Below, in pieces: positions 1 through 64,000 of a stretch of 64,000 nucleotides of DNA. The stretch spans positions 248,001-312,000 of the forward strand of contig NC_014962.1 of assembly GCF_000186345.1 (NCBI RefSeq), read 5' to 3'. Made by a program: the position numbers and the translations under genes. Position 1 is the stretch's first letter. Each line of letters starts with the position of its first letter. Source of the stretch: Isosphaera pallida ATCC 43644. Its GTDB lineage: Bacteria > Planctomycetota > Planctomycetia > Isosphaerales > Isosphaeraceae. The notes below the pieces were generated by a model. It made no database searches. It worked only from the letters and a program-made list of their open reading frames with translations, and was not told the DNA's origin.

Positions 1-2
1 CC

Positions 3-1919
3 GACTGTCTGGGCCATTTGGGAATCGCCCGCGAGATCGCCGCGGTCTTCGGCAAGCCTCCTGTGGTCATGCCCGACCCCAACCCTCCGGTCGGCGGTCC
101 TGACGTGGCGAGTCTCGCGGCGGTCGAGAACCACGAGCCGGACCTGTGCCCCCGCTTCACCGCCCGGCTCCTCACCGGTGTCCGCGTCGGTCCTAGCCCT
201 TGGTGGCTCGTTCGCCGCCTCAAAACCCTGGGCCAGGATTCGGTCAACAATGTGGTCGATCTGACCAACTATGTCCTCTACGAACGCGGTCAACCCCTGC
301 ACGCCTATGACTTCGACCGTCTCGAAGGCCGCCGTCTGATCGTCCGCCGCGCCTCGGCCGGCGAGAAGCTCCACGCCTTGGACAAGACCGAATACTCCCT
401 CACCCCCGACATGCTAGTGATCGCCGACGCCCAACGCCCCGTCGCCCTCGCCGGTGTGATGGGTGGCTTGGCCACCGGCATCCAGCACGACACCGTCAAC
501 GTCCTACTCGAATCGGCCGCGTTTCACCCCCTGACCGTCCGCAAAACCGCGCGTGCCCTGGGACTCTCCTCCGCATCCAGTTTCCGGTTCGAGCGCCCCA
601 TCGACCCCGAGGCCGTCGATTGGGCCTCCCGACGCTGCGCTGAGTTGATCCTAGAGGTTGCCGGTGGCCAACTTCATCCCGGCGTCCTGGATACCCGACC
701 CCAACCCATTCCGCCTCGTCCCCCAGTTACCCTCCGCCTTGCTCAAATCGAGCGCGTGCTAGGCATCACCCTTGACCGCGATCGGGTCATCGGCATCCTC
801 GAAGCCCTAGGAATCCCGCTTTGTTCCCAACCCGAGGCCGAGCCTTTGGTCTTCCAGCCCCCCTCGTGGCGGTTGGATGTGGACCGCGAGATCGACCTCA
901 TCGAAGAAGTAGCGCGGATTCACGGCTACGAACAGATCCCCGAAGACCGCGTGGTGCCGATGGCCTGCTCGCGTCGTTCGCCCCGTGAACGGGTGGAATC
1001 GACGGTGCGAGAGACCCTCACGGCGCTAGGGTTCGACGAGGCGTACACCTTCAGTCTGGTGTCGGAGCGTTTGATAGCCCCCCTCCAGCCCGACTCGATC
1101 GCGGTCCAGCCGCCGCTGCGAACCGAGCATTCCAGCCGTTCGCGGGAAAACCTGCTGAGACCCAGCTTGGTTCCTAGTCTGCTCCAGGCTCGCCGTCACA
1201 ACGAAGCGCACGGGGTGACCGACGCCGATCTCTTCGAGATCGCCCATGTCTTCCTGCCCCGCGCCGGCCATGAGGTGCCTCTGGAACTGCCCCGCCTGGC
1301 GTGGGTTACCGGGCGCTCCTTCCTCGAAGCCAAAGGATGCGTGGAAGCCTTGTTGCGTCGCTTGCACATCGACGCCCCGTTGACCGCCACGCCAGTCCGC
1401 CGCGACCTGTTCGCCGAAGGACGCGCGGCGGTCTTGACCCTGGAGGGGGACCACCTCGGTTTCCTGGGCGAGCTGTCGGAGGCGTGGCGCGATCGGCTGG
1501 ACCTACGCAAGGTCTGCCGGGCGGTCGAGTTGGAGTTGGAGTGTCTGATTCGCCGGTCACAAACCACGGCAGTTTATCGACCGATCCCGACGACCCCCTC
1601 GATCGAGCGGGAACTGTCGATCATGGTGCCACGCGATTTGGAGTGGGCACGTGTCCAAGAAGCTGTGCGTGAGGCCGGCGGGCCGTTGCTGACGGCGATC
1701 ACCTTCCTGGACACCTTTGAGAGCGAACAGTTGGAACGTTATCGGGGTGGGTTGGAGGGACCCATCCACAGCTTGCACTTCGGCATGACCTTCCAAGATC
1801 CTGAACGCACCCTGACGGGAGCCGAGGTGGACGAGGTGGTGGCACGCATCTTCCGAACCTGCCATGAGCGCTTCCGGGCCGAAGTGGCGGGTCCACGGCC
1901 GTCGTGGACCTCCACCTGA
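3..1919 (+). CDS. pheT: Phenylalanyl-tRNA synthetase beta subunit (5' truncated by window)
   Basis: Catalyses charging of tRNA-Phe in the cytoplasm as the alpha2beta2 PheS/PheT enzyme. The open frame runs from the first bases of the window (DCLGHLGIAREIAA, which follows the usual NRPDCL motif), so the start codon and the N-terminal tRNA-binding domain lie upstream. Visible in order are the B3/B4 region (FRFERPIDPEAVDWASRR), a B5 domain with EIDLIEEVARIHGYEQIP, the catalytic-like core and a C-terminal FDX-ACB anticodon-binding domain from about PTTPSIERELSIMVPRD to the end. About 638 residues are present; a complete subunit is usually near 800. The gene converges on the glycosyltransferase at 1999. 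Assignment is secure; only the start is missing. Confidence 0.96.
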   Translation, partial: DCLGHLGIAREIAAVFGKPPVVMPDPNPPVGGPDVASLAAVENHEPDLCPRFTARLLTGVRVGPSPWWLVRRLKTLGQDSVNNVVDLTNYVLYERGQPLHAYDFDRLEGRRLIVRRASAGEKLHALDKTEYSLTPDMLVIADAQRPVALAGVMGGLATGIQHDTVNVLLESAAFHPLTVRKTARALGLSSASSFRFERPIDPEAVDWASRRCAELILEVAGGQLHPGVLDTRPQPIPPRPPVTLRLAQIERVLGITLDRDRVIGILEALGIPLCSQPEAEPLVFQPPSWRLDVDREIDLIEEVARIHGYEQIPEDRVVPMACSRRSPRERVESTVRETLTALGFDEAYTFSLVSERLIAPLQPDSIAVQPPLRTEHSSRSRENLLRPSLVPSLLQARRHNEAHGVTDADLFEIAHVFLPRAGHEVPLELPRLAWVTGRSFLEAKGCVEALLRRLHIDAPLTATPVRRDLFAEGRAAVLTLEGDHLGFLGELSEAWRDRLDLRKVCRAVELELECLIRRSQTTAVYRPIPTTPSIERELSIMVPRDLEWARVQEAVREAGGPLLTAITFLDTFESEQLERYRGGLEGPIHSLHFGMTFQDPERTLTGAEVDEVVARIFRTCHERFRAEVAGPRPSWTST

Positions 1920-1998
1920 GCCGCTCGGCCGGTCAGCTCGGTTAGGACGCGGTGGAGACGGGTTTTCGTCGATGAAGACCTGGCGCGACCGGATCAAA

Positions 1999-3255
1999 CT
2001 AAGAGACGTGGCGGTGATCCGGGACGTGTTCGGTTCGCCAGTCGGGGAAATCGCGGGTGGGTTCGACGTGCCGAGGCACCTCGGGAAAGGTTCGCCAGAG
2101 GAAGCTGCCGGCGCGTCGGGCGCGGCGATCGAGCCGGGAGGCGAAGGCGTCGCGCACTTCCACGAGTTCGTCGGCGACGATCCGGGCGAAACGGGATCGA
2201 CTGAAGGCCGCGACATGCCTCAAGCCCCGGTCGATGTGAAACTGGCGTTGGTCGGTGTCTTCGGCCAGACGCAACAGGGTTTGGGCCAAGGATTCGACAT
2301 CGAGCCGATCGAGGTAGATCGCCGCGTCGCCGCCCGCTTCGGTCAGAGCGCTGTTGCGGCAGGTCACAACCGGACAGCCGCAGGCCATTGCCTCGATCAC
2401 CGGCAGACCGAAGCCTTCGTAGTCAGAGGGATAGATCAGCGCGGTGGCTCCCGAAAGCCAGACGCGCAGCTGGGATTCGGGCAGGTAGCCCAAGTCGAGG
2501 ACGCCTTCGGGCAAGGTGGCAGGCAGGGCGTCGCCGGCGAAGGAAGGTTTGCCGCCCAAAACCAGACGTTCGGCCAGATGGGGGCGTTGGAGCCGCGCTG
2601 CTTGGTAGGCTTCAATGAGTAGGTCGATCCGGCGTCGGCGGGTTCGTTTGCCCAGAAAGAGAAAGTAGCGGTCCTCGTCACGCAACCCCGCAGCGCGTCG
2701 CGTTTCACGGGAGCGGACGCTGTCGCGGCGAACCGGCAGGAATTCCGGTCCGATGCCGGGATGAGCCACCACCACCCGCTGAGGCGGCACCTTCAAGCGA
2801 CTCATCACATCCCGAGCCGTGGCGTGCGAGGGGGTGAGAATCCGATGGGACCGGGAGGCCGTCAGGCGATAGCGCCAACCGTACCAGGCGCGTACCCGCC
2901 ACGAGAAGCTGGAGGGCTGAACAAACTGAATCACGTCGTGAATCACCGAGACCGTGGGACCGCGCCAGTGGGTGGGTACGAAATTGGCGGGGGCGAACAA
3001 AAAATCCCCCCGTTGCAGTAGCCGGCCCAGACCGAACCGCTCCCAGATCAACCCCGGCCAGTTGGCTCCCACCACCCGATACTCCAGGCCGTCGATTCGT
3101 GGCAACCGGGCCGGGGCGGTTGGGTCGGCCAGGGCCACCATAACCGGTTCCCACGGGGGCCCCACGACGGCCCATTCTTCCAGAAGGGTTTCCAGGTAGC
3201 GGCCCACCCCGGTGCGTTCCGGTGTCAAACGGCGGCCGTCGATGACGAGTCGCAT
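1999..3255 (-). CDS. Glycosyltransferase, GT4-like family
   Basis: Predicted nucleotide-sugar-dependent glycosyltransferase of the GT-B fold, 418 residues. The N-terminal Rossmann half opens with MRLVIDGRRL and a TGVGRYLETLL loop typical of GT4 enzymes. The C-terminal half carries the donor-binding segment YEGFGLPVIEAMACGCPVV followed by SALTEAGGDAAIYLD, which contains the EX7E-type acidic pair. ATG at 3255 is preceded by a GAGGGG ribosome-binding sequence. It converges on pheT with an 80-base gap and has no co-directional partner, so the acceptor is unknown; cell-surface polysaccharide or lipid glycosylation is the likely role. Confidence 0.9.
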   Translation of the reverse strand: MRLVIDGRRLTPERTGVGRYLETLLEEWAVVGPPWEPVMVALADPTAPARLPRIDGLEYRVVGANWPGLIWERFGLGRLLQRGDFLFAPANFVPTHWRGPTVSVIHDVIQFVQPSSFSWRVRAWYGWRYRLTASRSHRILTPSHATARDVMSRLKVPPQRVVVAHPGIGPEFLPVRRDSVRSRETRRAAGLRDEDRYFLFLGKRTRRRRIDLLIEAYQAARLQRPHLAERLVLGGKPSFAGDALPATLPEGVLDLGYLPESQLRVWLSGATALIYPSDYEGFGLPVIEAMACGCPVVTCRNSALTEAGGDAAIYLDRLDVESLAQTLLRLAEDTDQRQFHIDRGLRHVAAFSRSRFARIVADELVEVRDAFASRLDRRARRAGSFLWRTFPEVPRHVEPTRDFPDWRTEHVPDHRHVS

Positions 3256-3381
3256 AACCCCTCGTTGCCTCGCTCCACGCCGTCGCGGTCGAGTCTATCC
3301 TGGCGTCGCGTCCGTGTGTCCGCGCATTGCTCGCCCGCGTGTCCACCACACCCTTCCTGTTGATCGAGAGACCCCGCGACC

Positions 3382-3882
3382 ATGAACCCAACTCCAACCA
3401 CACAGACGCCCGGCCTCAATCCATCCGTGAACCCGACCATGCGATTGTACATGATCGAGGCGACCGTCCGCGACCATGCCGCCGCCGTCTCCTGGCTGCG
3501 CGACGTGGTGGGCTTCGCATTGTTGTGGCACGACGTCCCCCGGCGTTTCGCCCTGTTCGAGATCGCTCCCGGCGGGGTCCACCTGGCGGTCAAGACTCGC
3601 TCTTCCAACCACCTCGCCGCCGATACGACCTGGGACCCGTCGGAGCAACCACTCGCGTTTCCTCAACGGATCACCTTCGAGACTGATGACTTAGAGGCGA
3701 CCGTGGCCGCCCTTAGCGCCCGGAACGCTCGATTGGGACCGATCACCGACCACCCTGATGAAGGCTACCGCAAGGTCAAACTCCTGCCGCCGCCCGGCGT
3801 CGAGTTGGAGGTGGCGATCTTCGGCTGGACCAGCGACAAGGTTCGTGGCAGCATCACCGCCCACGCCGCCGAGGCACGCTAG
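3382..3882 (+). CDS. VOC (glyoxalase/bleomycin-resistance fold) family protein
   Basis: A 166-residue protein of the vicinal-oxygen-chelate superfamily. After a proline/threonine-rich start of about 19 residues it has one full VOC module: MRLYMIEATVRDHAAAVSWL, a strand ending GGVHLAVKT, then RITFETDDLEATVAAL and a closing GVELEVAIFGW. The family covers metal-dependent glyoxalases, dioxygenases and antibiotic-binding proteins, and nothing here fixes a substrate. ATG 3382 is used; an internal ATG at 3439 would remove the low-complexity leader and is a credible alternative. It starts 126 bases from the divergent glycosyltransferase gene. Confidence 0.8.
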   Translation: MNPTPTTQTPGLNPSVNPTMRLYMIEATVRDHAAAVSWLRDVVGFALLWHDVPRRFALFEIAPGGVHLAVKTRSSNHLAADTTWDPSEQPLAFPQRITFETDDLEATVAALSARNARLGPITDHPDEGYRKVKLLPPPGVELEVAIFGWTSDKVRGSITAHAAEAR

Positions 3883-4211
3883 GCTTAATTGACAATCGCC
3901 CGAGGCGTTCCCATCAAGGACCGAGTTGTGGGAAGCAACTGCTCCCTTCCTTTGCCCTGTGCTTACCCGACTCCGGCGAGGCTGGAGATCATCGGGTGAC
4001 CGGACCACGGAGAGATCGGAGCCGTTCTTGGGACTTGAACGGACTGGAGAATCGTCCTCGTGCTTGAGTCGATACCAGATGAGAAGAAGTCCAGCTTGGA
4101 AGTCGCTTCCGCGCATCGATCGGCGCGCGCTCAGTTCAACTCATGATCTCAATAGGGAGTTTCCTTTCGGAATTGCGATTCAGGTTCGAGTCGCTAAACG
4201 GCGAGACCTTG
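3883..4211. other. Intergenic gap, VOC gene to porin
   Basis: About 330 bases between two co-directional genes. It should hold the porin promoter. I see no convincing hairpin, RNA gene or small coding frame. Confidence 0.5.
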
Positions 4212-5990
4212 ATGAGTGTGTTGTGTGCAGCGAATCGAACAACCCTGCTTGGAACAACGCTGCTGATCGTCGCAAGCGGATTGGTTCTGGCCCTGCCCGG
4301 CGCAAATCAGAGCGCGTTCCACCCTCTCCGCGACGACGAGGAACCTCCACGGGTCGGTGGCGACCTCACCCTGGTCGGCTCGCTCCGTCTCCCGCCGCGG
4401 CTAACGACGGAGACTCCGGCGGGTCAGAACGCGGGTGAGTCCACTCCAACCCCGGCGTTGACCTTGCCTCCCCCGCTTTTGCTCAATCTACCGGTGGCCG
4501 GGAACGAGTCTCGTCGTGGGACAGAACCGTCTGGTCCACTCATCGTCACCCCTGACCACGTGTTTCAACCGACGAGCGACCAGCGGCGATCTGCCCCTGC
4601 ATCGTTGGTGGGTGAACTGCCGCCTTGGTTGGAGGGAACCCGCTTTGGTTTCTCCAACTCGGTTGCTTCGGATCATCATCAACCACGGGCCGTTACACCA
4701 TCGGAAACGATTCGGGAGTCACCCCGTCGGATCGAAGAATCGACGCGCGACGATCAGAAGGAGACGAGTGACCTGGAGTCGAAGTGGCGTCTGAGTCACG
4801 ATCCTGATCGCGGTCTGCGGTTGGAACTGCGTGAACCGAACGGACCACCCTCATCTTACGACCTGACGATCGGCTTTCAAAATCAAATCCGTTACTTCGG
4901 CTTCGTGCCTGGAGCGCGCCAGTGGACTGACTCCACCGGCGCGAAACGGTCGATCACCCCGCAAAGCCAGTTTCAATATGTTCGCGGGCGGTTGACCTTC
5001 GAGGGACACGCGATCACGCCGCGACTTGGGTTCCTGACCACGATTGACTTCAACACGGTGCAGGCCAACCCCCAGGTGACGTTTCAGGTGGGTTGGCTGA
5101 GTTACGACCTGTCCGAGCGCTGGCGTTTGCACATAGGCAAAGGTCGTGTTCCCGGCGTTCGGGAATGGCAGGAGCCTCACCGCTTCGTCCTCGGGGTGGA
5201 TCGCACAATGGCGACCACCTTCTTTCGCCCTGGTTTCAGTCCAGGGATTTGGTTGAGGGGTGATTTGGGACAGGATTGGCCCCTGATTCTTTTCCTGGGC
5301 AATGGTTACGACGCGGGCACGCTCAGCGTCAACGACCTAGATCTCAACCCGGTCGTCTCGGCCAACCTCGCCTGGGAGCCGTTGGGTGCCTTCGGAAACG
5401 GGTACTCCGATCTGGAGACCGAGCAAGGGTTGCGGATTCGTCTAGGACACACCCTCACCGCGAGTCGTCAGGGCCGTTCCCTTCAGCAATCGCTCGGGAA
5501 TTTCGGGCCGGAGGAGACCCGCGTTCGTTTGACCGACGGCACGCCGTTGACCGCGCCCAGCGCGTTGGGACCGGGGATCACGGTACAGCGTTACAATCTC
5601 ATGCTCGCCACCGTGGACGCGGCGATCAAAAGCGGACGGGGATGGAGTCTCAGCGGCGAATATTTTTTTCGGACAATCGACGGGATCGAAACCAACGCCC
5701 CCGCGGTGACGACCTCGTTGTTCCAGCACGGGTTTTTCGCGCAGGGAGGCTGGTTTCTGGTGCCGGAACGCCTTGAACTGTTCGGGCGGACCTCGTGGGT
5801 TTTCGGAGGGCAGGGGACCGCCCGGGAATACGTGATGGGTGTCAACCTCCGACCCACTGGCTCGTTCAACTGGTGCGTTACCGGCGACGTCGTTTTGATC
5901 GAGGACAGCGCCGCCGAACAGGTCCGAACCAACTACCGGGCGGGCGACACCGGAACCTTGGTGCGGATCCAGATGGTCACCGCGTTTTGA
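4212..5990 (+). CDS. Outer-membrane porin (phosphate-selective porin O/P-like)
   Basis: Predicted outer-membrane beta-barrel channel of about 592 residues. ATG 4212 is chosen because it gives a clean signal peptide (MSVLCAANRTTLLGTTLLIV...LALPGA); an in-frame ATG at 4143 would add 23 residues in front. A proline- and charge-rich linker occupies roughly residues 30-220. The rest alternates aromatic and polar residues as in a barrel: NQIRYFGFVPGARQWTDS, FQYVRGRLTFEGH, LGFLTTIDFNT, WRLHIGKGRVPGVREW, and it ends with an aromatic (VTAF). The pattern matches planctomycete proteins annotated as porins of the OprO/OprP type; specificity for phosphate is not shown. Confidence 0.78.
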   Translation: MSVLCAANRTTLLGTTLLIVASGLVLALPGANQSAFHPLRDDEEPPRVGGDLTLVGSLRLPPRLTTETPAGQNAGESTPTPALTLPPPLLLNLPVAGNESRRGTEPSGPLIVTPDHVFQPTSDQRRSAPASLVGELPPWLEGTRFGFSNSVASDHHQPRAVTPSETIRESPRRIEESTRDDQKETSDLESKWRLSHDPDRGLRLELREPNGPPSSYDLTIGFQNQIRYFGFVPGARQWTDSTGAKRSITPQSQFQYVRGRLTFEGHAITPRLGFLTTIDFNTVQANPQVTFQVGWLSYDLSERWRLHIGKGRVPGVREWQEPHRFVLGVDRTMATTFFRPGFSPGIWLRGDLGQDWPLILFLGNGYDAGTLSVNDLDLNPVVSANLAWEPLGAFGNGYSDLETEQGLRIRLGHTLTASRQGRSLQQSLGNFGPEETRVRLTDGTPLTAPSALGPGITVQRYNLMLATVDAAIKSGRGWSLSGEYFFRTIDGIETNAPAVTTSLFQHGFFAQGGWFLVPERLELFGRTSWVFGGQGTAREYVMGVNLRPTGSFNWCVTGDVVLIEDSAAEQVRTNYRAGDTGTLVRIQMVTAF

Positions 5991-6132
5991 GTCGAACGCG
6001 GGTTGCCGCGTCGCAAGGTTGTGCGTCTGCCCGCGGAGTTTTATGATCGGGGGTGGGTCGTGGTCCGAGTCGCGCCAAGGGGCGTGGATCGAGCCCAGGA
6101 AACAGAGGAATTCTCCAGACGAGAAAAAGCGC

Positions 6133-7473
6133 ATGTGTGGACGCCGTCCCATTCCCCTGGGGATTGTCGGGTGGGTTGCCCTGGGATCGAGCGCTGCGGC
6201 GGCGGAGTGGCCCCAAGCTGAACCCGGGCCGCCGAATGTGCTGATGATCGTCTCGGATGACCAGGGTTGGCGCGATCATGGCTTCATGGGTTCTCGGCAA
6301 GTGCGGACTCCTCATCTGGACCGCCTGGCCCGCGAGGGGGCCGTGTTCGTCAACGGCTCGGTGCCGACTTCGCTTTGTCGGGCCAGCCTGGCGACGCTGT
6401 TGACCGGGCGTTACGCGCATCAACACAAAATCTGTTGCAACGATCCGCCCAAGGGGATCGACCGCGACCGGATGCTGCCCTATCTCAGCCACGCGCCCAC
6501 AATCCCTCGTCTGCTGGCCCAACGAGGCTACGCCTGCCTTCAGACCGGCAAGTTCTGGGAGGGACACTACTCCAACGGCGGCTTCACCCACGGCATGACC
6601 ACCGAGGGACGCCACGGCGGACCCGGTTTGGCCATTGGCCGTGAGACGCTCGAACCGATCGACGAGTTCCTCGACCGCGACCGCCAGGGCAAGCCGTTTT
6701 TCATCTGGTACGCCCCAATGATGCCTCACTTGCCGCACAACCCTCCCCAACGCCTGCTCGAACGCAATCAGGCTATCGGGAACGATCCGCGCCTCGCCAA
6801 GTATCATGCGATGTGCGAATGGTTCGATGAAACGGTAGGTCAGGTGCTCAGCCGTCTGGAAACGCGCGGCCTGCTGGAGAACTTGTTGGTGGTTTACGTG
6901 GTGGACAACGGTTGGGTGCAGGCCGAAGGTCCGCCGCGACCCAACGACCAATTTCTGACCCGCAGCAAAAACAGCCCTTATGACGCCGGTTTGCGTACCC
7001 CGATCATCTTCTGGCGTCCGGGAGTGATCCCGCCGGGACGTTACGAGGACCTGGTCTCCACGATCGACCTGGCACCCACCATTCTAGCGGCTTGCGGGGT
7101 GGATTGGCCTCACGAGTTGGATCGGCCTCCCGGTCTGGATCTCAACCCCCGTGCGCAGGGCGGACCCCCTTTGGAACGCGAGGCGGTTTTTGGTGAACTG
7201 TTCACTCATGATTGCGTCGAACTCGGCAAGCCGCGGCTGAGTCTGACGCATCGTTGGATCCGTCGCGGCAACGACAAGCTGATCGTGCCCACCGGCGAGG
7301 CCGCGCCGGAACTCTACGACCTGGCCACCGACCCCGACGAACAAACCAATCTGGCGGCTCAACGTCCCGAGGTGGTCGCAGAGCTTCGCCGGTTGATCGA
7401 CGCCTGGTGGGATCCCCAAGCCATTGAAGCGGACGTTCCGGCCACGCCCCGCGACTCAGGTTCGTCACCCTAG
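6133..7473 (+). CDS. Secreted sulfatase (type I, formylglycine-dependent)
   Basis: Predicted exported sulfate-ester hydrolase of about 446 residues. ATG 6133 gives a signal peptide (MCGRRPIPLGIVGWVALGSS then AAAAEWP). The metal-binding start VLMIVSDDQGWRDHG and the active-site segment SLCRASLATLLTGRYAHQH are both clear. The cysteine that would be converted to formylglycine is present, but the motif reads C-R-A-S-L instead of C-x-P/A-S-R. A DNG motif (VVYVVDNGW) and a C-terminal LYDLATDPDEQTNLA segment, typical of the family, follow. Planctomycetes use such enzymes on sulfated polysaccharides; the substrate here is unknown. It follows the porin by 142 bases and may form a small uptake unit with it. 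Confidence 0.88.
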   Translation: MCGRRPIPLGIVGWVALGSSAAAAEWPQAEPGPPNVLMIVSDDQGWRDHGFMGSRQVRTPHLDRLAREGAVFVNGSVPTSLCRASLATLLTGRYAHQHKICCNDPPKGIDRDRMLPYLSHAPTIPRLLAQRGYACLQTGKFWEGHYSNGGFTHGMTTEGRHGGPGLAIGRETLEPIDEFLDRDRQGKPFFIWYAPMMPHLPHNPPQRLLERNQAIGNDPRLAKYHAMCEWFDETVGQVLSRLETRGLLENLLVVYVVDNGWVQAEGPPRPNDQFLTRSKNSPYDAGLRTPIIFWRPGVIPPGRYEDLVSTIDLAPTILAACGVDWPHELDRPPGLDLNPRAQGGPPLEREAVFGELFTHDCVELGKPRLSLTHRWIRRGNDKLIVPTGEAAPELYDLATDPDEQTNLAAQRPEVVAELRRLIDAWWDPQAIEADVPATPRDSGSSP

Positions 7474-7580
7474 ATCCCAACGTCAGGCCAGTCGCGGTTG
7501 ACGACTGGGCCGGTTCGGTTAGACTGCCCCAACGCGACGGCGCGCCCCGCAACGCCCCGCCCCGAGGAAGGAGCCTCCAA

Positions 7581-8465
7581 GTGTCCAGCACGGCGACGAC
7601 AATGACCGACCCGGCCGAATCGGCCCGCCTGGGCTTGGCTCTCCCGCCCGTTTCGGCGCGGTCTTGTCTCCCTTTGCCGTCGCCGTCCCGCTTGGGTTGG
7701 GAGTCCAGTCTGCCAGCGCGGGTGTGGCGGGCTTGGCGTCGCGGAGGACTGCCCTACCTGCGTCACAAGGCGATGCGGCGGCTTTTGGAGCGTTGGCCTG
7801 GACTCAAGCGTCGTTGGCTCTATGCCGATCCCCGCGACTACTGGACCCTGCGGGGCGGTCACGACTACTTTCTCGAACAGGAGGGCCAACCGGCCCGCGC
7901 GCGTCGGGCCGAATGGATGGCCGAACGGGTTGCTCAACTCCGACCCCGCTCGATTCTCGAAGTCGGCTGCGGTTACGGCAAGCAGCTGGTGGCGCTGAGG
8001 CGTCGCTTGGGCGAGGAGGTACGCTTAGTCGGGGTCGATTTCAGCCCCAGCCAGCTAGACACCGCGCGGCGTCACCTAGACGATCACGGCGTCCGGCGGG
8101 TCGATCTCGTCCAGGCCGACGGCGTGTGTCTGCCGTTCGCCGACGCCTCGTTCGATCTCGTGTTCACCTCGGCGGTTATTCTGCACAACCCGCCCCAGCA
8201 GGCCGAGGCGATCCGGCGCGAGGTGGTCCGGGTGGCGCGACGGTTCGCGGTCCATAACGAAGATGTCAACATCACCTACAACCGTTACGGCTACGACACC
8301 GCCGCCTGGTACCGCGCGCGGGGAATCGTGCTGATCGAATGCACCCCGATCCCTCTGGACCAGGCCGAGGAGGCGGCGGTGAGTCAGTTCTGCGTCGCCT
8401 GTTTGGACCGCGACGAGCAGACCCGGATTGACGCCGACGCCCACCCTTGCCTTCTCGACCACTGA
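7581..8465 (+). CDS. SAM-dependent methyltransferase (class I)
   Basis: A 294-residue protein with a Rossmann methyltransferase core. The SAM motif I is ILEVGCGYGKQLVAL near residue 135, followed by VGVDFSPSQL (acidic end of strand 2), DLVQADGVCLPFAD and a post-I segment FDLVFTSAVILHNPP. The N-terminal 110 residues are basic (KAMRRLLERWPGLKRRW) and carry no domain I know. GTG 7581 is supported by a GAGGAAGGAG Shine-Dalgarno. It is the first gene of the co-directional surface-biosynthesis block, 3 bases upstream of the flippase-like gene, so methylation of a glycan or lipid is likely but not shown. Confidence 0.88.
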   Translation: MSSTATTMTDPAESARLGLALPPVSARSCLPLPSPSRLGWESSLPARVWRAWRRGGLPYLRHKAMRRLLERWPGLKRRWLYADPRDYWTLRGGHDYFLEQEGQPARARRAEWMAERVAQLRPRSILEVGCGYGKQLVALRRRLGEEVRLVGVDFSPSQLDTARRHLDDHGVRRVDLVQADGVCLPFADASFDLVFTSAVILHNPPQQAEAIRREVVRVARRFAVHNEDVNITYNRYGYDTAAWYRARGIVLIECTPIPLDQAEEAAVSQFCVACLDRDEQTRIDADAHPCLLDH

Positions 8466-8468
8466 TTC

Positions 8469-10043
8469 GTGGGTCTGCTCATGGCAACGGTTCCCGATCC
8501 CCCCGCCGCCGAACCTCGCTCGGAGGATCACCAGGCGTTGCGGCACAGCCTGATTGTGGTGGTGGGGGGCCAACTCGAACGGGTGTTGGGTACGTTGACC
8601 GCCTTGGCGTTGCGTTGGGGTCTCACTCCCGAGCTTCTTGGGGTGTACACCGGATTGCGTCTTTATTTGGACAACGCCAACCGTTCGAGCCTGGGAGTGA
8701 GTCTAGCGGCCGGTCAGGAGGTGCCGCTGCATCTGGCCGCCGGACGGATCGAGCGAGCCGAGCGGATCCAGAACGTGGCTCACACCGTCAACTCGATCAG
8801 TGTTTGGATCTACGCACTGGGATTGCTCGGCCTGGTTTGCTGGAATGCGGCTTGGCGCAACCCCGCCCTGCCCACTGACCCCCTGGCGACCGAATGGACC
8901 TACGGCCTGATTGCGGTGGCCCTAATAGCCCCGCTCAAGCGTTACCAGGATTATCTGATCGTCATGCAGCGCGCCCGCAAGGGGTTTCAAGTGACCACCG
9001 AGGTCCAGGTGCTGGACTCGTTGGTGTTCGCCCTGTTGGCCGTCATCGGTTTGGCAGTGGCTGGACTCTGGGGCTTGTTGGGGGCGGTCGGGGCCCTGAT
9101 GGTCTTCAACATCGGTTATCTCCAGTGGCGACGGCCATTGAGATTGGCCTTCGAGTGGGATCGCCGCGAGGCGGTCCGATTGATGGTCGTGGGCTTTCCG
9201 ATCTGGTTGAACACGTTGTTGTTCATGCTGGTGACCAGCACCGATCGTCTGGTGATCCTCTGGTTGGCCGACCAACCCGAGCGTTCCGTTGGGTTGTACA
9301 CCGTGGCGCTGATGGGAACCGGCTGGGCGCTCGATCTGGCCGGGCGGATCGTGCTGGTGATGGGCACCTATTTTCAATCGACCCTGGGTCGGACCAACGA
9401 TCCGGCGGCGGTGGCTCGTCAGGCGATCCGAGCGACCGAAGCGCAGGCGACTCCGTTGTTCGCCGGCAGCGCGATCGCCTACGTGGCCGGTCCCACCTTC
9501 CTGAGTTGGCTAATGCCAGGTTACGAAGCGGGGGTTGAAGCGATTCATCCGCTTCTACCGGGCATGATCCTGCTGGGTTTGGCGTTAGGAGCGCGTCAGT
9601 TGCTGATCTCGTTGGAGCGGGTCTGGTCGCTGGCCGGAGTGACCACCCTAGGCTGGTTGACGGTGACCGCCTTGTCCGTAGCCTGGGTGGGGGAATCGGG
9701 GATCGTTGGGGTCGCCTGGGGGGTCAGCCTGGGAGCCTTGGTGACCTTTCTGCTCACCACCGCGCTGGCGTATCGGCCCATCTTGGGGGCTTCGGCCTGG
9801 AGTCTTCATCTGGGACGTCTGATCAAGCGTTCGCTCTGGTGGGTCGTCGGGGGGGCGTTGGCTGCCCATCCGCCGTTGCCGTTGCCGCAGACGTGGGCCA
9901 CCATCGGTTGGCAAGGGTTGGTTGAGTTCGTGATTCGAACCGGTTTCCTGATTCTCTGGGCGATGCCCGCGTTGTACCTATGGGGACGCGACCACGACTG
10001 GGGTGGACTCTCCCCGCGACCTAGGCGGAGGGCGAAGCGATGA
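8469..10043 (+). CDS. Polysaccharide flippase-like membrane protein (MOP/Wzx type)
   Basis: About 524 residues with 12 or more hydrophobic segments alternating with short basic loops, for example LVFALLAVIGLAVAGLWGLL, VVGFPIWLNTLLFMLVTSTD and AMPALYLWGRD. The arrangement, with the conserved central NTLLFMLVTSTDRLVI and repeated six-helix halves, fits the MOP superfamily that flips lipid-linked oligosaccharides. GTG 8469 is the first start after the methyltransferase stop; ATG 8481 is an alternative. The 3' end overlaps the next gene by four bases (ATGA), indicating translational coupling. Substrate is unknown. Confidence 0.82.
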   Translation: MGLLMATVPDPPAAEPRSEDHQALRHSLIVVVGGQLERVLGTLTALALRWGLTPELLGVYTGLRLYLDNANRSSLGVSLAAGQEVPLHLAAGRIERAERIQNVAHTVNSISVWIYALGLLGLVCWNAAWRNPALPTDPLATEWTYGLIAVALIAPLKRYQDYLIVMQRARKGFQVTTEVQVLDSLVFALLAVIGLAVAGLWGLLGAVGALMVFNIGYLQWRRPLRLAFEWDRREAVRLMVVGFPIWLNTLLFMLVTSTDRLVILWLADQPERSVGLYTVALMGTGWALDLAGRIVLVMGTYFQSTLGRTNDPAAVARQAIRATEAQATPLFAGSAIAYVAGPTFLSWLMPGYEAGVEAIHPLLPGMILLGLALGARQLLISLERVWSLAGVTTLGWLTVTALSVAWVGESGIVGVAWGVSLGALVTFLLTTALAYRPILGASAWSLHLGRLIKRSLWWVVGGALAAHPPLPLPQTWATIGWQGLVEFVIRTGFLILWAMPALYLWGRDHDWGGLSPRPRRRAKR

Positions 10044-12049
10044 CCATCAACGCCTGGCCGCCGTTTGAGTCGGCGACCAATCGCGCCTCCGACCCGTGGG
10101 CATGGATCGGTCACCCCAACGCTGGGGCGATTCTCGCCGATCTCGGGTTTGTGTTGCTGACGGCGCTCTGGTCAATCCGGGTGGGAACCTGGCTGGTGGC
10201 CGCCTGTCGGGTCGGGACTCCCGATCGCCCCGCGCTCGATCGCGTCGAGCGGATCGCCCTGGGCATCCCGCTGGCGTTGGGACTCCTCGCCTTAACCACG
10301 CTGGTTCTCGGGTTAATCGGCGGTCTCAACCGTGGACAGCTGACGGTGGGAATCGGTCTGCTCACCCTGGGCGCAGCGGCGCTGGGGAGGCGGGCCAACC
10401 GTTGCTCGAAGGTGGGCGACGCGGAGGTCTTCCCGGCCGAGTTCCGGAGGCGTCCGCCCCGCCTGGCGGTCGGACCATTAGCGTTGGCCGGTTTGGGCAC
10501 GCTGCTCAACGCCCTGGCTCCACCGACCGACGGCGACGCTTTATGTTATCATTTGCAAGTTCCAAAGCAATTCTTGATCGACGGACGAGTGGGTTATAAT
10601 CCCGACCAGTTCGAGACAATCTATCCGATGCTGACCGAAATGCTTTACGCAGTCGGTCTAGAGTTCGGGGGGCCGGTGGCCTGCCGCTTGATTCATTGGT
10701 GGCTCGGCGTGGCTGGGGTGGTAGCCACCTTCGCGTTGGGACGGCGTTGCGGCGGTCCTGCGGTGGGCTGGTGGGCCGCGGCGATTGCCGGATTGACCCC
10801 GGCCGCCACCGCCGGCATGGTCGCGCCGCTCAACGATGTGGCGCTGGCCTCCTTCAGCGTCGCGGCGGTGTTGGCCTGGGTGATCGTCATGACCTCCGAC
10901 GGAGCGAAGACGTGTCCGAGTTCTCGGGACGCGGTCTTGGCGGGCGTGATGCTGGGGCTGGCTTTGGGGGTGAAGTATCCCGCGCTGATTTTGGCGGGGC
11001 TGCTGACGGTAGCGACGCTCATCCGCACTCCAAGACACGTCGGGACGTATCTGCTGGCGGCCTTGTTGGTGGGGGGAGTCTGGTTTGGGCGGGCCTTCCT
11101 CGCCACGGGGAATCCAGTCTATCCGTTCCTGCATGAAATCTTCGGCGCGGGGCTGGCCGAGGCGTCCGAGGCGCGTTGGCGTCCTTTGGAACCGTCACCG
11201 CTCAATCTGATGGGGGCGTTGATCCCCTTGAGCCTCGATCCGTTGCGGTTCGAGAGTCGTCCGCACCAGTTGGGGCCGCTCTGGTTGATGACTCTGCCGT
11301 TGTTAGTGCTGGTCCGCCCTCGTCCCCACCGCTGGGTGGTTGGTTTGGTGGCGCTGGGATGGCTATTCATCGCGTTGAGCATGTCGCAACGTCAAAGTCC
11401 GCGGTTCCTGCTGCCGGCGTTGGGGCCTTTGGCGGTTGGGGCCGGTTGGGTGGTCGCGGCGCTGGCGGCTCGCTGCGACCCTCGGGCGCGGTTGGCAGTC
11501 GGCCTGATCGCGGGGGTTCTGCTCTTGCAGGCGGCGTGGGCGATGGCGCGGGCGCGGTCGGGATGGGCTTACCTCGCCGGCGAGGAATCTGCCCTCGCTT
11601 ATCTGGAGAAGAGGGAGCCAACCGTGGTGGTGGGGCGTTGGATGGCGGCTCATCTCCCCAAGGAGGCGGTGGTGGTGGGGCAGGATCACCGGGGGTTTTA
11701 CTTGCCGCGTCGCTACGTCATGGAGTTGGCCCACCGTCGCCGCACTCGTTGGGGACGCGACCCCAACCAGCCGCCCGGTTCGCCTGGGCAAATCGTGGCG
11801 ACCCTCCGGGCTCGGGGGTTCACGCATCTGTTGACCGCTCAACCGGTACCGCTCGACGCGGTGGAGTTCGACCCCACCTTGACCAGCTGGCTGGCTCCTT
11901 TGCTGGAGGCGTCGCCGCCGCGTTGGCAAGCCGTGTTGACCGACGGCGACGGGGTGACCCGGCGCTATCGGGTGGACGATCTGGCGGATTTGGCCGATCG
12001 AGCCACCGAGACCCAGGCGGCCGCGTTCCGGTTCAATCAGGTCGAATAA
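10040..12049 (+). CDS. Multi-pass membrane glycosyltransferase-like protein (GT-C/ArnT-like)
   Basis: About 669 residues with roughly 10 to 12 membrane segments, then a soluble C-terminal region from about residue 530. The first large extracytoplasmic loop (PTDGDALCYHLQVPKQFL, then a QFETIYPMLTEML stretch) holds the acidic and histidine residues where GT-C enzymes bind polyprenyl-phosphate sugars. A conserved YPFLHEIFG segment follows. ATG 10040 overlaps the flippase stop and has a good GGAGGG site 7 bases upstream. It probably transfers a sugar outside the cytoplasmic membrane in the same pathway as the flippase. The family call rests on topology and loop pattern only. Confidence 0.7.
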   Translation: MTINAWPPFESATNRASDPWAWIGHPNAGAILADLGFVLLTALWSIRVGTWLVAACRVGTPDRPALDRVERIALGIPLALGLLALTTLVLGLIGGLNRGQLTVGIGLLTLGAAALGRRANRCSKVGDAEVFPAEFRRRPPRLAVGPLALAGLGTLLNALAPPTDGDALCYHLQVPKQFLIDGRVGYNPDQFETIYPMLTEMLYAVGLEFGGPVACRLIHWWLGVAGVVATFALGRRCGGPAVGWWAAAIAGLTPAATAGMVAPLNDVALASFSVAAVLAWVIVMTSDGAKTCPSSRDAVLAGVMLGLALGVKYPALILAGLLTVATLIRTPRHVGTYLLAALLVGGVWFGRAFLATGNPVYPFLHEIFGAGLAEASEARWRPLEPSPLNLMGALIPLSLDPLRFESRPHQLGPLWLMTLPLLVLVRPRPHRWVVGLVALGWLFIALSMSQRQSPRFLLPALGPLAVGAGWVVAALAARCDPRARLAVGLIAGVLLLQAAWAMARARSGWAYLAGEESALAYLEKREPTVVVGRWMAAHLPKEAVVVGQDHRGFYLPRRYVMELAHRRRTRWGRDPNQPPGSPGQIVATLRARGFTHLLTAQPVPLDAVEFDPTLTSWLAPLLEASPPRWQAVLTDGDGVTRRYRVDDLADLADRATETQAAAFRFNQVE

Positions 12050-12102
12050 CGTGGTTGAAAAATGAGGGCAGGTTCTGATTCAAACTCAAGGAGCAATTGG
12101 CG

Positions 12103-13071
12103 ATGATTCGTCTTTGCCGCTTTGTGGACGACGACCTGGAGCTGGCCGGGTTTTATCGGGACGACCTGATCGTGCCGTTGGTCCGGGCGGTGGAGGCTTA
12201 CAGCGAGGCGACCGGCCAGGACGTGCCGCCACCGGCTAGCGAGGAGGAGGATCTGCTGGAGTACCTACCGCCCGATGGGGAATACGCCCCGCTGGTGGCC
12301 AAGGTAGCCGCTTGGTTGGAGACCCACACGGCCGAGGCGTTGGGTGATCTGGCGATCCCTCTGGAACAGGTGACGCTGCGGACCCCGATCCCAGCGCCGG
12401 GCAAAATTCTGCTGCTGGCGGGCAACTATTCGGAGCATGTCGCCGAGCAGGGGGGCGTCGCGGCGGAGCGTTTGGAGACGTTCCCATATGTGTTTATGAA
12501 ACCTTTGACGACGTTGAACGATCCGTTTGGGCCGATCGTGATTCCCAAGGTATCGCCGGATCGGATCGACTGGGAGTGCGAGCTTGGGGTGGTGATCGGT
12601 CGGACCTGTCGGCATGTCGAGGCGTCCGAGGCGTTGGAGTACGTGGCCGGTTACACAGTGGTCAACGACGTGTCGGATCGGGGATTCAAACCCAATCCGG
12701 GTCGCAAGCCCCGGGAGCGGGATCGGTTTTTCGACTGGCTGCACGGCAAATGGCACGACACCTTTTTACCGGTGGGGCCGTGCATTCTGGCGGCCGGACC
12801 GAGAGTTGATCCCCAAGGGTTCCGACTGACGTTGCGGGTCAACGACGAGGTCAAACAGAACGACACCACAGCCAAGATGGTTTTTCCGGTAGCGGAGATT
12901 GTCAGTTTCTTGTCCCGGATGATGACTCTAGAGCCCGGCGATTTGATCGCCACGGGCACCCCTTCGGGGGTGGGCAACGCCACGGGCACCTTCCTCAAAC
13001 CTGGGGACGTGGTGCGAGCGGCGATCGAGGGAATCGGCGTGCTGGAGAACCCGGTGGAATCCGAGGAGTGA
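12103..13071 (+). CDS. Fumarylacetoacetate hydrolase (FAH) family protein
   Basis: A 322-residue enzyme of the FAH superfamily, which hydrolyses, isomerises or decarboxylates beta-diketo and 2-keto acids using a divalent metal. The N-terminal 85 residues form a small cap. The catalytic domain begins near KILLLAGNYSEH and shows the metal-binding acids in WECELGVVIGR, then the DVSDRGF loop and the signature GDLIATGTPSGVG. ATG 12103 lies 9 bases after an AAGGAG site; an upstream TTG at 12097 would be too close to it. The gene lies 53 bases after the membrane glycosyltransferase. A hydrolase of this kind is an unexpected member of a surface-glycan block; a metabolic role such as 2-keto acid turnover is equally possible. 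Confidence 0.92.
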   Translation: MIRLCRFVDDDLELAGFYRDDLIVPLVRAVEAYSEATGQDVPPPASEEEDLLEYLPPDGEYAPLVAKVAAWLETHTAEALGDLAIPLEQVTLRTPIPAPGKILLLAGNYSEHVAEQGGVAAERLETFPYVFMKPLTTLNDPFGPIVIPKVSPDRIDWECELGVVIGRTCRHVEASEALEYVAGYTVVNDVSDRGFKPNPGRKPRERDRFFDWLHGKWHDTFLPVGPCILAAGPRVDPQGFRLTLRVNDEVKQNDTTAKMVFPVAEIVSFLSRMMTLEPGDLIATGTPSGVGNATGTFLKPGDVVRAAIEGIGVLENPVESEE

Positions 13072-13442
13072 GCAGCGGGTCGGGGCAGGTTCGCCGTATG
13101 GGGGAGGGCTCGTGGCGTGTTGCGGCGTTCCTCGTTGATGGCGTGGTGGTTCGCGTTGACGAGGGGGGGGGATTTGGCTAGAACCGATCTCAGTTGACCG
13201 AGCGCGGCTCGCCTGGTCGATGGCGACGCCGATAGCTCGAGCCGACCGTTTCCCAGGTGTTCACGTCCCGGTCGATGATCGCCAACGCCCAACCGCGGAA
13301 GAAAGCCTCGTCGTTTCCTTTCAGCGCGCTGCGTCGCGTTTGGGTGGATCACCGACGAATCAAAGCCGGCGCGGCGCGCTGGAACCAATCGAATCGATCG
13401 CGACCAGGACGCTGATTTTCACCGCGAGCCGAGGGACCGGCG
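13072..13442. other. Intergenic gap, FAH gene to MBOAT gene
   Basis: 371 bases between co-directional genes, with a run of nine G at 13163-13171. I see no clear terminator, promoter or small gene. The gap suggests that the MBOAT gene opens a second transcription unit. Confidence 0.5.
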
Positions 13443-14972
13443 ATGGCGTTGAGCCCATTGGACAAGAAGTCCGCCCCCCCGACAACCACTCCACCGACCC
13501 CGACCCTGCCCCACCGTCTCTTTCAGCCCGATCGCCGTCGGGAACCGGAGATGTGGTCTTCCCAGGGGCGGGACGAGTCAACCACCTCCGTCCGTCATCC
13601 GGTTCGTCCGATCCTGGATGAGGAGGATTTATTACCTCCCGAGGCCCGGGCGCGGGCCGAACGGCGGATGGACCGCATCGCGTTCTACAAAATTGAAGCG
13701 CTGTTGATCCTTTTGACCGGATTGGCCTACGCCTATCGCCTGGAGGGTCGGGCGTTTCAGATCGTCCTGACGATGGTTGCGATCGGCCTGCCGATTTACG
13801 AGGCGCTGGGGGAGCGTTGGCGGCGTCCCTTCGTGGCGTGGTTGACGGTCGTGGCGTTGGGCTGGGTGTTTGGGCCGGTCGCCGCGGCGCTGGTGGTGGG
13901 GCTGACGTTGGGGTTGATCGGGATTTGTCTGGCTCCAATCCCCTGGGCGGTTCGGGCGGGGATCGTTGCGGGCGTGGGGGTCAGCCTGATGGCGCTGCGG
14001 AATCAACCAGGTCTGCCGGTGCCGGCGGTCTTCTGGCCGGTGGCGGGCAGCTTCCTGATGTTCCGCATGGTCATCTACCTCTACGAACTCAAACATGCCA
14101 AGAAACCCGAATCATTCCTCGACGCAGTCAATTATTTTTTGTTGCCCCCCAACGCCTGCTTCATCCACTTTCCGGTGGTGGATTACCGGACAATGCAGCG
14201 CACCTGGTTGATGGGGGGGTTGCGCGAGACCCAGCGTGAGGGTCTGCGGATGATCTTCCGGGGGATGATTCATCTGCTCGGCTATCGCATCATTTATCAC
14301 GAATTGCTGATCGCGCCGGGGGACGTGGAGGATCCCGCGACGCTGGCGCGGTTCCTGGTGTGCAACTATCTCCTGTATTTGCGGGTGTCGGGCCAGTTCC
14401 ACATCGCCTGCGGCATCATTCATCTTTTCGGCTGGCGTTTACCGGAGACGCACCACAATTATCTGCTGGCCAACAGTTTTACGGACTACTGGCGTCGAAT
14501 TAACATTTATTGGAAGGATTTCATGGTTCGGGTGTTTTTCAACCCGACCGTCTTCCGGCTCAAGAGGTGGCCGCAACCGCTGGCGTTGGCGGCGGCGACG
14601 GTGGTGGTGTTTCTGGCGACTTGGCTGCTGCACGCCTACCAATCGTTCTGGCTGCGGGGTTCGTGGGGGTTCTCCACGACCGACGGGTTGTTTTGGGGAA
14701 TCCTCGGTGTATTGGTGTTGATCAATGTTCAGATCGACGCACGTCGAACCAGGGCTGGTCGGCGGTTCCGCCCGCTCAAGGCGACCGAGGGCCGGTCCGC
14801 TTCGGTTTGGCGACGCGCCGGGGCGTTGGCCAAGCATTCGCTCCAGGTGGCGGCCACCTTCACGACGATCGCGGTGTTGTGGTCGCTGTGGTCCAGCCCT
14901 GGTGTGGGCGAATGGCTGGAGATGATGGGTCGGGGGTTGGGTCTGACGATCGGATCGGGCAGAGGAGGCTGA
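13443..14972 (+). CDS. MBOAT-family membrane O-acyltransferase (DltB/AlgI-like)
   Basis: A 509-residue multi-pass protein. After a 90-residue polar leader there are about ten hydrophobic segments. Two MBOAT landmarks are visible: a loop reading ANSFTDYWRRINIYWKDF, aligning with the SFxDFWRRWH segment of AlgI and DltB, and a membrane histidine in TWLLHAYQSFWLRG (residue 397), at the position of the family's catalytic histidine. MBOAT enzymes move an acyl group across the membrane onto an extracytoplasmic acceptor. ATG 13443 follows a GAGGGA site by 6 bases. Two SGNH proteins and an adenylating ligase follow directly, as in dlt-type systems. Divergent from characterised members, so the substrate is open. 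Confidence 0.78.
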   Translation: MALSPLDKKSAPPTTTPPTPTLPHRLFQPDRRREPEMWSSQGRDESTTSVRHPVRPILDEEDLLPPEARARAERRMDRIAFYKIEALLILLTGLAYAYRLEGRAFQIVLTMVAIGLPIYEALGERWRRPFVAWLTVVALGWVFGPVAAALVVGLTLGLIGICLAPIPWAVRAGIVAGVGVSLMALRNQPGLPVPAVFWPVAGSFLMFRMVIYLYELKHAKKPESFLDAVNYFLLPPNACFIHFPVVDYRTMQRTWLMGGLRETQREGLRMIFRGMIHLLGYRIIYHELLIAPGDVEDPATLARFLVCNYLLYLRVSGQFHIACGIIHLFGWRLPETHHNYLLANSFTDYWRRINIYWKDFMVRVFFNPTVFRLKRWPQPLALAAATVVVFLATWLLHAYQSFWLRGSWGFSTTDGLFWGILGVLVLINVQIDARRTRAGRRFRPLKATEGRSASVWRRAGALAKHSLQVAATFTTIAVLWSLWSSPGVGEWLEMMGRGLGLTIGSGRGG

Positions 14973-14975
14973 TTC

Positions 14976-16166
14976 ATGCGCCCGCTCACGCTCGTCGATC
15001 GCCTCAGCGTCGCTGCAGCTTTAGGACTAGCGCTGCTGGCGGTCCTGCCCACCGAGCAATGGACCAGCGCTTCCCTGGTGTTGCGTTTCAAGGGAGCCGT
15101 TCGCAACGACGGACCCAACCAGATCGACTTGGAGCAGCGCGAGCGGGGCTATTATGAAAAGGTGTTGGAGGTGCATCGCGGTTTGGACCGCATCGACGGT
15201 GGTTGGGGCGATCCTATTGGGACCGAATCCGAGAACCAACCCCAACCATTTCGTCATGGCGGTTTGGTCCAGGATGTGGCGGACGTGAGGGATTACGTCC
15301 TCAAGCCCAACCTCGACACTCGGTACTGGGACGGAGTCCGCTGGAGCACGAATGCCCGGGGGATGCGCGACCGGGAGTACGCCATTCCCAAGCCGCCCGG
15401 CGTGACGCGGTACGCTTTGGTGGGGGATTCGATCGGTTGCGGCTGGGGTGTGGATCAGAGTGAATCGTTTGAGGCCATCACGGAAGCCCAGCTCGATCGG
15501 GAGGCGCGGGCGTTCGGACGGGGTGGCTTTGAGTTGCTCAACCATAGCGTCCCCGGCCACGCGCCGGGGCAGCGTTGGGCCGACTTCCTGGCCAACGACG
15601 GTTGGAGGGACGAGCTTGACGGAGTCATCGTGCAGGCCACGCCCGCCGAGGTCGGCTGGGACGAGCGGCGGTTGCGGGTGCTACTGGCCCGTGGTCCCGG
15701 CTTTGGCTTCGACGCGCCGATGTATGCGGAGACTTTGGCGCAGGCTGGAGCGCGGCCAGGGGATCGGGTCGATGGCTACCGTCGACGTTTGGAACCGTGG
15801 CGCTGGGCGATCCTGGAGGGAGTGTATCGTCACATTGCCCAGGAGTGCCGGGCGCGTGGGGTGAGGTCGTGGTACATCCTCGTGCCCCGCGTCGGCAAGA
15901 CGACCACTCCCAGCCAGCGGCGCGAGTTGTTGAGTCTGGCGGCGCGTTGCGGCTTCGACGAGGTTCACGACCTGACTGGAGTGATTCCCGAATCTGACCC
16001 GGCACGTTACGCGCTTTCGCCCCGAGATTACCACCCCAACGCCTTGGGACATCGGCTGTTGGCCGAGGCATTGATCGCGCGATTGAGGCCGGCGGCCACC
16101 TCGGCGGGGACCGCCTCGGCATTCCGTTGGGGCTTTTCGAACAGGCGAGCGGAGCTTCACCAATGA
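14976..16166 (+). CDS. Membrane-anchored SGNH-hydrolase-like protein, copy 1
   Basis: 396 residues. One N-terminal hydrophobic anchor (LSVAAALGLALLAVLP) puts the domain outside the cytoplasm. The SGNH core is marked by block I LVGDSIGCGWGV, with the nucleophile near Ser152, and by block V DYHPNALGH with the Asp-x-His pair near the C-terminus. A lead-in STNARGMRDREYAIPKPPG is shared with the next gene. SGNH domains of this layout accompany MBOAT acyltransferases (DltD with DltB, AlgJ/AlgX with AlgI) and complete acyl transfer outside the membrane. The start lies 3 bases after the MBOAT stop with a GAGGAGG site, so the two are coupled. Confidence 0.8.
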   Translation: MRPLTLVDRLSVAAALGLALLAVLPTEQWTSASLVLRFKGAVRNDGPNQIDLEQRERGYYEKVLEVHRGLDRIDGGWGDPIGTESENQPQPFRHGGLVQDVADVRDYVLKPNLDTRYWDGVRWSTNARGMRDREYAIPKPPGVTRYALVGDSIGCGWGVDQSESFEAITEAQLDREARAFGRGGFELLNHSVPGHAPGQRWADFLANDGWRDELDGVIVQATPAEVGWDERRLRVLLARGPGFGFDAPMYAETLAQAGARPGDRVDGYRRRLEPWRWAILEGVYRHIAQECRARGVRSWYILVPRVGKTTTPSQRRELLSLAARCGFDEVHDLTGVIPESDPARYALSPRDYHPNALGHRLLAEALIARLRPAATSAGTASAFRWGFSNRRAELHQ

Positions 16167-17422
16167 GTCGTCCCAAGTCTCCTCCCTGGCGGATGGTGGA
16201 CGAAGCGGAAGAAGTCGGTTACGCCCTGAGGGTGGCCGCCGTGGCACTGCTTTTGGGGGTGGTGGGGTTGTCAGTGGCATTGGGCGAGGAGGTTCGCTGG
16301 CTGAGGGCCGCGCGCAACCCCGACCCCAACCGGGCCGACCTGGAGTCGGCCGCGGGGGGCTATTACGTGGCCCTGATCGACGGCGGCGGCGACCACGACG
16401 GCGACTCCCGCCCCGGCCCCGGCGGCGGCCTCAACGACGCTTTAGTGGGGCGTCCCGCCGGATGGCTGAGGTTCCCCGAGGCCGGGGTGTCTCGCCACAT
16501 GCCCCAGGACTTCCGTCAACATGTGTTGATCCCCAACCTCAAGCGGGAACTCTACAGCGCGTCGTTTTCGACCAACTCGCGGGGTCTGCGTGATCGGGAG
16601 TACGCCTTGGAGAAGCCACCCGGCGTCTTCCGAATCGTCCTGATGGGGGCGTCGATCGACATGGGTTGGGGAGTTCCCGATGCGCTGACGTATGAGAATC
16701 GTCTCGAAGACTGGCTCAATCATGTGGCTCGCCGCGAACGTTTGGGACGGCGTTTCGAGGTGATCAACTTCTCCGTGGCTGCCTATTCGCCGGCTCAGAG
16801 GGTCGATACCCTGGGCGACGACGCGTTGCGTTATGATCCCGACCTGGTCTTGCTGGTGGGCACGACGCTGGACCCCCGCCTCACCGAAATTCATCTGCGG
16901 TCGTTGGTACGTCACGGGGCCGATCTCCGTTCGGCAGCCATCCGGGAAGCAATCACGCGGCTAGGCATCTCCTCCGACGAGGAGAAGGGGGGACCGGCGG
17001 CCCGCCGCGATCTGGAGCGCCGTTCGATCAAGTCGGAGTTCAAGCGTCAGGCGGCCCTGGTGATTTGGGAGATCATCGAAGGTTCGTTGGCCGAGGCGCG
17101 GACCCTCTGCGACAAACACGGAGTTCCGCTGGTTCTGGTCCTGATTCCCCGCGTCGGGGCCGCCGACGCTCCCCGCACCCGACGGCAGACCGAGGCCGCC
17201 TACCTTGAACGCGCCGCCAAACTCGGCCTGACGGTGATCAACCTGCTGGACACCTTCGATGGTCGCGGTCGCTCCAGTTTGGAAATCGCCCCGTGGGATG
17301 ACCATCCCAACGCCTTGGGACACGAGCTTCTCTTCATCGCGCTGGCCCAAACGATCGAGCGCGATCCTAGGTTATGTTCGCTCGTGCTGGGTCCGGCATA
17401 TCGACCTCGCCCGCCGCGCTGA
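16163..17422 (+). CDS. Membrane-anchored SGNH-hydrolase-like protein, copy 2
   Basis: 419 residues from ATG 16163, which overlaps the previous stop by four bases (ATGA). An N-terminal hydrophobic helix (VAAVALLLGVVGLSVALG) anchors it. It is a tandem paralogue of the preceding protein: both share STNxRGxRDREYAxxKPPGVxR and then x-GWGV around the nucleophile. In this copy block I reads LMGASIDMGWGV, so the aspartate before the serine is alanine (Ala163, Ser164), while block V keeps DDHPNALGH. Ser, Asp and His are therefore present, but the altered block I suggests a different or weakened activity. A basic insertion near residue 285 (AARRDLERRSIKSEFKRQ) is not found in copy 1. Confidence 0.78.
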   Translation: MSRPKSPPWRMVDEAEEVGYALRVAAVALLLGVVGLSVALGEEVRWLRAARNPDPNRADLESAAGGYYVALIDGGGDHDGDSRPGPGGGLNDALVGRPAGWLRFPEAGVSRHMPQDFRQHVLIPNLKRELYSASFSTNSRGLRDREYALEKPPGVFRIVLMGASIDMGWGVPDALTYENRLEDWLNHVARRERLGRRFEVINFSVAAYSPAQRVDTLGDDALRYDPDLVLLVGTTLDPRLTEIHLRSLVRHGADLRSAAIREAITRLGISSDEEKGGPAARRDLERRSIKSEFKRQAALVIWEIIEGSLAEARTLCDKHGVPLVLVLIPRVGAADAPRTRRQTEAAYLERAAKLGLTVINLLDTFDGRGRSSLEIAPWDDHPNALGHELLFIALAQTIERDPRLCSLVLGPAYRPRPPR

Positions 17423-17483
17423 CTGGTTGCGGTTTCGTCTTCAAGCCGACACTTCTTCGAACCATCCAATCCAAGGAACTCCG

Positions 17484-19229
17484 ATGATGTCCCTGCCACC
17501 GCCTCCATTTCCATTAGTCCCATCACCCGTGTTTGTCTCGTCCAGTTGCCGTGAGGACCGAAAACCGGGTTTTCGATCTCGGTTCACCCACCTAGCGGAG
17601 TTGCTGGAGTTCGTAGCGCGCGTGTACCCCGAACGTCCCGCAATCGAGACCGAGGAGGGACGAATCTGGAGCTACGCCCAACTCAATGAAACGGTGGAGC
17701 GTCTGGCGGCGACTCTCGAGGAGTGGGGCGTGGGCCGAGGCGATCGGGTCGGGGTAGCGATTCCCAAGAGTCCCGAGGCGGTTGCAGCGATTCATGCCGT
17801 CTTGCGGGTGGGGGCGGCCTATGTACCGGTCGATCCCACGTCCCCGGCGGTTCGCGGGGCCACCATCCTACGCGATGCCGAGGTCGCCGCCTGGCTGGCC
17901 GCGCCCGAGCAGGCCGCCGGTTTGCTCAAGGAATGGCCCAAGGCCCCGCGTTTGATTCATCTGGACGCCGCGCCAGGGGGCTCCGCCCTGGCGGATGGGT
18001 CTCATACGTCGTTCCGTCCCGGCGATCGCGCCTGGAACGAGGTGATGGAGTCGTTCCATCGCCAGTTGACGCCGCCCCGCGACCGCGACCGTCACCCCGA
18101 CGACGACGCTTATTTGCTTTACACCTCCGGTTCTACTGGCACGCCCAAAGGAGTGCGCCTGACGCATCGCAACGCCTTTTGCTTTCTCGATTGGTGTTTT
18201 AGCACGCTGAACCTGCCGCCAGGGGGACGGTTCTCTTCGCACGCGCCGTTTCATTTCGATCTGTCGGTGTTCGATCTCTACGCCAGTTGCGCTTCGGTGG
18301 GCACTTTGGTGATTGTGGGCGAAGCGCTGGGCAAGGATCCCCAGCGTCTCGGCGCGTTTCTCAAAGCGCGGCCGGTCGATGTCTGGTATTCCGCGCCGTC
18401 GATCCTTAACCTACTGGCGCGGTTCGGTGGTGCGGTCGAGCCGGGCTTTCCCGCGCCGGGGTTGGTGCTGTTCGCCGGAGAGGTGTTTCCGATCGAACCG
18501 CTCAAGACCTTGCGTTTGGCTTGGTCGGATTCGGAGATGTGGAATCTGTACGGTCCCACGGAAACCAATGTCTGCACGGCGTATCGGGTTCCCGACCGGC
18601 TTGACCCGACGCGACGTGACCCGTTGCCGATTGGTCCGGTGTGTCCACCATTGCGGGCGCGGATCATCGACGAAGCGGGGCGGGATGTGGCGGTTGGTCA
18701 ACTGGGCGAACTGGTGATCGCCGGTCCCGGCGTGATGCGCGGCTACTGGAACCGTCCCGACCTGGACGCCACGGTCTTTCTCCAGGATGCCGAGGGAACC
18801 CGGTGGTACCGTACCGGTGACCTGGCGATTGACCCAGGGGATGGCGTGTTCGTGTTCAAAGGGCGGCGCGATCGGATGGTCAAGCGTCGGGGGTTTCGGA
18901 TCGAATTGGGGGAGATCGAGGCGGCGATCCATCGTCACGAGGATGTCGAGCAGGCCGCGGCGATCGCGCGCGACGATCCCGACACCCAAGGGGTAGCCAT
19001 CGAGGCATTCGTGGCGCTCAAGCCGGAACGTCGTCGTTCGATCATCGCTATGAAGCGGCACCTTGTCGGTCAGCTTCCCCACTATATGATCCCCGACACG
19101 ATTCGCTTTCTCGATCGTTTGCCCCAGACCTCGACGGCTAAGGTGGATTACGCCAAGTTGAAATGGCTTGCGGAAAGTGGCGAGTCCTCCGGTTCGACTG
19201 TTTCGGCGGGTTGTGATGCGGTGCGATGA
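17484..19229 (+). CDS. Adenylation-domain (AMP-forming) ligase, DltA/NRPS A-domain-like
   Basis: A stand-alone 581-residue ANL-superfamily ligase that should activate a carboxylate with ATP. Core motifs are complete: YTSGSTGTPKGVRLTH (phosphate loop), NLYGPTETNVC, WYRTGDLA, FKGRRDRMVKRRGFRIELGE and a C-terminal TSTAKVDYAKL with the catalytic lysine. The layout matches NRPS adenylation domains and D-alanine:carrier ligase, but no carrier or condensation domain is fused. ATG 17484 follows an AAGGA site; the frame extends upstream into the SGNH gene, which I regard as fortuitous. It sits 61 bases behind the SGNH pair. The substrate (amino, hydroxy or fatty acid) cannot be read from motifs alone. 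Confidence 0.88.
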   Translation: MMSLPPPPFPLVPSPVFVSSSCREDRKPGFRSRFTHLAELLEFVARVYPERPAIETEEGRIWSYAQLNETVERLAATLEEWGVGRGDRVGVAIPKSPEAVAAIHAVLRVGAAYVPVDPTSPAVRGATILRDAEVAAWLAAPEQAAGLLKEWPKAPRLIHLDAAPGGSALADGSHTSFRPGDRAWNEVMESFHRQLTPPRDRDRHPDDDAYLLYTSGSTGTPKGVRLTHRNAFCFLDWCFSTLNLPPGGRFSSHAPFHFDLSVFDLYASCASVGTLVIVGEALGKDPQRLGAFLKARPVDVWYSAPSILNLLARFGGAVEPGFPAPGLVLFAGEVFPIEPLKTLRLAWSDSEMWNLYGPTETNVCTAYRVPDRLDPTRRDPLPIGPVCPPLRARIIDEAGRDVAVGQLGELVIAGPGVMRGYWNRPDLDATVFLQDAEGTRWYRTGDLAIDPGDGVFVFKGRRDRMVKRRGFRIELGEIEAAIHRHEDVEQAAAIARDDPDTQGVAIEAFVALKPERRRSIIAMKRHLVGQLPHYMIPDTIRFLDRLPQTSTAKVDYAKLKWLAESGESSGSTVSAGCDAVR

Positions 19230-19421
19230 GTCAGAGGGGGGGGGCAAGCTGGGGAATCCCAGGGAAACCCGCCGATGCGAAGAAAGCATGAACGTCTCCG
19301 ACGATTCAATCCGTCCACGATCACGGTGTTCGATGAGTCGAGCGTCCTTCCGGCGTCGGGATTCCGCGTCGGTGGGAGAGTTCAACCGATCGGCCCGGCA
19401 GGCAAAGGGAGCGGCCCCACC

Positions 19422-20594
19422 GTGACGGTACGCGACGCCATGACTTGGAAATACTGGTTCTACGAGGTCTGGCTGCCTCGCTTGGCTCGGATTCCGTCCG
19501 ACCGGGCCGCGCGCGGCTTGGATCGCTTAGGCCGGTTGCTGGCGGTTTGGCCGGGACGGTTCGCTCAGACGCTCGATCAAGTGCGCCGGGTTCGCCTGGC
19601 GCTGAATGTCGAATGGGACGACCGACAGGTGACCCAACGGCTGCTCGAAGGGCTGCCTCGGTTCCACGCCCGCGACTATCTCTTGGATCATTGCGACCTC
19701 AACCAACTCGACCAACTCTTCGACGTGGAAGGTTGGGAGCCGGTGGCCCGTCTGATGGAGTCGGGCACGGGGGTCGTGTTGCTGGGTAGTCACCTGGGGG
19801 CGCACCTTTGTGGGGTTCATTGGTTGTTGCGTCGCCGCGATGCGATCCGGTTGCTGGTTCAGCGTCCCTGCCACGTCTCGTCCTTTTTGAACGAGGTTTT
19901 CGACCGCTGCGGCGATCTCCCTCAACGCGAGTTTTTCCTCAAACGCGGCCTGCCTCCGGCCCTGGCAATCGAGCGAGTCATGACCGCACGGTCCGCCTTG
20001 CGTAAAGGGATGTCGATCTATCTTAATGGCGACATTCCCTGGTACGGCCCCAACACGCGGGTAGGGCGTTTGTTGGGGCAACCGCATCGCCTCATTTCCT
20101 TGTGGGCCGACCTGGCCGCGGTCGCGCGCGCTCCGGTGGTGACGATGTTCTGCGGCTATCGGCCTGGCGGTCGCCACCGCTTGGTGTTCGACCCACCCCG
20201 GACAATTTTGCCCGGTCAAGAGTCGCAGGCCGTGCGTGATTATCTGATTCGGCTCGAGCTGGAAATCGCCCGCTACCCCCACGAGGCAGTGGCCCATCTG
20301 CTTTGGCCCTGCTTCGGTCCACCGCGGGAGGCGTCGTCCTCAACGGCGTCGGCGTGTAACCCCGCCTCGACCCCGTCCTCTTCAACGCCTCCGCTTTCGT
20401 GGCCGGCTCAAGCGGGAGAAGCGGGGACCGACCAAGAACCGGCTCCCGGAGGTCTCCCGGTTGTCCCGCGGCCCCATTCCGCGGTGGTGACCGCCGCGGG
20501 GGCCGCGACGTTGACCGACGACCTGCCGTGTCGGCCATCCGCATCGGTTCGATTGGAGATGACATGCAAGAGTGCAGAGCCATTCAACCCATGA
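19422..20594 (+). CDS. Lysophospholipid/lipid A-type acyltransferase-like protein
   Basis: About 390 residues from GTG 19422 (ATG 19440 is nearly as good). The segment GTGVVLLGSHLGAHLCGVH near residue 110 resembles the acceptor-side motif of LpxL/HtrB-type acyltransferases. It is followed by a basic LLVQRPCH stretch, then GMSIYLNGDIPWYGPNTRVG and PVVTMFCGYRPGGRHRLVF, an order typical of that superfamily. The last 85 residues are Pro/Ser/Thr/Ala-rich and probably disordered. It closes the block that starts with the MBOAT gene and could acylate the lipid part of the same product. Catalytic assignment is by pattern only. Confidence 0.68.
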   Translation: MTVRDAMTWKYWFYEVWLPRLARIPSDRAARGLDRLGRLLAVWPGRFAQTLDQVRRVRLALNVEWDDRQVTQRLLEGLPRFHARDYLLDHCDLNQLDQLFDVEGWEPVARLMESGTGVVLLGSHLGAHLCGVHWLLRRRDAIRLLVQRPCHVSSFLNEVFDRCGDLPQREFFLKRGLPPALAIERVMTARSALRKGMSIYLNGDIPWYGPNTRVGRLLGQPHRLISLWADLAAVARAPVVTMFCGYRPGGRHRLVFDPPRTILPGQESQAVRDYLIRLELEIARYPHEAVAHLLWPCFGPPREASSSTASACNPASTPSSSTPPLSWPAQAGEAGTDQEPAPGGLPVVPRPHSAVVTAAGAATLTDDLPCRPSASVRLEMTCKSAEPFNP

Positions 20595-20667
20595 TTCGTT
20601 GCTCCGGACGTCGGTTGGAGCCTCCCGTAGGGGAAACAAGTCGGTAACGCGGATTGCAATAAGTTCG

Positions 20668-21582
20668 TTACCCGCTTGGCTGTTGGCCCGTCCCGACCTC
20701 GTCGGTTGCGGCTTCGGGAGTCGGCTCAATCTGGGAGGAGGGCCGCGGTGGCGACTCCCGCGAGGATTCGGCCTGCGTTTGAGCCTGGCGGGCGTCTTCA
20801 AGTCGCCTCTTGGCTTTCGTGATCCGTTCGGCCTGAGCCGCCTTGGCCTCCAGTTCGCGGGCTTCCAACTCGGCCCAAACCCACTCGGCCGGTTCCACCC
20901 GGATGTCCAGACCGATCTTGGTCGTGCGAATCGACCACTCCTCGCGGTTCCATCCCACGATGATCCCGGACGCCTCCAAGCGGTCAAACATCTGTTGAAA
21001 ATAGAACGGAACGCGATCCTCGTACTCGGGCACGATGTCGAGCTTGCGGAACAGGAGGTTGAGCAGCCCGGAGATAGTGCGGGGCTTCTTTTGCTCGACC
21101 AGGCGCTGGAACTCGGGGGAGACGGGATCGGGTCCTTGAAGGGTGAGTTCCATCGACTTGAGAAGGCGTCCGAACATGCTGAACCAGCCGGTGCCGTAAC
21201 CGAAGTAGTCCTTATGGACGACTAGCACCTCGCGTTTACGGACAATCGCAGCCTGGTAAACGGTTTCCAGCATATTTTCGGCGAAGTTGGTTTGAAACGC
21301 GATGTTGACCGCCTTGGCGACATTCTGGAGCGCCACGGGCAAAGGGACGCGGAGAGGGCTGACCTGAAGCCTCAAGTCAATCAGTCCGCCGGCTTGACGC
21401 GCCGTGACCGCGCCTTCTTGGCTGTCAACCGCGATCGCCACCCCGACGGGCATGTGGCCGGGCATCATCGGACCCATCGGCACGTGGGCCATGGGGCGTC
21501 CAGGGATCAACCCGCCGCCACCCGGCCCTGAAGACCCACCGCCAGCAGCTCCCGAATCGCTGGGCGGCACTCTCTGAGACAT
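20668..21582 (-). CDS. Hypothetical protein with charged C-terminal coiled coil
   Basis: 304 residues, function not recognised. It begins with a Gly/Pro/Met-rich disordered segment (GGGSSGPGGGGLIPGRPMAH). A globular middle of about 170 residues contains a long amphipathic stretch (VALQNVAKAVNIAFQTNFAEN), VLVVHKDYFGYGTGWFSMFG and PFYFQQMFDRLEASG. A Glu/Ala/Lys-rich helix (ELEARELEAKAAQAERITK) likely to form a coiled coil follows, then a Ser/Pro/Gln tail. There is no signal peptide. ATG 21582 has a strong GAGGAG site, so translation is credible. It is divergent from the S9 peptidase and convergent with the acyltransferase; neither neighbour suggests a role. Confidence 0.75.
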   Translation of the reverse strand: MSQRVPPSDSGAAGGGSSGPGGGGLIPGRPMAHVPMGPMMPGHMPVGVAIAVDSQEGAVTARQAGGLIDLRLQVSPLRVPLPVALQNVAKAVNIAFQTNFAENMLETVYQAAIVRKREVLVVHKDYFGYGTGWFSMFGRLLKSMELTLQGPDPVSPEFQRLVEQKKPRTISGLLNLLFRKLDIVPEYEDRVPFYFQQMFDRLEASGIIVGWNREEWSIRTTKIGLDIRVEPAEWVWAELEARELEAKAAQAERITKAKRRLEDARQAQTQAESSRESPPRPSSQIEPTPEAATDEVGTGQQPSG

Positions 21583-22099
21583 AAGGCGCGTCTCCTCGCC
21601 GCGTCGTCGTCACGCTCGAAACCACGGTGGAGGCCGATTCCACACGCAGCGCGGTTCGGGGTAGACGGCGATCGGATGGGGTTCGATCCGTTTCGATCCG
21701 CCTCCTCCCGTCCCTTGCAGCACCGGCGCGACGCGGACCGGCCGGTTTCCCAAGAGGGCGACTCTTCGCAACCACCACCTCCCCTTCTATCCTCGAATCC
21801 AAGACGAGTTCATGCAACAGGGAAGTCGGGAACTTGGTCGTCGAGAGCCAGGAAGGGAGCGGCCGGGCGGAGTCGTTGGGGGCAGAACAATCCGCAGGAC
21901 AGACGCCGTCCCGTTCCCGAGGCTGTAACGGCGCGGTAGCCTTAGAGCCGCGCGCGCTCCCGTCGGTCGGTCGTGTCCGGCTGGGCTGGGTGGTGGGTGG
22001 TTGAAAACAACCCCGTCCAGCGCGGCTCGACCTGGGTTGGGCGTGCGCTCGTTGCGTCCCGATGGTTCGTTTTTTCGTTTCGAGAGGCGGTGGTCCGTC
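21583..22099. other. Divergent intergenic region
   Basis: 517 bases between two divergent genes, so promoters for both are expected here. I could not identify -35/-10 pairs with confidence and see no RNA gene. The frame of the S9 peptidase stays open back to 22001, but the signal peptide places its start at 22100. Confidence 0.5.
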
Positions 22100-24289
22100 A
22101 TGCCTCCCCAAGACAAGAGACTCCCGCGCCGGGGTCGTGCGGTTCAAGCCGTTGGCGTCAAGCGGTTCGGATCGCTGGCAATCCTGGCGGCGTTGGTGGT
22201 TGGCCCGCTGGTGACCAGACCCGTTCACTCCGCGCTTCCTGCGTTCTCCCCGACCCCAGCTCAACCGCCCGCCGCAAAGGCTCCACGTGCCATGACGATC
22301 AATGATCTGTTGGCGGTTCAAGTGGTGAGCGATCCCCAGGTTTCTCCCCAGGGGGATCGGATCGTTTACACCGTCAAAGTCATCGACCGGGAAACCGGTC
22401 GGTCCAACACCGACCTGTGGTTGGTAGACCGCCAGGGCAAAACGCCTCGGCAGCTCACCTCGCATCCCGGTTCCGACCGCCACCCGCGTTGGAGTCCCGA
22501 CGGCCGCTCGGTGGCGTTTTTGTCGGATCGAAGCGGTTCGACCCAGGTTTGGCTGCTGCCGATGGATCAGTCTGGCGAGGCGCGTCAGTTGACCCGCCTG
22601 CCGTTGGATGTCGAGGGGCCGATCTGGTCCCCTCAGGGCGACCGCCTGGCCGCGATGGTCTCGGTCCTGCCTGGCAAAAGCTTCGAGGAGACCGCCGAAA
22701 CCCTGCGCCAGCGCCGCGAGGCCAAGAGTCAGGCCAAGATTTACGACGACCTGATGGTGCGTCACTGGGACACCTGGGATGATGGAACTCGTCAGCATGT
22801 GATTCTGATTGACGTGGCCGATGGTTCGGCCCGCGATTTGATCCCCGACTGGACAGCGCACGCGCCGCCGTTTTTCTCCGGCTCCTCCACCGACTACGCC
22901 TTTTCACCCGACGGCGAGGAACTAGCGTTCATTTCCGAGCCGTTGACCGAACACCCTTGGACCACCAATAAAGATGTTTGGATCGTCTCGACCCGGCCCG
23001 GCGAAAACGGCCGGTCGGCGACGCCCCGCAACCTGACGGCCGGTTCGCTCGGAGCCGAGGCCGCCCCTTCCTATTCGCCTGACGGCCGGTTTCTGGCCTT
23101 TTTGCGTCAAGAGCGCGCCGGGTTCGAGGCTGATCAATGGGTGTTGACCTTGTTCGATCGCCAAACCAGCGGGGTTCGTCCTCTCACTCTCAAGTTGGAT
23201 CGTCCGATCGAGGAGTACGCCTGGACCGCCGACTCCCAAGCGATCGTCGCCACCATCGACGATCGGGGTTCGGTGGCGCTAGTGCGGCTGGACCATCCCG
23301 CCCAACGGGAATACGGTCCCGACCTACCGCGTTTGACCCCAACGGGGACGCATCGCGGCATCCGCCCACTGCCCGACGGAGGGGTGGTCATGGTTCGTCA
23401 TCACTCCGCCGCACCCGGGGAACTGTTTGTGCTGCCGGCCGGATCCGACGCTCAACTGCAACCGCTCACCCATCACAATGCCGATCTGATCGCCAGTCTG
23501 GACCTCAACCGCGCCGAGCTGTTCACCTTCAAGGGAGCCGAGGGGACCGACGTGACCGGCTGGTTGGTCAAGCCCCCAGGATTCGACCCGTCGCGGTCCT
23601 ATCCCGTGCTGTGTTGCATTCACGGCGGTCCCCAAGGGGCCTGGCATGACGAATGGCACGAACGTTGGAACTACGCCTTGTTCGCCGCGCCGGGGTACGC
23701 GGTCGTGGCGATTAACCCCCGCGGCTCGACCGGATTCGGTCAAACCTTCACCGACCAAATCAGCCGGGACTGGACCGGACGAGTTTATGAAGACCTGATG
23801 CTCGGTCTGGATCACGCCTTGGCCACCTATCCGTTCCTCGACGGCGACCGGGTCGCGGCCCTAGGCGGCTCTTACGGCGGCTTCATGGTCAACTGGATCG
23901 CTGGACACACCGACCGCTTCAAGGCGTTGGTCAGCCACGCCGGAGTCTTTGACTTGACCAGTATGTATTTCACCACCGAGGAACTGTGGTTCCCCGAGTG
24001 GGAGTTCGGCGGTCCTCCCTGGAACGCGGCCGATCCCAAGCTGTATCGGGCGATGTCTCCCAGCACCTACGTCGAATCCATGAGGACGCCCACCCTAGTC
24101 ATCCACGGCGCGTTAGATTTCCGAGTGCCGGATTCCCAGGGTCTGGCAATGTTCACGGCGTTGAGGCGTCAAGGAGTGCCAGCCCGCTACGTTTGGTTCC
24201 CCGACGAGAACCACTGGATTCTCAAACCCGCCAACCGGATCGTCTGGTGGCGCGAGGTCCACAATTGGCTCGATCGGTATCTTCGTTGA
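22100..24289 (+). CDS. S9-family serine peptidase (acylaminoacyl-peptidase/dipeptidyl-peptidase type)
   Basis: About 729 residues. ATG 22100 gives a basic N-region and a hydrophobic export segment (FGSLAILAALVVGPLVT), so the enzyme is periplasmic or anchored. An N-terminal WD/PD40-like beta-propeller is evident from repeats such as HPRWSPDGRSVAFLSDRSG, YAFSPDGEELAFIS and SYSPDGRFLAFLR. The C-terminal alpha/beta-hydrolase domain has the oxyanion HGGPQGAW, nucleophile GGSYGGFMVNW, the acid in HGALDFRVP and the histidine in DENHWI. This is the classic S9C layout for cleaving short peptides. Regulation is not visible; the gene stands alone. Confidence 0.93.
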   Translation: MPPQDKRLPRRGRAVQAVGVKRFGSLAILAALVVGPLVTRPVHSALPAFSPTPAQPPAAKAPRAMTINDLLAVQVVSDPQVSPQGDRIVYTVKVIDRETGRSNTDLWLVDRQGKTPRQLTSHPGSDRHPRWSPDGRSVAFLSDRSGSTQVWLLPMDQSGEARQLTRLPLDVEGPIWSPQGDRLAAMVSVLPGKSFEETAETLRQRREAKSQAKIYDDLMVRHWDTWDDGTRQHVILIDVADGSARDLIPDWTAHAPPFFSGSSTDYAFSPDGEELAFISEPLTEHPWTTNKDVWIVSTRPGENGRSATPRNLTAGSLGAEAAPSYSPDGRFLAFLRQERAGFEADQWVLTLFDRQTSGVRPLTLKLDRPIEEYAWTADSQAIVATIDDRGSVALVRLDHPAQREYGPDLPRLTPTGTHRGIRPLPDGGVVMVRHHSAAPGELFVLPAGSDAQLQPLTHHNADLIASLDLNRAELFTFKGAEGTDVTGWLVKPPGFDPSRSYPVLCCIHGGPQGAWHDEWHERWNYALFAAPGYAVVAINPRGSTGFGQTFTDQISRDWTGRVYEDLMLGLDHALATYPFLDGDRVAALGGSYGGFMVNWIAGHTDRFKALVSHAGVFDLTSMYFTTEELWFPEWEFGGPPWNAADPKLYRAMSPSTYVESMRTPTLVIHGALDFRVPDSQGLAMFTALRRQGVPARYVWFPDENHWILKPANRIVWWREVHNWLDRYLR

Positions 24290-24454
24290 CACCAAGAAGG
24301 AACGGGGACGTGCCGAAGTCCAGCGACGCGACGAACGGCCGTTGGACCCGGCCCGCCACGATCATCGCCCTCGGCTTGGCTCGGATCGCGGCAAGCCGCA
24401 TGGAAATACGAACAATTGCTACCAAATCTAGCCTCAAGTCGTGAGAACCGCTTG

Positions 24455-25021
24455 ATGAATTCCAACTCCGCTCCGTTGGCTCCCCGGCCCCGCTCGGCCT
24501 CGTCCCAGGCCGACAAGCCGCCCTCGCTGCGTTTGGTCGAGCGATACGAGGCTGGCGCTCCGCTGGTGGGTTACGCGATTGCCCATCTGACCTCCGAACA
24601 ACTCACCACCCGTTTGAGTCCAGGCACGTGGAGCATCGCCGAAGTGGTGGTGCATCTGTTGGATTCTGAACTGACCTTCAGTGACCGCTTCAAGCGGATT
24701 CTGGCCGAAACCGACCCGGTGCTTCAGGCGTTCGACGAGAGCCGCTGGCTGGTCGAGATTCCTCCCCACGAGCTGCTGCCATTAGAGGAGGCGGCTCAGA
24801 TGATCGAACTCAACCGCCGCTGGACCGCACGGATTTTGAAGCGTCTGCAACCAGCTGACTTCGGGCGAAGCGGTCGCCATTCGGTCAACGGGCGCGTGAC
24901 CCTCGCCTCGATCCTGGCCTACGCCGTGGGTCACCTCGACCATCATTTGCGGTTTCTCTACGGCAAGCGAGGCAACCTCGGTTCCTCGATCGAACCACGT
25001 TATACCCCGGACGTGGTTTGA
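24455..25021 (+). CDS. DinB-family protein (DinB_2-like four-helix bundle)
   Basis: 188 residues. Helix 1 is followed by LSPGTWSIAEVVVHLLDSE with a histidine of the usual metal triad, and the C-terminal half has LASILAYAVGHLDHHLRFLYG supplying two further histidines. This matches the DinB/YfiT-like superfamily, whose members include metal-dependent thiol transferases and many proteins of unknown role. ATG 24455 was chosen over an upstream in-frame TTG because it gives a normal hydrophilic start. It follows the S9 peptidase by 165 bases. Confidence 0.86.
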   Translation: MNSNSAPLAPRPRSASSQADKPPSLRLVERYEAGAPLVGYAIAHLTSEQLTTRLSPGTWSIAEVVVHLLDSELTFSDRFKRILAETDPVLQAFDESRWLVEIPPHELLPLEEAAQMIELNRRWTARILKRLQPADFGRSGRHSVNGRVTLASILAYAVGHLDHHLRFLYGKRGNLGSSIEPRYTPDVV

Positions 25022-25145
25022 TCGAAACGGTTCGGATCGAGGAAAACCCATCTGATTCCTATGGATGTCTTAGTCAATTAGGTTTGGACCCAAATTCGTC
25101 GCTATGTTCTTCGCCGGGGTTGACTCGGCCTGGAGTATTCGTGTC

Positions 25146-27254
25146 ATGCGTGGATTGTGGATGTCAGCGTGGGTGATTGTGTGGGCGTGGGTGGATGGTG
25201 TGGCGTTCGAGGCCGCAGCGCAAGTCCATGCCCAGCGGCCCGAGGCCAGCGGCTCGCCCGGTCTGGAGCGGCGGTTGCGTCCGTTGATCGCTGCCCACAA
25301 AGGGGATGTCGGGGTGATGGTCAAACATCTGGGCACTGGCGAGACCTTCGCCCACCGGGCCGACGCCCCGATGCCGACCGCCAGCCTCATCAAGTTCCCT
25401 CTGCTGATCGAGGCGTACCGTCGCGTCGCCACGGGAGCGCTCGACCTCAAAACCCCTGTGACCCTCCACGACGAAGACAAAGTGCCCGGCGCGGGGATTC
25501 TGACCTATCACTTCTCGCAAGGGACCACGATCCCGTTGCGCGACGTGCTGCGCCTCATGATCGTCTATTCGGACAACACCGCCACCAACTTGGCCCTCGA
25601 CGCGGTGGGTCTCGACGCGGTCAACGCCGAAATGGCCCGCCTGGGTCTCAAGCGCACCAAGTTCCACTCCAAAGTCTATCGCCGCGATACCTCCATCGAC
25701 CCGGAAGGTTCCCGCGAATTCGGCCTGGGCGTCACCACCGCCGCAGAGATGATCACACTTTGGGAGCGGTTGCATCTCAAGAAGCTGGCCGAGGGGAACG
25801 AGGCGCTTTGCGACGCCATGCTTGATCATTTGCTTCACTGCGATGATAAGTCAATGCTGGTCAAGGAATTGCCGCCCGGCACCAAGGTGGCGCAAAAAAC
25901 TGGAGCGGTCTCGGATGTGCGGACCGCGGCGGGGATTCTTTACACTCCCTCAGGACCAATCGCGGTCTGCGTGCTGACGGCTCGCAACCAGGATCAACGC
26001 TGGACGCCCGACAACGCCGCGGAGCGGTTTTCGGCCCGGTTGGCCCGCGAGGTGTACGACCATTTCCAGCAAGCCGCCGACCTCAAGGAGGCGGGGCGGG
26101 ACGACTCCCCATTGGCCTTCGGCGCGACGGGGCCCCGGGTCGAGCGGTTGCAGCGTCTGCTCAATCGGCGTCTCGAGCCCTCGCCCGGTCTGGTGGTCGA
26201 TGGCGACTTCGGACCCGCTACCCAGGAGGCGGTGATCCGGTTCCAGAAGGAACGCCATCTCGGCGACAACGGCGTGGTGACCCCCGAGGTCTGGAGGGCG
26301 CTGGGCGAGCTACCACCCGACCCAGCCGGCGATCCCCAGGCTGAGGCCGATCCTGCCCAACTCAACGCCGAGTTCGCCACGTTGCGGCCCGAACCGGCGG
26401 AGCCGGCGGCCAACGATCCGACCGCGGTTCCATTCGTGACGGCCCGCGCCTGGGTGGCGATCGACGCCGACACCGGGCGCGTCTTGGGCGGTCGAGAGCC
26501 GGAACGCCCCTTGGACATGGCCAGCACCACCAAGATTATGACCGCCCATCTGGTTCTCAAGGAACTGGCCGCCCATCCCGAAGCCCGCGACGAGGTGGTG
26601 ACCTTCTCCGCACGCGCTGCGGCTACCCCCGGCTCGTCGTCAGAAGTGCGAGAAGGAGAACGAGTGCGTGTTGGAGAATTACTTTATGGCCTGATGCTTC
26701 CTTCGGGCAACGACGCGGCCGTGGCGCTGGCCGAGCAGTTCGGCCAGCGTTTGGCCGCCCGCGACGGATCGGACGGACTTGATCCGCTGGAGGCATTCGT
26801 GGCGGCAATGAACCGCGAGGCCCAGGCGTTGGGCCTCAGCGCCACCCGTTTTGTCAATCCTCACGGCCTGACCGCACCCAACCACCAAGCGAGCGCGCTG
26901 GACCTCGCCCGTCTGACCCGCGTTGCGTTGGAGAACCCGGAGTTCGCTGCGTTGGTGGCGACCCGCCGTCGCGCCGCGCGTTTGATCGATGGCGAGGGCA
27001 AGGGGCGAACGATCGTTTGGTCGAACACCAATGAACTGCTTAAAATCGAAGGCTTCGCTGGGGTCAAGACCGGAACCACTAGCTCGGCCGGGGCGTGTCT
27101 CGTGGCTCTAGGCCAGCAGGGGGAGCGTCGGGTGATCGTCGTGGTGCTGGGTTCGGCGGCCTCGGCCTCGCGCTACGCCGACGCCCGCAACCTGTTCCGC
27201 TGGGCATTTCATCAGCCGGTGGCCGCTCCCATCGAAACAGGAGACGGTCGCTAA
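25146..27254 (+). CDS. Fused penicillin-recognising protein: class A-like serine hydrolase, peptidoglycan-binding domain, D,D-carboxypeptidase
   Basis: 702 residues with two complete serine-penicillin-enzyme active sites in one chain. From ATG 25146 a signal peptide (MRGLWMSAWVIVWAWVDG...) is followed by a beta-lactamase-class-A-like domain with S-L-I-K (80-83), S-D-N (142-144) and K-T-G (251-253). A PG_binding_1 domain spans about 322-388 (GPRVERLQRLLNRRL, DGDFGPATQEAVIRFQ). A DacA-like domain then has S-T-T-K (460-463), S-G-N (520-522) and K-T-G (641-643). I do not see an ExxLN omega-loop motif in the first domain, so it may be a peptidase rather than a lactamase. ATG 25104 is an alternative start. 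Acts on periplasmic peptidoglycan by inference. Confidence 0.93.
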   Translation: MRGLWMSAWVIVWAWVDGVAFEAAAQVHAQRPEASGSPGLERRLRPLIAAHKGDVGVMVKHLGTGETFAHRADAPMPTASLIKFPLLIEAYRRVATGALDLKTPVTLHDEDKVPGAGILTYHFSQGTTIPLRDVLRLMIVYSDNTATNLALDAVGLDAVNAEMARLGLKRTKFHSKVYRRDTSIDPEGSREFGLGVTTAAEMITLWERLHLKKLAEGNEALCDAMLDHLLHCDDKSMLVKELPPGTKVAQKTGAVSDVRTAAGILYTPSGPIAVCVLTARNQDQRWTPDNAAERFSARLAREVYDHFQQAADLKEAGRDDSPLAFGATGPRVERLQRLLNRRLEPSPGLVVDGDFGPATQEAVIRFQKERHLGDNGVVTPEVWRALGELPPDPAGDPQAEADPAQLNAEFATLRPEPAEPAANDPTAVPFVTARAWVAIDADTGRVLGGREPERPLDMASTTKIMTAHLVLKELAAHPEARDEVVTFSARAAATPGSSSEVREGERVRVGELLYGLMLPSGNDAAVALAEQFGQRLAARDGSDGLDPLEAFVAAMNREAQALGLSATRFVNPHGLTAPNHQASALDLARLTRVALENPEFAALVATRRRAARLIDGEGKGRTIVWSNTNELLKIEGFAGVKTGTTSSAGACLVALGQQGERRVIVVVLGSAASASRYADARNLFRWAFHQPVAAPIETGDGR

Positions 27255-27269
27255 AACGAGTACTTGAAA

Positions 27270-27293
27270 AGGTCTCGAGTTGAGATGAGACCT
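27270..27293 (+). terminator. Hairpin after the fused penicillin-recognising gene
   Basis: A perfect 7-bp inverted repeat (AGGTCTC / GAGACCT) with a 10-base loop, 16 bases after the stop. No T-run follows, so termination is only a possibility; it may instead end or stabilise the mRNA. Confidence 0.4.
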
Positions 27294-27423
27294 GGATTCG
27301 CCGGGGTCGGGGTGGTTGTGGTACAATCTCCTTCCGATGAAGCAGGGATCGCCGTGCGGACCCACGCGGGTGGGCAGCGCGATCTGGGCCTGGGATGAGG
27401 CGGTGTGTGCAAGGAGCGTGCCG

Positions 27424-29058
27424 GTGGCCGCGACGTATCGTGTGTTGGTGACGGACAAACTGGCGTCCGAAGGGTTGGAGGTTTTGAAGGCCGACCCCCG
27501 CTTCGAGGTGGTGGTCGATTCCAAACTCGCGGGCGATCCCCAGGCGTTGAGGACAGCGCTGGGCGAGGCCGACGGCGTCGTGATCCGCTCGGGCACCATG
27601 CTCACGCCGGAGGTTCTGCGAGGCCAAACCCGTCTCAAGGCGATCGTCCGGGCCGGGGTGGGGGTGGACAACATCGACGTGACGACCGCGACCCGTCAGG
27701 GGATTGTGGTGATGAACACCCCTGGAGGCAACACGCTTTCGACCGCCGAACACACCCTGGCGTTGCTGTTGGCCCTGTCGCGCAATATCGCGCCGGCTTG
27801 CGCGAGTCTCAAAGCGGGGCGCTGGGACCGCTCCAAATATACCGGGTCGCAACTGGCGGGCAAGACGCTAGGCATTATTGGCCTGGGGCGGGTCGGTCAA
27901 GCGGTCGCTCAGAGGGCGATCGGCTTCGGCATGAAGGTGCTGGGGCACGACCCGTTCCTCTCCCCCGATCGCGCCCGCGAACTCGGCATCGAGCCGACCC
28001 CTCTGGCCGAGATGTGGTGCCGTTGCGACTACCTGACCCTGCACGTCCCGCTCACCGAGGAGACCCGTCACCTGATCGGTCCAGCCCAGTTCGCGGCGAT
28101 GAAGCCCGGCGTGCGAATCGTCAACTGCGCGCGGGGCGGCCTGATCGACGAGCCGGCGCTGATCGCGGCGCTCGATGCGGGCAAGGTCGCCGGCGCGGCC
28201 ATCGACGTGTTCGAACCCGAACCGCCGCCTGCCGACGACCCTCTGGTGCGGCACCCTAAGGTGCTGGTCACTCCCCACCTTGGGGCCAGTACCGAGGAGG
28301 CCCAAATCTCAGTGGCGGTCGAGGCGGCGCGGCTTTTGATCGACTTCCTGGGCGAAGGACGGGTGCGGTTCGCGGTCAACATGCCCAACCTCGACAAAGC
28401 CGAGCTCGATGAACTTCGTCACCATCTCGAATTGGGCCGCCGGTTGGGGATGTTGCACGCCCAAATGGATCGAGGCGCGGCCCGCTCGGTCAAGCTTGAC
28501 TATCGGGGCGACATCGCCTCGCGCAACACCCGTTTGATCTCGGCCGCGTTTACCGCCGGTTGGATGGAGACCGCCCTCACCGAGTCGGTCAACCTGGTCA
28601 ACGCCCTGGTGCTGGCCCAGGAACGCGGCATCCAGATTACCGAATCCCACTCGCGCGACACCGAGGACTTTGGCTCGCTGATTTCCGCCGAAGTCGTCAC
28701 CGACCGCAAAACCTACCACGCCTCCGCAGCGTTGTTTGGACGCCAGAGGATGCGTCTAGTGGGACTGGGGCCCTATCAAATCGACTGCGACTTGGAAGGC
28801 GTGATGTTGATCTTTACCCATCTCGATCGCCCTGGCCTCATTGGTTCGATCGGCACCTTGATGGGCAATCACAACGTCAACATTGCCCAGATGAATGTGG
28901 GCCGCGCGGTCAAGGGGGGCGAGGCGATCGGGGTGGTCAACCTCGACTCGATCCCACCCGAGGAGGCTCTGGAGGCGCTGCGGGCCTTGCCCGATCTTTA
29001 CAGCGTCACCGTGATCCAATTGCCCGAACGCGGTGAATTGCCCGCCTGGTTGCTCTGA
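27424..29058 (+). CDS. serA: D-3-phosphoglycerate dehydrogenase, long form with ACT domain
   Basis: First enzyme of phosphoserine synthesis, oxidising 3-phosphoglycerate with NAD. About 544 residues. The catalytic/NAD domain shows LGIIGLGRVGQAVAQ (dinucleotide loop), NCARGGLIDEPAL and the catalytic-histidine segment VTPHLGASTEEAQ. The intervening ASB domain and a C-terminal ACT domain (LIFTHLDRPGLIGSIG, NHNVNIAQMNVGR), the usual serine sensor, follow. GTG 27424 is 7 bases from an AAGGAG site, better spaced than GTG 27418. A class V aminotransferase at 57.8 kb could serve the next pathway step but is not linked. Converges with xseA. Confidence 0.95.
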   Translation: MAATYRVLVTDKLASEGLEVLKADPRFEVVVDSKLAGDPQALRTALGEADGVVIRSGTMLTPEVLRGQTRLKAIVRAGVGVDNIDVTTATRQGIVVMNTPGGNTLSTAEHTLALLLALSRNIAPACASLKAGRWDRSKYTGSQLAGKTLGIIGLGRVGQAVAQRAIGFGMKVLGHDPFLSPDRARELGIEPTPLAEMWCRCDYLTLHVPLTEETRHLIGPAQFAAMKPGVRIVNCARGGLIDEPALIAALDAGKVAGAAIDVFEPEPPPADDPLVRHPKVLVTPHLGASTEEAQISVAVEAARLLIDFLGEGRVRFAVNMPNLDKAELDELRHHLELGRRLGMLHAQMDRGAARSVKLDYRGDIASRNTRLISAAFTAGWMETALTESVNLVNALVLAQERGIQITESHSRDTEDFGSLISAEVVTDRKTYHASAALFGRQRMRLVGLGPYQIDCDLEGVMLIFTHLDRPGLIGSIGTLMGNHNVNIAQMNVGRAVKGGEAIGVVNLDSIPPEEALEALRALPDLYSVTVIQLPERGELPAWLL

Positions 29059-29062
29059 CTTA

Positions 29063-29092
29063 GCCCATGTCGCCAGTCAGGTTGGCATGGGC
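29063..29092 (+). terminator. Candidate terminator between serA and xseA
   Basis: Inverted repeat GCCCATG / CATGGGC with further internal pairing (GCCA / TGGC), directly after the serA stop and before the converging xseA end. There is no strong T-run. It could act in both directions. Confidence 0.45.
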
Positions 29093-29122
29093 GGGGATAA
29101 GGTCAGATCACCATATTCTACA

Positions 29123-30682
29123 TTATGTGTTACATGATGTAACGGCATGTTCTTTGTTCGGTTCGTCGCCGGCCTCAACCGCTTCGACTCGGCTGAGGAC
29201 CATGCCCTGAGCCAGACGGGTCCGCAGGCGGTCACCCGGTTTCAAGCAGGTCGCGTCGCGGACTACCAGCGGTCGCTGGGGCGGCCCGCACGTGGCGGAG
29301 TCGTCCTCCAACAGAGTCAGGCTGTATCCCCTCGCCAGGATCGCCAAGGGACTCAAGGCGTCGAGTCGTCCCGCCAAAGCGCGTAAGGTCGCGCGACGCC
29401 TTAGGAGATCAGCTCGCATGGCCCGGTCGAGCCGATCGGCCAAGCGTTCCACACGGTTGCGGGTCTGAAGGATCAGAGCGCGACCGGCCCGTTCCAGACC
29501 GGAGCGGGCCAGGGCGAGCCGAGCCGACGCCTCGTGAAGACGGCGAGCCAACGCCCGATCAAGACGGGTTCGGGTTGCCACCAAAGCCTCTCGCAGCTTT
29601 TCCGCCAGCGGAGCGCAGAGTTCGGCTGCCTCGCTGGGGGTCGCCGCTCGTTGATCGGCCACCAGGTCGGCCAACGTAAAATCGACCTCGTGACCCACGG
29701 CGGAAATGACCATGTGTTCGCACGCGGCAATGGCCCGGACCACGACTTCCTCGTTGAACGCCCAGAGATCCTCGACACTACCGCCGCCCCGTCCCACAAT
29801 CATGACGTCTGGCCTGAGCAGGCGATCGGCCATCAGCAGCGCCTGGGCGATTTGAGGCGCGGCCTCCGCTCCCTGAACCACCGTGGGGACCACGATGACT
29901 TCGGCCAACGGCCAACGTCGTCCCAGAATCTGGAGAATGTCCCGCACCGCCGCTCCGACGGGACTGGTCACCACCACGATCCGCATGGGGAACGCCGGTC
30001 TGGAACGCTTGCGAGCGGGGTCGAACAGCCCCTCGGCCTGAAAACGAGCCAAGCGTTGCCGGTAGGCCAGGTCCAGCGCGCCGACGCCTCGGGGTTCGAT
30101 CGCGGTGAGAACCAGTTGATACGATCCCCGCGGCGCGTAAACTTCGAGCCCGCCCCGCGCTTCAACCTCCAGCCCCTCCGTCAGGTCGAACGGCAAGCGC
30201 GCGGCCGTGCTGCGCCAGATCACGGCGTCGATCACAGCAAAGTCATCTTTGATTCTAAAGTATAGATGACCCGATTGAGCGCGTGAGATGCGCGAGAGTT
30301 CGCCGCGCACCGCCACCGCGCTGAAGTCGGTTCGCAACACGCCGTCGATGAGCGCGGTCAACTCTGTCACGCTTAGGATTGGCAATTCGGCGGGTCCGGG
30401 GAGGTTGCCTTCCTGTGAGGACGCGGAGTCCGGTTCAAGAGTGGGCGTGGCGTTGGCGACGGGGGGGGGAACCGCTCGAACGATCGTGGTCCGATCCCGA
30501 CGCTTGACAGGTGGGGCGGCTTGTTGGGAAGGCGCGGTCGTCGTGGCCGGCGACGCGGAGCGAGCGCGGCGACGAGGACGGCCCGAGGACGCGACAGGTG
30601 TTGAGGCGGGGTCGCCACCACGAGTGTCGTCGCAAGGAGGGTCCTCGTCGCCTTCGAAGAGGTGAAGCGTCCGTTGCGTCAT
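29123..30682 (-). CDS. xseA: Exodeoxyribonuclease VII large subunit
   Basis: 519 residues; the family is usually near 400-450. The first 105 residues are Pro/Ser/Thr-rich with no domain, and the conserved protein starts at LPILSVTELTALIDGVLRT. An OB-fold (VAVRGELSRISRAQSGHLYF) precedes the nuclease core with VVVTSPVGAAVRDIL, VMIVGRGGGSVEDLWAFNEE and ISAVGHEVDFTLADLVAD, then a long helical C-terminus. The enzyme degrades single-stranded DNA with the small subunit XseB, which I do not find next to it. The last codons (AVTSCNT) fall on a 15-base palindrome at 29129-29143. The start could be internal, trimming the leader. Confidence 0.93.
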   Translation of the reverse strand: MTQRTLHLFEGDEDPPCDDTRGGDPASTPVASSGRPRRRARSASPATTTAPSQQAAPPVKRRDRTTIVRAVPPPVANATPTLEPDSASSQEGNLPGPAELPILSVTELTALIDGVLRTDFSAVAVRGELSRISRAQSGHLYFRIKDDFAVIDAVIWRSTAARLPFDLTEGLEVEARGGLEVYAPRGSYQLVLTAIEPRGVGALDLAYRQRLARFQAEGLFDPARKRSRPAFPMRIVVVTSPVGAAVRDILQILGRRWPLAEVIVVPTVVQGAEAAPQIAQALLMADRLLRPDVMIVGRGGGSVEDLWAFNEEVVVRAIAACEHMVISAVGHEVDFTLADLVADQRAATPSEAAELCAPLAEKLREALVATRTRLDRALARRLHEASARLALARSGLERAGRALILQTRNRVERLADRLDRAMRADLLRRRATLRALAGRLDALSPLAILARGYSLTLLEDDSATCGPPQRPLVVRDATCLKPGDRLRTRLAQGMVLSRVEAVEAGDEPNKEHAVTSCNT

Positions 30683-30763
30683 GCGACTGCGTCCTTCGAG
30701 ATGAATGGGTTGGCCCGCATGTCTCCATGTCGAGTCGAGCCGAGTCTGGAGACCAGGGAAGGT

Positions 30764-31810
30764 TCAGAAGTCGAATCGCCCAGGCCAGGGGATCGTTCGA
30801 GGAGCCAGAATGGGAGGAGCCGGGGCTTGGTCCAGGTCGGACTCAAGAGGATCTCGGTGGATCGTCTCGGCGAGGACCGCGGGAGAGTTCAACACGGTCG
30901 GACGATCTGAGTTCAGGGCGATCGGCGGCGGTGGAGTCCACGGTTCTTGATCCCGCAACGACAATTCGGATGCGGACGCCGGTGAGGACGGCATGTCGCC
31001 GCCGGGAGTGGCTCGCCGGCGATTGCCTGCCCAGCCGGCAAGGCGTTGAGCGGATTGCAGCAAACTCCAGGTTTTCCAGGCCAACTCCAAAGATGCAGGA
31101 ACGTCCCGAGGCAACTCCAACCCCAAACGGCGTTGCTGGTCGCGATTGGTTTGCCAGCCCATCGCCTCGGCGAATGCCGCGGCCGCCAGTCGACGGCCTA
31201 GGGATTGTTCCAGGTTTTCGAGATTCGGCAAGGGCGGGCCGTCAGCGCTCACGGACGCGACACCAAAAGCTGCCGGCGTCGCGGAGGCGCGAGATTGGTC
31301 GGGGGAGGTTGAAGAAGGGGAGGGGTTGGTCCGGGGAAGGTCGGGGAACGCCAACCAGGTGGTGGTCTCCCGATCCCGACGCGTCGCTGCCGGATCGTCC
31401 GATCGCGCGGTTGGCACCCGCGCGGTTGGAAAGGAATCCGCCTTGTCCCGTCCCGAAGCCGATGCTCCCCAGACGGGACGTTGGACGATATGGATCGAAC
31501 GGGTTGAAGGAGGTGGTGATCGCCCCTCGTTCAACGCCACCGCCACCTCAAGTTGGCGCGCCAGGGAGTCGGCTCGTTCTCGCTCCAGACCGAGGCGACG
31601 GTGTCGATCCAGCGCGGTCAATCCTAAGGTCACCATGACGAGGATGATCATCAAAGGCGCGGCGTGGTCGCTTTTGAACACAAGGCGACGCCATGAGCCA
31701 GCTCGTCGAGAGGAACGCCAACGGCACGACGCGGCGTCCGCTGACCACCGCGAGGGCAGGCCATCCTCGGGCTTGAGTGAGGGGTTCCAATCCGATTTCA
31801 GGATGGACAT
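30764..31810 (-). CDS. Membrane-anchored hypothetical protein with proline-rich body
   Basis: Function not recognised. From ATG 31810 there are about 348 residues: a basic cytoplasmic stretch, one hydrophobic helix (APLMIILVMVTLGLTAL), a short charged helix that may form a coiled coil (HRRLGLERERADSLARQL), then a Pro/Ser/Thr-rich region interrupted by a helical island (LAAAAFAEAMGWQTNRDQQ). The order suggests a single-pass protein with a disordered outer part. The opposite strand is also open over much of this stretch, but its product is Arg/Gly-rich with no membrane segment, so I prefer this strand. A frame start up to 31849 is possible. Confidence 0.5.
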   Translation of the reverse strand: MSILKSDWNPSLKPEDGLPSRWSADAASCRWRSSRRAGSWRRLVFKSDHAAPLMIILVMVTLGLTALDRHRRLGLERERADSLARQLEVAVALNEGRSPPPSTRSIHIVQRPVWGASASGRDKADSFPTARVPTARSDDPAATRRDRETTTWLAFPDLPRTNPSPSSTSPDQSRASATPAAFGVASVSADGPPLPNLENLEQSLGRRLAAAAFAEAMGWQTNRDQQRRLGLELPRDVPASLELAWKTWSLLQSAQRLAGWAGNRRRATPGGDMPSSPASASELSLRDQEPWTPPPPIALNSDRPTVLNSPAVLAETIHRDPLESDLDQAPAPPILAPRTIPWPGRFDF

Positions 31811-32284
31811 CGAAACGCTCGGGCTCGAACGCGGCGGGAGTAGAATCACGAGGTGGGGTCGATCGGGCCGGGACGACCGTTGCGGAAGGTTGTGATCGTT
31901 GAAAGTCAGCGACTCCTTGATTTTGGCGCAAGACTCCCGACGATGACGGCCAGACCGACCGCTTCAATAATGACTCGCCATCAAGTTCGATCCAAGAGAA
32001 AAACCCGTCGCAGCCCAACGTTCCGAGTGATTCGCTTTGAGTGTGATGGTCGGGATTCGTCCGAGGTTTGATTTAATTGAGCGAATCGGGATCATTGGAG
32101 TGATCGGATGGGTCGCTTCGACCCTTTTTTAGGGGTGACAGTCGAACGTGGAATTCGGTCAATTCGGGAAAGAAGGGAATTGAACCTGGTTGGGACAAGG
32201 TCAAGCCTTCCGCCCAAAAGGTTGGGAGTTTGTCGGATCCCGACATCGTCGCTGGGTGAATGAATTCCTAGGAGGGCGTGATTC
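31811..32284. other. Divergent intergenic region
   Basis: 474 bases between the anchored hypothetical and the HD-domain gene, less GC-rich than its surroundings. It contains a short inverted repeat around a T6 run at 32121-32136 (ACCC...GGGT) and GATCA/TGATC near 32090. Promoters for both genes are expected; none is assignable by eye. Confidence 0.45.
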
Positions 32285-32932
32285 GTGAATGCGTCGTCCG
32301 CCGCGTCGTCAGTCGAGGGCAGGCGGGGGGATCTGTTTGAGGATTCCTCCGGGGGGTCCGACGTTGGACTTCAAACGCTGATGGAAGCAATAGCCTTCGC
32401 CGCCCGCGTCCATCACGGGGCAACTCGCAAGGATGGTCGAACCCCCTACGTCAGCCATGTGGCGCGGGTGACCTTGGTTGTGCGTCATGTGTTTGGAATC
32501 GCCGACGAACAGGTGTTATGCGCCGCCGCCCTCCATGATGTGTTGGAGGATACCGCGACCGATTTCGACGACGTGGCCGAACGGTTTGGTACTCAGGTGG
32601 CGCGCTGGGTGGCGGTTCTCTCCAAGGATAGCCGTTTGCCGGAACCCGAGCGCGAGGAGGCGTATCGTCAGGCGTTGTCGCGGTCTCCCTGGCAGGTCCG
32701 GGTGGTTAAGCTCGCCGACATGCTGGATAATCTCTACGATCGAGCCAGCCTCCCCACCGCGCAACACGCGCGGATCCTGACCAAACTGGAAGGTTATCTC
32801 GACGCGCTGCGGGTCGAGGTGGGCGATCCTGCCCGAGAGGCTTGGGAGATGGTGAGGGAGCGTCTGGCCCGGGCTCGAGAAGCCGTGAGGTTGGACGAGG
32901 GCGGGGGAACGCTTCAAGAGTCGGTGAGCTGA
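32285..32932 (+). CDS. Stand-alone HD-domain phosphohydrolase (MESH1/SpoT-hydrolase-like)
   Basis: 215 residues. After a 30-residue variable leader the HD domain reads AIAFAARVHHGATRKDGRTPY, then LCAAALHDVLEDT (metal-binding His-Asp), FGTQVARWVAVLSKD and VVKLADMLDNLYDRA. This is the order seen in small alarmone hydrolases and in the hydrolase half of SpoT; there is no synthetase, TGS or ACT domain. Hydrolysis of (p)ppGpp is the best inference. GTG 32285 is 8 bases from an AGGAGGG site. It stands alone between a divergent and a convergent gene. Confidence 0.85.
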   Translation: MNASSAASSVEGRRGDLFEDSSGGSDVGLQTLMEAIAFAARVHHGATRKDGRTPYVSHVARVTLVVRHVFGIADEQVLCAAALHDVLEDTATDFDDVAERFGTQVARWVAVLSKDSRLPEPEREEAYRQALSRSPWQVRVVKLADMLDNLYDRASLPTAQHARILTKLEGYLDALRVEVGDPAREAWEMVRERLARAREAVRLDEGGGTLQESVS

Positions 32933-33319
32933 CGGCGCGGGTTCCGTCCTCGCTAAGACCGCCGCTCTGTTGGTCTGGTCTGGGGTTCGCTGAAGCGGAC
33001 CATCACCCCGGAAGGCCAAGCCTAGGCCATGCCGGCAATGCCTCGGATCGTTCAAGTCCCAAGGGCTGATCCGATGTCGAAAGACGCATCTGATTCCCCA
33101 GGCGGTTCGCGTTCTGGTGATTCTCGAGTCCCCGTTAGGGAGACCCTCGGCGCTTAGGGTGCAAAAGTGGTTGGAGTGTGGGAGGGAATCGGTCCCGGCC
33201 TGACCCGATCCAATTCGGTTTGGTTCGACCTGAGTTGAGTTGACGGGATTGGGTCTCCGATCAACCGACCGGACCGGAGGGGGCCGAATCGAGATCGGGC
33301 CAACGCCGACGAACGTTCC
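32933..33319. other. Convergent intergenic gap
   Basis: 387 bases between the ends of the HD-domain gene and the ABC permease. A weak ACCCT/AGGGT repeat lies near 33143-33160. No gene or clear terminator seen. Confidence 0.4.
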
Positions 33320-35191
33320 TCACAACTCGGCGTCGCGGAACGCCTTGAGGCCCGCGCGCATCGGTAGGATGACCGCCAGAAGTCCCACGATGAGGCAGGC
33401 GGTCAGCGCTAGGCCCAGGGTCCAACTCAGACGTGCGTCTTGAAGAAGCATCGTGGTAGAAAGTACGGTTTCAGTGGTGGAAACGGCCAGGTGGGTGGGC
33501 AGACCCACGGTCAGCACGATCAGCAGGATGAACACCAGACTCAACAGCAGGTTGAGGGTTCCTCCGAAGCCCGCAGCGATTTTGGAGGGGTCGGACTCCC
33601 GAAGGTTGGGGAACCGGGCTCCCAAACCCACGCTGATTCCCGCCAGCCCCAGACAGATGAGCGACATGAGCCCCACATGCATGACGATCATCAAGGGACC
33701 CACCCTCAGAAGGATGTCCGAGGCGATGACCATCGCCCCGGTCGCCACGATCGACAAGCCCGACGCGAAGGCGAACTTGCCCCAGAGAATCGAGTCCCGC
33801 TGCACTGGGAACAGGCCTAGCACCCAGAAGTTGCGGCCCTCCAACGACATGAGGGGGTACACGAACCGGCTGGTGAAGGTCGAAAGCAGTAAGGCCGTCA
33901 CCGCTAGGTTCAGGAAGCTCAACATACTACGCCACGAGGGGGGCGATTGATCCGAACCCAGACGCCGCACCGTCAGGAAGTAAAATCCCAGCAACCCCAC
34001 TAGAATCAGCAGCTGTGACCACTGAGTGGGGTCACGCCGCAAGATTCGAAAGTCCTTCAACATCAACAGGCGAATGGGTCGGTCGACGAATCCCGCGCAC
34101 CGATGGAATCCGCGATCAAACGCCGAGGACCATTGACCGGCGAACCGTCGGGAGGAGCGTCCGCCTTGGACCCGGCTGAAGGCGGGTCGATAAAAGAGGC
34201 GGGCCGCCAGAGCGGCGCACAAATAGGCCATCCCACCGTTGGCCCAGGTCACCCAGAGGTAGGTGAGGGCTTCACCCACTTCGCCGTCGGCGGCGGCCAT
34301 GAGGCCTCGCGTGATCCAGACGCTGGGAATCCACTCGCTTTGGCTGAAGGCCAACCGTCCCATCGCGTTGTCCAGCCAGTCGGCGTTGAAGCCGCCTTCT
34401 TCGGATTGAAGCAACTGCGCGCCGACGAACCCCACAAAGGCGATCACCGCGAGGATCGCAAGCACCAGCACCGTTTTGTAGCGCCTGGGCAGAAAATAGC
34501 CCACCAAGAAGGCCCCAAGCATCCCAACCGCGCCGGGAGTCAACACAAACCCAATCAGAAACAAGAGGATCAACGCATAATAGAGCGCGCCCGCCTGTTC
34601 GGACAGGCCGTAAGCTACCAACAACGGGGTTCCGATGAGAATGAACCCCCAGCAGCTGAAGAGCATTGCTTCACGGAAACGGGCGGCGAAGACTCGATCG
34701 GACGGGGCGGGCAAGGTCAAGAGGAACTCGCTTTCGCGCGCTAGGAATAGACTGTTGTAGCCGATGATTCCGGTCGAGAAGGTCAACATCCCCGCGATGG
34801 AAAGAAAGTACATCGAAAAGGCGTAATCCAGGAGTGATTCGGCAAACAGGTCGAACTTGCTCAGAAAGGTGAAGGCCTGTCGAAAGAAGGTGAACAAGGT
34901 GGCCCAGAAGAAGATGGAGCAGAAGACAATGATCGCTAGACGCAGCCGCGACTCGGCGATGGCGGAACGGGTCAAGTTGAAGGCCAGTCGTCTTTGGAGA
35001 TATTGAAATGCGCGACGGGCCGCGCGGTCGCGGTCGTCGCGGCTGGCTAGGCCGATTCCTGGCCCTGGTGTATTGGGGACCAAGGAGTCGGGGGAACCCG
35101 GAGCGTGAGCCGATGTGACACGATGGGGGGGCGAGAAGACCGTGTTATGGTCGGACGGTGAGGCGAGTCGGGAGTCTGTGGCTTCCAACAT
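33320..35191 (-). CDS. Large ABC-exporter permease
   Basis: About 623 residues. ATG 35191 has an AGGAG site with a 9-base spacer; the longer open frame beyond it lacks one. After a polar N-terminal region there are roughly 12 membrane segments in two groups (LAIIVFCSIFFWATLFTF, YYALILLFLIGFVLTPG, VLVLAILAVIAFVGFVG; later LLILVGLLGFYFLTV, LNLLLSLVFILLIVL). The middle is cytoplasmic and basic (RLLMLKDFRILRRDPTQWS), a feature of two-half ABC-2 exporters. Its likely ATPase is at 36482, separated by an opposite-strand kinase gene. Cargo is unknown. Confidence 0.8.
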   Translation of the reverse strand: MLEATDSRLASPSDHNTVFSPPHRVTSAHAPGSPDSLVPNTPGPGIGLASRDDRDRAARRAFQYLQRRLAFNLTRSAIAESRLRLAIIVFCSIFFWATLFTFFRQAFTFLSKFDLFAESLLDYAFSMYFLSIAGMLTFSTGIIGYNSLFLARESEFLLTLPAPSDRVFAARFREAMLFSCWGFILIGTPLLVAYGLSEQAGALYYALILLFLIGFVLTPGAVGMLGAFLVGYFLPRRYKTVLVLAILAVIAFVGFVGAQLLQSEEGGFNADWLDNAMGRLAFSQSEWIPSVWITRGLMAAADGEVGEALTYLWVTWANGGMAYLCAALAARLFYRPAFSRVQGGRSSRRFAGQWSSAFDRGFHRCAGFVDRPIRLLMLKDFRILRRDPTQWSQLLILVGLLGFYFLTVRRLGSDQSPPSWRSMLSFLNLAVTALLLSTFTSRFVYPLMSLEGRNFWVLGLFPVQRDSILWGKFAFASGLSIVATGAMVIASDILLRVGPLMIVMHVGLMSLICLGLAGISVGLGARFPNLRESDPSKIAAGFGGTLNLLLSLVFILLIVLTVGLPTHLAVSTTETVLSTTMLLQDARLSWTLGLALTACLIVGLLAVILPMRAGLKAFRDAEL

Positions 35192-35477
35192 CGTCGAACG
35201 CTCCTGGGATGGGTGGGGAATGTGTTGATCGTATTGATCGTGGCGAGATTGCGGATTCGGATTGGCCGCGCGAGTCTTCCGACCCAAAGCTCGGTCGGAT
35301 CTCGGCCGATCACCAACGATGTGGACTGAAGGAATCGTCGCCATGCGACATGAACCGGAGTGAGCGCGTCGGATCGTCCGCCGTGATGGGCGTGGCGTAG
35401 CCACCCCGACGCAGGGGTTGGACCCGTGCGGATTGGGGTTTGGATGACGCGACGAGACTGGAGGAATTCCTTGGGCG

Positions 35478-36488
35478 ATGACCATCCCCACCCCCGCGGC
35501 CCTGGACGCCGCCGAATCGTTGGCCACTCGTCACCGCCCCTCCACCTTCCGCGCTCTGGGTCCCAACGAGCCTCCGGAGCAGATCGAGGTCGGCGGCGTC
35601 ACGTATCAACGCGAGATAATCTGGAAACATGATTCCTGGGCCGCCACCGGGTTGTATGTCGAGGTTGAGACCACAATCGACCGCGATCGCTCCAATACCG
35701 CTCCAAGCCCAGTGCCGCGCCGGGTGGTTGCCAAGTTCAACCGGATTCAACCGATTGGCCCGTTGCCGACCCGCTGGTTGGGCCGGCGTCTGGCCGCCAA
35801 CGAGGAGCGTTTGCTGCGTTTGATGGCCGACTGGCCCGGCGTGCCCGACTGGGCTGGCCCGGTCCGGGTGGAGGGAGCGCCCTGCCTTCACGCCGTCGCC
35901 CGCGTCTTCATCCCCGGTCGTCCCTTGCGACGCGACGACCGGGTGGACGACCGTTTCTTCCCCGATCTGGCCGCGACCCTCGCCGAGTTGCACCGCCGGG
36001 GCGCGGCATACGTCGATCTTCATAAACGGGAGAACATCCTGGTTGGCGACGATGGCCGGCCCTACCTGATCGACTTTCAGATCAGTCACGCACCTCGCCG
36101 CGCTTATTGGCCGATGAGCCGGGTCTTGAAACGGTTGCAGATGAGCGATTGGTACCACTTTGACAAGCACTACGCCCGCCTCCGTCCCGACCAGTTCGGC
36201 AAGGGGCCCGAAGCGGTCGCGGCCGCTCGCCCTTGGTGGATCAAGCTGCATCGCCTGGTGGCTCAACCATTCCGTCGTCTCCGACGACGCTTGTTGAGTT
36301 GTCTGAAGGTCCGCGACGCTTCGGGACGGGCCCATTCGGAAGTGTTCCCTGAGATCGCCGTGATGTTGGAACGCGAGACCGCCGCGGCTCGGGTCGCTCC
36401 CGGCGGCGACCGTCCCGCACCGCGCGGCCCTGTCCGCAGGGTGGAAACGATTGGCGAAGCCGAGCCGCTGACCACCGTCTCTCATTGA
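35478..36488 (+). CDS. Lipopolysaccharide-kinase-like protein (InaA/Kdo-kinase fold)
   Basis: 336 residues with an atypical protein-kinase fold. A nucleotide-binding lysine region is suggested by RVVAKFNRIQ. The catalytic loop is RRGAAYVDLHKRENILVGDD (Asp near 179), followed by the metal-binding segment YLIDFQISHAP (Asp near 198). The His-Lys-Arg-Glu-Asn loop resembles the DLHxxN loop of Kdo/heptose kinases rather than Ser/Thr kinases. The C-terminal 80 residues are basic. Its 3' end overlaps the convergent ATPase gene by 7 bases. Phosphorylation of a lipid A or core sugar is the family-based guess. Confidence 0.78.
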   Translation: MTIPTPAALDAAESLATRHRPSTFRALGPNEPPEQIEVGGVTYQREIIWKHDSWAATGLYVEVETTIDRDRSNTAPSPVPRRVVAKFNRIQPIGPLPTRWLGRRLAANEERLLRLMADWPGVPDWAGPVRVEGAPCLHAVARVFIPGRPLRRDDRVDDRFFPDLAATLAELHRRGAAYVDLHKRENILVGDDGRPYLIDFQISHAPRRAYWPMSRVLKRLQMSDWYHFDKHYARLRPDQFGKGPEAVAAARPWWIKLHRLVAQPFRRLRRRLLSCLKVRDASGRAHSEVFPEIAVMLERETAAARVAPGGDRPAPRGPVRRVETIGEAEPLTTVSH

Positions 36489-37291
36489 GACCCGACCGAT
36501 TCGGCCGCCTCGACCGCCTCCGCCTCCGTCAGCGCCGACGAGGTGGAGCCGCGCAACGCCCGCGCGAAAGGGCGGTCGCCGCCGGTCATCCGAAGGAATA
36601 GATCCTCCAACGCGCCATGTTCAATGGCGGTTTGGCGGCGAATCTCGGCCAGAGTGCCCTTGGCGAGCAACCGGCCCTGGTCGATGATCCCGATGGTGTC
36701 GGCCAGTTCCTCGGCGATGCTCAATAGGTGGGTAGACATCAGTACAGCTACACCCGAGCGGGCCTGACTAAGAAACAGGTCTTTGACGATCCGGGCATTG
36801 CGCGGGTCGAGTCCCACGAGCGGTTCGTCCACGATCAGCACCTTGGGATCATGAACCAGCGCCGAGGCGAAGACGACCCGCTGTTTCATGCCGTGTGAGT
36901 AGTTTTCGCAAAGGTTATCCACATAGTCGCTCATCTCGAAGATTGCGATGAGTTCCTCGATCTTTTCCGCGCCGCGGCGGGGGTCGATGCCGTACATTTC
37001 GACGACGAACTTAAGGAACTCGCGTCCGGTGAGCTTGTCGTAGAGGAAGGGGGAGTCAGGCACATAGGCGATGAGGCGGCGGGCTTCGGCGGTGTCGGCG
37101 GGGTGGCCGCCAACCAGCACGGTACCTTGGGTGGGCTTGAGCAGGCCGCAGACCATTTTGATGGTGGTGGTTTTGCCCGCGCCGTTGGGACCGAGGAAGG
37201 CGAACAATTCCCCCGCCTCAACCGTAAGGCTGAGGTTCTGGACTGCCGTTTTCGCGCCGAAGGTCTTGGTCACGCCGCGCAGTTCGATCAT
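36482..37291 (-). CDS. ABC transporter ATP-binding protein (ABC-2 type)
   Basis: 269 residues. Walker A LGPNGAGKTTTIKMV, Q-loop region LIAYVPDSPFLYDKLTG, signature NYSHGMKQRVVFASALVH, Walker B VLIVDEPLVGLDPRNA and switch MSTHLLSIAEELAD are all present. A short C-terminal tail follows. It belongs to the group of ATPases that pair with separate ABC-2 permeases, probably the one at 33320. ATG 37291 overlaps the upstream gene stop by four bases (ATGA), so it is coupled to the anchored protein at 37288-38331. Confidence 0.95.
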   Translation of the reverse strand: MIELRGVTKTFGAKTAVQNLSLTVEAGELFAFLGPNGAGKTTTIKMVCGLLKPTQGTVLVGGHPADTAEARRLIAYVPDSPFLYDKLTGREFLKFVVEMYGIDPRRGAEKIEELIAIFEMSDYVDNLCENYSHGMKQRVVFASALVHDPKVLIVDEPLVGLDPRNARIVKDLFLSQARSGVAVLMSTHLLSIAEELADTIGIIDQGRLLAKGTLAEIRRQTAIEHGALEDLFLRMTGGDRPFARALRGSTSSALTEAEAVEAAESVGSQ

Positions 37292-38331
37292 CGGAGGGTC
37301 TCGCTGGACTTGGGGGGGAGGGGATTGTTGGAGGAGGCGGGATGAGCGGGGTCGGAGGAGCCGTTGGTGGTGGCGGGTGACCCTGTCTCGGGGGCCTGCG
37401 TCTCGGTTTGGGCGGGGTCGTCGATTCGCTCGAGAGTCAGCTTGATGAATGGGACCGGCACGTCCTGCCGCAACACCACGCCGTCCTCGACCCGAACCCA
37501 GGTGCGGGCGACGATCGGTCCCAAAGTGGAGACGATCACGTGGCAGAGGTGGGGGCGTCCATTCCAGACCAGGGGGGCAATCTCCTTGACTTCGACCTGG
37601 GCGGTCTGGACCGATGAGGTCAGGGGATTGACAACCGGCCCGCGCCAGCTCTGCCCCACCTTGAGGTCGCGGTAGGCTAAGTAGGGTCCCAGACCATTTT
37701 GGACGCCGGCCCCTTGGGCGTAAGGCACCTTTTCGCGGAAGAGAACCACGCCGTTGGAGGTTTCGGCCTGAACCTCCAGCGAGAGCCCTTGCCGCAAGCC
37801 CTTCATGGTGAGGAGGTTGTTGCCTTGAAGGTCACCAACGCGGGTCTCGAAGCGAACCATGCTGCCTTCACGGTCGAGAATCATTTGGGTGCGGACCACC
37901 AAGCGAGTGGGGGGAGGCGGTGTTTCGGGATCGGCCACGGCCACGGTGGAGGGGGCGGGGGACTCGAATCCCGCCGTCCCCCCGAACAGGGGCAGGCGTC
38001 CGCCGAAGGGGGTCTTGGCTAGAAGCGCTGCCGAATCCAGCTCCAAACGACTGGAGAGCCGCGACCCACCGATGTCGCGCGGTTCCGATTCGGTGGTCAG
38101 TTCGCCGATGGGTTGGAGGTCGGTGCCAACCAGCAACGACCAGCGCGACGATTCGGAGCGGGGGGGCTCGATTTGGTCAAGCGGTCCATCCAGGTCGGTG
38201 ATAGCGCGCGCGACGACCACCCGGGGGGGATCGCCTGCTCGCCAGCGGGGCAGAAGGTCGCGTTGAACCAGCAACCCAACCGCACCCAACCAGGCCAGCA
38301 CAATTAGGGTGCAGGTGAATCGTCCGGGCAT
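37288..38331 (-). CDS. Membrane-anchored hypothetical protein, ABC-linked
   Basis: 347 residues, family not recognised. An N-terminal hydrophobic helix (CTLIVLAWLGAVGLLVQ) anchors it. The body is predicted beta-rich (RLVVRTQMILDREGSMVRFE, LSLEVQAETSNGVVLF, SWRGPVVNPLTSSVQTAQ, THVIV-like strands before ARTWVRVEDGVVLRQDV). The tail is Pro/Thr/Ser-rich. It is translationally coupled to the ABC ATPase, so it may be a periplasmic accessory of that exporter or a lipid-binding partner. The evidence for function is only this neighbourhood. Confidence 0.75.
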   Translation of the reverse strand: MPGRFTCTLIVLAWLGAVGLLVQRDLLPRWRAGDPPRVVVARAITDLDGPLDQIEPPRSESSRWSLLVGTDLQPIGELTTESEPRDIGGSRLSSRLELDSAALLAKTPFGGRLPLFGGTAGFESPAPSTVAVADPETPPPPTRLVVRTQMILDREGSMVRFETRVGDLQGNNLLTMKGLRQGLSLEVQAETSNGVVLFREKVPYAQGAGVQNGLGPYLAYRDLKVGQSWRGPVVNPLTSSVQTAQVEVKEIAPLVWNGRPHLCHVIVSTLGPIVARTWVRVEDGVVLRQDVPVPFIKLTLERIDDPAQTETQAPETGSPATTNGSSDPAHPASSNNPLPPKSSETLR

Positions 38332-38694
38332 GGGGACTCGCCTCCAGGTCGGGTTCTGTTACAATTTGGTGGAAATCCAGGTGAGGCGTCCCGCTTCGTT
38401 GCCCGTGGCCGCCTTGTTCGGTGGTCAAGCGGGGCAAGCCGGTCGTTCCGTTCCCGGCGTGCCGGAACCAATTATCCCCTCGGGCCGTTTTGACCGAGTT
38501 GGAAACCGATCCACGATCATCTCATCTCGACAATGGCCTTGGATTCCATCCCGCATGGACGTTGAAGCGGAATGATCCGACGGGCCCACGAAGGCCAGTA
38601 TAGTCTTCGTTTCGATCCCTGTTCCACATGGTTTTCCTGGTCCCGCATCCCACGGTTTTTGGGATCGTCCGGGCGTTTTCGGAATCCCCGAGTG
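38332..38694. other. Divergent intergenic region
   Basis: 363 bases between the ABC-linked protein and rlmN. TACAAT at 38362-38367 on the plus strand resembles a -10 box but lacks a matching -35. The rlmN frame is open back to 38572. Confidence 0.4.
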
Positions 38695-39909
38695 ATGGAA
38701 TCGTCGATGCTTGGCTCACCTGCGTCCGTGTTGGAACTGGATTCCCGCACAGCCTGGTCCGGGGCGGGGCGGGAGGGGGCCGACCACGGTACGCCGGCCG
38801 CGCGTCGAGCGGGCGCGACGTTGCCGGGTCTAACGGCCTGGCTGGCCGAGCGGGGTGAACCGGCCTATCGCTCCGACCAGGTGGCACGCTGGATTTTCCA
38901 GAAACGGGCCCGGTCGTTTGCGGTGATGACCGACCTGCCCGCCGGGCTTCGTCTCGCCCTGGAATCCTCCTGGGCGGTGTATCAAACTCGGGTGATCCGT
39001 CGCCAAACCGCCACCGACGGCACCGACAAGCTGCTGCTGGAGTGCCGCGACGGGCGACGCATCGAAACCGTCTTGATGCGTGAGGAGGACCGTCGCACCG
39101 TCTGCGTCAGCTCCCAGGTGGGTTGCGGCATGGGCTGCGTCTTCTGCGCCAGCGGCCTCAAGGGGGTCGAACGCAACCTCACCGTCGGCGAGATCACCGA
39201 GGAACTGCTCCACGCCCGCGACCTTCTGCCCGAACACGAGCGCCTGACCAACATCGTGGTCATGGGGATGGGGGAAAGCTTGGCCAACCTCGAGAACCTC
39301 ATCGCCGCCCTTGATCGCATCTGCTCCCCGTCCGGCTTGGGACTGAGCCAACGCGCTGTTACGATTTCCACTGTGGGTCTGCCCGAGAAAATCAAACGCC
39401 TGGCAGCGCTGGATCGCCGCTACCACCTGGCGGTTTCGCTCCACGCCCCGACCGAGGAGCTGCGCGACCAACTCGTGCCGATCAACCACAAGGTCGGACT
39501 GAGGGCGGTTATGGAGGCGGCCGACCACTACTTCGCCGTCACTGGACGCCAAGTTACATTCGAATATGTGCTTCTTGGTGGGATCAATGACCGCGACCGC
39601 GACGCCCGCGACCTGGTCGCCCTGCTTGCCGGACGCAAGGCCCACGTTAACCTCATTCCCTATAACCCGGTGGCCGGGTTGCCTTACGAGCGTCCCGCCC
39701 CGCGCGATCTGGACCGGTTCGTGAGGCGATGCCGCCAAGGAGGGCTGAGTGTTTCGGTCCGCAAAACCAAGGGCAAACGGATTGACGCGGCGTGCGGTCA
39801 ACTGCGACGCCGCATCGCCGAGGCAACTATTCCCGCTTCGGCTGGGAACGCCGGCGCGGCGATTGAACTGGCCACGCCGGGCGGGTCCATCGCTCGACTG
39901 GGCGGCTGA
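38695..39909 (+). CDS. rlmN: 23S rRNA / tRNA adenine C2-methyltransferase (radical SAM)
   Basis: Methylates C2 of A2503 in 23S rRNA and of adenine 37 in some tRNAs. About 404 residues from ATG 38695. The radical-SAM cluster is GCGMGCVFCASGL (CxxxCxxC), preceded by CVSSQV containing one methyl-transfer cysteine; the second is in DAACGQL near the C-terminus. GMGESLANLENLI and FEYVLLGGINDRDRDA are further RlmN landmarks. The first 45 residues are not conserved, so ATG 38707 is also possible. Divergent from the ABC cluster; followed by an ECF sigma gene after 183 bases. Confidence 0.93.
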   Translation: MESSMLGSPASVLELDSRTAWSGAGREGADHGTPAARRAGATLPGLTAWLAERGEPAYRSDQVARWIFQKRARSFAVMTDLPAGLRLALESSWAVYQTRVIRRQTATDGTDKLLLECRDGRRIETVLMREEDRRTVCVSSQVGCGMGCVFCASGLKGVERNLTVGEITEELLHARDLLPEHERLTNIVVMGMGESLANLENLIAALDRICSPSGLGLSQRAVTISTVGLPEKIKRLAALDRRYHLAVSLHAPTEELRDQLVPINHKVGLRAVMEAADHYFAVTGRQVTFEYVLLGGINDRDRDARDLVALLAGRKAHVNLIPYNPVAGLPYERPAPRDLDRFVRRCRQGGLSVSVRKTKGKRIDAACGQLRRRIAEATIPASAGNAGAAIELATPGGSIARLGG

Positions 39910-40092
39910 CCACCGCGTCGTTTGGCTTGGCCAATTTCGAATCGAATCATGTCGGGGTTCGGATGGATTGTGGTTGCGGTCGCATTCGTGGTCGCTGTTG
40001 CGGTGATTCGATGAGAGTTCGTTCGGTCGTCCAACCCGCGGAGGCGATGTTGGATCATTCCGGTTCAAAGAGTTCAGGGAGACGGCCGAACG

Positions 40093-40833
40093 ATGTCGCG
40101 TCCCACGCTCGATGGCGCTCCACCTTCCAATCCCTCGCCGCTTCCCATGTCGTCGGGGTTGGGGGGGGTGGCCGGAATCCCTGGCGGTCCCGAGTGTTGG
40201 AACCACTGGCTCGCCGATCCCGACCCGTTGACCCGCGACTGGGCCGCCCGCGATCCTGACGTTCGCCTGATGTTGGCGACTCGCGCGGGGGTTCCTGGCG
40301 CGTTCGAGCGGATTGTCTCCCATTACCAGGACCGCCTTTTAGGAATCGTCGCCCACTTGGTCGGACGCGGCTCGGGAACCTCTGACGAGACAGAGGACCT
40401 AGTTCAGGAGATCTTTCTAAGAGTCCACCGCGCCCGCACCAGTTACACGCCCCGCTCCAAGTTTTCGACCTGGCTGTTCACGATCGCCAACCATGTCGTT
40501 GCCAACCACCTCCGCTCCAAGGGCCGACGCCCTTGGGTGACGGCTTCGGCGACCACGATGGCTCCCACTGGCGTTTTGGCGTCGGCCCCTTCACGCGAGG
40601 CGACCCCCTCGACCCAACTCAAGCGGGACGAGCTAGCTCGGGTGGTCCAAGAAGCGCTAAACGAGTTGAGCGAGGATCAAAAGCTCGCGGTGCTGCTTCA
40701 GAAGTTCGAGGACCTGGGCTACGCCGAAATCGCTGCGATCCTTGGCAAAAGTGAGGCGGCGGTCAAATCGCTGCTGGCCCGCGCTCGGCGGACGCTGCGG
40801 GAACGTCTTCAAGCCTATCTCGATGGCGATTAG
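40093..40833 (+). CDS. RNA polymerase sigma factor, ECF (sigma-70 family)
   Basis: 246 residues. A 55-residue Gly/Pro-rich leader precedes region 2 (AFERIVSHYQDRLLGIVAHL, then EDLVQEIFLRVHRA and FSTWLFTIANHVVANHLR), which recognises the -10 element. Region 4 (LSEDQKLAVLLQKFEDLGYA, EIAAILGKSEAAVKSLLARA) binds -35. There is no extra C-terminal domain. No anti-sigma or zinc-finger gene lies next to it; the following gene is ComF-like, 21 bases on. ATG 40147 is an alternative start. Confidence 0.93.
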   Translation: MSRPTLDGAPPSNPSPLPMSSGLGGVAGIPGGPECWNHWLADPDPLTRDWAARDPDVRLMLATRAGVPGAFERIVSHYQDRLLGIVAHLVGRGSGTSDETEDLVQEIFLRVHRARTSYTPRSKFSTWLFTIANHVVANHLRSKGRRPWVTASATTMAPTGVLASAPSREATPSTQLKRDELARVVQEALNELSEDQKLAVLLQKFEDLGYAEIAAILGKSEAAVKSLLARARRTLRERLQAYLDGD

Positions 40834-40854
40834 ATCAAAGGGAGGCTGCGAGCG

Positions 40855-41757
40855 ATGTCCCACATCGCGTCCCTGGATGCCGATCCCGACCGCTCCGCCG
40901 CCGCCGGTGCGGAATCCGACGGCGTCGCGCGGTCGTTGTTCGCCTTGAACCTGAATCCAGCGGACCCCCGACGCGGCTGGAGGGGCTGGCTGCGCGAGGT
41001 GGGTGCGAGTTTGGACCGCGTCCTGTTCGTGCAGGGCTGCCAAATTTGCGGCGGCCATGTGGACGACGACCCCCGCGCGGCTCCGTGGTGCCTCGATTGC
41101 CGGGCCGAACTGATCGAATCGGTTCCGCATTGCTGCCTGCGTTGCGGCCAGGCGGTCGGGCCCTTTGCCTCGGCCACCTTAAAGCAAGGCTGCGCCCGCT
41201 GCCGGGGACGTTCGCTCGGCTTTGAGGGGGTCGTGGCGTTGGGACCCTATCAGGGACCGATCCGGGCTTTGTGCCTCCATCTCAAACGCGCCTCGGGAGC
41301 CTGGCTAGGGGCGTGGCTGATGGATCTAACGATTGAAAGTCGCTTTGAACGACTGCGGTCGCTCGAACTCAAAACCGACCCTGATGGGCGTCCCCCCCTG
41401 GTGACCTCCATTCCGCTCCACTGGCGACGCCGTTGGGCGCGGGGCTACAATCAGGCGGACGATCTGGCCGCCCGCTTGGCTCAGCGGCTCGACCTTCCCT
41501 GGCGACGGGTGTTGCGGAGGATTCGGCCCACCCCCAAGCTCGCTGGACGCTCGCCGACCGAGCGGCTCGACCTGATGCGTCGGGCCTTCCAGGTGATTTC
41601 ATCCCGCCGTTCCTGCTTGGAGCGACGCGATATCCTCCTAGTGGACGATGTTCTCACCACCGGCGCGACCACGGGCGCGGCCGCCCGAGTCCTCAAACGA
41701 GCCGGAGCCGCGCGAGTCTTTGTGGTGGTCATCGCCCGCACGGAACCCAACCGCTGA
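40855..41757 (+). CDS. ComF-family phosphoribosyltransferase-like protein
   Basis: 300 residues. A four-cysteine zinc-ribbon region (GCQICGGHVDDD, WCLDCRAEL, CCLRCGQAVG, CARCRGR) precedes a PRTase fold with HWRRRWARGYNQADDLA and the PRPP-binding motif ILLVDDVLTTGATTGAAA. ComF proteins support uptake of single-stranded DNA in competent bacteria and are also common elsewhere with unclear roles. It follows the ECF sigma gene closely enough to be co-transcribed. Confidence 0.9.
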   Translation: MSHIASLDADPDRSAAAGAESDGVARSLFALNLNPADPRRGWRGWLREVGASLDRVLFVQGCQICGGHVDDDPRAAPWCLDCRAELIESVPHCCLRCGQAVGPFASATLKQGCARCRGRSLGFEGVVALGPYQGPIRALCLHLKRASGAWLGAWLMDLTIESRFERLRSLELKTDPDGRPPLVTSIPLHWRRRWARGYNQADDLAARLAQRLDLPWRRVLRRIRPTPKLAGRSPTERLDLMRRAFQVISSRRSCLERRDILLVDDVLTTGATTGAAARVLKRAGAARVFVVVIARTEPNR

Positions 41758-41889
41758 AGCCGCGATCGGGTCCTCCCTCCCTCACGGCCCGCTCCCGTTC
41801 CCTCCTGCGATTTGACCTGGGGCCATCGTTGGAGCTTGCCCACGGAGTTGCCAGCGCTTTTGTTCCTCTTCACCAAGCCAAGGACTCGC

Positions 41890-42888
41890 GTGTTGTCCCC
41901 TACCACGGCCTGCTCTTCGTCCCCCCTCCCATCGCACCGTCGCGTCCGCATCGGCACCCGCGGCAGTCCCCTCGCGCGCTGGCAGGCGGAATGGGTGGCG
42001 GCTCGTCTCCGCGACGCTTGGCCCGGCTTGACCGTCGAACTCGTCGAAATCAAAACCCTAGGCGACCGCGACCGCAACTCCCCCCTGGCCTCCATCGGCG
42101 GCGCGGGGCTCTTCACCAAGGAAATTCAGCGCGCTTTGCTGGATTGCCGGGTAGAGATCGCCGTCCACAGCCTCAAGGATCTGCCCACGCAGCCGGTTGA
42201 AGGATTGATCCTGGGGGCGGTCCCGCCCCGCGAGGAACCCCGCGACGCCCTGATTGCTCCGGCTCACGGTCTACTCGAACACCTTCCCGCCGCAGCCCGG
42301 GTCGGCACCGGTTCGTTGCGCCGCCGAGCCCAACTGTTGTGGATGCGTCCCGATTTGGAAGTCGTCGGAGTGCGGGGCAACGTCGAAACCCGACTCAACC
42401 ACGCCCTTGAAGGTCGTCTCGATGCTGTACTGCTGGCGGTCGCCGGTCTGCGTCGCCTGGGTCTGGACTCGGCGATCACCCAAACTCTGGGACCGCCCGA
42501 CTTTCTGCCGGCCGTCGGCCAAGGAGCGCTAGGGATCGAGTGCCGCGGCGACGATCCCGATACCCTTGCCCTGCTCGCCCCGCTGGACGACCCAGCCAGC
42601 CGCGCCTCCGTTCTGGCCGAACGCGCGCTGCTGGCCGACCTGGAAGCCGGGTGCATGGTCCCCCTGGGAGCCTGGGGCCGCTCGGAGGCGGATGGCCTTC
42701 TCGCGCTGGATGCGGCGGTGCTGGACCCCGCCGGACGCCAACGCCTCGCCGCCCACGCCTCCGGTCCAGCCAATGACCCCCAAACCCTAGGGTTGGCCGT
42801 TGCCGCCGAACTCCGCCGCCAAGGGGCTGAAGCCCTCCTGCGTCCTTGTGGCGAAGAACCGGCGAAGGAACCGTCCTCGTCTCATTAA
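41890..42888 (+). CDS. hemC: Hydroxymethylbilane synthase (porphobilinogen deaminase)
   Basis: Joins four porphobilinogen units in heme and chlorin synthesis. About 332 residues. Clear motifs are RVRIGTRGSPLARWQAEWV, AVHSLKDLPTQPVEG (active-site Asp), VGTGSLRRRAQLL, VRGNVETRLN and the dipyrromethane-cofactor cysteine in LEAGCMVPLGAW. The start is uncertain: GTG 41890 is 5 bases and TTG 41893 is 8 bases behind an AAGGA site; the frame stays open to 41812. No other heme gene is adjacent. Confidence 0.95.
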   Translation: MLSPTTACSSSPLPSHRRVRIGTRGSPLARWQAEWVAARLRDAWPGLTVELVEIKTLGDRDRNSPLASIGGAGLFTKEIQRALLDCRVEIAVHSLKDLPTQPVEGLILGAVPPREEPRDALIAPAHGLLEHLPAAARVGTGSLRRRAQLLWMRPDLEVVGVRGNVETRLNHALEGRLDAVLLAVAGLRRLGLDSAITQTLGPPDFLPAVGQGALGIECRGDDPDTLALLAPLDDPASRASVLAERALLADLEAGCMVPLGAWGRSEADGLLALDAAVLDPAGRQRLAAHASGPANDPQTLGLAVAAELRRQGAEALLRPCGEEPAKEPSSSH

Positions 42889-42948
42889 TGCAAAGAGGAT
42901 TGATAACATGCTCATGAGACCTGAGGGGAGAGCAGTGAAGACCGGGGA

Positions 42949-43005
42949 ATCGCCCGCTCCTCACTCCACTGGCTCCTTCTTTTAGGAAAAGCATGAGCGG
43001 GCGAT
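42949..43005. terminator. Long inverted repeat between hemC and aminotransferase
   Basis: A perfect 11-bp inverted repeat, ATCGCCCGCTC at 42949-42959 and GAGCGGGCGAT at 42995-43005, encloses 35 bases that include a smaller TCCT/AGGA pair around a T4 run. It lies between two convergent gene ends, so a bidirectional terminator is likely. Confidence 0.55.
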
Positions 43006-43042
43006 GCTTGGAGGAGGCGTCTCCCAAGCGATGGAACACCAC

Positions 43043-44218
43043 TCAGACTAGCGCCCGCAGGCGTTCTAGACGCTCGATGGCTGCGTCGAGGGTCTCGTCG
43101 CGTTTGCAGAAGCAGAAGCGGACCATCGAGCGGCCCAACTCGCGGTGATTGAGGAAGAAGGAGGAGCCAGGAACGGTGGCCACGCCGTAGTCGCGGACCA
43201 ACCGTCGCGCAAAGTGGGTGTCCGACTCGCCGGGGGCAAAGGCGTCGAAGTCGGCCATGACGTAGTAGGCTCCCTCGGGGCGGGTCAGCCCAAAGCCGAT
43301 TCGTTCCAGGGCGTCGCAAAGCCGGTCGCGTCGGGCCTGATAGTCGGCGGCAAGACGGTCGTAGTAGGATCGCGGCAGGCGATAAGCGACCGCCCCGGCC
43401 TCCTGCAGGGGGGCTGCTGCGCCGATCGAAACGAAGTCGTGCATCTGTCGAAAGGCTTTGGTCAAGGGGGCGGGGGCCAGGATCGTGCCGATGCGCCAGC
43501 CGGTCACCGAGTAGGTTTTGGACATGCCGCCGATCACCACCGAACGTTCCTTCATTCCGTCCAACGCCGCCAAACAGCGATGAATTCGACCATCATAAAC
43601 AATGTGTTCATAGATCTCGTCGGTGATGGCGACGACGTCCCAACGCTGGCAAAGGCTGGCGACCGTCTGAAGTTCCTGGGCGTTGAGAACGGTTCCGGTG
43701 GGGTTGTTGGGGTTGCAGAGGATGATGGCCTTGGTACGGTTGGTGAAGGCGGCGGCCAGTTCGTCGAGGTCGAGCCGCCAGTGGGGCGGACGCATGGGGA
43801 CGAATCGCGGTTCAGCCCCGGCGATAACGCAGTCGGGCCAGTAGTTTTCATAAAACGGCTCGGTGAGGATGACCTCGTCGCCGGGGTTGATGAGCGACAT
43901 GAGCACCACCAGCATGGCCTCGGTCGAGCCGCAGGTGACGGTAATCTCGGTTTCGGGATCGATCGGCAAATGAAGATGCCAACCAGCGTGTTCGGCGATC
44001 GCCTCGCGCAGGGCGCGGGCTCCCCAGGTGATGGCGTACTGATTGATGTCGCTTTGGATCGCCTGGCAGGCGGCCTCCTTGATTTCCCGGGGGGCCGGAA
44101 AGTCGGGCATCCCCTGAGCGAGATTGACCGCCTGGTGGCGGGCCGCCTCGATCGACATGCCCCGAATCACGCTCTCGGCGAAACGCGCTGTCTTAGTCGC
44201 CAGCAGCGGGGAGTTCAT
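43043..44218 (-). CDS. PLP-dependent class I/II aminotransferase
   Basis: 391 residues, fold type I. Substrate and cofactor landmarks: NLAQGMPDFPAP, NQYAITWGARALREAIAEH, CNPNNPTGTV, ITDEIYEHIVYDG, the PLP lysine in GGMSKTYSVTGWRIG and the C-terminal arginine in MVRFCFCKRDE. The QYxxxxG and YSVTGWR forms resemble kynurenine/methionine/aspartate aminotransferases of subgroup I-gamma type. The exact substrate is not determinable. ATG 44218 used. Confidence 0.92.
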   Translation of the reverse strand: MNSPLLATKTARFAESVIRGMSIEAARHQAVNLAQGMPDFPAPREIKEAACQAIQSDINQYAITWGARALREAIAEHAGWHLHLPIDPETEITVTCGSTEAMLVVLMSLINPGDEVILTEPFYENYWPDCVIAGAEPRFVPMRPPHWRLDLDELAAAFTNRTKAIILCNPNNPTGTVLNAQELQTVASLCQRWDVVAITDEIYEHIVYDGRIHRCLAALDGMKERSVVIGGMSKTYSVTGWRIGTILAPAPLTKAFRQMHDFVSIGAAAPLQEAGAVAYRLPRSYYDRLAADYQARRDRLCDALERIGFGLTRPEGAYYVMADFDAFAPGESDTHFARRLVRDYGVATVPGSSFFLNHRELGRSMVRFCFCKRDETLDAAIERLERLRALV

Positions 44219-44550
44219 CGTGGCTCGTTCCGTCCGTTGGAGTAAAGGGCGACTTCAGTTGGGCTGAGTGGGGAGGAGGAGAGAGGAGGAATCGGTTTGC
44301 GGGGCGATCACCTCCGACCACGCGCGTCCTCACGTCATTGTGGTCGAATCACCCCACACGGTTCAAGGCGAGTTCGTTCCATCCCACTTGATGGTGTCCC
44401 GTCGCAAGTCGAGATCGGTGAGTCTCAAAGGCGTGGCGCGGTTCGGGTTGACCAATTCGAGCGACGCTTCCATACTAGCGACCGCGCGAGGAAGGCTTGT
44501 CACCCGCCACGGAACGGATCGGTCATTCACGCAAGGACGCGCAACCCGCC
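44219..44550. other. Divergent intergenic region
   Basis: 332 bases between the aminotransferase and the secreted TPR/zincin-like gene. Promoters for both are expected; I see no distinct element or small gene. Confidence 0.4.
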
Positions 44551-46788
44551 ATGAATCGGCACCTATTTGGTTCCCATTGGGGACGGTGTTCGGTCATCGT
44601 CCTGCTTACCGCCACGACCTGGAGTCCGCGCACCCTGAGTGCGGACGACCCCCGCCCGACCTCTCCACCCACCGCCAACCCGGCCACGTCTGCCGAGTCG
44701 AACGAAAGGGCGCTCGACGCTCGGATTGACCAGGCACGCGCTTTGCTCAAGCGCGACCGTCCCGAGCAAGCTGCGCGACTTTTGGAACCCCACTTGTTGG
44801 AGTGGGCACAGCTTGATCCCACCCAACGGATCGCGCTCGTCAACGAACTGCGCGCCTGCTATCGCGGCGCGATTCAACAGCATCGTCTGGCGGGGCGGTC
44901 CCACAAGGTGGACGAGTTCGAGGAAGGTTTGGAGATGCTGGCCAAACTGCGGGTCGCCGCCACTCGACAGGTCGCGCCGCGATCCTCGTCAACCAGGGAC
45001 TCGGCGACCAAGCCGAATGAAGGACGCAACGGGCTGGAACCGCCCAAGTCCCCGCTCCACGATTCCAACCTGAACGGCCTCTTCACCGACTTGCCCACGC
45101 CTCCGACTCCCTTGGAGGCCGACGAGCCTCCACACCCTCTCAATCGCCAACCGCGGGGGGGCGAAGCCGGGAATCGCTCGCTGGACCCCCCTTCATCCCC
45201 TTCCGATCCGGCGTCAAGCGACACGAAGCGTGACCACGTTGATGTGTTCAAGGATGAGGATAAAGCCAAAGGAGGAATCGATACTGGAGCTGAGGAATTG
45301 GCTGAGGAGTCGGACTCGCTGGGCGGAGGCGGCATCGACTTGCGCGATCTGGTCGCTGCGTTGCCTGAACTGGATTCCATTGACCGCCCACCGGCCGATT
45401 CCCAAATCCAACCCACCGCGGGCGAAGCCTCCCCTCGGAAAGACGCCGCAGATGCTTCAAACGCCCCGATGACTCCTATCGAGAACCAAGGCGTCGCGCC
45501 CGCTCGAAAGCAACCCGCCGCGGAGGGAGTGTCGTCTCCAGCCAACCAATCGCCGTTGATCCGCTTGCGGGAGGCCGACGCCGCCTTCGAGGCCAAGGAT
45601 TATGATCGAGCGGGACGGATCTACGCCGAGTTAGCGGCGCTCAACGCCTTGCCTAAGAGTCACCATCCCCATTGGGGCTACTGCCGTTGGCGGGCCATCT
45701 CGCAGCGCATTCAGGCGGGGCCAACCTCCAGCCGGGAGTGGGACGCGATCGACGCCGAGATTGAAAGCGTCAACCGGCTTTGCCCCGAGCACTGGTTTGG
45801 TGAGTACCTGCGCAACCTTGCCGATGAACAACGAGGCCGCGTTGGGGTGCCTGGGGCCACTCCGCGCGATGAGCGGGTTCGTCCCGCCGGGGCGATCCCA
45901 TCACCATCGCCTTCGGTGCGCAATGGCTCGGCTCGGGTGCCACTTCAATCCCAAACGACGCTCGATTGGGACGACAACGCGAATTCCCGCGTCAGAGAGC
46001 CGGTGGATTCGGGGCGTCCCGGTCGTCCGGTGGGCGGTTGGAAGTTGTGGGAATCGACCAATTTTCGGATCATTCATCGGCTGGAGGAGGAGCGGGTTCG
46101 CGCCCTGACGATTCGCGCTGAGACGATTCGTGCCGAGGCGTTCGCGTGGTGGTCCAACACCACGCCGACTCGCTGGTTGCCCCGTTGCGACATCTTTTTG
46201 CATCCCAACGCCGATTCGTTGCGTCAGGCCGCGGGACAAGCGTTGGATGCCCAGGCTCCCGGGATTTCGCGGGTTGATCTCAATGGGGGTCGAGTGGTGG
46301 CTCGGACGATCCATCTTCGAACCGATGTGGATCGTTGGTCCGAAAGGGTGTTGCCCCGCGAGATCGCCCAGGTGGTGATCTCCGATCTCTTTCCAACCGC
46401 CGACCCGCCTCCCTGGGGCCGCGAGGGGCTGGCGGCGCTGTTTGAGCCGTCTGCGTCGCGCGAGCGTTTGGCGACCGAAGCGGCGATCATGGCCCGTCGT
46501 GGTCGCCTCTGGCCGATCGACCGAATCCTCGCCGTGGCCGACCCGGCCACCCTGACGCCTTTGGAATGGGTCGAGTTTCGAATCCAAGCCGCCACCTTAG
46601 TGCGCCATCTGGTCGAGACACGCGGACAGGACGCGCTCATTCAGTTCCTGCGGGCCTCTCGAACCGGTTCCGTCGAGTCGCACCTGCGCGAGTTGTTGGG
46701 GTTTGAAGACCTCGCCGCGTTGGAGCGATCTTGGGTGACGGTCTTGGGAGAAGGCACCGACGCCTCTTCCCCGCGCTCCCAGGATTAG
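44551..46788 (+). CDS. Secreted protein with degenerate peptidase-MA-like (zincin) domain
   Basis: About 745 residues. ATG 44551 starts a signal peptide (MNRHLFGSHWGRCSVIVLL...). Residues 40-130 are helical; 130-340 are Pro/Ser/Glu-rich and disordered. A TPR-like segment (ADAAFEAKDYDRAGRIYAEL) follows. The C-terminal 230 residues (from GGWKLWESTNFRIIHR) resemble planctomycete gluzincin-like domains: RCDIFLHPNADSLRQA, VLPREIAQVVISDLFP and WGREGLAALFEP. Where active members have HExxH, this one has R-E-I-A-Q, so both zinc-binding histidines are lost and it is probably inactive as a protease. The family match is my pattern recognition, not an alignment. Confidence 0.72.
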   Translation: MNRHLFGSHWGRCSVIVLLTATTWSPRTLSADDPRPTSPPTANPATSAESNERALDARIDQARALLKRDRPEQAARLLEPHLLEWAQLDPTQRIALVNELRACYRGAIQQHRLAGRSHKVDEFEEGLEMLAKLRVAATRQVAPRSSSTRDSATKPNEGRNGLEPPKSPLHDSNLNGLFTDLPTPPTPLEADEPPHPLNRQPRGGEAGNRSLDPPSSPSDPASSDTKRDHVDVFKDEDKAKGGIDTGAEELAEESDSLGGGGIDLRDLVAALPELDSIDRPPADSQIQPTAGEASPRKDAADASNAPMTPIENQGVAPARKQPAAEGVSSPANQSPLIRLREADAAFEAKDYDRAGRIYAELAALNALPKSHHPHWGYCRWRAISQRIQAGPTSSREWDAIDAEIESVNRLCPEHWFGEYLRNLADEQRGRVGVPGATPRDERVRPAGAIPSPSPSVRNGSARVPLQSQTTLDWDDNANSRVREPVDSGRPGRPVGGWKLWESTNFRIIHRLEEERVRALTIRAETIRAEAFAWWSNTTPTRWLPRCDIFLHPNADSLRQAAGQALDAQAPGISRVDLNGGRVVARTIHLRTDVDRWSERVLPREIAQVVISDLFPTADPPPWGREGLAALFEPSASRERLATEAAIMARRGRLWPIDRILAVADPATLTPLEWVEFRIQAATLVRHLVETRGQDALIQFLRASRTGSVESHLRELLGFEDLAALERSWVTVLGEGTDASSPRSQD

Positions 46789-46900
46789 CCTCTCCTAACC
46801 TAACAATCATGCTGGGAGCATCGGCCCAAGACTATCACCCAAGTCGTTCCAACCTAAGAGCAATGTTAGAGAAGCGAGGCCATCACCTCATCTCATGACT

Positions 46901-46923
46901 CCCCGACCCCCCCGGGGTCGGGG
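46901..46923 (+). terminator. GC-only hairpin, candidate terminator
   Basis: A perfect 10-bp stem (CCCCGACCCC / GGGGTCGGGG) with a 3-base C loop, 113 bases after the zincin-like stop. No T-run follows, so intrinsic termination is not certain. Confidence 0.5.
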
Positions 46924-47170
46924 ACCACTCTCGACCACGCAGACGCCCGATTGTAACTCCTCACGGGGTCGAGCAATCACCTTGATGAACCATCATGGTT
47001 GAAAGAAGGAACCATTGGACGCGCTCACCATGCTCCCGGGGCCGGGAGGAGCGATCCCAAGGGGAGCAGCGACCAGGATGACATCACGCATTATCGTGAT
47101 TGATTCCGTCGTCGGCGGAGTCTGTGGGAATAAGGTTGTCTTGGCTCGACTTGAGACGTGTTGGAATGCA

Positions 47171-47225
47171 AAACGAACCACCCTCAACCGTGATCGTAGG
47201 GTTGGGGTTGAGGGTGGTGGCGTTT
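47171..47225 (-). terminator. Intrinsic terminator of the Asp-rich gene
   Basis: A 13-bp perfect stem (ACCACCCTCAACC at 47177-47189 with GGTTGAGGGTGGT at 47206-47218) extended by AAACG/CGTTT. Read on the minus strand it is followed by a short T-run, 23 bases after the stop of the Asp-rich gene, which supports that gene being real. Confidence 0.68.
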
Positions 47226-47247
47226 GGGGACGCTCGATGCCGCGGCA

Positions 47248-47748
47248 TCACATGTCGTCATCGTCGTCGTCATCATCGTCGTCGAGGTCGTCGTCAAAGT
47301 CGTCATCGAAATCTTCGTCGAGGTCGTCGTCGATACCAAGTTCGTCGATTTCGTCGAGATCATCGAGGTCGTCGTCGAGGTCGTCATCGAGGTCGTCGTC
47401 GAGGTCGTCGTCCTCCTCGTCCTCATCCTCGTCCAGATCGGCGGCGAGAGGAGTGTTGAGGGCGCGTCTGGGGTCCAGCCAGTCGTGGAGGGTGGGCTCG
47501 AGGAGGTCGAAGTCGGCGGTGAGGGTGGTAGTGCAGGGATCAACCAGGTCCGGGGACGACCCGTCGGGTTCAGGAACGACGAGGGTCTCGGGGCGGTGGG
47601 ACAGCGCGATCATGCGTTTGAGTCTCGGGGGATCAAACCGGGGGCGCGGTGCGTTCGAGGCCAGAGAAACCGCCGAGGTTTCCGATGGAAGTGTGGAACA
47701 CGCATCCTCGAACAACGAGTCCGGGCCCGCCCAGGCGTCGGGAAACAA
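47248..47748 (-). CDS. Asp-rich repeat protein, function unknown
   Basis: Up to 166 residues; ATG 47613 would give a 121-residue form and is about as likely as the first start at 47748. The first part has no known domain. The last 66 residues are almost wholly acidic, built on a DDDL/DDLD period (LDDDLDDDLDDDLDDLDE, later FDDDFDDDLDDD) and ending in ten Asp and a Met. The DNA shows a matching 12-base and 3-base periodicity at 47251-47440. Such tails bind cations or basic proteins, but no role can be assigned. A well-formed minus-strand terminator lies just downstream. Confidence 0.6.
   Translation of the reverse strand: MFPDAWAGPDSLFEDACSTLPSETSAVSLASNAPRPRFDPPRLKRMIALSHRPETLVVPEPDGSSPDLVDPCTTTLTADFDLLEPTLHDWLDPRRALNTPLAADLDEDEDEEDDDLDDDLDDDLDDDLDDLDEIDELGIDDDLDEDFDDDFDDDLDDDDDDDDDDM
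47256..47440. repeat. Trinucleotide (GTC/ATC) low-complexity repeat
   Basis: Imperfect GTC and ATC triplets with a superimposed GAGGTCGTCGTC-type 12-base unit, encoding the Asp/Leu tail on the minus strand. A sequence of this kind is prone to slippage in whole codons. Confidence 0.85.
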
Positions 47749-48127
47749 GGAGGGGAAACATGGTCGAACCCAACCGCGCCTCGACCTTCAACCACGCCAC
47801 GAGACGGCTTCCCGACGGATCGAACAACCGGAATGAGTGGGTTTCGAGCCGGGAGTAAGAGGAAGAGAGAGGGCGGATTCGACCTGGGGAACCAAACCCC
47901 AACCTAACTCCAGGTGAGACCCGCGCGACGGGTCGCCGGCCTCGCGGAAAATCCGAGGGGCGCGGGACAAACCACCCTCACCGCGCCGCGGGTTCCCACC
48001 TCGAATCAATTGGGTTGGCTCCTAGGGTTGTGTGACTCATATCTCCCACTACCTCGAATGTCAAGGGACCGATTTGCCAACTGGGGACATTGGTGGAGGA
48101 GTGATCGCCTTGACGGGTTGGGGGGGG
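47749..48127. other. Intergenic gap upstream of the Asp-rich gene
   Basis: About 380 bases between two minus-strand genes. It would hold the Asp-rich gene promoter. Nothing else supportable. Confidence 0.4.
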
Positions 48128-49177
48128 TTAGGCGATGGCGACCGGACGGCCGGTTGCCGCCGAACGTGCGATCGCTTCCAGCAATTTGACCGTTCCGAGC
48201 GCCTGGTCACCGGGGCAACTAGGGAAGCGGCGTCCCCGCGCCGCCTCGACGAAATCGTCGTCGATCGAGTCGCCCGCAACCTGGGACACTTGGAAATCAG
48301 GACCGTCTCCAGCAGAGCCGGAGACCTCCTCCGCGATTGTCTGGAAGGGCTGATCGCCAAGTCGTTCCTGGAGGAGCGTTTCGCTGACACGCAATGCGCC
48401 GGTTTCACCAAGGATGGTCAGCTCGAAGAGCGATCCCGCCGAGACGCCCGAGACGGCCAGCGTGGCCGGCAGGTTGGGAGCGAGCTTGACGGCGGCGGCG
48501 GTCACCACGTCGAGGCCTGAGTCGAGGCGATCCTGAATGGCGGTCGCTTCCAGCGCGGGGGTGCCGAGAACCCAAAGCAGAGTGTCAAGCAGGTGGTCGC
48601 CCGAATCGGTCAGGATGCCCGAGCCGGCGATGCGGGGATCAAACCGCCAGCTGTCCTCGCCGCCGGCGTGAGCGGCCAGCCAGGGTTGGGCGAGTAGGCC
48701 GACCGCCAAGCGGGGCCGTCCAATCCGTCCCTCGGCCAACCGTTGCTTGGCCTGCTTGAGCGTGGGACGCAGGCGGTATTGGTGGCCCACCGCCAAAATC
48801 CGATCGCGGGCGCGGGCCACATTGACCAGGTCGGTCGCCTCTTGGACGTTGGTGCAAAGCGGCTTTTCCACGAAGACGTGGCAACCGGCCAGAAGGCCAT
48901 CCAGCGCCACTCGGAAGTGGTGCAGGTGTGGGGTGAAGACCGCTAGGGCATCCGGATGGACGGCGCGAAGCATGCTGACATGGTCGCCGAAGACGGTCGG
49001 ACCCTCGGCCTCCACGCCGGGACCGGCTCCAATAAGACCTTCAGCCAAGCGTTGGGCTGCCTGGAGGTCGGGATCGGCCAGGGCCACGATCCGCACGTCC
49101 CGACGCCGCGCCAACCGGTTGGTATGCGCTCGCGCGGCCACCCCGCATCCGGCGACGGCGATTCGAAGTCGGTCCAT
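48128..49177 (-). CDS. Gfo/Idh/MocA-family NAD(P)-dependent oxidoreductase
   Basis: About 349 residues. N-terminal Rossmann domain: LRIAVAGCGVAARAHTNRLA, VALADPDLQAAQRL and the signature HVFVEKPLCTNVQEA, with the lysine of the EKP motif. The C-terminal alpha/beta domain has DSGDHLLDTLLWVLG, supplying the family Asp-x-x-His pair. ATG 49177 lies 9 bases from an AAGGAGG site, better placed than GTG 49186. These enzymes oxidise sugars, inositols or related polyols and are very numerous in planctomycetes; substrate unknown. Confidence 0.92.
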   Translation of the reverse strand: MDRLRIAVAGCGVAARAHTNRLARRRDVRIVALADPDLQAAQRLAEGLIGAGPGVEAEGPTVFGDHVSMLRAVHPDALAVFTPHLHHFRVALDGLLAGCHVFVEKPLCTNVQEATDLVNVARARDRILAVGHQYRLRPTLKQAKQRLAEGRIGRPRLAVGLLAQPWLAAHAGGEDSWRFDPRIAGSGILTDSGDHLLDTLLWVLGTPALEATAIQDRLDSGLDVVTAAAVKLAPNLPATLAVSGVSAGSLFELTILGETGALRVSETLLQERLGDQPFQTIAEEVSGSAGDGPDFQVSQVAGDSIDDDFVEAARGRRFPSCPGDQALGTVKLLEAIARSAATGRPVAIA

Positions 49178-49347
49178 GACGCGCACCCTCCTTCGTCAGA
49201 GGAAATCGAATTGAATCGAATCAACCTCAAGTCAGGATCTTTCGAAGTCTCTAACCGGAGTGGAGCGAGCCCGGCGAGAAAGCGAGTAAGCGGGCGAGGT
49301 GGGAGGGGGAAGCGTGTCCCAACACTTGCTCGCTCGTTCGCGCGGTG

Positions 49348-51156
49348 TCAACCCTGGATAGCGTTGGTTCGTCCCAAGGCGATGTCGAAATCCGAGATCG
49401 CCGGGATCATCATGGCCGCCAACGCGAACGAATACAATGAGAACCCGACCGCCAGGATGCCGAACGGGTCGTCGCCGTTGAGGACGCCGATGACGCAGTA
49501 GAATGTCCAAAACGGCGTCAGGGCCGCCACCCAACCGATCGCTGGCGAGGGGTTTTTCGACCCCAGCGCCAGGAACAGCCCTACGCTTCCGGCTCCAATG
49601 AAGATCAAGAAACTCAGCAGCTGCCGTCCGAAATCGCGGTCGGACAGAATGATCAAAAACGCGCAGACGATGATGCCGACCATGAGGAAGAACAGCGTTC
49701 CCAGGCTGGTGGCGATGGCGGTGCGGCTGCTGGTGTAGGTGATGGCCGAATGAAGGCCCAGCATCGCCGCAAAGTGAACCATCAGGACGAAGCCTAAGAA
49801 CACCGACACGGCCACTTCCCAGTCGATCCGGCCCATCCAGGCCAGCATCAGGAGGTAAAGTAGCGGCAGGGCCACCATTTCCTTGGTGTTGTAGATCGCG
49901 CCGTAGAGCTTGCCCAGGATGAACTCGCGCGGCGACAACTCGGTGACCAGCAGCAGATCGAGTGCGCCAGTGTCGCGTTCGGAGGTCAAGGCGGTGACGG
50001 CTTGGGCGTTGACCAGCAGCAGGCTAAGCACCGCCACGAAGGCGAACGACGGGGCCAACATCGCCGGGTTGACCAAACCGAAGCCCACCGCCAGGGCGAA
50101 GGCGGCGACGAAAGCTCCTTTGATGATGAGCGGCTTGGAGCCGTAGGCTCTCGTCTTGAGTTCCCGCCAGATGATCGGGGTGTCCCAGGGAACCCGGTAG
50201 GGACGCGGCGGCGGAGCGATCCGCCGGTGACGACGGCGGGGAATCCGCAACTTGAGCTCCTCGGTGATCTGCGCTGGGGTCTCCTCGTCGATCTGTTCGA
50301 TTCCCTCGGAGGACTCGGTCTCCTCAACCCCTTCGCGTTGTTCACGCGGCTCGTTGCGGGAGGGATTCCAACGCCGAAGCATCACGACCGAAATGGTGTT
50401 GAGCGCCAGCGAGACCAGAATCGACACCGTCATAAACGCCAGACCCGCTCCGGTGCGGGCGGGATCGACCGGCTCAAGGATGGCGTAGAGGTTGCGGAAG
50501 GGGTTAAGCGTCACCGCCAGGGGTGAACCCAAGAACGTGACCCCCGGCAGCAAGATCCCCAGCAACTCGATAAGACCCAACGACAACGCCACCACCAAGA
50601 TCGTCAAAGCCAACGTGGGGAAGGTGCGATCGCGCCAAAGCGCGATCAATAATCCGAGCGATCCCCCGGCCAGACCGGCCGAGGCCGTCACGGTCAGCAC
50701 CTCGCCCAGCTGTCGGAATGAGATGCCGCCCAGGAGCAGGCAAACGAAGAAGACCGGAGCCGAGGTCGCAAGCAGGGTCGCCACCATCACCAGGCTGGCC
50801 ACCAGCTTGCCCACGACGATCTCCAGGTCGGAGAGGTCGGTCATCATCAACAGCGTGAAGGTGCGGCGATCCTTCTCAAAGGCGATCGCTACGGCCGCGG
50901 CGATTGGCGCAAAGAAGAGCATGAGCGTCAATTCGCCCAGCGCGAAGATTTTGTAAAGCACGTTGCCGAATCGGGCCATCGTGCCCACGGCGTTGACGTT
51001 CTGCCAGCCAATGAGCGACTGCCAGGCCGTCCACATCGTCACGAAGAGCATCCCAGCGTAGGCCGCTCGGATCAAGTAAAACCGCAGAGGACGTGGGATT
51101 GTCAGAAACTCCCGCGCGAGGATCGGCCCAGCAAACAACGGCGATGCTCCGAACAA
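49348..51156 (-). CDS. ABC-2-type permease, two-half fusion
   Basis: About 602 residues beginning with TTG 51156. Two homologous-looking permease halves are joined by a charged cytoplasmic linker (REQREGVEETESSEGIEQID, then basic RIPRRRHRRI). Each half begins with a cytoplasmic ILAREFLTI or IIWRELKTRAYGS helix, then six membrane segments, and contains a T-L-L-L/M-M-T-D-L or LDLLLVTELSPREFILGKL motif, a hallmark of NatB/CcmB-like exporters. No ATPase is adjacent; the one at 36482 is far off. Cargo unknown. Confidence 0.82.
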   Translation of the reverse strand: MFGASPLFAGPILAREFLTIPRPLRFYLIRAAYAGMLFVTMWTAWQSLIGWQNVNAVGTMARFGNVLYKIFALGELTLMLFFAPIAAAVAIAFEKDRRTFTLLMMTDLSDLEIVVGKLVASLVMVATLLATSAPVFFVCLLLGGISFRQLGEVLTVTASAGLAGGSLGLLIALWRDRTFPTLALTILVVALSLGLIELLGILLPGVTFLGSPLAVTLNPFRNLYAILEPVDPARTGAGLAFMTVSILVSLALNTISVVMLRRWNPSRNEPREQREGVEETESSEGIEQIDEETPAQITEELKLRIPRRRHRRIAPPPRPYRVPWDTPIIWRELKTRAYGSKPLIIKGAFVAAFALAVGFGLVNPAMLAPSFAFVAVLSLLLVNAQAVTALTSERDTGALDLLLVTELSPREFILGKLYGAIYNTKEMVALPLLYLLMLAWMGRIDWEVAVSVFLGFVLMVHFAAMLGLHSAITYTSSRTAIATSLGTLFFLMVGIIVCAFLIILSDRDFGRQLLSFLIFIGAGSVGLFLALGSKNPSPAIGWVAALTPFWTFYCVIGVLNGDDPFGILAVGFSLYSFALAAMMIPAISDFDIALGRTNAIQG

Positions 51157-51472
51157 AACAACCTGGAATCAGACGATCCAACAATTTGAAGGGGGGAGTT
51201 CACCCGCGCTTCCAGACCAGACGGTGGACCCAAGGGCGGCTAGGGCGAACCGGGCGACGATCGACCGTGGTGGGACCGGCTCAGTTTGCCCACGCTCCCG
51301 AAGATCGGCAAGGTGGTTGCCCTGGTTCGTTGGGCGCGTCAGACTGCCCGATACATCCGCCACGTCGCGTCGGCGGACATCCTCTCCCAAGACAACCCCC
51401 GCGCAAGGCGACCCAGCGCGCAACCCGAACGGGGACCGACCTGGTGGGCCGCCTGTGCAAGGAGATACGCTC
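51157..51472. other. Divergent intergenic region
   Basis: 316 bases between the ABC permease and the three-domain secreted protein. The latter's frame is open back to 51224, but its signal peptide and ribosome site place the start at 51473. Confidence 0.45.
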
Positions 51473-53728
51473 ATGAGGCTGCTTCGGTTCGTCCCGTTCT
51501 TGGTTTGCGGGGCATGGGGGGATCTTCCCGCGTTCTGGGTCGCTACAGCCGCGACGCCGCCTTCAACGCCCATCTCGCACGTCGTGCCCGCGCGACCCGA
51601 CGATCCCTGGACGCTCACTCACGACTTCGTGGCCTCTTGCCGCAATGCCGACGGCGGCTTTGGGCCAGCCCCTAATCAACCCTCGACCCTGGGCGCGACC
51701 AGCGCTGCGACGCGCGTTCTCAAATGCCTCGGCGGCACCCTCGACGATCCCCTGAGCGTTCTCAAATTTGTCCACGCCTGTTGGGATCAAACCAGTGGCG
51801 GCTTCGCGCCGACCCCCGGCGGCACTCCCGACCCCAACACCACCTCGGTGGGTCTAATGGTTTGGGCCGACCTTCGGATCGACCAACCCGAAGAGGTTCC
51901 CCAACGGGCATTAGCCTATCTGTCGGACCAGGCCCGCGACTTCGACACGATCCGCCTGGCGGTTGCCGGGGTCGAGGCGATCGGCGGCCCCTCCAAGCTG
52001 GATCCCGCCGTCCGCGACGCCTGGCGCGAGCAGATTTTGGCCCGACGACGGCCCGACGGTCTCTTCGGCGAAGGGGACCGCCCTAACGCCTTTGCCACCG
52101 GAAGTGCGTTCGTCGCCCTGATGAGGCTGGGCCAATCGCCTGAGGAACTCGACCGCGATCGAGTAATCGCCCTGATCCTCGACCAGCAGCGTTCCGACGG
52201 CGGATGGTCCGACGGCTCCAGCCCAGAGGCTCCCTCCACCCTATCGGCCACCTATCGGATCGTCCGGGCGCTGCGGATGACCAACACCCCTCCCCGCAAC
52301 CTCGACGCCCTGCGCTCCTTCATCGCCGCCTGCCGCAACCCCGACGGCTCGTTCCGCAATCGTCCCGACGCCCCCGTCGAGGATCGCTCCGCCACCTACT
52401 TCGCGGCGATTCTGCATCAGTGGAGCCGTGAACTCGACCACCTGCCCGCTGTTGTCGAGACCGCCGGCTTCCAACCCCTCTTCGACGGTCGAACCCTCAC
52501 TGGTTGGGAGGGAGGCGCGCCCGGGCTTTGGACCGTCCGCGACGGGGTTCTCGTCGGCGACTCGCCCGGGATCGCCAAAAACGACTTCCTCGCCACCGAG
52601 GAGGAGTTCGAGGACTTCATTCTCAAGCTGAGCTTCCGCCTCACCGGTGGACCCGACGCCAACAGCGGGGTTCAGTTTCGCAGCGCCCGCATTCCCAACA
52701 GCCACGAGATGATCGGCTATCAGGCCGACATCGGCAAAGGCTATTGGGGGTCGCTCTACGACGAATCCCGCCGCAATCGGGTGCTGGCCGCCGGTCGGAA
52801 GGAGGCAGTCGATTCGGTCGCGGTCAACGGCTGGAACACCTACGAGATTCGGGCGATCGGTCCCGACATCCGCCTGACCCTCAACGGCGTGCCCTCAGTG
52901 GCCTACCGCGAGCAGGACGAGGCAATCCCCCGTCGGGGCCAAATCGCGGTTCAGGTCCACTCGGGCGGACCGCTCAAGGTGGAATTCCAAGAACTGTGGA
53001 TTCAGCGCCTGCCGCACTTAACCTCCGACGCCCGGCCCGATGGCGTGGCTCCGACCCCCAATGTGCCCGGTTTCCATCGCCGTTATCTTCAACCCGCCCA
53101 AGCCGGTGAGGACCCCCGCGCCTACACCGTCTGGCTGCCTCCAGCTTATGACGGCGTCAAAACCTTTCCGATTTTGATCTTCCTGCACGGCTCGGGAGAG
53201 CGCGGGGTCGATGGCCTGGCCCCCGCCCAAGTCGGTTTGGGACCGGCGTTGGTGAATCACCCCGACCGTTACCCGTATGTCGTGCTGTTCCCTCAAGCCC
53301 GCGAACGCTGGTCGGGCGACGGGACCGACATGGACGCGGTCGTCGCGCTTCTTGACGACGTGACCGCATCGTACAAAGTCGATCCTAACCGGGTGGCGCT
53401 CACCGGGTTGTCGATGGGCGGGGCCGGTTGCTGGAACCTCGCGTTGCGAATGCCCGAACGGTTCCGCGCAGTGGCTCCAGTATGTGGATTCGTCGATCCG
53501 GCCCGGGTGACTCCGCTCAAGAACGTGCCGTTTTGGGTCGTGGTGGGCGACGCCGACCGGCTCCTGCCCGGCAGCCGAGGCCCGGTCCAGGCGCTGGAGG
53601 CGCTGGGAGCCCGCCCGGTTTATAAAGAGCATCGCGGAGTCGGCCACAACTCCTGGGATCGCGCCTACGACGATCCCGCCTTCGCCCGTTGGCTCGCCGA
53701 GCGCTTGGAAGTCCACGACGGCGAGTGA
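51473..53728 (+). CDS. Three-domain secreted protein: alpha/alpha toroid, DUF1080, alpha/beta-hydrolase esterase
   Basis: 751 residues. ATG 51473 is 8 bases from AAGGAG and starts a signal peptide (MRLLRFVPFLVCGAWG). Residues 45-320 are squalene-cyclase/prenyltransferase-type repeats with DGGFG, SGGFA, DGGWS and DGSF turns. Residues 332-512 form a DUF1080 (3-keto-disaccharide hydrolase-like) domain: FQPLFDGRTLTGWEGG, WTVRDGVLVG, GVQFRSARI, VNGWNTYEIRAIG. Residues 535-745 are an alpha/beta-hydrolase: FLHGSGERG, nucleophile GLSMGGAG (Ser647), Asp693 or Asp695 in VVGDADRLLP and His725 in GVGHNSW. The pieces suggest polysaccharide or ester breakdown outside the cell. The toroid lacks an obvious cyclase acid motif and is probably a binding scaffold. 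Confidence 0.88.
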   Translation: MRLLRFVPFLVCGAWGDLPAFWVATAATPPSTPISHVVPARPDDPWTLTHDFVASCRNADGGFGPAPNQPSTLGATSAATRVLKCLGGTLDDPLSVLKFVHACWDQTSGGFAPTPGGTPDPNTTSVGLMVWADLRIDQPEEVPQRALAYLSDQARDFDTIRLAVAGVEAIGGPSKLDPAVRDAWREQILARRRPDGLFGEGDRPNAFATGSAFVALMRLGQSPEELDRDRVIALILDQQRSDGGWSDGSSPEAPSTLSATYRIVRALRMTNTPPRNLDALRSFIAACRNPDGSFRNRPDAPVEDRSATYFAAILHQWSRELDHLPAVVETAGFQPLFDGRTLTGWEGGAPGLWTVRDGVLVGDSPGIAKNDFLATEEEFEDFILKLSFRLTGGPDANSGVQFRSARIPNSHEMIGYQADIGKGYWGSLYDESRRNRVLAAGRKEAVDSVAVNGWNTYEIRAIGPDIRLTLNGVPSVAYREQDEAIPRRGQIAVQVHSGGPLKVEFQELWIQRLPHLTSDARPDGVAPTPNVPGFHRRYLQPAQAGEDPRAYTVWLPPAYDGVKTFPILIFLHGSGERGVDGLAPAQVGLGPALVNHPDRYPYVVLFPQARERWSGDGTDMDAVVALLDDVTASYKVDPNRVALTGLSMGGAGCWNLALRMPERFRAVAPVCGFVDPARVTPLKNVPFWVVVGDADRLLPGSRGPVQALEALGARPVYKEHRGVGHNSWDRAYDDPAFARWLAERLEVHDGE

Positions 53729-53850
53729 CGCGCGCGGGTCGCGCGGTGGGACGATTCGGTCGCGCAGAGAAACCCTTCCTGGTCAGGGTTTGGGAAACGG
53801 TCTCCGCGTCGCTTGTCGTCATGCCGTCACGGGAAGGTTGGTGGTTCCCC

Positions 53851-54330
53851 ATGCCGCGCTTCGCCATATTGGAACACGACTGGCCCACGCTTCATTGGGA
53901 CATCCTGCTGGAGTCGGGACCAGCGTTGCGGACCTGGGCCGCCTCCGCACCGCCGGGCCACGACAGTCCGGCGGTCGTCACCGTGGCGGTCGCTGAGGCG
54001 GTGAAGGAGGCTCGGGGATTGGAGGGAATCGACTCGTTGTCGTTGGTGTACGCGCTTCCAGATCACCGGTTGGCCTATCTCGACTACGAAGGCCCGGTCT
54101 CCAACCAACGGGGCCGGGTCGTTCGCTTCGACAGCGGCGCGTTTGCAATCCGCCTCTGGAACGACTTCCAGGTGGTGGCGGCGCTTCGGGGCGATCGCCT
54201 GAGGGGCGTTCTGACCCTAGTTCGCCTTGATCGTCCCCGTCACTCCCGAGGCCATCCCTGGGGCCTAGCCTGGTCACCCTCGGACCTCCTACCCTCAACC
54301 GCCCCGACGCCACGCCACCCCGTCGGGTGA
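53851..54330 (+). CDS. Stand-alone LigD-type 3'-phosphoesterase-like domain protein
   Basis: About 159 residues from ATG 53851 (ATG 53821 adds ten). The start MPRFAILEHDWPTLHWDILL parallels the HxxxLHxDxRLE core of the DNA-ligase-D phosphoesterase domain, with His and Asp ligands retained. Later HRLAYLDYEGPVSNQRG and VVRFDSGAFAIRLW match the planctomycete group of short LigD_N-like proteins. Full LigD has ligase and polymerase domains in addition; neither is here. It may trim 3' ends in repair, or have taken another role. The C-terminal 20 residues are disordered. Confidence 0.75.
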   Translation: MPRFAILEHDWPTLHWDILLESGPALRTWAASAPPGHDSPAVVTVAVAEAVKEARGLEGIDSLSLVYALPDHRLAYLDYEGPVSNQRGRVVRFDSGAFAIRLWNDFQVVAALRGDRLRGVLTLVRLDRPRHSRGHPWGLAWSPSDLLPSTAPTPRHPVG

Positions 54331-54721
54331 GCCCTCCACTCGGAACGCGGGAGGGATCGGTGGAACTATCCTGCGTCAGATCCCCCCCTGCACAGGAACC
54401 CAAACACGCTCACCCACCGCGAACGGCCGAACGTCAGACCGATTTTCTAACCCCCTCGCCGCCGCACCTGTTTTTGGTCCACCCGGAAAATTTCCATCGT
54501 TTGAAAAAAGGTCGTCACTTTGAAGGCCCATTTCGCATCTTTAAGATGGAAGGGAGCGTGGGTTCCGAATGTCATGGTTCGGAATCCCGGTTCCGTTCGT
54601 CTCATTATTGAGACGGAATACCATATGATGAAACCACCACTCGGTTGGCGCAACGCTGAGCGATCATTCCGTCTTTGGTTCGGAACCGGTCGGGAACAGA
54701 GTGGCGGGAGGAGAGGCAATC
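54331..54721. other. Intergenic region upstream of the NYN-LOTUS gene
   Basis: 391 bases, less GC-rich than surrounding DNA from about 54430. It contains the three inverted repeats listed separately. An open frame at 54327-54611 has no domain or ribosome site and I do not count it as a gene. Confidence 0.6.
54560..54687. promoter_or_regulatory. Cluster of three inverted repeats before the NYN-LOTUS gene
   Basis: First, TTCCGAA at 54563-54569 pairs with TTCGGAA at 54578-54584, extendable by GGG/CCC with one bulge. Second, CGTCTCA at 54599-54605 pairs with TGAGACG at 54610-54616 around TTAT. Third, the palindrome GGTTCGGAACC lies at 54677-54687. The heptamer TTCGGAA/TTCCGAA therefore appears three times in 125 bases. 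These could be operator sites or a structured leader 35-160 bases ahead of the start. Confidence 0.5.
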
Positions 54722-56203
54722 ATGAACCAGTTCAACACAGCGATCTTCTATGATTTGGAAAACCTTCTCAAGGGGTACAATTTTTCGCAGCAATTGCTCA
54801 CCAATTTGTCGTTAGTTGAAATTTTGGAGTCGATTCGGGCCACTAACCGTCTGGGCAAGGTGGCGTTGCAGCGAGCCTATGCCAATTGGAGCGACCCGCG
54901 GTTGGCGAGTTTGCGGGGAGAGGTCAACGATCTGGGAATCGACCCGATCCAGGTATTTGGGTTTGCGCGGGACTCGCGCAAGAACGCGGCCGACATTCAG
55001 ATGGCGATCGACGCGATCGATCTGGCGCACACTCGGCCGGGACTGGAGATTTTTGTGATCGTCTCGGGCGACGGGGGCTTTTCTGCGCTGGCCCGCAAGT
55101 TGCACGAGTACGGCAAGACCGTGATTGGATGCGCCTACCAGAGCGCTGCCAATCGTACCTTCCGAGCGGTGTGCGACGAGTTTGTGTGGCTGGCCGACCC
55201 CATCGAGGAGGAGCGGGGCGATCGTTCGATGACCGGTTCGGTTGGTTATGGGATGGGTGGTCCAGCCCAAGCGGCTTACGAATCGGCAACTGGGCCAAGA
55301 CCGAGTCTCCACCCCCTGGTGACCGATCCACGCAACCATCGCTTAGCGAGCCATCTGCGTTCGATCGGCTTGGTGGTGGGAGGGGCTGCCTTCGGCGACG
55401 AGCCGCCGTCGTTCGAGCAGGTGGTCGAGAAGACCCGAGCGATTCTCAAGTGGTACGCCTCCGACCCGGAATCGCGCCGGGACCTGAGCCGTTCGGGGAT
55501 TCATCTCAACGTGGTGCAGGAGGCGGTTCGTTCGGCGATTCCCGGCTTCCAGGCGATGCGTTACGGCTTCGCCAAGTTCATCGAGTATTTGCAGTGCGTG
55601 TGTCGAGACACCGAAGTGGGGGTGGTGCGTCCGCCTTCGCCCCAAGCGCAGGCGATTCTGATGCTGCGTGAGGCGGTGCGCGATCCGTCCACCATTTTGC
55701 CCGACCTTCAGCCCCGCGACCTGCATTCACCCGAGAACTACGCGGCGATTTTGGCCTACGGCAACCCGATTCTGCGTATGACCTCGATTACCGAATGGCG
55801 GGCCGTCACCTCCTGGATGATTGCCCATCCGGCCCAGCGGATTGATCTGGGCTCGCTGATCGAGTCTGCCTCGCTCGACCTGGAAGGGGTGGTTAATCCC
55901 GCCGCCATCAAGCAAGTCTTGCTCAACTATGTCGCCGCCGATGTGTTTCTTCGCGAACCAGAAGGACTGCCGATTTCTGAGCAACGGCTCACCCTGCGGC
56001 CCGACTATCGTCACGCCGAACATCTGCGCGAGGCGTTGCGCCGGGTGGCGTTCGATAAGCTGGTCGCCGGCGGTCTGGAACCCCGTGCCGAGACCTTGGA
56101 ACGGTTGCTGCCCTCATGGAGCGGGGAGGTCGGCCTCGTCGCCGCGCGTGGTGGTCAGGCGAGACCAGACGCTGAGGATCATCAACACTCCTGGACGACC
56201 TGA
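54722..56203 (+). CDS. NYN-domain (PIN-like RNase) protein with LOTUS/OST-HTH domain
   Basis: About 493 residues. The NYN domain (1-160) has IFYDLEN (Asp11), KNAADIQMAIDAIDLA (Asp91 and following acids) and IVSGDGGFSALARKL (Asp117), the acidic set of PIN-like nucleases of the LabA/MARF1 group. A linker leads to an OST-HTH/LOTUS-type module at about 205-302 (SGIHLNVVQEAVRSAIPGFQ, YGFAKFIEYLQCV). The last 190 residues are helical and unassigned. Members are thought to cut or bind RNA. ATG 54722 has a GGAGGAGAGG site. Its 5' region carries an unusual run of inverted repeats. Confidence 0.85.
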   Translation: MNQFNTAIFYDLENLLKGYNFSQQLLTNLSLVEILESIRATNRLGKVALQRAYANWSDPRLASLRGEVNDLGIDPIQVFGFARDSRKNAADIQMAIDAIDLAHTRPGLEIFVIVSGDGGFSALARKLHEYGKTVIGCAYQSAANRTFRAVCDEFVWLADPIEEERGDRSMTGSVGYGMGGPAQAAYESATGPRPSLHPLVTDPRNHRLASHLRSIGLVVGGAAFGDEPPSFEQVVEKTRAILKWYASDPESRRDLSRSGIHLNVVQEAVRSAIPGFQAMRYGFAKFIEYLQCVCRDTEVGVVRPPSPQAQAILMLREAVRDPSTILPDLQPRDLHSPENYAAILAYGNPILRMTSITEWRAVTSWMIAHPAQRIDLGSLIESASLDLEGVVNPAAIKQVLLNYVAADVFLREPEGLPISEQRLTLRPDYRHAEHLREALRRVAFDKLVAGGLEPRAETLERLLPSWSGEVGLVAARGGQARPDAEDHQHSWTT

Positions 56204-56619
56204 AGCGACGGGCAGATCGGTCGGCGCGATCTCCGATAGACTGATTTTTGATTGAATGATCAAGCTTGAGTTCTCTCGAACGAGAATGGCTTTGGTCGAT
56301 TGTGGGATCGCCCTTCGACCCAACCTGAAAACCCCTTCAGGACAAAGGCTGCGCTGAGGCGACTCGGTTGACCATCAGTGAGCGCTCAGGCAGTTGGAAG
56401 GAGGGGTTGGAGCGTGTTTCGTTCTCGATCACTTTGGTCTGGCTATTCCTTGGGGTATTCGTCATCCTAATCTGGGTGTGTGGCGTCGTGGGAATCATTT
56501 TTGTTGATGCGCGACCCTCTGACCCCACCTCATGCCTCATAATTGAACCTCCGAGGCAAGCGCGGGGCTGACCCGAGGCAGCTCTGGAGCGTTTTTTGAC
56601 TCCATCGAGGATTGATACG
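56204..56619. other. Intergenic region with possible small membrane gene
   Basis: 416 bases between the NYN-LOTUS and FGE-like genes. A weak TTCTC/GAGAA repeat lies near 56270-56285. The possible small gene at 56368-56571 is listed separately. Confidence 0.45.
56368..56571 (+). CDS. Possible small single-pass membrane protein
   Basis: 67 residues from a TTG start, with a polar N-terminus and one long hydrophobic helix (ITLVWLFLGVFVILIWVCGV). A GAGG sequence lies about 8 bases ahead. It may be a real small protein before the FGE-like gene, but the start codon and site are weak and an accidental frame is nearly as likely. Confidence 0.3.
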   Translation: MTISERSGSWKEGLERVSFSITLVWLFLGVFVILIWVCGVVGIIFVDARPSDPTSCLIIEPPRQARG

Positions 56620-57588
56620 ATGAACCCCATCGATTCCCCGCCGATTGCCTCGGCTGCTGCTTTGTCGGATGGCGGCGAATCCAACCGCAACCGTAGCGCG
56701 TCGCTGCTCACCGTCCCAACCAGACGGGTGCTGATCCTTGTCGCATCTGGCCTGTTTTGCCTGTGGGCTTGGGAGGGCTTGAGCCGCCGAACATTCTCCA
56801 AGCCTGCCGTCGCGCATCGTGAGAGCCAATCTTGGGAAGGTCGGGAGGCGGGCGAGTTGAAAGTGGTGACGTACAAGGACCAAGAATTGCGTTTCCGCTG
56901 GTGCCCACCGGGATCGTTCACCATGGGCAGTCCGCCGACCCAACCGGATCGGTTCGACAACGAAGGTCCGGTCGAGGTCAGGCTAACCCGGGGATTCTGG
57001 ATGCTTGAAGTGGAGGTCACTCAAGGGTTATGGCGTGCCGCGAACGGCCCCAAGCTCGATTGGGAACGCAAAGGCGCGGGGCCACTGTTGCCGGTTTATA
57101 ACGTCAGCCACTCCGAAGCCGCGGCGTTCGCTGCGTCGTTGACCACCCAACTGCGCCGCGGCTCGGAGCTTCCGCCGGGATGGAAGGTGTCGCTGCCGAC
57201 AGAGGCGCAGTGGGAATACGCCGCGCGAGCCGGCACGACCACGCGGTTTCCCTTCGGCGACGACGAAAGCCAACTAGGGGAATACGCCTGGTACGCTGGC
57301 AACTCGAACCGAATGCCTCGAAACGTGGGGACCCGTCGCGCTAATGCATGGGGGCTTAAAGATATGCTGGGCAACGTCTGGGAGTGGTGTCTAGACGGGT
57401 ACGCCGAGGCGTTGCCGGGCGGTAAGGATCCCATCGGCGACCTTGAGTTGCCCGCTCGGGTCAACCGCGGGGGAAGCTGGACCGACGAGGCTCTCTACTG
57501 CCGTCCCACCGCTCGCGTGGGCGATGTGCCGACCTACCGAAACACCGGTCTCGGTTTCCGCTTGACCTTGGTCCCAGACCAGAATTGA
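56620..57588 (+). CDS. Membrane-anchored FGE/SUMF1-like domain protein without the first catalytic cysteine
   Basis: About 322 residues. One hydrophobic helix near the start (RVLILVASGLFCLWAWEGL) anchors a domain with all the usual FGE-sulfatase landmarks: FRWCPPGSFTMGS, GFWMLEVEVTQGLW, LPTEAQWEYAARAG, NAWGLKDMLGNVWEW and RVNRGGSW. True formylglycine-generating enzymes carry a Cys-x4-Cys pair after RGGSW; here the segment is TDEALYCRPTAR, so only the second cysteine is kept. It is unlikely to mature sulfatases and more likely to be a binding or structural member, common in planctomycetes. ATG 56620 used. Confidence 0.88.
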   Translation: MNPIDSPPIASAAALSDGGESNRNRSASLLTVPTRRVLILVASGLFCLWAWEGLSRRTFSKPAVAHRESQSWEGREAGELKVVTYKDQELRFRWCPPGSFTMGSPPTQPDRFDNEGPVEVRLTRGFWMLEVEVTQGLWRAANGPKLDWERKGAGPLLPVYNVSHSEAAAFAASLTTQLRRGSELPPGWKVSLPTEAQWEYAARAGTTTRFPFGDDESQLGEYAWYAGNSNRMPRNVGTRRANAWGLKDMLGNVWEWCLDGYAEALPGGKDPIGDLELPARVNRGGSWTDEALYCRPTARVGDVPTYRNTGLGFRLTLVPDQN

Positions 57589-57618
57589 ATCGGGTCCGGC
57601 ACGTTGAAAGATAAACTC

Positions 57619-57644
57619 GCAAGCTGGTACTCATACCAGTTTGC
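57619..57644 (+). terminator. Hairpin after the FGE-like gene
   Basis: An 11-bp stem (GCAAGCTGGTA / TACCAGTTTGC, one G-T wobble) with a CTCA loop, 30 bases after the stop. No T-run follows. Termination or mRNA-end protection is likely. Confidence 0.55.
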
Positions 57645-57848
57645 AGAGGAATAAGAGCACCTTGCGAATATGAGATCCACACTGAGTCGGGGGGAGGAGC
57701 GAGGCCGGGCGCGTGACGCGGCGGCAGTCTTGAAACCGACACCGGCCCGGTTCAGCCGGTGGGGGAGGGCTGAATTGCGGAGCCGGCGTTGTGGGAGATG
57801 GTGGGATCGAGTCCGATCCGGTGGAGCGGGACGGGACGAGGAGTTCGG

Positions 57849-59006
57849 TTAGACGGCGGCGGTGACGTTGCGGTTGAGCAGCACCCGTTGGGCGGCGGCG
57901 ACCGCGACGCCGGGTTCCACGTCGTAGCCCAGTTCGTCCAGCACCATCTCCAGCGCCGCGAGGCCAGCGATCACGTCGAGTTCATCGGTGTAGCCCATGT
58001 GACCGATGCGGACGATTTTGCCCTTGAGTTTGTCCTGGCCGCCAATGGTGGTGATGCCGAACTTCTGTTCGAGGCGTCCACGGATGTCGGAATCTTTCAA
58101 CCCCTCGGGCACGCGGAAGGCGGTGAGACCTTCGGCGGGACGGGCGCTGAAGAGTTCCAGACCCAAGGCGGTGACACCGGCTTGACAGGCTTCGCTCATG
58201 CGGCGATGCCGGGCCCAGACGTGTTCGATCCCTTCGGCCAGGATCCGTTTGAGGGCGGTTCTGAGGGCGAGGATGAGGGTGTGGGCGGGGGTGTAGGGGG
58301 TGTCGAAGTCGGCCATCTTCTTGCGGGCCGCTTTGAGGTCCAGGTAGTAGCAGGGCGGGTTGGGGTAGGCGTCGATCCGCGCCCAGGCTTTGGGGCTGAC
58401 CGACACGAAGGCGAGGCCGGGGGGCAGCATGAGGGCCTTTTGGGAGCCGACGCAAAGTAAGTCGATGCCCCAGTCGTCGGTGTGGCATTCCATCGCGCCG
58501 ACGCCGGAGATGCCGTCCACCGCAAAGAGGGCGGGGGTTCGGGCAACGATCTGGCCGATTTCAGCGACCGGGTGGCCGGTGCCGGTGGAAGTTTCCGACA
58601 GGGTCCCCATGACCGCCACGGCGTCGGGATGTTCGGCCAGAGCCTGTTCGACGCGGGCCGGGTCGACCGGCTGGCCCCATTCGAAGTCGAGCGAGACGGC
58701 GTTGATACCGTAAGCCTGGCAGACCTTGAGCCAGCGCTGGGCGAACCAACCGGCGTTGAGGACGATCGCCTTGGAACCCCGGGGCACGGTGTTGACCGCG
58801 GCGGCCTCCATCGCGGCGGTGCCCGAGGCGGTCAGGATCAGCACGTCGTGTTGGGTGCGGAAGACCTGTTTGAGGCCCTCGGTGACCTCAGCGATCGCCT
58901 GCTTGACCTCGGCGGTGCGGTGGTGGATCACCGGACGGGCCAAATCCAGCAACACATCTTCGGGCACATTGGCCGGGCCGGGGGTCATCAAACGGGGTTT
59001 CTTCAT
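57849..59006 (-). CDS. Class V aminotransferase (serine/alanine-glyoxylate aminotransferase-like)
   Basis: About 385 residues from ATG 59006; the frame extends to 59087 but the conserved start MKKPRLMTPGPANVPEDVL fixes the N-terminus. Landmarks: LTASGTAAMEAAAVN, GTLSETSTG, FAVDGISGVGAMECHTDDW and the PLP lysine in CVGSQKALMLPPGL. This is the group of archaeal/planctomycete alanine-glyoxylate or serine-pyruvate aminotransferases, some of which work as phosphoserine aminotransferases. With serA at 27.4 kb in the same window, a serine-pathway role is possible but not linked. Confidence 0.92.
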   Translation of the reverse strand: MKKPRLMTPGPANVPEDVLLDLARPVIHHRTAEVKQAIAEVTEGLKQVFRTQHDVLILTASGTAAMEAAAVNTVPRGSKAIVLNAGWFAQRWLKVCQAYGINAVSLDFEWGQPVDPARVEQALAEHPDAVAVMGTLSETSTGTGHPVAEIGQIVARTPALFAVDGISGVGAMECHTDDWGIDLLCVGSQKALMLPPGLAFVSVSPKAWARIDAYPNPPCYYLDLKAARKKMADFDTPYTPAHTLILALRTALKRILAEGIEHVWARHRRMSEACQAGVTALGLELFSARPAEGLTAFRVPEGLKDSDIRGRLEQKFGITTIGGQDKLKGKIVRIGHMGYTDELDVIAGLAALEMVLDELGYDVEPGVAVAAAQRVLLNRNVTAAV

Positions 59007-59333
59007 TGATCGGTTCCCTATCAATTTCAAACAAACGCGACAGGCCACAACACCAACGCGCCTGGCCAGAGGCGGAGCATGGATCAATCAATCAAAACGT
59101 GGCATTGGGGGAGGTCGCCTTCGACTGGAGAGGGGCGACTCCGGCGGTACCCCGATCGCGGTTGGCGAGCGCGTCGTCGGCGAATCGGTTTAGGTCGAGC
59201 CGTGCGCGGACAGTTCTCGGTCTTGGAACCTTCCGCCGTGAGACTCCCATTATAAGAGACCCGGCGAGCTTGAGGGTTCGGAAAAAGAAGAATTGGTTAC
59301 GTTTCCGGTCGAGCTTTGGGGGGAGGAGTCAGG
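59007..59333. other. Intergenic region between hisI and class V aminotransferase
   Basis: 327 bases between two minus-strand genes. It should include the aminotransferase promoter and any terminator of hisI. No clear element seen. Confidence 0.4.
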
Positions 59334-59780
59334 TTAGGGCGGGAAGTTCTTGGTGGGTCGATAGACGGTTTCGGGCTGGAAGACGGGAAGATCGGCGATT
59401 TCGACTCGGCCATCGGCGGCGACGGTTCGGAAGAAGCAGGAGCGATATCCCATGTGACACGCGCCACCGAGTTGACGGACCCGGACCAGCAACACGTCGG
59501 CGTCGCAGTCGAGGCGGACCTCGACGACGGTTTGGGTGTGTCCCGAGGTGGCTCCTTTGTGCCAGAGGGCGTTGCGGGAGCGGGAGAAGAAGTGAGCCTG
59601 GCCAGTGGTGAGCGTGGCGCGGAGGGCTTCGTCGTTCATCCAGGCGAACATCAGAATCTGATGGGTGTCGGCGTCTTGAACAATGGTGGGAACGAGTCCG
59701 TCGTGGCTTCTCTTGAGCAGGTCGAACACGCGGAGGGGAGCTTTGGAGTCGGAGAAGGGGGGGAGATTGCCAGGGCTCAT
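59334..59780 (-). CDS. hisI: Phosphoribosyl-AMP cyclohydrolase
   Basis: Third step of histidine synthesis: hydrolysis of phosphoribosyl-AMP. 148 residues from ATG 59780. Metal and active-site motifs are complete: [49 protein letters not shown] and [14 protein letters not shown]. There is no fused HisE domain. The start overlaps the stop of the TPR gene by four bases (ATGA). No other his gene is nearby, so it is scattered from the pathway. Confidence 0.96.
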
Positions 59781-61150
59781 TGCGGCTCGCTCCGGTCTAG
59801 TTCGGGCGGCGTAGCTTGTGTTTTGAGGTGAGGTTGGTCGAGGCGTGGGGTGGCGTCGGGTCGCCGCGCTTGAAGGCGTCGACGCAGGTCGTCGAAGTCG
59901 TGATGAATCTCTAGAGGCCAACCGACCGGCGAGCGGGCGTCCACCTGTTCGCGAAAGGTGAGGATGGCGTCGAGGCGGACGCGGATGACCGGGTCGCTCG
60001 ATTCAGCGGCGAGGGCGGGAGTCAATCCTTCCAGACCCTGACGGGGCTGGTGAATCCAGGTGTTGCGGTAGTAGTCATCGAGCGCCTCCTGGGCGAGGCG
60101 TCGCCGTTGGTCTTCGGGGAGGCCGACCGGCAGACGCGTCAGCCAGGCGGCCGCGTCGAGCATGTTGAGGGGCAGGGGGGAACTGAGCCGTTGGACGGGG
60201 CGGCAGGAGGCGTCGGGGCGAAGCATGGGTAGGAACGTCTCGACCCGTCTAAGCGACTCGGGGTCGGGGCTGGAAAAGCGCAACTCGTTGGGTTGCACCA
60301 AAACCGAGCACATAACACGAGCGGGACGGCTTGGGGGCGGGGGCGGGGTGGAGTCGGGGTCCCCGTAGCCGCTGGTTGGTTCGCCCACCTCGGTCAACGC
60401 GCGATCCAACAACTCGTAGACCTGAAGATCCGTGGCGACTGGTTCCAGGGTGTCGGGTCTCAAGGGGGTGGCGAACCGCCTGAGCCGGCCGGCTTCTTCG
60501 AGCTGGGCGATCCAAAGATCGTCTCGACTGTGACGCGGCATAACCAAAGTGTGGGACCACTCGTCGGCGAAGCGTTCGGCCCCAGCTCCTTGACGCAGAA
60601 CTTCAGCAACGACCCAGGCGGCGGCGGCCTGATCGGGCCGCGTGGCCGCGTCGAGCCGAACGACCCGGTCGAGGGCGGCTAGGGCGTCGGCGTTGTGACC
60701 GAGCCAGGCCAGGCAGAGGGCGTGGTTGAAGGCCGCGTCGGCGTCCTCGGGATCAGCTGCCATGAGCTGCGCGAACACGTCGGCGGCCGCGTCCAAGTCC
60801 TCCTGATCGCGGGCTAGCAGCACGGCGTTCCAACGCGCTCGGCGTATCGGGATGCTGGGCATCCGAAACCGATAGACCGCGCGGGCGGCGTGGGGCAGGT
60901 GGGGGGCCTTGAGCAGCGCCTCCAGCGCCTGTTTGGCGGCAGAGTCGTTGGGGTTGTCGCGCAACACCCGACTCCAGCAAGCCCAGGCGGCCAGAGGACG
61001 TTGCAACCGCAATTGGTTCCATCCGGTCATCACCGGAGGGGGATCACTGGAAGGATTGGTCGTGTTGACGTTGCTGTCAACGTCTCGGGGCGTTCCCATG
61101 GGGGAGTCGGTTGAGGAGGGAACGACATCTGGGCGTCTCGGCTCATCCAT
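59777..61150 (-). CDS. TPR-like hypothetical protein
   Basis: About 457 residues from ATG 61150. An N-terminal low-complexity segment is followed by TPR-type helical pairs ([60 protein letters not shown]). The C-terminal half is not recognised and contains [17 protein letters not shown] and [15 protein letters not shown]. It is coupled to hisI by ATGA overlap and follows the SEC-C gene by 250 bases. A protein-interaction role is the only inference. Confidence 0.7.
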
Positions 61151-61400
61151 CGTCGCCGGTGGCCTCGACGGGAAAAGCGGTCGCGCCGCAGGGGGTGACG
61201 TTGTGTCCGGGCGGGACCGAAAACGCGGGGGGGGGAACGAACGACGGGTTAGCGGGGAACGCCTCTCTTTCAACTCACCCGATCCGCGCTACGGGAACCC
61301 GTGCGGGGCAGCGGACGGGGCGAAGGCGAGGCGATTGTTTGACGAAGACAATGCGCAACGAAACCCAAGGTCAGCCAAGAAAAACGAGGACGACCTAAAC

Positions 61401-63695
61401 TCAACGCCCCGGCAGGATGAGCGACTTGGCCGAACCCGATCCTTCGTCGCCGCCGGGGATCCAAATCTTGGGACGAACCGGCTCGCGGTCGCCGAGTTCG
61501 GGATGACGGGTAGCTGGAATGATTTTGGAACCATATCGCGCGATGAGGAAGTCGAGCGGCGCGGTATCCAGCATCGCTGTGTCCGGTTGTTCGGGATGGG
61601 GGATCAAACGGACCAACCCCAGCTGGGACAAATGATGGATCAGCACCGGTAGAGTCTCTTTGGAGGCTGAGTAGCGCTGGAACAGCTTTTGGAACAGAGG
61701 CACCCAGGACTCCGGGGGTTCGGCCTGACTGCGGACCCGGGCTTCGAGCAGATCCCAGGTGGCGGCGTGGGATCCCTTGGCACGGAGGGGGTCGGCTTGG
61801 CGTCCCTGTTCGATCGTGCGGAGGGCCTCTTCGGCGTCGCCCCGTAGTAGGGGGATGCTCAGGAGGTCGCCGTAGAGTCGTCGAAGGTCCAGATCGAGTT
61901 GAGCGAGGACCTCGGGCTGGTGGCGGGCCAGCGCCTGGGCGAACCGGTACAACGCGGCGAGTTGGGCGTAAACCTTGGCTTGGAAGTACAAGCCCAGCAG
62001 GATGGTAGGAGTGAAGCTCTCGCTGATCTGGATCAGGTGAAGCCGAGCCGCTGGAATCTGGAGGAAGTCGATCCGGCCCTCGACCAGTTCGACGACCACG
62101 GGGGGTTCGGGCGCGAGTCCCAGCTGCTGCCGCAGGTCGTCGAGCGAGAGAATCCCCTTGAGGGCCACCGAGACTTCCATCGCCAAGAACATGGCCCGCA
62201 GCACGATTCGGGTCTCCGAGTCGTGCACGGCGTGTTCGGCGGCCTGGCGGGGGGTGCGGCCGTTGAGCGTGGGGTGGGGGATGTCGGGCCAGCGCTCGTG
62301 GAGCAGCCGATGAAGTTCCTCGCGCTGGAAGCGTCGGAAGGTCAGCAGAGGCAGGCCGGGAGGGGCGACCAAGGTGTTTCGCAGGGGAACCAGGTGGGTG
62401 GGTTCGCGGCCGACGACTTCGGTTTTGGGGTGGGCCGGCGGCACCGCGTCGCCCAGAAGGCCGGTGATGCGTTGTTGAAGCCCGGCCAGTCCTTCGTTCT
62501 CGAAGGTCTCGAGCGCGATTTTGTCGCGGAAGAGGTAGAGCCGGGCGAGTTCGCGAGGGAGGTCGGCGGCGGTGAGTTCGGCGAATCGGCTGGAGGGCGG
62601 GGGAGGGCGATCGACGATGAGGAACAGGTCGGTTGGCTCGTTAGGATCGTCGGGGTCCTGGGGCGGCGGTGAGGGTTGGCGAATGGCCAGTTCCTCGGCG
62701 AGGATGCGTTCCAACGCAGCGCGACGGTCGCGCAGCGGCCAGACCAGTTGCACCCGTTCTAGGGTCGGCACCGCGTCCAGGGGGGTGAGGCTCTGGCAGA
62801 GGCATTCGAGATCGACCGCCTCCTCGGTTTCGCCCAAGGTGGGGCGGACTCTTCTCAAGCTGGCCAGGGCGTCCCGATCTCGTCCCAAGTGGGCCAGGGT
62901 GAGACCGAGGTTGAGCCACGTGGCGACGCCGCCCTTGTTCTCTTTGGCGAATCGCTCGAACCGCTCGACCGCCTTGAGCCAATAGCCCCGGTGGACCCAG
63001 GCGACCGCCTCCTCAAATTCGCAAGCCTCCCGCTCCGAGAGATCCTCGGGTGCGGCGGCGAGCTTAGGGGGTTGCTTGGCCCAAGGAACAATGGCCGGGG
63101 TCATCAGGAGTTCCAGACCACGCGAGTGGTCGTCGTTCTCCGCCTTGGCGTTGACGCCGGCTTTGGGATCGAGTGGTTCCTGAGCGTCCAGCATATCGGC
63201 GAGTTCGGCGTGACGCGCCGCGGCCAACGGGTGGCCCTCGGCGATCAGCACGGTAGCGGTGAATTCGGCGAGTTCGGCCAACAGGTGACGACGCTCCGGC
63301 GTGGTGGCATTGAGGGCGTTCTGGAGCAGCTCGACCACTGCCCCGGCGTGCCCTCGAGCCTTGCCGTTATCCGACTGGTTGGAGAAAAGCAGCCGGGCCA
63401 TAGCAGACAGGGCCACCGGGTGGTCGGGTTGGATTTTCAGAACCCGCGCCACCAAGTCGCGGGCCTTGTCGGGCCGCCCGGCCTGGCTTTCGGCGTTGGC
63501 TTTATTCAGCAGCAGCCAAGGCACGTCAGGGAACCGGGCCAAGCCTTCGTCGAGCGACCTGGCCTCGGCCTCGCGCTGGCCATTTTCACGCTCCAGAGTG
63601 ACCCGTTTGATGAAGGTCTCAGCCTTCTGGCAGCAGAACTTGTATTTCTTTCCGCTGCCGCAGGGGCAGGGGGCGTACTGATCGACCAGCGACAT
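61401..63695 (-). CDS. SEC-C motif and TPR protein
   Basis: 764 residues. A zinc-binding SEC-C motif opens the protein (YAPCPCGSGKKYKFCC), as at the end of SecA and in many small adaptors. TPR-like repeats follow (EGLARFPDVPWLLLNKANAE, DLVARVLKIQPDHPVALSAM, AVERFERFAKENKGGVATWL, NLGLTLAHLGRDRDALASLR). A long unassigned C-terminal half ends RYGSKIIPATRHPELGDREP, with a helical centre (YAQLAALYRFAQALARHQPE). It probably acts as an interaction scaffold. It is the first gene of a run with the TPR protein and hisI. Confidence 0.82.
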   Translation of the reverse strand: MSLVDQYAPCPCGSGKKYKFCCQKAETFIKRVTLERENGQREAEARSLDEGLARFPDVPWLLLNKANAESQAGRPDKARDLVARVLKIQPDHPVALSAMARLLFSNQSDNGKARGHAGAVVELLQNALNATTPERRHLLAELAEFTATVLIAEGHPLAAARHAELADMLDAQEPLDPKAGVNAKAENDDHSRGLELLMTPAIVPWAKQPPKLAAAPEDLSEREACEFEEAVAWVHRGYWLKAVERFERFAKENKGGVATWLNLGLTLAHLGRDRDALASLRRVRPTLGETEEAVDLECLCQSLTPLDAVPTLERVQLVWPLRDRRAALERILAEELAIRQPSPPPQDPDDPNEPTDLFLIVDRPPPPSSRFAELTAADLPRELARLYLFRDKIALETFENEGLAGLQQRITGLLGDAVPPAHPKTEVVGREPTHLVPLRNTLVAPPGLPLLTFRRFQREELHRLLHERWPDIPHPTLNGRTPRQAAEHAVHDSETRIVLRAMFLAMEVSVALKGILSLDDLRQQLGLAPEPPVVVELVEGRIDFLQIPAARLHLIQISESFTPTILLGLYFQAKVYAQLAALYRFAQALARHQPEVLAQLDLDLRRLYGDLLSIPLLRGDAEEALRTIEQGRQADPLRAKGSHAATWDLLEARVRSQAEPPESWVPLFQKLFQRYSASKETLPVLIHHLSQLGLVRLIPHPEQPDTAMLDTAPLDFLIARYGSKIIPATRHPELGDREPVRPKIWIPGGDEGSGSAKSLILPGR

Positions 63696-64000
63696 CCTCG
63701 TGAATCCTTTGAGCCGGAACTGCCAGGTAGGATCTGATGAGGACTCGATCAGTCTTCGGACCGAGCGGCCTCAACCCCCTGGCTCCTCGGGGTTGGTTTT
63801 CTAGGCGAAGCGGGTGGATGGGAAGGAACGTGGGCGTTGCCGTTGCCGTTGAGGGTAAGGTTCACGATAGCAAAGCCCACCCTATGGCGTCCATGCCGCC
63901 GAACCCGTCCGCCCGACCCCATCCACGGCGTAACGCGGCTCGACCCGGCAATAGTTCCAAGCGACGTGGGCCGGGCGGTCAGTCGTTGTTGGGACCCAAC
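63696..64000. other. Window-end intergenic region
   Basis: 305 bases upstream of the SEC-C gene with no coding frame, hairpin or RNA gene I can support. Confidence 0.4.

Follow-up and report, generated by a model that had tools for sequence, protein, structure and literature searches.

A run of five co-directional genes in Isosphaera pallida ATCC 43644, contained in the 64,000-nucleotide stretch of DNA analysed here (the window), is in our judgement probably that part of a dispersed envelope-acylation pathway which activates proline and carries out the transfer at the membrane. The parts resemble a Dlt-type transfer machine combined with the proline-to-pyrrole chemistry of antibiotic synthesis. 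Probably, therefore, a group derived from proline, likely a pyrrole, is added to a polysaccharide of the cell surface. The components, their family memberships, their conservation and their co-occurrence are evident from sequence. In the window's genome the parts sit in three places, joined only by orthology and co-occurrence, with the carrier and dehydrogenase genes lying about 1.29 and 1.83 Mb, respectively, from the cassette.

Gene content and conservation of the cassette

An earlier note on this DNA had described an MBOAT, two SGNH proteins, a ligase and an LPLAT in one co-directional run, and all five ORFs were confirmed, with the codon-position GC signal as expected. The first gene (13443..14972; this and the following four are on the plus strand) encodes a divergent MBOAT membrane acyltransferase with a DltB-like fold; proteins of its family start a few tens of residues further on. 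Two membrane-anchored SGNH proteins are encoded next, SGNH1 (14976..16166, with an N-terminal TM, a GYYE motif, GDS Ser152 and DxH353) and SGNH2 (16163..17422, with YY67-68, Ser164 and His381, counted from 16163). The SGNH2 ORF opens at TTG 16127 and then overlaps the end of SGNH1, and ATG 16163 fits too. The fourth gene (17484..19229) encodes a stand-alone amino-acid adenylating ligase of the PltF type; its ORF opens at 17259, with homology beginning only past ATG 17484. The fifth (19275..20594, with an alternative start perhaps at 19422-19440) encodes an LpxL/LPLAT-type acyltransferase, which is a weak match to PF03279 (30.6 bits against a cut-off of 22.3) and lacks the HX4(D/E) that the canonical paralogue L154 has. 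Its C-terminus has a poor coding signal beyond about 20300.

Comparison of 17 Isosphaeraceae loci of 19 kb showed the order MBOAT-(SGNH1)-SGNH2-ligase-LPLAT, with one or two SGNH genes, to be kept in 15; the other 2 are second copies that contain just MBOAT and SGNH1. No further conserved neighbour genes were found around the cassette in these loci. The ligase is strongly co-conserved with the MBOAT/SGNH genes in relatives, and it groups with the carrier-loading amino-acid ligases and not with acyl-CoA synthetases; the earlier note had named the opposite outcomes, no co-conservation or a place among unrelated acyl-CoA synthetases, as evidence against its reading.

The MBOAT has no Pfam or NCBIfam match, and a PF03062 scan of the window's own genome missed it; solved-structure searches by the MBOAT and LPLAT sequences gave no matches. 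The assignment made in the earlier note is nevertheless right, since the model of the protein matches DltB best (Foldseek E 1.1e-5; VIA Z 22.5, rmsd 4.6, 362 residues aligned, rank 1) and groups with it by fold. Members of the family have an invariant WRR motif and a catalytic-type histidine, H397. MBOATs of the PatAB, AlgIJX and WssHI systems carry a C-terminal FXYXXF (PMC12148441), and this motif was present in none of the 18 family MBOATs tested. In distant phyla the MBOAT is usually fused to its SGNH.

The SGNH fold and the catalytic Ser/His are kept in all 39 SGNH proteins, and a Tyr-Tyr (YY) between the membrane anchor and the catalytic domain is likewise invariant (39/39). This pair is a candidate substitute for the FXYXXF/DltX acyl-Tyr motif and offers a test of an acyl-tyrosine relay on the SGNH partner. 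By fold, generic SGNH esterases are the best matches, and nothing links the proteins specifically to DltD or PatB; DltD is not among the matches listed, an absence which is no evidence of difference.

Proline-type ligase, unlinked carrier and dehydrogenase

All 16 Isosphaeraceae ligases have the ten-position specificity code DLFYLALVCK (position 278 corresponds to Tyr302 by counting GrsA positions), and most distant ligases have DLL/FYLALVCK. These codes fit the one published for stand-alone L-Pro ligases, L(L/F)YLALVC after Asp (PMC3874040), and that of PltF (6o6e, DLLYLALVC), not that of DltA (DLMTMCTVA); the ligase scores 277 bits against the DltA model TIGR01734 (cut-off 560). The pocket residues, which the earlier note had suggested for substrate prediction, thus make L-proline the predictable substrate. 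Of the "unknown acid" of that note, the dedicated activation stands, and the acid can be predicted to be L-proline, oxidised on the carrier.

As the earlier note had observed, the cassette has no carrier gene; motif and profile scans found none in six frames of the window or of the 17 family loci. A PF00550 search of the genome at E 0.001 returned six other carriers and not that of the pathway, because of limited sensitivity: the pathway carrier alone scores just E 3.5e-4 (21.2 bits, cut-off 20.8). A carrier at C2:474024, the first candidate, was dropped, as its own class-II-synthetase-like ligase adjoins it. In seven loci of other lineages, a carrier of one family adjoins the same ligase, and a profile built from these distant-operon carriers found one gene, not linked to the cassette, in each of 29 Isosphaeraceae genomes (E 1e-29 to 1e-35). 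This small dedicated carrier, encoded at C2:1554788-1555042 (minus strand) in the window's genome, has the phosphopantetheine motif GILDSI. Family members share 46-59% identity with the operonic carriers versus 23% with AcpP, and the best solved relatives are PCPs (2my5, 3e-10), then PltL (1e-6) and PigG, then DltC. With 24 bits against the DltC model (cut-off 68), the carrier is, by these comparisons, a functional equivalent of DltC and not its orthologue. A Poly_export gene adjoins it in 20 of 20 genomes, as does a glycosyltransferase gene in the window's genome. The distant carrier that the earlier note had offered as one option is thus borne out, while the carrier-independent route, its other option, found no support and is unlikely; a conserved carrier near the genes is missing from the Isosphaeraceae loci and present in the distant ones.

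The carrier also passes NF052616 ("ACP_for_OlsHI", ornithine-lipid synthesis) with 145 bits, above the cut-off, and 11 of the examined family loci, about half, have olsHGI next to it. It might on these grounds serve the OlsHI ornithine-lipid pathway, with the cassette carrier-independent or using AcpP, but we regard this as quite unlikely. The carrier is not inherited together with OlsH/OlsI: carrier and OlsH part both ways, genomes G011, G012, G018 and G020 having the carrier without OlsH and G046, G051, G055 and G059 having OlsH without the carrier, and in the window's genome the two are 1.5 Mb apart. Moreover, OlsH is reported to require neither ACP nor CoA (PMC12493201), and the same carrier family adjoins the proline ligase and the dehydrogenase in other phyla. 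Loading with proline would give a concrete role to a carrier now named for ornithine-lipid synthesis in a curated database.

The second unlinked partner is a flavin dehydrogenase (C2:2102357-2103499, plus strand). Six distant loci have its orthologue next to the ligase or carrier, and in the f77 operons this gene comes first. Two distant layouts are fused MBOAT-SGNH/carrier/ligase/dehydrogenase and dehydrogenase/MBOAT/carrier/ligase/SGNH. Orthologues (422-553 bits, paralogues at most 275 bits) occur in 26 of 29 Isosphaeraceae genomes and in none of the class relatives searched; several family genomes have them near the carrier gene. Among the top four solved relatives are AnaB, the closest, and an L-prolyl-PCP dehydrogenase (4irn, 1e-118; 5zw0, 5e-87; generic ACAD, 1e-77); the best NCBIfam models, PigA and RedW, both score below cut-off. 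AnaB belongs to the anatoxin pathway, whose product is a pyrroline, and for this reason a pyrrole end product is not certain. RmlB/RmlA were rejected as pathway members, as they adjoin the dehydrogenase in the window's own genome only. The "dedicated pathway" of the earlier note, with its Dlt-like gene layout, holds as regards activation with MBOAT/SGNH, but it had missed this prolyl-carrier dehydrogenase.

L-Proline itself might be placed on the surface in the fashion of Dlt, the dehydrogenase serving another pathway. Formation of prolyl-S-carrier needs the ligase and carrier alone, the window's genome has the dehydrogenase gene far from the cassette, and locus L112, at a contig end, shows none beside the ligase. 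The linkage of the dehydrogenase in the six distant loci and the f77 operons, its distribution within the family and class and its proximity to the carrier nevertheless make such plain prolylation unlikely.

Proposed route and comparison with known systems

Five ligase-bearing genomes were found among 294 genomes of the phylum, and all have the MBOAT, carrier and dehydrogenase, counts that are not phylogenetically independent. Complete operons in other phyla contain MBOAT/SGNH and no LPLAT, so that the MBOAT appears to be the conserved client of the carrier; the LPLAT-type protein was found in no form of the system other than that of Isosphaeraceae. These operons also bear on the possibility that the ligase and carrier mainly feed the LpxL-type protein, which would add an aminoacyl or pyrrolyl group to lipid A or some other lipid, as in AlmEFG of Vibrio cholerae, with MBOAT/SGNH performing a separate O-acetylation. 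Both systems have an amino-acid ligase and an LpxL-type LPLAT as neighbours, the ligase being followed by the LPLAT in the family cassettes examined; AlmG provides a precedent (PMC3783018), the lack of HX4(D/E) sets the LPLAT apart from L154, and the presence of LpxC makes lipid A likely in this host too. However, the group moved by AlmEFG is glycine, and MBOAT/SGNH are missing from that system, whereas here the code is of the proline type, MBOAT/SGNH are the conserved partner and the LPLAT is dispensable and family-specific, and we consider a mainly AlmEFG-like role improbable.

For the envelope-acylation pathway, we propose the following reactions, in this order: i) the ligase would adenylate L-proline and load the dedicated carrier, ii) the dehydrogenase would oxidise the prolyl group on the carrier, with pyrrole-2-carboxyl as the most likely product, though oxidation may stop at a pyrroline, iii) the DltB-like MBOAT would take the group off the carrier at the cytoplasmic face, iv) the group would pass to the SGNH serine, probably via an acyl-tyrosine, for which the invariant Tyr-Tyr is the candidate, and v) the SGNH protein would esterify a hydroxyl of an extracytoplasmic polysaccharide, the putative acceptor. 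These steps do not account for the LPLAT-type protein, which would be an addition peculiar to the family, perhaps as a further transferase using the same carrier, like AlmG in V. cholerae. In its full form the proposal is tentative: Isosphaeraceae and scattered lineages of other phyla may modify an exported polysaccharide with pyrrole-2-carboxylate esters by means of a Dlt-type transmembrane machine with an acyl-tyrosine relay on the SGNH protein (GYYE), the same carrier also feeding the LpxL-type transferase in Isosphaeraceae.

The system shares with Dlt of Gram-positive bacteria (DltA, DltB, DltC, DltD, DltX) a stand-alone amino-acid ligase, a dedicated carrier, a DltB-fold MBOAT and a membrane-anchored SGNH protein, Dlt transferring an acyl group from its carrier to an extracytoplasmic polymer. 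It differs in its Gram-negative-type hosts, in a ligase code of the proline and not the D-alanine type, in the extra prolyl-carrier dehydrogenase, in an MBOAT that lacks detectable Pfam similarity and FXYXXF and is often fused to SGNH, and, in Isosphaeraceae, in the dispersal of the genes and the added LPLAT. With the pyrrole-2-carboxylate triads PltF/PltL/PltE, RedM/RedO/RedW, PigI/PigG/PigA and CouN4/N5/N3, of the kind that serves pyoluteorin, prodigiosin and coumermycin synthesis, it shares, as predicted from sequence, the L-proline ligase code, a PltL/PigG-type carrier and the prolyl-carrier dehydrogenase. Here, however, the partner is MBOAT/SGNH, not a PKS, an NRPS or an antibiotic acyltransferase, and conservation is family-wide, like that of a housekeeping envelope trait. 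The pyrrole of coumermycin and clorobiocin is finally esterified to a sugar. The O-acetylation systems PatAB, AlgIJX and WssHI also pair an MBOAT with one or two SGNH proteins and have envelope polymers as their targets, and an acyl-Tyr relay has been shown for PatA; they use acetyl-CoA as donor, without ligase or carrier, whereas here the ligase and carrier are co-conserved and FXYXXF is absent.

A literature search found no pyrrole-carboxylated envelope glycans, subscription journals being outside its reach. The proposed pathway would unite antibiotic-type proline-to-pyrrole chemistry with Dlt-type envelope acylation, which are unlinked in the literature as far as we found, and, if true, would represent an unreported surface modification across a whole planctomycete family whose envelope is poorly understood. 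Since MBOAT/SGNH systems may take different carrier-bound acids, donor chemistry could be predicted from the neighbouring ligase. The system is also present in Singulisphaera acidiphila, which is genetically tractable (PMC12493201), and the prediction is therefore directly testable.

Cassette organisation and conservation

All five open reading frames described in the earlier note were found to be present, co-directional and coding in the window (C2:248001-312000 of the 5.53-Mb genome G000); they encode the MBOAT (13443-14972), the membrane SGNH proteins SGNH1 (14976-16166) and SGNH2 (16163-17422), the ligase (17484-19229) and an LpxL-type acyltransferase, LPLAT (19275-20594), all on the + strand. 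The close relatives named in a genome scan were Singulisphaera, Aquisphaera, Paludisphaera and Tautonia (Isosphaeraceae). The MBOAT was detected in 44 of 45 Isosphaeraceae genomes searched, the lone exception being a fragmented assembly. A search for the same gene order in relatives, which had been suggested as a check, showed that MBOAT-(SGNH1)-SGNH2-ligase-LPLAT is retained in 15 of 17 Isosphaeraceae loci, the remaining 2 being second copies limited to MBOAT and SGNH1. Since the gene order is conserved and an all-against-all comparison of the family loci revealed no other conserved neighbours, the cassette is a unit truly without a carrier gene. The description "carrier-less" holds for the cassette but not for the pathway, whose carrier is encoded about 1.29 Mb away. 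Several Isosphaeraceae also possess an extra MBOAT-SGNH1 pair lacking ligase and LPLAT (loci L042, L045, L062, L071, L073 and L095), perhaps a second transferase using the same carrier.

Carrier, dehydrogenase and ligase

Beyond the Isosphaeraceae, scanning of the genome collection identified loci in Deltaproteobacteria, Acidobacteria, Gemmatimonadaceae, Verrucomicrobiia, Phycisphaerae and other Planctomycetota, in which a single ORF encodes a fusion of the two domains, MBOAT and SGNH. Seven of these distant loci (L100, L101, L104, L105, L109, L111 and L112) have a small carrier, marked by the motif G(I/V/L)LDS, beside the orthologous ligase, and a profile of the seven carriers matched one gene each in 29/29 Isosphaeraceae genomes (E 1e-29 to 1e-35), that of G000 lying at C2:1554788-1555042 (- strand). 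Its product shares 46-59% identity with four operonic carriers, 23% with AcpP and 27% with DltC, and its solved relatives are, in order, peptidyl carrier proteins, PltL and PigG, and DltC. The gene adjoins a polysaccharide-export gene (PF02563) in 20/20 Isosphaeraceae genomes examined, and in the window's genome is followed by a group-4 glycosyltransferase gene. The main rival for its role is that of an ACP for OlsHI, as NCBIfam NF052616 names it "ornithine lipid biosynthesis acyl carrier protein" (L133:6789-7043, - strand) and 11 of the Isosphaeraceae loci examined have olsHGI beside it. However, OlsH is reported to need neither ACP nor CoA (PMC12493201), the carrier occurs without OlsH in four Isosphaeraceae genomes (one of them, G018, 77% complete) and OlsH without the carrier in four class relatives, and the same carrier adjoins proline ligases in other phyla. 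The name, drawn from gene neighbourhood, is probably misleading.

Of the seven distant loci, six have a gene of the acyl-CoA-dehydrogenase family, which adjoins the ligase or, in L109, the carrier. Orthologues were found in 26/29 Isosphaeraceae genomes (422-553 bits, with paralogues at 275 or below), several of which have it within 13 kb of the carrier, while the class relatives searched gave no match above 223 bits. The G000 protein (C2:2102357-2103499, + strand) best matches the solved prolyl-carrier dehydrogenases AnaB (4irn, 1e-118) and 5zw0 (5e-87), with generic enzymes ranking after, and its best NCBIfam models, PigA and RedW, are both below cut-off. In the window's genome only, RmlB- and RmlA-like sugar-nucleotide genes follow co-directionally (L178:6226-9759; G000:C2:2102 kb).

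The cassette ligase is an amino-acid adenylation domain (TIGR01733, above cut-off) that fails the DltA model; among solved single-domain relatives, PltF (6o6e, L-proline--[carrier] ligase) matches it best. Reading the adenylation substrate from the pocket, as the earlier note had advised, gave the code DLFYLALVCK, with all ten positions invariant across 16 Isosphaeraceae ligases; five distant homologues have DLLYLALVCK, and those of L105 and L109 each show a single difference. The pattern L(L/F)YLALVC characterizes stand-alone L-proline enzymes and differs from that of modular ones (PMC3874040); PltF has DLLYLALVC and DltA DLMTMCTVA. L-proline is thus the predicted substrate. Ligase, carrier and dehydrogenase are three independent pointers to a pyrrole-2-carboxylate triad. 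In another planctomycete, locus L180 (G153:C50:5000-21339) combines a ligase of code DLFYLALVCK with two carriers and a gene resembling prolyl dehydrogenases, and may be a cluster for a pyrrole natural product; a phylum search did not find an MBOAT of the cassette family in that genome.

In a sample of 294 genomes spread over the phylum, the carrier (at least 74 bits) was present in 7, all among the 9 with the MBOAT, an overlap whose chance would be about 1e-12 for independent genomes, although these genomes are not independent. All 5 genomes with the ligase (at least 586 bits) also have MBOAT, carrier and dehydrogenase. Complete operons show two layouts: i) fused MBOAT-SGNH, carrier, ligase and dehydrogenase, and ii) dehydrogenase, MBOAT, carrier, ligase and separate SGNH; in Isosphaeraceae the same components, plus the LPLAT, are spread over two or three loci.

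Transferase and proposed pathway

The cassette MBOAT has no match in Pfam or NCBIfam. Comparison of its AlphaFold2 model (21 homologues, pLDDT 80) placed DltB first by both Foldseek and VIA (Z 22.5, rmsd 4.6, 362 residues), in agreement with the likeness first proposed. The SGNH2 model (pLDDT 81) is clearly of the SGNH fold (Z up to 22), and the structure matches listed did not link it specifically to DltD. In 39/39 SGNH1 and SGNH2 sequences the Ser and His of the catalytic site are conserved, as is a Tyr-Tyr between membrane anchor and catalytic domain. In MBOAT/SGNH pairs the acyl-Tyr is carried by DltX or by the MBOAT C-terminus (FXYXXF) (PMC12148441); as FXYXXF is missing from 18/18 Isosphaeraceae MBOATs, the Tyr-Tyr is a candidate substitute. 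MBOAT-SGNH fusions belonging to this family were also found with a fatty-acyl-AMP-ligase-like gene nearby (L054, 4722-6458 and 9043-11619; L055; L056) or, immediately upstream, a small carrier of another kind (L107, L108 and L110); here the transferase appears to have other activation modules as partners.

Sequence comparison established the components of the pathway, their families, conservation and co-occurrence. Carrier loading is the established role of proline ligases, and oxidation of carrier-bound proline that of prolyl-carrier dehydrogenases; DltB takes acyl groups from its carrier. Proline would accordingly be loaded on the carrier, oxidised there, probably to pyrrole rather than pyrroline, and passed via the DltB-like MBOAT to the SGNH protein, with the Tyr-Tyr as a candidate acyl-Tyr relay. 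Although the system would work like Dlt, it is not Dlt, since ligase specificity and Tyr motif both fail; the description that fits best is that of a pyrrole-2-carboxylate triad working with a DltB/DltD-like transferase. Both the product and this pairing appear unreported in the literature searched. The PF02563, glycosyltransferase and RmlB/RmlA neighbours, together with a Wzx-like flippase (8469-10043) and a PMT-type protein (10040-12049) encoded upstream of the cassette and not conserved in relatives, favour a polysaccharide as acceptor.

LPLAT and lipid A

The LPLAT weakly passes PF03279 and lacks the HX4(D/E) motif present in a canonical paralogue of the same genome. By analogy with AlmG (PMC3783018), it may be a second client of the carrier. 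The genome also encodes LpxC and two further LPLATs, which makes lipid A synthesis probable. A further locus, L058 (G000:C2:466000-480000), contains two divergent gene groups (4273-5229 and 5599-7350, - strand; 7974-8219 and 8266-9531, + strand), the first with a second LpxL-type LPLAT, an ACP and a KAS gene, and the opposite one with a carrier that precedes a GNAT and an amino acid:carrier ligase resembling class II synthetases, which looks like another aminoacyl-carrier pathway.
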